Source: Diprion similis | Taxonomy: Eukaryota > Arthropoda > Insecta > Hymenoptera > Diprionidae | Length of the DNA stretch: 64,000 nucleotides | Direction of reading: 5' to 3' | NCBI RefSeq assembly: GCF_021155765.1 | Contig: NC_060114.1 | Span: 7,502,001 to 7,566,000 of the forward strand | Shown here: in pieces, positions 1 through 64,000 of the stretch | How positions within the stretch are numbered: position 1 is the stretch's first letter | Layout: each line of letters starts with the position of its first letter | Position numbers and translations under genes: made by a program | Notes under the pieces: model-generated | The model's input: only the letters and a program-made list of their open reading frames with translations | What the model was told of the DNA's origin: nothing | The model's database searches: none

Positions 1-9
1 TCATTCCAG

Positions 10-6622
<6,613 letters not shown>

Positions 6623-9097
6623 GGAAATAGATAAAAATGATCGTTTATATGTACATCAATGCGATGATATATAGATCAAGAAAGAATTAAGCACTTAGAT
6701 AAATCGTTTCAATTATATCGCGAACGATTTTTATAGCGTATATTTTAAATCCATTATTATTTCATCTTATTTTTAAGCTCGCTCTTATCTTGACTCTCGA
6801 GTCAATAATTCATTATAGCTAAATACACACGTTCATTTTTTGATTTCATTCAGAACCAAAGATGAACATAGTTAATACAAGTTTAAGTTCTAAGTTTCTA
6901 TCGACGGTTTTTTTTTTTTTTTTTTTTCTCTCTCTTTCTTGTCTATGCAAAAAAGTAAATATTGAAAAGTGATAAGATTTGCAGTATTTGCTTACCCCTA
7001 ATATTTACTTCACTTTCACGTTATATATTAAATATTGATGCAGTTTGAACTGGCGAAAAATTTTGATTTGTACATAAAAGAGATTGAATATGTAGAAAAA
7101 AGTAATTCAACGTATCACATTATACAGTGTTGGAGGTAAAGTTCTACTACTAGTGATCTTTCATTCTGGCAGCCATAAAAGTGGGGAAGAATTTTAAACG
7201 TTTCCCGTGTAGGAATAAATTATCCACAAATTTGCTCACTGCCAACTTGAGAGGTAAAAGGAAGAATCGTTCAACCTGGATTCACCTGAATAAAAGGAAA
7301 TAAATCGATTTGTGCGAAATGATATATTATATTTATTATTCCTTAATTTTAGTTTTTTGAACTTATTACCTGAACCGCTTCATGCTCTGTTTACGATTTA
7401 TTTAACCTAAGTACTTTAATGTCGCATCTTGTAATGTGATTTTTTCCTTTTTCTCTTCACTTCGGAATTGATTATCAATTTTAACACTCATAAATATCGA
7501 TTCTATAACTGAAAATTCTCTCGTACTTAACAATAGACAAACGTGTTTCTGTTTGATTTAACAATTTTCCGTAATTCTTTTTTTCTTCAAATATCTAATT
7601 CAATCTCTCACGGGTATTAACGAGTTGAACCTTGAGTATTAATCAAATTGTTTGTAAATCTCTATAGAATAATGAAAAAAGAAATGACGAAAATTTAAAA
7701 CTAAAACTAAAATATCGATGCTTCGTTTCAAAATAATTATTGATTCGTTCAATTTTACTTTTTGCGATGGTCGATTTTACGTAGAAAACTATTTTTTACA
7801 AATTTACTCTATTGTACCACGGAATGCGTTTATTTCTTATTATTTTACAACACTTATCAGTTTTCAATTTTTTTTAAATAAGAAAGCTCTTTTCCGCATC
7901 GTTCGGTTCTTCATCAGATTTGGGGGCGTCCCTGAAATTGCGTCATGAAATTTTTAGGGCTTTCAAACCTTTCCGGCCCTTTTATCTTCTGTCAGGCTTA
8001 AACCCGCCCCTCCTTTCTCCCTTGGGAATCGTTTTCACCCCTTTGAACCATTTTTTCACAGATAAAAAAAAATATGTGTCTTTTAGTTTTAAATGTTCTA
8101 CAACATACATGAGTCCCAATGAAATCAGAGGGTGACACCAAACTAATATTCCTTGTAAGAAGAAATAATTACGCGCAGTATTCAACCTTACCGACTGAAA
8201 ATAAGTTGATAACAAGTTCCGTTCTTTCTCAATAAAGCAGCGCTCAGAGGACTAATAAATGGGTAGATACATAGTACCATATTGATACGAGGCGGCGCTC
8301 ATAGAAAAATTTTTCTATTTCAAATTTCGCTTTTTGCATATCACATAACAACCTCTGGGAATATCTAGTAGCATCACTAAACGTTTATGATCGATTTGTG
8401 GCTTTTCGTTTTTTCTCAGCCTCAAGGTCTTACCTTCCGGGTATCTAGCAGATTTTGATTATGGTCTCACATGTGAGGACCGGTTACCCCGCCGCCTCAG
8501 AGATATATCATGAAAGGTCAATATTGCGAATGGCTGATTTAGCGAGATTTCAAACATGTGTAAATAAAGAAACGAAATATTAATTGCTTGAATTCTTGAT
8601 TTTTAAAAGTGTTGCCGCTTAGAATGACTACTAACCAGTGACTCAAGATTTCCAACAATTTATCTTTCGTTATTTTATTTTCTCATGTTTGGAATTTCGA
8701 TATATCAGCCATTTGCAATATTGAAACTTCCAAGTTTTGACCTCAACCCATTCTTTCCAAATTCAACATTTAATTTACAAGTTACCTCTGAACAGTTTCT
8801 ACTCAATCAACCCTAACTTCAATTACTAAACCATATCTTCGTGCTATTTTAAACAGACGTAAAAACTTTTTTCACATTTAATTCTATAACAAAATCGCAT
8901 GGATCCATATTCATTGAAATGAAAAAAAAATTGATAGTCGATGTTGAATCAATGAAAATATTCAAAAAATCTTACCTGCTCTGCCGTTAAGTTCGTGAAA
9001 AAGGCAGCTTTTTGACATTTCTGATTATTATACTAAGTATTTATAAATTATAGCTGATATTCATGGAAGTTATTTTGGTTTCTTGAATACATGTATA

Positions 9098-9363
9098 TTA
9101 GGGTAGGGCAAATTTTGAACAAACTTTCGGTAACTTATTTTTTTTTTTTTGTCTATAAAATTATAACGTAACGAGAAAAAACATTAGAGAAAAAAAAAAT
9201 CGATTCTTGACGTTTTAAAAAATTGTGGAGCGACCGCTAAAAATTTTTTTTTTTTGAACTGTCCTTTGAAATGGGCTCTTAAAACATCAAAAACTAACAT
9301 TTTGTCACACGAGACTCTAGAAAAAAAAAAAAAAAAATGGTCGGTTTTTTTGCACCACCCTAA
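9098..9363. mobile_element. MITE-like element with about 16-bp terminal inverted repeats
   Basis: The 266-base unit begins TTAGGGTAGGGCAAA and ends with the near-complement, which on the minus strand reads TTAGGGTGGTGCAAA. Both ends are flanked by TGTATA (9092-9097 and 9364-9369), a possible target-site duplication, although this flank is low in complexity. The interior is mostly A and T runs with no transposase, as expected of a non-autonomous DNA element. Confidence 0.6.
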
Positions 9364-11303
9364 TGTATATACATACAACTGAATATAAATCAAAATCGAT
9401 AAAAGAAAGATGATTCCATCACGAATGAAACGAATGTAATATACTCGCGGCCTTGGAAGCCGGGGCGTAAAAATACTTCGTACAAAATATATTAAAAATA
9501 TACACGTGTAAATATATACAATTTTTTTTTCACACCCAAGAGAAGTAATCAATTTTAAGTGAATTCCCATCATACTTAAAGGCCAGATTTTAATATGCTA
9601 GCGCGATTAGTTTAGCATAATTGATTTTTGGATCCTATTCATATATTTCAGATATTTTCATGTTATTTTTTTTTTCTTCTCTGTCGGATTATCGTGTTGA
9701 ATTTTTAATCAAACCGGGATCACTGAACGTTGCTCTATGTTGCCAAATATTGCCCAACATTGCCGAATACAATTTCATGCTGAGGAATTTTCAAGCTATC
9801 TGTAATGCACGGAAATCGTAATTACATGACAATCAAATCATTAATTGACGAGAAATTAGGAGCAATCCGGATTCGATTATTATTCTCTGGAGTACAAAAC
9901 AGGAAAAAAAAAAAAAAAATACTGTGACACTTTTGTAAATTCCATACACAAAAGTTTCACCCTCGGTGAGTTTTATTATTATTTTTCATTCTAATCAGAT
10001 GTTTAGTAGATTCGTATTTTGAAAAAATCCTGATCATTATAACGAAAAAATCAAAGATAAATCGTGCTGTGGTATAATTTCTCTCGATTTCCGATCGTCT
10101 TGCATTAATTCGTTTTTACTTCTTCATCCTCATCACCACATCATCAATTCCCTTGTCCGGGTTCTAATTGATAGATAGATTAGTATGCTAAAGCTTGGTG
10201 CAGTGTAATATATGATTATCGTCAATTTTATTACCACACAACATCGACCGATGCATATATAATTCAATTTACACCACACCGTGCAATGCAGATTAGATTA
10301 CACAACGATTGAAATGCCTCGGTAACTATTTTACCTGGTAAGCGATGCATCCGTTTACAATTAACAAGAAAATCGATGCAGCCTGCTGTTCTCCAGCGCC
10401 CCTCCCCCCCCCCCCCGAATCTCGTTTTCGAATAAACACAGTTTTCAAAGTCAGATTTTCACTTGTTCCGGTTTTTTTTTTTTATTTACATTTTTATTTC
10501 TCTCTATTTTTTTGTAACGTTCGTTCGTTTTTTTTTTTTTTTTTTTTTTTTTTCTCAATAGATACTTTGATTAACGTTGCATGAGGTTTTTTATTTTTTG
10601 TTATTTCACTCCAAGTCTAAAAAAAAAAAATAAGGTAAGAAAATGTTGGAAAAAATTACGATCCACATTGTTAATTCGAGGGAAATTATATGACTTTGTT
10701 AGTTTCTAATGAGTCTGAAGTTCGTGTGATAAGTTTCAACTTAAGAAACGTAATTAGAAAACAAAAGAAAACAAAAAATAGAGAGGCAAAAAAATTGAGA
10801 CGTTCGGAAAAGAGACAAAAATGGAATGTGAAGAGAATTCAGCCAAAAGAACGGAACAAGTCATGATATTGTGAAACGAGATTTTTCAGGTAACAAAAGA
10901 AAAAGAAAAAATGGATTTGAAAACAAATTCGAAACGTCGAAATACGGGTTGAAACGTGTTAAACTTTTTAGAGCGTGAAGGAAAACCGAAGTAATAATAA
11001 AAAAAATAAAAAAATCACCGATCTAATCTGGTCTCGATAAAACTTGGAATGTTTCGCTTGAATATACATATCATATGCATCAACTATATGGTACTTACCA
11101 TAACGATGTAAAAATGGTGAACCGACCTTTCTGCTAAGGATTTGAATAATTTCAAGGAACGATCGAAAGGACGTAGAAAATAGCGATAGAAATTCGAAGA
11201 ATGTGAATAAATAAATAAAAGTGAATGAATAATTCCTTGTATAGGGTTGAGCAAAAAAAAAAAAAAAAAAAAAAAATAAAGTATCTACTTTACGATGCAT
11301 TAA

Positions 11304-11332
11304 TGATGGTGATGATGATGATGATGATGATA
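11304..11332. repeat. (GAT)n microsatellite
   Basis: About nine GAT/ATG triplets with one interruption, next to a long A run at 11252-11275. It inflates the open reading frame that runs across it. Confidence 0.85.
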
Positions 11333-12225
11333 TTGTACAGATGTTATCTGCGATTCCTTCGATCAAAGATGATCAACATGGTATTTGTGACGCGGTGTTG
11401 GAACACAAGGCGTTCGACAGGTGGCATGCATATGTGCTGGAATCGATGGCTCGTAACGGCCTTGTTCCGTCCCTTGGCTTTATGCGATTCCGAACATGAG
11501 GTAATTGCCCATAGCGACAACGTGCAGACAGTGATCGGTAGTGAAGGTGGTCGGATCGATATTCTATATTTGAGAAACACGCTTCTATCGACTTCGAATC
11601 CTTTCCTTCTTTTTCTTATCATATCTCGCCTGTAGTGTTTAGGATTTTAATTTTTTTTTTTTGTTTTTTTTTTTTTGTTTCATTTTTTTGCTCGGTGTTC
11701 ATAAACAAATTCTGCAATATTTTTAAATAATTACAATTAACGTTGTAACAGTGAAAAAAGGAAGGGAACAAAAATTTTCTCTCAAACGAGAGGGAAAAAG
11801 TGAAATAAGAAAAAATTATTAATCAAGTACTGATAACAATAACAAAAGTAATGTGATAATGTTATAAGAAGAATAATAGTAATAATGGTCAGTTATTTCT
11901 ACTAGACATGATATAATAATTTTGAATAACTATAGATTTTCGTTAAGGAAAAATTTGGTAGGCATCAATGGTGAAAAAATTTAAGGTGCGTGTCTTGAAA
12001 TTTTTATTATTTACTTTTCGATTATTTTCTACATAATACAATTTATGGATTATGAAAATTTTATTTGTATTATTACTTTCAATCCATAGAATTTGAAACA
12101 ACGATGGAAATAAATTCCCACACGTTTTTGCCTCTCAAAGTAAATTGCTTTTCACATTGTTTTTGCTTATTGGTACTCTTTTAATTTCAAATACATTTTC
12201 TTCTTTTTCGGCTGAATTTTTTTTC

Positions 12226-12253
12226 TGTTTTGTTTCGTTTTGTTTTGTTTTGT
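12226..12253. repeat. (TTTTG)n simple repeat
   Basis: Short array of TTTTG units with one C substitution, in the spacer upstream of gene B. Confidence 0.75.
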
Positions 12254-13169
12254 TATAATCGCAAATATGGAATTGTAAAATGCTTTCGAAAGATTGATAA
12301 ACTAAAATCTGATGTGACATGAAAATCTTACGTTGCGAATGGATTACAGTTCGAAATTCTAACAAGAACCTCTTTCCACATGAACATAATACGATTTACA
12401 TTATGCTACGTGATTATTAATTTATCTTTTTCACTTTTACACGTTTTGCCTTTTTTTTGGTATTTCTCGCGATATATTGAAAACTGGATATGAATTTCTT
12501 GAAAATTATGAAAAATACGACATGGTTCAATAAAATGAACAAAGACGCAGTAGGAAACCAAACGTTAAAAAAATAGCGACATGCAAGATTCAAATTTACA
12601 TTCAAATTTTTGTATTCAGCTTCAACCTTATTCCATTTCCAACTGCTCTACTTGTAATTATTTACACAACTGCGTGAATATCCAATATAATATCTATATT
12701 TGTATCTTTATTCAAGCATAAATTATAAACGGTACTTTTTTTAATTGCTTCGGTAATAGTATAAACATTGTTCATTCAATTTCTCACGTCGAATATGTTT
12801 ATATATTTGCTGTAACAAACATGTGTGCTTTTTTCTTCCAGAGATTAAATAATAATCGATACAACGGTCGCTTATTTGTGATGATTTGTTACATAATCTT
12901 TGAAATTCAGTCTCGAAAATATTTGAGAATTTTTCTATTGGTTTTAAACGATTTGGGATACATTTAATATATTTCGATGCAATTTTTTTCTAGTTCAATT
13001 TTTCAATTTTGTTTCAGCAGTGTAAAAGGAAGATATTTTATGTGCTTCTATGAGAATAAAATTCTTACTGGCTTGTATGATCTGTGCGGAGAGGGGAAAA
13101 AAGTGGAAGTAACAGTCCGTTATTGTTTTCCTTGAATTTTGATAACGGAAAAATAGTTGAACAAAAATT

Positions 13170-22981
<9,812 letters not shown>

Positions 22982-24487
22982 TACGATGGCAAAGATGAAG
23001 GGTGACGCAATTTTGGTGTCCGTCATTTCGGCGGACTCTCGATATATTACCGCCCTCGGGGCTGCCGTATTTTTAGATTATGTACAACATTTGTTTTAGA
23101 AATTTCCGAAGATTGACAAAGCTTTGTCCGTGTATTTAATGTCTTTGACGTTCTTGGAAATATTGAGAAAAAATAGGGGTGAAACTAATCTCCGGTTCTT
23201 AAAATCTGTTCTTGTGAAGTTTTACGAGAATTTAATTGAGAGACACGTCTGTGAATCTGATTTTCTTAATCCACTAAATCAGTTTCATTGAGATGTCCGA
23301 TTAATGAAAGTGTCAAATACCAACTTTTAGAATTGTTTGAACCAAAGAAACACTTCGTCTGAAATATATTATATAGAATGTGTATATTACGGTAGCAGCT
23401 AGCTCGGTGTTGCGGTTATTCATTTATTGGTCGAATCAATAATTAATGCCGATCCAGAGTAATGAATGATGAATAATAATCGCACAAATGATTGCATCGA
23501 TATAGTGCTTGGTTAAATATGTTGTGTACATTACATTAATTAATATAGTGAATAGAGATACTGATTTATATATGAGCACCAGTTATTTACCATTTGAAAA
23601 TCATTATTCGGTACATTCGTAACCGTATTCGCCAGTGTGTAACAAACTCGTGAAATTGACTATTATCCCGCAGTAACGTATAAGGCTCGCAAACTTGCAG
23701 CCTAAATATACAGTATAAGAATATAATAAACACGTGTAATAGATTTTTTTTAATACGTGCTATTCAGTTTTGTATCAATGGAGAAACCTTGCCGAAGACA
23801 TTATAATCTTTCAAAGCAAAGTAGACTTTTCATTTTTTCCTTTATTATTTTTTTTCTACTTTGTATAATGTTTCTAGACACCATAGTAAATTGTTGGAGA
23901 TGTATGATGCTCGTTAAAAAATGACTGTGAAGTGCGCAGAAGAAAAGGCATTAATTAAAAGGAAGAATGCATTGGTTGGTGATTTTCCTTTCATCTATCA
24001 CAGCTCCAAGCATGTGACCCCGTACAAGTCCTGAGGGAAAATGTGCGAATGGGTGATTTGTTGTAATAAACTTTACGCGACATCAGAAAAGTGATGTTTT
24101 TCTACACTCTACATCATACTAAAAAATAAATGAAATCGCCGATGATGATTTTCCGGCTGAATCACCGGGTCGTTAGACGATATATCCGCCCATGAAATGA
24201 AGTAGGTGATACGAAATTAATGTAATATCGAAGAGCGATTGGCGTTGAAGATATGACGTAAAACGAAAAGGAACATCTGTTCCTTTCGAAAAAAAAAAAA
24301 AAAAAACAAACAAAAGTTTGTTGTGTTGGCTGAATTTTGTTTTATTGACGAATATTACAAATACGCGTGGCGAAAAGACTGTTGCCTTCTTGTTGCACAG
24401 GATTCTTTACATAACAAGAGTATATGTTATGCGTTTTTTCACGAAGCATGAAATTGAGGTTAGGGTTACGTAATGTCAGATTTGTTC

Positions 24488-24579
24488 GCGACTGCGCATG
24501 CGCGGAGCACTGAAAGGACTACTTTTAACTCCTGGGAGTGAAAAATAGTCATTTCAGTACTCCGCGCATGCGTATTCGC
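24488..24579. promoter_or_regulatory. 45-base-arm palindrome with paired NRF1-type GCGCATGCGC sites
   Basis: Left arm 24488-24532 and right arm 24535-24579 are near-perfect complements around a 2-base centre. The left arm contains TGCGCATGCGC (24493-24503), the known recognition core of NRF1 and its insect homolog Ewg; the right arm carries a one-base variant. It lies about 3.2 kb upstream of the gene C start. It could be a promoter or enhancer element, or simply a palindromic MITE. Confidence 0.55.
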
Positions 24580-25521
24580 AGAAACAGGTACTTTGTGTAC
24601 GAGAAACACGCGTGGAAAAACGAATAAACAAATGTAAATGAAAAGAAATGTGCAAACAAATATCAGATACACGTTCTGGTGTCGAGATTCTAAGCCCGGG
24701 TTTGTTTATCATCGGTTTCGTTCCCGTGTAATATAGCCGCGTATGCGTTTGTATACATTAAGTATTCTTGTGTGATATGTATTATCTACGCACATGTCTG
24801 CCTGACCGCGAGCCGAGGATAAAAGTAGATGTTGCTCTCTGGAGCACCGCCAGTGGTTTTCAGAGTCTGGAAGACGGCTCATTAACTTCTGACGAGCTCG
24901 CATAAGCATCAACGTCAAAGTTGATACAGTGAATAGTTTGAATTTTGATCGGAGACCGTTGAAAAGTAAAATTTAAGCAATAAAAGTCACGCGGCGAGGT
25001 TTGATCGGTTGAAAGAAATAAGACAGAAACAATTAATTACGAAAATATTTTCGAATCAAACAAAACTAAAAGGAATTTATCTCTACAAGAATGTTTATAT
25101 ATTTGTAACTTGTCCATTTGTTTGTATTGCATCGAATCGTTTCACATTAAGTTGTGTATCGATAACTTCTGATTTAAATTTCATTAGTGTTCAGTAGTTC
25201 TTAATTATATGAAACTGATTATCAACGATAATTTAATATCGATTCGCGAATTTAATTTGTGCTCCATATTAATTTTCTCTTCTATTTCTCACGATGATTG
25301 CGTTTGTATTGTATAATAACTGAAGAAACAAATAGATGAGAGAAACGGAACAGTGCAAGAAAGAAGAAAATATCAACAAACCAAAGTTACAGGTACATAT
25401 TTTTCAAATCAGCAATCATTTAGATTGAAAGGTGAAAAAATAAAAATCTTTCGATCGATTATCTTCCACGTGCTCGGATTACGTGACAAATTTGAGAAAA
25501 AAAAAGAAACATAATTTCAAC

Positions 25522-25522
<1 letters not shown>

Positions 25523-25555
<33 letters not shown>
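25523..25555. repeat. (TTA)n microsatellite
   Basis: About eleven uninterrupted ATT/TTA triplets in the spacer upstream of gene C. Confidence 0.95.
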
Positions 25556-27793
25556 TTGTACCGTAAAATCCACAACCGTTTTTCAATTCACCGGACGATA
25601 AATGAAGATGTTTTCATCACAACGATTAAATTGAAGAGCTTACTATTCAATATAGTCAAGTACAATTCTAATCTACGTTAATTAGTCCAATTTAAGATGT
25701 GTGATATAATAATGGAGCTGCAGCTGCTGTTTTATTTCACCAGTGAAGGCTTCCGTTGATTCATTTCTATATTTTCCTATCAATTTATCCGCGATTTTTA
25801 TTAAAATCACGTATTTTTATGCAAACTTTCGAAGCCGGTTGCGAGATTTTTTCGACGATAAAAAATTGGATCGAATTAATCGCAAAAAGAAATTTGCGAT
25901 TGTTCTCTAAGCGTTTACTGTGATTACACAAGTGTCCGTTACCAATTTGAAATTCGGAGAGTCGGAGAATTGTAAATATTATTTCACGTCCACCTTGCGT
26001 TCGCACTTGTACGTCAAATATAATCTAAGCCCTGAGGTACCTTATATCCCATCGATTTATTTCTTCATTTGTCCATTTATCGCAATGTCTGAGGATACAG
26101 GAAAATTTGATACAAGAAATCGTAAAATTATTAAATATAGAATGTTAGGATATTAAAGTGGAATAAAAAATAGAATAGAAAAATGAAATGTTAGAACGTT
26201 AAAATAGAATAGAATTATGTTAACATTGCAATTTCAAAGTATCGTAAAAGTAATTTCAGTTTTTGAATTTGAGCAGTTATTTATTTAGAATTTTACCATC
26301 CAAAGTCAGTACCATCATCCTCAGTATTTTCAATCCGCGATACAAACTCGAATTTATATCGCGTGCCTAATGGCATAATTTCTGTTAGAAAAGGTAAAGT
26401 TACGACCTTGTGGGTCTGGTGAAAACTGATTGTGAAAAAATTATGCAGAATGGTGATTCCATAAGGGCAAAACCGCCCTTAAATTTATATCGTTATTCCT
26501 GTTATTCCGATAATTGATAATTTGGATAATCGATGTTCTGAAAATCATTATTGCGACTCTATAACTTGGTGGTAGGAAAAAAAAAAAAAAATGGCGGTTA
26601 CGACCTTCTGTTTTGATCTTTTTTTTTCACTTATATTTATTAATAATTAAAGATTGTATCGAGCTGCCTAACATACGACTTTTTGCCTTTATGTTTTCAA
26701 ACAATGGATTCCAATTGAATTATACTTTTTGATCATTTTCAGAGCGAATGGTAAAAAGCAAAAAATGAACGCGCTTTTGCCACTCAAATCGCATTTCTGA
26801 TCTTTACAACCGTATGCCGTTAGACACGCGACATAAATTTGGTTTTGAATACGTTTCTTAAGTTATTCTTGAATAATTAGAGAAAAAAAAATTGAAGATA
26901 AAAAAAAAAAATAATACTAATTATCATCTAATTTCTTACACAATGTGCATGTAATAATACTTCTTCCGTGATTTTCCAATTGTGGCCTTTTCTATCTTTT
27001 ATCTTTGCTGGGGTTATTTTACAAGGACGAGTTATCAAATAATTATATAATATTTGCAGTCAATACACAATATCTTAAGATCGACCCTCGTGTGAGTTGT
27101 TAACTCATTTTGCTTGAACTGGCGATATGAAGATAATTCTGCTCCTCATTTTCCCAGCCTCGAAGTAATTCTTATCTCGACGAGAGAATTCGCGCAATAT
27201 TGTTCAACGAGATAATTACGAAACCGAGCTTCCAAGGACGATGCGTATTTAATTTTAATGACAAATTTATAAGGCACTAGGATTGGTTTTATAATTCTCA
27301 ATAATAATTTAATAGTAATTCTCGATATTAATTCGCGACTAACTTGAATTAACTTAAGCTAACAGCTTAATTGGCTTGTTAGATTCCTAAACTTATGTGT
27401 TAAAAAAAAAACGTGATTTATTTATACAATACATTCGATTTTTAGACGGTAAAAAATTTTTCTTCAAATTTTGAGGGAATGAAAGAAACGCAAAACCATC
27501 TATGAAATTAAGAGCCGAATTGAATACGAAAATTTCGACTACTTGTTCTTTGACCCATCTATGAAGAATTGTGATATTTTCGAACTTGACAAGCGATTAA
27601 ACGTAAAAAGTCGTCAGAAATGACTTAGCGAATTCCGAAAATAAAAACACCGGATTTTGTACATTTTCATGATTTGAATTTTTTAATTTCACAGGCGAAA
27701 TAGAAAAGAGTGTAGAATATAAATTGAAAATTTTTTGCAAGACATTGCTTCGTAAGTGGAGAGAAAACCCTGGTCTGTTAAATAATTGTAAAT

Positions 27794-36257
<8,464 letters not shown>

Positions 36258-37009
36258 CGAAATTAAAAAAAAATAGTCCAAATTGTCATAAATGTTAATA
36301 GCCTGCATACACGTATGCTTGTAAGCATACAATGATCATTATTCTTGTCATTTTGAATTCTACTTTTTATTACGAGTATATATATATATATGAAATTGCA
36401 TCAAAGGTATTGAAAAACTTGTTTCACAATCAAGTTACGTGTATTCGTTTTTTTCATTTCTCACTGTTTATTGCTACTTAATAACAACAAATAGAACAAA
36501 GAAACATTTCATTACGTGGAACAATCATACTTAGGTATTTAAAATTTTTTTAACACCTATCCTGACTACGATCGGCTGTCCAACGTGAGACTTATCACTT
36601 GAATAGGACTTGAAGAAAAATTTCGTTATCAATAATTCGATCAAGATTCAGGACTATGTGGTTGGTAGAAAAAATCAACTCAATAGTCAATAGATCGCAA
36701 TATTGAGTATCTTATTCGGCAATACCCACAGTTTCTTCGCTATAATTTTCATCACCATGAAACTGAAAAGTTCTGTCGGGCTGTCCGACAAACTTCCGCG
36801 ATGATTTTGAAAACAGCTGCGTGAAAAATCTAGAACTGATAGGATTTGGTAGTCGAATAAAAAAGTTATGAAAGAAAAATTGAATTTTTTTTCTTATACA
36901 GGGGAAAGTGTTGATAGCGTAGGGTCCCGAACGCAAAAAAGGGCTCAACAGCCACGATTTTTACACAATTCTGAACAAAAACACTCCAATGCTCGTACCG
37001 CTACCAACA

Positions 37010-37290
37010 AGCCGCGGTAAGTTTAGACGCGATCGCGGGGCTACGCGATTGGGTGGATCGTCGTTGACCGCAAAGATGGCGCTGATCGTTGGAAGAAAAA
37101 ATAACTGACCGGGAATCGCCGCTCGGTTTGTCAGTCCGATTCGAGTCTCCGGCCGTTCCCGTTGCGCTCGGAACTCTCTTGTTCTCTTCCTCTCCTCTCC
37201 AATTTAAACAGTAGGTTCTCGCCAGCCGATTGAACCTCCGTAGATTCACGCCTTCGGCCTCTAAATCTCACGGCAGCTCTCCACTTGCAA
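37010..37290. other. CpG-rich island of unknown role
   Basis: About 280 bases far richer in G, C and CpG than all surrounding spacer, for example CGCGATCGCGGGG near 37028. It lies between two converging genes, where no promoter is expected. An 82-residue minus-strand frame crosses it but resembles nothing I know. It could be a promoter of an unannotated RNA, a transposon fragment or an old first exon. Confidence 0.45.
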
Positions 37291-38359
37291 GACACAACCA
37301 TTGATCGTACACTAACACCTCATACACTCTTGACACAACTTAACTACAGTAATAATAAGGGGTTTTTATGCTTCAGCGGCTTTTCCCCAGTGAGCCAATA
37401 AATTGCAACAATTTCTCTTGGCTCAATTGAGTATTTAGACAAATTTGTTTCGTTCCATATTTCGTCCTCCAATCCTTATTTCTTTTCATATAGAATCACG
37501 GAAGCCTTCTATGTTGGAAAGTTTTCCGACGCTACATTGCTAATCTGAAATGCTTGCAACGAACCGCTCAGATTTCATCCAAACAGAAATTTTTTCTATG
37601 ACGTAAGAGTGTATTTTGAAAACGCCGCTTCCAACTGGATGAATGCATTTATCGTTTGCTTTTCAAATCGAAAAACCATCCTGTCGTTGGTAAAATTTTG
37701 ATAAATTATAACTGATCAATTAATCATATATGTTCCATAAAAAACGAATTCTTTACAAACCCTTTGAGCTAATTTTTTTTCATTGCATCAATTTTTGATG
37801 AATATTTTTGTTCGCACTTCCAATTCATCGATTTCATTTTTAAAAATTATTGAATAATATTGGAGCACGTGTCATTTTTTTCCTTTCCCGAGCAATTGTT
37901 TTTCAACTCCAAGCATCCATCCTCAAGATATCATCATTTTTATTTTATATCTTGGAATTTTGTTGTTTAAATAATTCTAAATGTACCAAACCGATCAAAG
38001 CCAAAATCTAATCAATTCTAAATTTGGAAAGGCCGCGTCAATTGAGATCAAAATCATTGAAATCCGGTTACTCTTTTTCGAGATATTGTTGGGCAGAAAA
38101 ATTGATCATACACATGAATGCAGGCATTGACGCATAAATACTCACACACGCAGGCGCACATACACGCGGTACAGGCGAAAAATGGTCGAAAATGATTCTC
38201 TAGACATCGAAACGTCGAGATCTAGTGAAAACTCAACTTTTTACTTTCGGGATGAATTCTATAACTCTAATACAATTCTCTGAAAATATAGAAACGGGAA
38301 GTTGAAAAAGTAATTACATACTTCCGTAACAAAAATTTACATGTTCATGGATTTATGGA

Positions 38360-38365
38360 TTTATT
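38360..38365 (-). terminator. Possible poly(A) signal of gene D
   Basis: AATAAA on the minus strand, 109 bases past the gene D stop codon. Position is right, but the hexamer is common in AT-rich DNA. Confidence 0.35.
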
Positions 38366-38473
38366 GATCACAATTGAAGACTCGTTGTGTAGAATAATAA
38401 CAACAACATGCTAACGAATAAATGCATCATGGTATAAAGTATGTTTAATCATTATATGCTACAGATACTGTCG

Positions 38474-45227
<6,754 letters not shown>

Positions 45228-47020
45228 ATTTTATTAATGACACCTCCAATTAATGAGACAGTTTTGACTGTTATTCTTTTTCCGGCATGAAATCTTGTGA
45301 TATCGTCATCTGCCGAAAATAAGAAACAAGAATTGATTCACAAATGGAAATATCGAATCAATCAATTCATTGTTCTATTCATCAATTTTATTCAATTGAA
45401 TTAACCAATAACCCAAGTTTTAGTCAAAGCAAGAGTTGACAAATAAACTAGTTTAGCGAATTTAAAATATTTCACATTTTCTTTTATTCAGTTTCAATCG
45501 TTGAGAGACTTAGAATGATCCACGATAAGAAAAAAGAATGCATACACACCTCTGTAACAATGTTTCTGTTCAAAATTTCCCGCCACTTTTCACAAGAGAA
45601 GAAAATCGCTTGCAACCTCTTTGTATAATGAAAGTAAAATATTCATTGCTCCTCATGCAGCCTTTTAAAACAATTAAAATAAAATTTCCATCAGTTTCAC
45701 ACACGTAGGATTTATCTGTCGACTTCCTTCTCGACCTGTTCCACTCACACGTGTTCCATAAGTGACTGATTTTGATAAAGCTTCTCCACTGACACCATTT
45801 ATCGCTGCATCCGAGATAAGATACCCCTCCTACTTCGAGGTAGTCCCTTCACTTTTCACGAGACGTTCCGTCGAACACAACGTCCGTTCTCGTAAATATT
45901 CCAATGACAGGTACGTCAAGGTTACACCCTGAATCAATTATTTTGAGTCAGACGGTACGTGGATATTTCAACTCAACTTTATTTCCTGTTTGTTTCGTTG
46001 CTTATTTTCCAAAGTATTTTTTGGTGATAGAACTTGTTGATTTTTTACGGAATTAAACCAACCCAAATTCAACCATCGAATATTATTGTCAGTAATTTAT
46101 GTACCAATGTTTAATAAAAAAAAAAAAAGTGTATAATATATTGTGTTTTTCAATGAAAGGTCAAACTTAAAAGGGTGATAGAAATATTACAAAATGTTCG
46201 ACACATATATTCGACAGATAGTTAAAAAAACTTTTAACCTGATATTTTTTTTATCCGCGATTGATTTGTTTCGAAGTAAGACCTCTTATGAAAAAATGAA
46301 GCAGTGTCCAAATCATTCGGTTGAAAGATCTGAAGTACTCAACGTAAAGTTTTTGAATTTTGCACAAAATTTCTCATAAAATCACATAAAGTTTTGCGTA
46401 ATTATCGACGTGCTTGATATAAAATTTAAATATAAAGTTCTTCGAGTATTATTTCAGGTAGCTGCTTGTCTACTGTTCTCACATTTACTGAGAACCGGTT
46501 GCTAATCTTCTGTTCACCGCGGTAAGAGACACAAGGTTGTCAGCAATAAACTAGTTAGTGTATAATGAGATGATGCGGAAATTGAAGTTTGTCCATTGAA
46601 ATATGCAGCAGAATCTCATTTTCATTTATAACAGGTTCCGTGCGCATCGAGTTGTGCAATTTGCGATTGGTAAGGTAAAATCGCTTGCATGAATATCACG
46701 ATCACTGAGCAATTAACACTGCGGTTATCTTATTATAAATTAACTATTTTCGGACTTTGGCTCTTACTCGTGCTGTGAAACCTTGGTTTTTTCCAAATTT
46801 CACGATTCTAGGTCAACGGGAAGTGCTCTATACGTGTTGATTGGTGAGTTTGCGAGTGTCAAAATATGTGACATAAATGGCCGTATCTTTTGATTGCATT
46901 GACTTACAAGTTTGAATTTTTTACACCTACAAGGGACCGTGGACCTTAGTATTTGGTATTACTTTTAACTTGATACCTTTACCCGTTCCTGAGAAAAAAG
47001 GTGTGGACGTTTCCAGGTTA

Positions 47021-47056
47021 AGGGTTCCGTTTTTTCATTTTGAGGTACGGAACCCT
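47021..47056. repeat. AGGGTTCCGT ... ACGGAACCCT hairpin repeat
   Basis: Perfect 10-base arms at 47021-47030 and 47047-47056 with a 16-base loop. From memory, AGGGTTCCGTACCTCAAAA followed by ACGGAACCCT is a dispersed repeat seen in many insect genomes; the minus strand here matches that arrangement. Confidence 0.55.
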
Positions 47057-47249
47057 AAAAATAACAAAAAGGCAGGGAAACTGAAATCAAACTCGATCAT
47101 TGAATCAAAATAATTATAAGACGTCAAACTGTTGTGATACAATTTTGAATAAAATCACCGAATATCTTCGGCAATAATTCACACTGCATATCATGTCTAA
47201 ACAACTTTTAATTGACCGTAGTAGCGTAAAGTATCATTCACAATCGATT

Positions 47250-47590
47250 TACTTTTTGAAAATATGGAAAAAAAATTTACAGTTATTTTCAGTTACCACC
47301 TTCCGAAATTGGGAAAATTTTCACAGTTGCACCAAAAGGATTGAACCATTCGGCATGATGCCACTCGGCGTTGATGAAACACACACTTTAAGCCCAGTCC
47401 CATGAAATTTGATGGTAAAATGGCAAAATGCCAAGTCATCTGGTCTTACGATTGCAAAGAACACCGATATCTCATTCTGTCGAGATTTTTTACCGACCTT
47501 ACACGCATGTCGGTAACTTTTTACCGACATTACAAGCATGCATTACCGGTATGCGTGTAACGTCGGTAAAAAACGTCGGTAAAATTGGAT
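47250..47590. mobile_element. Decayed relative of the 54.6-kb TTAA-flanked element
   Basis: About 340 bases align by eye with 54720-55020, including shared words GATGCCACTCGGCG, GATGAAACACACA and CCATGAAATTTGATGG, and an internal hairpin (47490-47514 with 47545-47569) built from TTACCGAC words. The outer inverted repeats of the other copy are not visible, so this copy is truncated or diverged at its ends. Confidence 0.7.
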
Positions 47591-48999
47591 GTTGACAGCC
47601 TTCGGCTCTTGATGCTCTGATATATCCATGTACATTCGGTGCAACATACATATATGTTGTAACGGACAGCTGGTCGCATGCCTCACCAACGTCAGCTGTG
47701 TCTGTACATACGACGGTGACTGATGGAAGACGCTGATACCCGACATAGGCGACGTCACTCGTACCAAGGAGGCGATCACCGATTGACCAACAGCTCTCGC
47801 AAAACCACCATGCAAAGCCCCACCACTCTTCATTCGGTTGTCATAAAAAGTATTGCGTGTGACTCGGGCCTTATCACACAACATAGGGTAACATGTGGGA
47901 CGACGAACCTCCGAAAAATTGTCAATTTTAAAAAAATTTTCTTACAGTCAAATTTCCATAAGTTTGATATATTTATCCTGCTTCAGAGCGCTACAAGATA
48001 CCTGCGGCACAACGGATACTCCAAAAAATTTGAGAACAAATAATTTTTCATGCCTGTCTGAACATTTCGTAAATTGCATAATGAATTCTGTATGTGTTTG
48101 GGCTTGGCCAGAATTAACACCATTTTTGGTTAAACTCCGAATATATGATACTCGTGTTTTCATATAGCTTACATAACTTAATTCAGTTATAAATTATCAC
48201 TTGCACCCACTGATTACGCACCTAGCAACAGAGGACCAAACGGTGTATTTTAACTCGTGCGGGTCCAGGGAGACGAATGGAGCGATTAAAGGCTCATATA
48301 TGTATAATTATTTTTCTTCGGCTTTGAGACAAATCAGGTCTTTATATGGTAGAGCTCATTTTCATGAACCGAGATTGCGAGAATATTTTTTTTACCAACC
48401 TAACGTTATCCAAAGATATTGCACTCCAATAAAATAACGGTTATAGGGCGAATATGTGGCGTAAAAAGGTCTTTATCAATAAGTAGGCAAAGGAATGGAG
48501 GATTTTATCATGACAAAAATAGTTCCGACTATGCCATTACACGAAAGGTAGTCTGTAGTTGTATTTTATCAAGTTTCCAACTCGCAACTTATATGGTCTA
48601 TGCATATTTTATTCACAATTATACGCAAAAGATCGTGTTTATTGAATAATTTTTTTGCTTATAAAAACGAAACTAATGAAGCAATCTTGATGCTGTCAAT
48701 TGTTGAGTTGTAGAGAATCAAAATGCGAAGAAATTGAGCTTTCGAACGGCCCGATCGGATCAGTACCTACCTGAGAAAACTCCGGGAACATAAAACATCT
48801 TTGTTTTTCGAAAAATTCATAACTCCTTTGTTTTCCATGATGAATAGTTTTTGCCCCACTGCGGTTTCAACTGTCAAAAAGAGTCGATTAGTACTTTATA
48901 ACAGTAAATTTATTGTGACTGTTTATTATCAAATAACAGTGGAGAAGCAATTGCACATACTGATTTATTCTGAAAATTTAGAATCAAACTATTTGATTC

Positions 49000-50045
49000 A
49001 GGTTGTAGAGAGAGGAGCCTTTCTGTTGGGAGGCCAGAGGGATCGTGTTGACCTGGTTAAAGCCATTTACAGAGATGCTTATTTATATTTGCTCGATGAT
49101 CCACTCAATGCTGCTGATAATCCCGTCGCTAATCACTTATCCAAAGTGTATATCCAAACCTTTTTAAAAAACAAGACCCAAGTACTGATTACTCATTAGA
49201 TGCAGTTTCTCCGTCAAGCTAACGCTGCTACTGTCGTCAATCTTGGGAGGAATTTTCGTTGGATTCCTTTACAGAGTATGATTTATATATTAGAAAAGGA
49301 GTTATACAAAGTTTGCTTCATCGCTGGGTATCGTCAAATCTCAGGGGGTGTATGAAGAACTAACCCTTATCCAGGCAACCATGAGATGCTTCAACCCTAA
49401 CTTGACGGGTACAGTACAGCTGAGTACGGTAATGAGACTGGAAATTTCTCAAACACTGATAAGTCGCGATAACACAGGTTGCCGATTCAGTTTCACAAGT
49501 AATTGCAGTGCTGAGACTACTCGAATACACACCCCGGAAGAGACCTTTTGCTATTGACAATCCACCATCGCCCAATTGCCTATAAATGGTACTTTGGTCC
49601 TGAAGAATGTTTCCATGAAATATGCTAAGGACAACCTGCTGGTCCTGAGTGTCTTCGATAGAATTGTATTAAGTACTGTACACACAGCGAGTGCACTGCT
49701 GCGTTAGTTGGAAGATTCGTCATTTCTAAGCTGCTCACTTGTTCCAAATCTAACTTTTTGCTTCAAAGTTACGTGGGGGGGGGGGGGGGGGGGAGGTAGG
49801 GGGGTGGTATAAACCTCGGTGTTGGACAACGCCAGCTAATCTGCTTGGCCAGAGCAATCCTCCAATTCTCAGAGATAGTCGACGGAGTGGAGACCATTTT
49901 TATTAAATGCTGCTACTCTGATCCAAAATACAAATATAAAAAAAAAAAAATACTCTTCCCAAATGGTTCAACTAATCGGGAAGGTGGTGATGGAAGAACT
50001 TTCGAAGATCGCTGAGAAAAGAATTGCACGTCTGCATCGTTCCTA
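49000..50045 (+). pseudogene. Collapsed ABCC4-like pseudogene
   Basis: Remnants of one ABCC gene in correct order but compressed into about 1 kb. At 49000-49250: the NBD1 signature exon (LLGGQ for LSGGQ, YLLDDPLNAAD), with the Gln codon after the H-loop changed to TAG at 49197. At 49362-49410: the end of exon 10 (ATMRCFNPNLTG). At 49420-49655: exon 13. At 49810-49865: the NBD2 signature NLGVGQRQL. At 49905-49930: the start of exon 15. At 49965-50045: part of exon 16. Exons 1-7 and most of the rest are gone, with a 19-base G run at 49775-49793. The HQLQxLRQAxA stretch matches gene E best. Pieces of introns separate the exons, so this is a decayed duplicate rather than a retrocopy. It cannot make a transporter. 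Confidence 0.88.
49775..49793. repeat. Poly-G tract inside the pseudogene
   Basis: Nineteen consecutive G residues between the exon 13 and exon 14 remnants. Such tracts are prone to assembly error, so the exact length is uncertain. Confidence 0.85.
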
Positions 50046-50923
50046 GTATTTGCAACGTTTGGAACTCTTCACCGCCTAAAATTACAGCATTACAAAATCT
50101 GAATGAATTTCGCGCTGCTTGCTTTAATCATTTAATGAATAATGAAAATTGACTGAATGTTTCCTCGTAATATTAATATTGAGAATGTATGTACAATGTA
50201 ATAGCTTGTAGGTGCGCATACATATGCGATTGAAAATTTCTTGTAACCTTTGTATTTGATAGTCCTCAGGGAACTACGGCTCTAGGATAAAATAGCAGAT
50301 ATTCGTGGTGAAAGCACTTTTAGAACGCAGCCGGTCTTCCCTTGAATAGTTAAATCTTTTGAAGCACTGGTGAAATTCATTTTTATTGAACGATTATTAT
50401 CATCAAGTACAAGAGACACGAATACAGAGTAGTTGAATTTATAGATTACAAAATCTTGAGTTTATATAACGTTTGTCATCCGAAGAAATAATTCATTTTT
50501 GATTATTTTATTAACTTCAAGTTTGTCCAATTTTTTTTACATTATTAAAAATCGTAGAAAGTCTGAAAAATCGGTAATACATGAAAAATGATAACCAGAT
50601 TCAATCGATCAATTTAATTTTTTCAAAATCGTGTTTGCAAGTATGAGATAAAAATATTACTGCAAAATGCGAATATGACTTAGCTTGACCTTGATGAATA
50701 TTTGATATCAAACAATTGTCAGGATGCGAATTTAATCGTGATAAGCGAGCAACGGTAGCCACAATTTATTGAGATGGCTGGAATTATGGCAACATAGCCA
50801 GTAGATAACAATATTTGAATTGCACTTCTCCATACTCCACTGAAAAATACAGACGTGAACATTATTCATTCCATAATTGTTCATAGTGAAGAATTGACCG
50901 GCACGTTGAATCATATTAAAGAC
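50046..50923. other. Spacer between the pseudogene and gene E
   Basis: About 880 AT-rich bases with no open frame of interest. The gene E promoter and any 5' UTR should be here; no core element could be assigned. Confidence 0.6.
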
Positions 50924-57428
<6,505 letters not shown>

Positions 57429-57551
57429 ACATCGGAATTGTTTCATTTTTTGCATTCCAATTCATCGCATATTAACCACATTATGATTTATTTTATTCAT
57501 ATTTTATTTATGTTTTATTTTATTCATGTACGGGTTGCCCCTTACAACATA

Positions 57552-57557
57552 AATAAA
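57552..57557 (+). terminator. Probable poly(A) signal of gene E
   Basis: AATAAA 124 bases downstream of the TAA stop, a normal distance for an insect 3' UTR. Confidence 0.5.
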
Positions 57558-59005
57558 AGCAAACGTGAGGAGTCTGGCCCACAGCTCACCATTTTTTTTC
57601 TTGATAGTTATCCCTTCTCATTCTCCCCAGAATATGCATTTCAAAAATGCCCATCTACTCGAGGCAATCTATCAAATTTTTAAAAAGTTTAAATAAGATA
57701 ACAGCATCATAGTAACTTCTATGTGAAGCGATTCTATGGGAACATATACTTAGAGTTCTCACAATGTAGGTTTAGTCGTGGTTTATCAAAATCAGAGGTC
57801 TATCAAATCTAAATGCCATCTGCCTGAAGTATTTATGCTGAATCCTGTAACTAATATTCAATGGGAGGCGTAGTGGGGAAACCAGTTTTTAGCTGCATAG
57901 ATCAACAGCGACCGAACTAGTGTTATATAGAGTGTTCGTAACGAGTCAGGATTCCGAATATCCTGAGTGGCCTTCACAGTGAAATATAGATTTTTTAGAG
58001 CCTTGAAATTGAAAAAATGCACGTGTAACTCGATGGTTAGTCTATCGTTAAAAATATATTTTATGGAGAGACTAGCGGAACTGGTTACCAGAATGCCGTG
58101 TTTGATAGCGAGTGTTATCGAAATAGAAACTTGTCCACATAGTTTAAGGAAAAGTGCAATAAAAGCGAATTTAACCTTGGCGGAAATTATTATTAAACTA
58201 CAAGACGGAAAATAATAATTTGGTGAATTTCCATGTGTAACGGTAATTTTATGGACAGAAGAATTTGCACAGTAAAATTTACAACAAGTCTGGTTTGTTG
58301 ATACGTTGAGAGAATATTTGCGAATATAAATTCAACTGTATAGTAAATAACTCTTACACATAATTTTCACATAATTACCGAATGTAAATCTAACAGATTA
58401 CTTTTTTCTATACATATTAAGTAAGAATTACTTTATCGTTACTTTTTGATATTCATGTGATGATTTGCGAACGTGTAATAAATTGTGTAACATATGGAAA
58501 CTCGTGCAGCGATTCAATTCTAATTATATTTTACTACCATAAAAAGTTGAATTGTACGGCTACGTGACGTCATTCCAACTCCACTTATGTCACATAAGTA
58601 TCGTTCCATCCTATATATTCACTGACAAATTGATAAGTAACACATGTTTGCTCTCTTCAGAGTAGTAATAATATTTTACTTACTTTGCAATCTATCAAGG
58701 AAGACTGGATTATTTATTAAGGAATCCTCAAGAAGGATAAACAGACATTTGCATTCACATAATGAACAAACAAAGTTACGTACTCAATAAATGAGTCTCG
58801 ACCTCGGCCTTAACATTACGTTTTAATTCTTTTATTAACGACATAATTGTTGGGTTCTGATGGCCTATTAGGTTCTTAAATTTTACAGTGCCGCAATAAT
58901 TCAGTACATAGAATGAGAACAGTAAATAGAAAATGAATAAGTGAAACACAACGTTCTGTATCTGTGTGGAAGGCCTTGGTCTAGCAAAACTGGTGGGAAG
59001 GAGCG

Positions 59006-59027
59006 AGGGGGGGGGGAGGGGGGGGGG
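59006..59027. repeat. G-rich homopurine tract upstream of gene F
   Basis: Two G runs separated by a single A, about 420 bases before the gene F start codon. It could form a G-quadruplex; length may be affected by sequencing error. Confidence 0.7.
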
Positions 59028-59442
59028 TTTTGTTATCTGAGAGATCGCAGATAGTAGCGGCGCGATACACGGATGAAACTTAATTAGGTTGCCTCTTCAT
59101 TTTAGATCTCATAAGCATGCCGAATGGTGTCTGCCGAGTTTTATAGTTAATGATCGATTCAACTTCAGAAAGTCACAGTGAGTATTGTCGGATGTCTCCA
59201 CTTTTGTTTACCTACGTGGAAATTATCAACAAAAATTAGAAGTTTGTACAGTTTTATTCATTCACTGTTTTTTTTAAACTTATATTCAATTCTTATTTCT
59301 TCAGGCTTGTTAACAATATTTATAGACTTGTTTTAATATTTCTGTTTTTCACAGAGACAGAAATAATCAGTATAATCATTACGAACTGTATGATACATGC
59401 ATATAAAAAGCTACCACGCTAGGAATTATAAACGTCTGGAAT

Positions 59443-62400
59443 ATGGATACGAAGAGAAATCCGAAGGAGACTGCAAATATACTGAACTGGCTATGTTTCG
59501 GGTGAGAACTGCTCAAAGATTTTGAAATAAGAATAAAAAAATAAAATGAAAAAATAGCAATAATAAAAATAATAACAAGTTCGAAATTATTATATTATCT
59601 GTTAGTTTTCTACATAGAGAAAAAGTCCTATCTGGTAGTAGATAATTTTTGCGGATTACAGATGGACATTGCCGATTTTCCGAAAGGGATACAAGCGGGA
59701 CTTGCAGATTGAAGATTTGTACGATCCCCTAAAGTCCAATGAATCGGAAAGCCTCGGTGACCGTCTCGAGAGGTTAAGAAAATTGTATTTCATTGTAACT
59801 TATGATCGGATTACTCGCAGTGTACTCTATTGCAATTTATTATTTGACCCAGAGAATGGAAAAAGGAGTTGGCGAAAAGGCCCAAAAGCCACCCAAGTTT
59901 GTTGCGGGCACTGATCAGAATATTCTGGATGCCATTCATGATCCAAGGAGTGATGTTATTTGTCCAGTTGATGGTGCTGGAAATTATGTTGCGAATGTGC
60001 CAAGGATGGGTGATTAGCTATTTTGATACGGATCAAAATTCTACCACGCAGAACGACGCTCTGCTCAACGTTGGGATTTTGATTTTTATCTCTCTCAGCA
60101 TCGTTTTTATCGAGCATCACAACGATTTGCGTACCCAGGAAATTGGCATGTGCATCAGGATTGCTTGCTGTTCGATGATATACCGAAAGGTAGACGCTTT
60201 TGCTAACATAAACTGACGCTTCTATTTATGAAATTGACAACGAAAAGAACAGCATTTAAATGCATTATCGTAGGTAACATAACCAGTTAAAGGGAGATTT
60301 TGATTTGCATAGCATGTCAGCAGAATTTATAGATAAACAGGAATGGAGTAAATTCACGGTGCATGCTAAAAAGTATATTGTTATCATGATGGTCTTCAGG
60401 TTTTACGCCTCGATCTAGCTGCAACGAGGAATGCAACAGCGGGAAAAGTGGCCAATTTGATAAGTAACGATGTGGCTCGATTCGACACGCTTTTGATATA
60501 CCTCCACTTCATCTGGATCATGCCATTGCAGGTAACACCCTCTAGTATGATTCTGTAAGTCTGCCTACAGGCTGCAACTGCGGACACGATACGTCTACTT
60601 CCACATTTGATTGCAAGTCTGACATCAGAGTTTGCATTATTCCAAATCTTGCATAAGTCTGTTGTCAGGTGACGAAAACTTGCTGTCAGGGAAGATTCTG
60701 TATCGACTTTGTAGAAAGACTTTCCATAGGGTGCAAATTTTTGCAACTGAAGGCAACGCTACTAGGGACTAATTTGAAGTTGTAGTTTCAACTGCACGAT
60801 AAAGTGACTGATTGAAGTATGATTACAGATCTTGTTGATAGGATATGTGATGTGGAAATCGGTGGGTTTCGCAACGTTGGTAGGGATCGGGGTGATGATA
60901 ATCCAAACTTTACCCATTCAAGGGTACTTGACTCAAGTTGCCGCCAAGTTGAGGTCAAGCATCGCAACAAGAACTGACGAAAGGGTACAAGTCATGAGTG
61001 AAATAATTTCTGGAATACAGGTATTATGAAAGTGGACATTGAGGATGACGTAGGTCCCATGTTTTGAACTGGATCTCCGTGATGATATCCTTCGAATAAT
61101 TCACGATGTATTCATAGAGTGAATTTTTACTGCAGGTAGTGAAAATGTACTCATGGGAAAAACCATTCGAGTCGGTTGTATCGAAGGTTAGAGCTCTGGA
61201 GATGAAACTAATCGCTTTTTCAACGTACCTAAGAGGAACGCATCTCGGCATGATGAATTTCTCAGGACCTGTAACAATTTACGCGACAATGGTCACTTTC
61301 GCACTGATGGGGAATTCTTTGACTGCAGAAGTAGTCTTTCCAGTATCCAGTCTATTTCACGCCCTGCAAATGACGTGTGCCATACAGCTTCCGCAAGCAA
61401 TTATCCAGGCTGCTGAAGCTGGTGTGTCTTTGAAAAGACTAACGGTTAGTCCATTCTCTTCGTTCATACATCTTCACGGTTTATTTACGACCAATTCTGA
61501 ATTTTATCCAGGAATTTTTATTGTTGGACGAAGTGAAGAAACTGAAAAATTTTCAAACCATGCCCAAAGATGCGACGCAAGAAAATGAAAATCGTTCAAC
61601 AAATGATGTGTTGGAAAACGTCGACGAAGTTAAACTGGTTAGTGCTATTTTTAGACTGGTACATTTGCGAAGTGTTGTTGTAACTGACACAATTAGTTGC
61701 CTTAGGAACCGTTACTGCGATATAAAAAAAGAGGAACAACAGACATCGAACGTGTCACAAGCGACGAGGTGCAGAATATAGAAAACAAGATAAATGAAAA
61801 GTTCAAGCATGGGATTGGGATTGAAATGGCCAGTGTGATGGCCAATTGGATTAGTGGGCACCAACCGAAAACCTTGTGCGAAGTTTCAATGAAAATAAAG
61901 AGTCGATCACTCGCTATGATTGTGGGCTCTGTTGGCTCCGGAAAGTCATCATTGCTGCATCTCCTGCTAGGCGAGTTGCCGCCCGAGTCTGGACGACTCT
62001 CGTTCTTCACTGACGAAGACAGTGAGAAAACGAGTATCAACAATCGAGATATTCGCATTTCGTACTCTGGCCAAGATCCATGGCTATTCTCTGCCTCCGT
62101 ACGTGACAACATTCTATTCGGGCAGCCGTACGACGAGGAACGCTATCAACAGGTGCAATTACAAAAATCAAATAACTTAACAGAGAAAGTATCCGTGGTC
62201 GTGTCTACCTCACCGAGTTTCATCGTTCTGTTGAACGTTGCAGTACACTAAAAAACGTTAAGGACGTATTTATTTTTACATGCTAATGTTACTGTTTGAG
62301 AGGTAGGAATGACCCCTGAAGTTTACCCCCAATTATCCACTTCATAGGATTTTTCGGTTATGATGTAAGGTGTTTTGATCAAAATAATTCGACATGAATC

Positions 62401-64000
62401 AGTATGAACAGAAAATGATATGCTCAGTGTTTTTACTCTCGATGATTTCATTCCACATTTTCTTGAATATAAACTTTAAAGTGGTCCTTACTCTTTGAAT
62501 CGCTAAATTAGCACGTAAGAAAAAAGGTGTGTCTAATGTTTTTTGATGTGATACACTATACCATAAAATGAAAAAAATCGGTGAGATGTACCTCGATTAC
62601 TGTGAATCCGCCACAAGCTTGTGAACTTAAATTATTTTCTGCAGGTAACGGAAGCTTGTGCACTGGCCAAAGACTTCAAACAGCTGCCCCACGGTGATTT
62701 GACCTTAGTTGGTGAAAGAGGAGCATCGTTATCAGGAGGTCAGAGAGCTCGAGTCAATCTGGCCAGAGCCGTTTACAAAGACGCTGATCTATACTTACTG
62801 GATGATCCTCTCAGCGCTGTAGATACTCGAGTCAGTCGTCACTTGTTCAACAAATGCATCAAGGACTTTCTGAAAGGCAAGACTCGAATCCTCGTTACTC
62901 ATCAGCTGCAATTTTTAGGACAAGTTGACGATGTTATCATTATCGATCGAGTAAGTAGAATGGATTCTTTATTCATTATTGTTTCGAGTATAAGACACCA
63001 ATAATAGATAAGAAGGTCCTTAATTTCGTTAGAGTTTTTTTGATTCCAGGGTAAAGTGATGTGCCAGGGTACTTACGACGAACTAGCCGAAACCAGCCTT
63101 TTCCACGAGTTGAGTTCTACCGAAATGGAAGTAGACGAAGTAGTCAAAGAGGCAGACGAAAGTCACGAGAATGACGTGGATGACATGGTATCACTGATAA
63201 AATTCCGAATACATTTTTTAGGATTTGGGATCCGATGAGTAACGCGTTACAAACTTTGCTTACAGGCAGCAGACGCAACTGAAGATTGCACTGATGAATT
63301 GAAGAAAGCTGATAAGAATACCGAAGAATCTGAAGATCTGAACGAGGAGGAAATTGCAAAAGGAAGAATGTCAATACAAGTATATAAGGGTTACTTTTTG
63401 GCAGGTGGAAATCCGTGCATGTTGATTTTACTTATCGTAATATTCATAATCGCACAAGTGGTGGCAAATACAAGTAATTATTGGCTGTCCTACTGGACAA
63501 ATCATAATTCAATCGCAGCTGCACCGAGATCAAACGTTGCCATTAATAATGGTAATGCGTCTTCCCAAAATATTGATGTAAAAAATACAATACAGGCGTT
63601 TGCCGTTATCGAATCACTATGGTTCGATGAATCCGGGCGGCTAAGTACAAACATCGCGATTCAAGTCTATACAACATTGATTGTGGCGAATATTTTATTG
63701 ATTTTAACGCGCAGTTTGCTTTTCATGAGAACATGTATGAACGCCAGCCGCAATGTACACAACTCCATGTTCTCCAACCTCTTGCGGGCTCCCATGAGAT
63801 TCTTCAATACAAATCCAGCTGGTATGTCAAACCTGACTCTGGCGCACTAATTATTTTCTAAACTTGGTGCCAGGTTTTTTAAACTCATTTCAACAACCTA
63901 GGAAGGATTTTAAACCGATTCTCGAAAGATGTGGGAACTATGGACGAAATTCTGCCAAAAGCGATGTTGGAAACGTGTCAGATTTTCGCAGTCATAATTG
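59443..64000 (+). CDS. Gene F: ABCC4/MRP4-like exporter, 5' part only (lethal(2)03659-like)
   Basis: Coding exons in the window: 59443-59501, 59662-59772, 59853-60189, 60400-60531, 60829-61020, 61136-61444, 61512-61637 (7a), 61706-62152 (7b), 62645-62950, 63050-63187, 63266-63821, and 63902 running off the end. They join to 937 open residues. The N-terminus is five codons shorter than in C, D and E. NBD1: GSVGSGKSS about 496, LSGGQ about 600, [11 protein letters not shown] with the usual ABCC Asp pair. The linker exon is split into 7a and 7b, as in D and E. Exon 10 (556 bases) has a long extracellular loop with sequon NAS. Exon 8 shares 54 identical bases with gene E. NBD2 lies outside the window. 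Introns 4 and 7b (297 and 492 bases) contain nothing recognisable. Confidence 0.93.

Follow-up and report, generated by a model that had tools for sequence, protein, structure and literature searches.

A probable tandem duplication behind the split TMD1-NBD1 linker of ABCC4-like genes in Diprion similis

In Diprion similis, the TMD1-NBD1 linker of ABCC4-like genes is encoded either by a single exon, exon 7, or by two exons, here called 7a and 7b. The split most probably arose by a tandem duplication across the intron 6/exon 7 boundary, with a cryptic GT inside the exon taken into use as donor, in the common ancestor of eight genes (D to J and O); we put the probability of this reading just under nine in ten. 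An initial annotation, made from the letters of the window, had described the split as a trait of genes D, E and F. It is present in these genes, but appears to go back to one old duplication common to all eight.

The window is the whole stretch of DNA from which the analysis started, 64,000 nucleotides of contig C10 (NC_060114.1; C10:7502001-7566000), and is part of a 269-Mb assembly. Further genomic stretches, namely C10:7482001-7686000 and the locus of gene O on contig C1, were also taken in.

Gene array and linker structure

The window carries a tandem array of ABCC4-like genes, A to F. A search of the genome with exon 7 of gene B returned at least 13 close copies on C10 and at least one on C1 (both lower bounds), together with weaker matches to a pseudogene and to other ABC genes. 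All 11 queried exons (e3-e8 and e10-e14) were found, in order, in each of 14 genes. Along C10, a pseudogene (7484540) is followed by A, B, C, D (minus strand), a gene fragment, E, F, G, H, I and J; a 39-kb interval with zero matches above 35 bits then leads to K, L and M. The array genes fit the ABCC4/MRP4 family in their best solved relatives, which are MRP4, and in the order TMD1-NBD1-TMD2-NBD2. The best PDB matches of exons 4-8 of gene B are all MRP4 (8sx7, 8swn and 8bjf), with an E value of 1e-120 over residues 2-461 of the 463-residue piece. In a comparison of a partial protein with NCBIfam, none of the best 25 of 166 families was at its curated cut-off.

The linker is split in eight of the 14 paralogues (D, E, F, G, H, I and J on C10, and O on C1) and unsplit in A, B, C, K, L and M, as well as in the pseudogene at C10:7484540. 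On C10 the split genes are physically contiguous, with unsplit genes on either flank. Every coordinate and motif reported initially for the split linkers of D, E and F and for the single exons of B and C was recovered in the sequence, including the three quoted donors (Table 1). The end of 7a in E does resemble the NBD1 entry, as had been noted (NGNGTEM, compared with GVGIEM in its 7b and NGVGIEM in B), and the number of residues added to the linker, estimated at 35-43, is borne out. Linkers are 39-46 residues long in the unsplit genes and 71-90 in the split genes.

Exon 7a is a multiple of three nucleotides with phase 0-0 in all eight copies. The first codon of 7b corresponds to that of exon 7 in five of seven copies, and lies two codons downstream of it in D and O. 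Intron 7 measures 68-90 nt in every split gene except I, and intron 6 measures 67-100 nt. In D, E and F, intron 7 is in phase 0 with GT-AG borders, and its retention would shift the reading frame in all three and add an in-frame stop in D and E. Because read-through shifts the frame or meets stops, splicing of intron 7 would be required for an intact protein. In gene J (C10:7616.1-7616.5 kb), the homologous donor site of intron 7 holds GC (ttg/GCAAGT), and alternative GT donors lie at +4 (frame shifted) and +27 (in frame); intron 7 of J would have to be spliced from this GC or from a different donor.

Table 1. Linker exons and adjoining introns in the window. Positions are those of the window; a slash marks the exon-intron border of a donor.
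Feature	Position	Strand	Length (nt)	Description
F intron 6	61445..61511	+	67	GT-AG, phase 0; 3' end and acceptor presumably copied
F exon 7a	61512..61637	+	126	42 aa, ...DEVKL; putative upstream linker copy; against B linker, global z=7.3
F intron 7 (new)	61638..61705	+	68	GT-AG, phase 0, donor CTG/GTTAGT; head against exon profile p=0.39, as by chance
F exon 7b	61706..62152	+	447	Putative downstream linker copy EPLLRYKK...GIGIEM, then NBD1 with Walker A
E intron 6	52431..52511	+	81	
E exon 7a	52512..52640	+	129	43 aa, ends NGNGTEM; end-to-end match to B linker, global z=9.2
E intron 7 (new)	52641..52722	+	82	Donor ATG/GTGAAT; read-through VNFYVK, then stop; head (+7..+21) against exon profile p=0.017
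E exon 7b	52723..53154	+	432	ESLLPKK...GVGIEM, then NBD1; against B linker, global z=8.5
D intron 6	42669..42736	-	68	
D exon 7a	42564..42668	-	105	35 aa; against B linker, global z=7.4
D intron 7 (new)	42493..42563	-	71	Donor ATG/GTAATT; head against exon profile p=0.094
D exon 7b	42061..42492	-	432	Starts LLLDKK; acceptor displaced inward by two codons relative to other copies, same shift in O
B exon 7	18085..18534	+	450	Unsplit, ancestral-type linker exon
C exon 7	31679..32140	+	462	Unsplit, ancestral-type linker exon

Evidence for two copies of one linker

The tests of linkers and introns covered seven split genes, H being left out as near-identical to G in this region. For the family test, columns were permuted with composition and relatedness kept, and the shared head was removed for the comparison of tails. 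With the seven genes pooled, the 7a tails matched the tails of the unsplit linkers at z=8.7 (p=0.001, the floor of 1000 permutations) and the 7b tails at z=6.8, whereas a decoy segment of NBD1 gave z=-1.3. The 7b heads matched the heads of the unsplit linkers (z=2.7, p=0.007) and of 7a (p=0.010). Three decoys, drawn from the tail of 7a or from mid-linker sequence of the unsplit genes, did not match them (p=0.63, 0.12 and 0.31). The z values of the four decoys were -1.3, -0.4, 0.6 and 1.2. Profile comparison with hhalign joined 7a to the unsplit linker with a probability of 97.7 (E 9e-12), but gave only 6% (E 0.0017) when 7a was compared directly with 7b.

The likeness can be followed by eye in E, where KFLLLDEV...KNGRQVVEK...NGNGTEM of 7a aligns with EFLLLDEI...KNGTVYAEK...NGVGIEM of B. 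Second heads are still legible in the 7b of J (ESLLLEKEK) and of D and O (LLLDK[KR]). In single-gene comparisons of 7a with 7b, the global score was significant in E (p=0.0005, the floor of 2000 shuffles), marginal in F (global p=0.0045 but local p=0.11) and not significant in D (global p=0.098), and nucleotide z values of 7a against its own 7b under codon shuffling ranged from 0.6 (O) to 5.3 (J) across the seven genes. The likeness of 7b to 7a proposed for D, E and F therefore holds family-wide but not in each gene (it fails in D), and the homology of the two exons rests on the family, not on single genes. Given the tail match and the match of the 7b heads, the most plausible reading is that 7a and 7b each represent a full copy of the same linker. 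The initial annotation had envisaged a duplication of the exon start with its acceptor, plus a cryptic GT in the first copy; the tandem duplication and the exonic donor are retained here, while the unit is enlarged to the whole linker and the first NBD1 codons.

Source of the new intron

Past its donor, intron 7 of gene I reads gtaagtgttgctgct (VSVAA), where exons typically encode VNVAA, and this intron head equals the exon of G at 12 of 15 positions. Intron heads were scored at +7..+21, beyond the donor consensus, against an exon profile, with 3686 non-coding GT windows as the null. The resulting p values were 0.0005 in I, 0.017 in E, 0.052 in G, 0.094 in D, 0.18 in J, 0.20 in O and 0.39 in F. 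All seven heads lie above the null mean at +7..+21, as do six of seven at +7..+48 (F lies below); a pooled p value would be overstated, because the introns are homologous and are treated as independent. The majority consensus of the heads agrees with the exon at 7 of 15 positions, which is marginal (p=0.047). Fixed-register nucleotide comparisons of the D, E and F heads with exons were mostly non-significant, the best being E against E (p=0.009 over 30 nt), and when intron 7 was aligned locally, with gaps, to its own exon, none of the seven genes gave a significant result. A match noticed by eye in J (aagtggagtgtgag against aactgggtgag) was dropped, as it is unsupported by gapped local alignment. 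An exon-derived intron head appears clear only in gene I, and weaker in the other six.

Against a profile of intron-6 heads, the mean z of the intron-7 heads was -0.71, below the null, compared with 1.53 against the exon profile. The exon-like heads, together with a 7a end that resembles the NBD1 entry, favour a donor derived from exon codons over a copied intron-6 donor. The present donors differ among the paralogues (GTAATT, GTGAAT, GTTAGT, GTGAGT, GTAAGT and perhaps GCAAGT). At the other end, the last 20 nt of intron 7 share 8.6 identities with the gene's own intron 6 and 7.5 with its other introns, which by these counts, rather than by a formal test, is no evident likeness. Since the intron tails show no evident likeness to intron 6, the 5' breakpoint is placed tentatively, by means of the acceptor, whose position is homologous.

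Phylogeny and age of the split

Trees were built from aligned exon matches with the linker excluded and H included; three more distantly related ABCC genes from this genome served to root them. The eight split genes are monophyletic in all four trees, with UFBoot values of 93 (whole), 43 (N-half), 43 (NBD1) and 69 (C-half), and a rerun of the whole protein gave the split clade an SH-aLRT of 99.7 and a UFBoot of 91, with the clade present in 908 of 1000 bootstrap trees. The Fitch count for the split is 1, a value equalled by one of 5000 label shuffles. Among these paralogues of one genome, parsimony asks for one gain, or for four losses if the split were ancestral; the root position among the unsplit genes is poorly supported (UFBoot 36-66). 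None of the outgroups found in this one genome carries the split, be it the six unsplit paralogues, the pseudogene or the distant ABCC genes. Two of the three distant genes are without a linker intron, and the third (C10:9.456 Mb) has one of 145 nt, in phase 1 and at another position, with EKSKNMTDN in the next exon. Patterns made from exon 6 matched 17 and 73 stretches in viral and genome contig collections, respectively, none of them a relative.

The mean 7a-7b score was 11.1 within the same gene and 12.4 between different genes, while between-gene means reached 47.9 for 7a-7a and 28.1 for 7b-7b (D-O pair left out). As a gene's own 7a and 7b are no more alike than those of different genes, and the 7a copies resemble each other strongly, these scores point to one duplication before the genes separated. 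Judged from the same scores, the two halves of the linker appear to have undergone no later homogenisation.

Intron 6, which precedes FLLLDE, is missing from the three more distant ABCC genes (L025, L026 and L027), and may therefore itself be a gain in the lineage of the cluster.

Proposed history and alternative explanations

Since 7a holds a whole linker, the 7b head corresponds to the exon start and exon traces persist past the donor, the duplicated unit would span from the 3' part of intron 6 to the first strand of NBD1. The ancestor would have been an ABCC4-like gene in which a short intron 6 preceded exon 7, and the first part of exon 7 encoded a linker of some 40 residues. A tandem duplication in the common ancestor of D to J and O would have copied, in this order, presumably the 3' part of intron 6, its acceptor, the whole linker and the first NBD1 codons (Glu-Met-Val-Asn-Val-Ala-Ala). 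The second copy would be spliced at the copied intron-6 acceptor, and in the first copy a cryptic donor of the ATG/GTGAAC type, at the Met/Val-Asn codons, would have been taken into use; in several present-day copies the site is GTGAGT, GTAAGT or GTTAGT. The first copy would so have become exon 7a and the second the start of 7b, with a new intron between them whose 5' end was formerly exonic and whose 3' end would be intron-6 sequence that has decayed beyond recognition. The protein would have gained 35-43 residues. The copies would then have decayed unequally, 7a keeping the FLLLDE elbow after TM6 and 7b losing it partly or wholly while retaining the NBD1 entry better in five of seven genes. 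Tandem gene duplication would have multiplied the split gene, with a relative, O, the sister of D, on another contig.

The split could instead be ancestral: a long linker would have been spread over two exons, and A, B, C and the K-L-M group would each have shed the intron together with about 40 residues. The weak root among the unsplit genes leaves some room for this, as does the linker intron in one of the three distant ABCC genes, but that intron is in phase 1 and its following exon is unlike FLLLDE, the other two distant genes have none, and the displayed MRP4 sequences are single-copy. An ancestral split, moreover, costs four losses instead of one gain, and predicts likeness neither of the 7a tail to the NBD1 entry nor of the 7b head to the exon start, both of which are observed; we consider it very improbable. 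Slightly lower still we rate the copying of a complete intron 6 along with the exon start, in which case intron 7 would be an old intron multiplied with its old donor and nothing would have been created. The similar lengths of the two introns (gene I apart) and the gttagt shared by both donors of F agree with such copying. It predicts, however, that 7a should end like exon 6, whereas 7a ends like the NBD1 entry (NGNGTEM and ENGLGDEM, compared with ENGVGIEM), and the intron-7 heads are exon-like and not intron-6-like. Hardly credible, and the least so of these readings, is an origin of 7a and 7b from unrelated events, in which an intron was inserted, sequence expanded on both sides of it and the LLL motifs agree by chance. 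The single-gene tests of D and F are indeed weak, and the linkers are polar (about one third charged and one third polar residues), but the column permutation, which keeps composition and relatedness, rejects this explanation, same-gene decoys do not score, and in five of seven copies the beginning of 7b corresponds to that of exon 7.

Another proposal would add to the duplication rather than replace it, namely that 7a acts as a cassette exon, present in some transcripts and absent from others, so that isoforms with short and long linkers would exist. Skipping would keep the frame in all eight genes, given the length and phase of 7a, and would restore a linker of ancestral length. Most skipped forms would, however, be left without the conserved elbow, because the 7b heads have lost FLLLDE partly or wholly (43% identity, compared with 84% in 7a), and we find a cassette role of 7a unlikely. 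Two further candidates were discarded. Mutually exclusive duplicated exons are ruled out, as 7b has the NBD1 start and Walker A and 7a has neither, and a duplication of AGGT that leaves the protein unchanged is ruled out by the 35-43 added residues.

Relation to known cases

Rogers, in 1989, reportedly described the classic form of intron gain by duplication, in which a duplicated AGGT gives both splice sites and the protein is unchanged. Gao and Lynch, in 2009, and Hellsten, in 2011, are said to have worked on the tandem genomic duplication model of intron gain.

In a review of intron gain, tandem genomic duplication creates a new intron via latent splice sites, and an 'imprecise' form adds coding sequence (Yenerall and Zhou, 2012, PMC3443670); the split of the ABCC4-like linker corresponds to this 'imprecise' form. 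The potato RdRp gene PGSC0003DMG402000361 gained an intron by a tandem genomic duplication that spans a boundary (Ma, Lan and Niu, 2016, PMC4974935). The two cases share a unit that crosses the intron-exon boundary, a parental acceptor that is inherited (presumably so in Diprion similis), a donor supplied by a cryptic GT within what had been exon in the upstream copy, and the insertion of exonic sequence. The potato duplication is recent, with ten nucleotide differences between the copies, and RNA-Seq has shown that its intron is spliced. The Diprion similis split, unlike the potato intron, is old, occurs in eight paralogues and has a decayed intronic half, and its joins are predicted from sequence. 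We conclude that it is a good new case of an already known route of intron creation.

The order TMD1-elbow FLLLDEI-linker-NBD1 is shared with ABCC4/MRP4. The linker of MRP4 is shorter, and the two MRP4 sequences shown among the PDB matches carry one FLLLDEI and no second copy, in contrast to the 71-90-residue linkers of the split genes with their partly decayed second head. The spider mite ABCC gene tetur25g01780 gained an extra intron whose nature is reported as unclear (PMC3724490). Both are cases of an extra intron in an expanded ABCC family, and for the one in Diprion similis a source is identified. Among the literature matches listed, none reports a linker-duplication intron in ABCC genes, and ABCC4 and intron gain occur together only in the spider mite article.

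New introns of identifiable origin are few (PMC4974935). The array offers a natural series in one genome, with six genes in the ancestral single-exon state and eight in the derived split state. It illustrates how a duplication intron may look long after its birth, when the exonic half is legible in one copy and the intronic half is gone, the donors have diverged among paralogues and the coding copies have decayed mainly at opposite ends. This suggests that some introns of unknown source may be old duplications, visible only where many paralogues exist.

Consequences for the protein

Identity of the FLLLDE head to the unsplit genes is 84% in 7a, the same as among the unsplit genes themselves, and 43% in 7b. 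The latter value counts D and O with two missing positions and falls to 39% when these two genes are left out; in both, 7b has retained LLLD, with 77% identity over the five shared positions. As FLLLDE is as conserved in 7a as in the unsplit genes, and less so in 7b, the sequences argue that 7a is normally included. The tail is better kept in 7b than in 7a in five of seven genes, and the reverse holds in D and O.

The dN/dS ratios of 7a are 0.95 (D-O), 0.64 (G-I), 0.41 (J-D), 0.32 (F-G) and 0.22 (I-J), J-E being not computable, and those of the 7b linker are 0.58 (D-O), 0.64 (G-I) and 0.35 (J-E). The two computable pairs of unsplit linkers gave 0.28 (K-L) and 0.25 (L-M), and the NBD1 start gave 0.10-0.25 where computable. 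With synonymous distances near or above 0.8 in most pairs, these ratios show only that the linkers are much less constrained than NBD1.

A function of the longer tether is possible. We propose, as a rather improbable reading, that through the duplication a TMD1-NBD1 tether of twice the length arose at the base of the clade, which then radiated to eight transporters, that the copies split their duties (7a as the post-TM6 elbow, 7b as the NBD1 entry), and that the stretch between them was freed as a variable, possibly regulatory tether or as a skippable cassette for linker length. An AlphaFold2 model of F 7b, made with five window sequences, had a mean pLDDT of 35.5 and was uninformative.

Other features of the cluster

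The pseudogene at the edge of the cluster (C10:7484086-7486320) contains stops. Between D and E lies the remnant of an ABCC4-like gene (window positions 49008-49880, C10:7551008-7551880) with parts of e8, e13 and e14 only. Gene O (C1:11679346-11685622) is split, has all 11 queried exons and is sister to D with a UFBoot of 100; lying on another contig, it may have departed from the C10 array.

G and H (C10:7573016-7579356 and 7585007-7592122) form a tandem pair of mosaic identity. Across exons 7a, 7b and 8, the two genes share a tract of about 1.2 kb at 98-100% identity, whose flanks are at roughly 80-90%; this looks like a recent gene conversion. A second tract of high G/H identity lies at 7573573-7574473.
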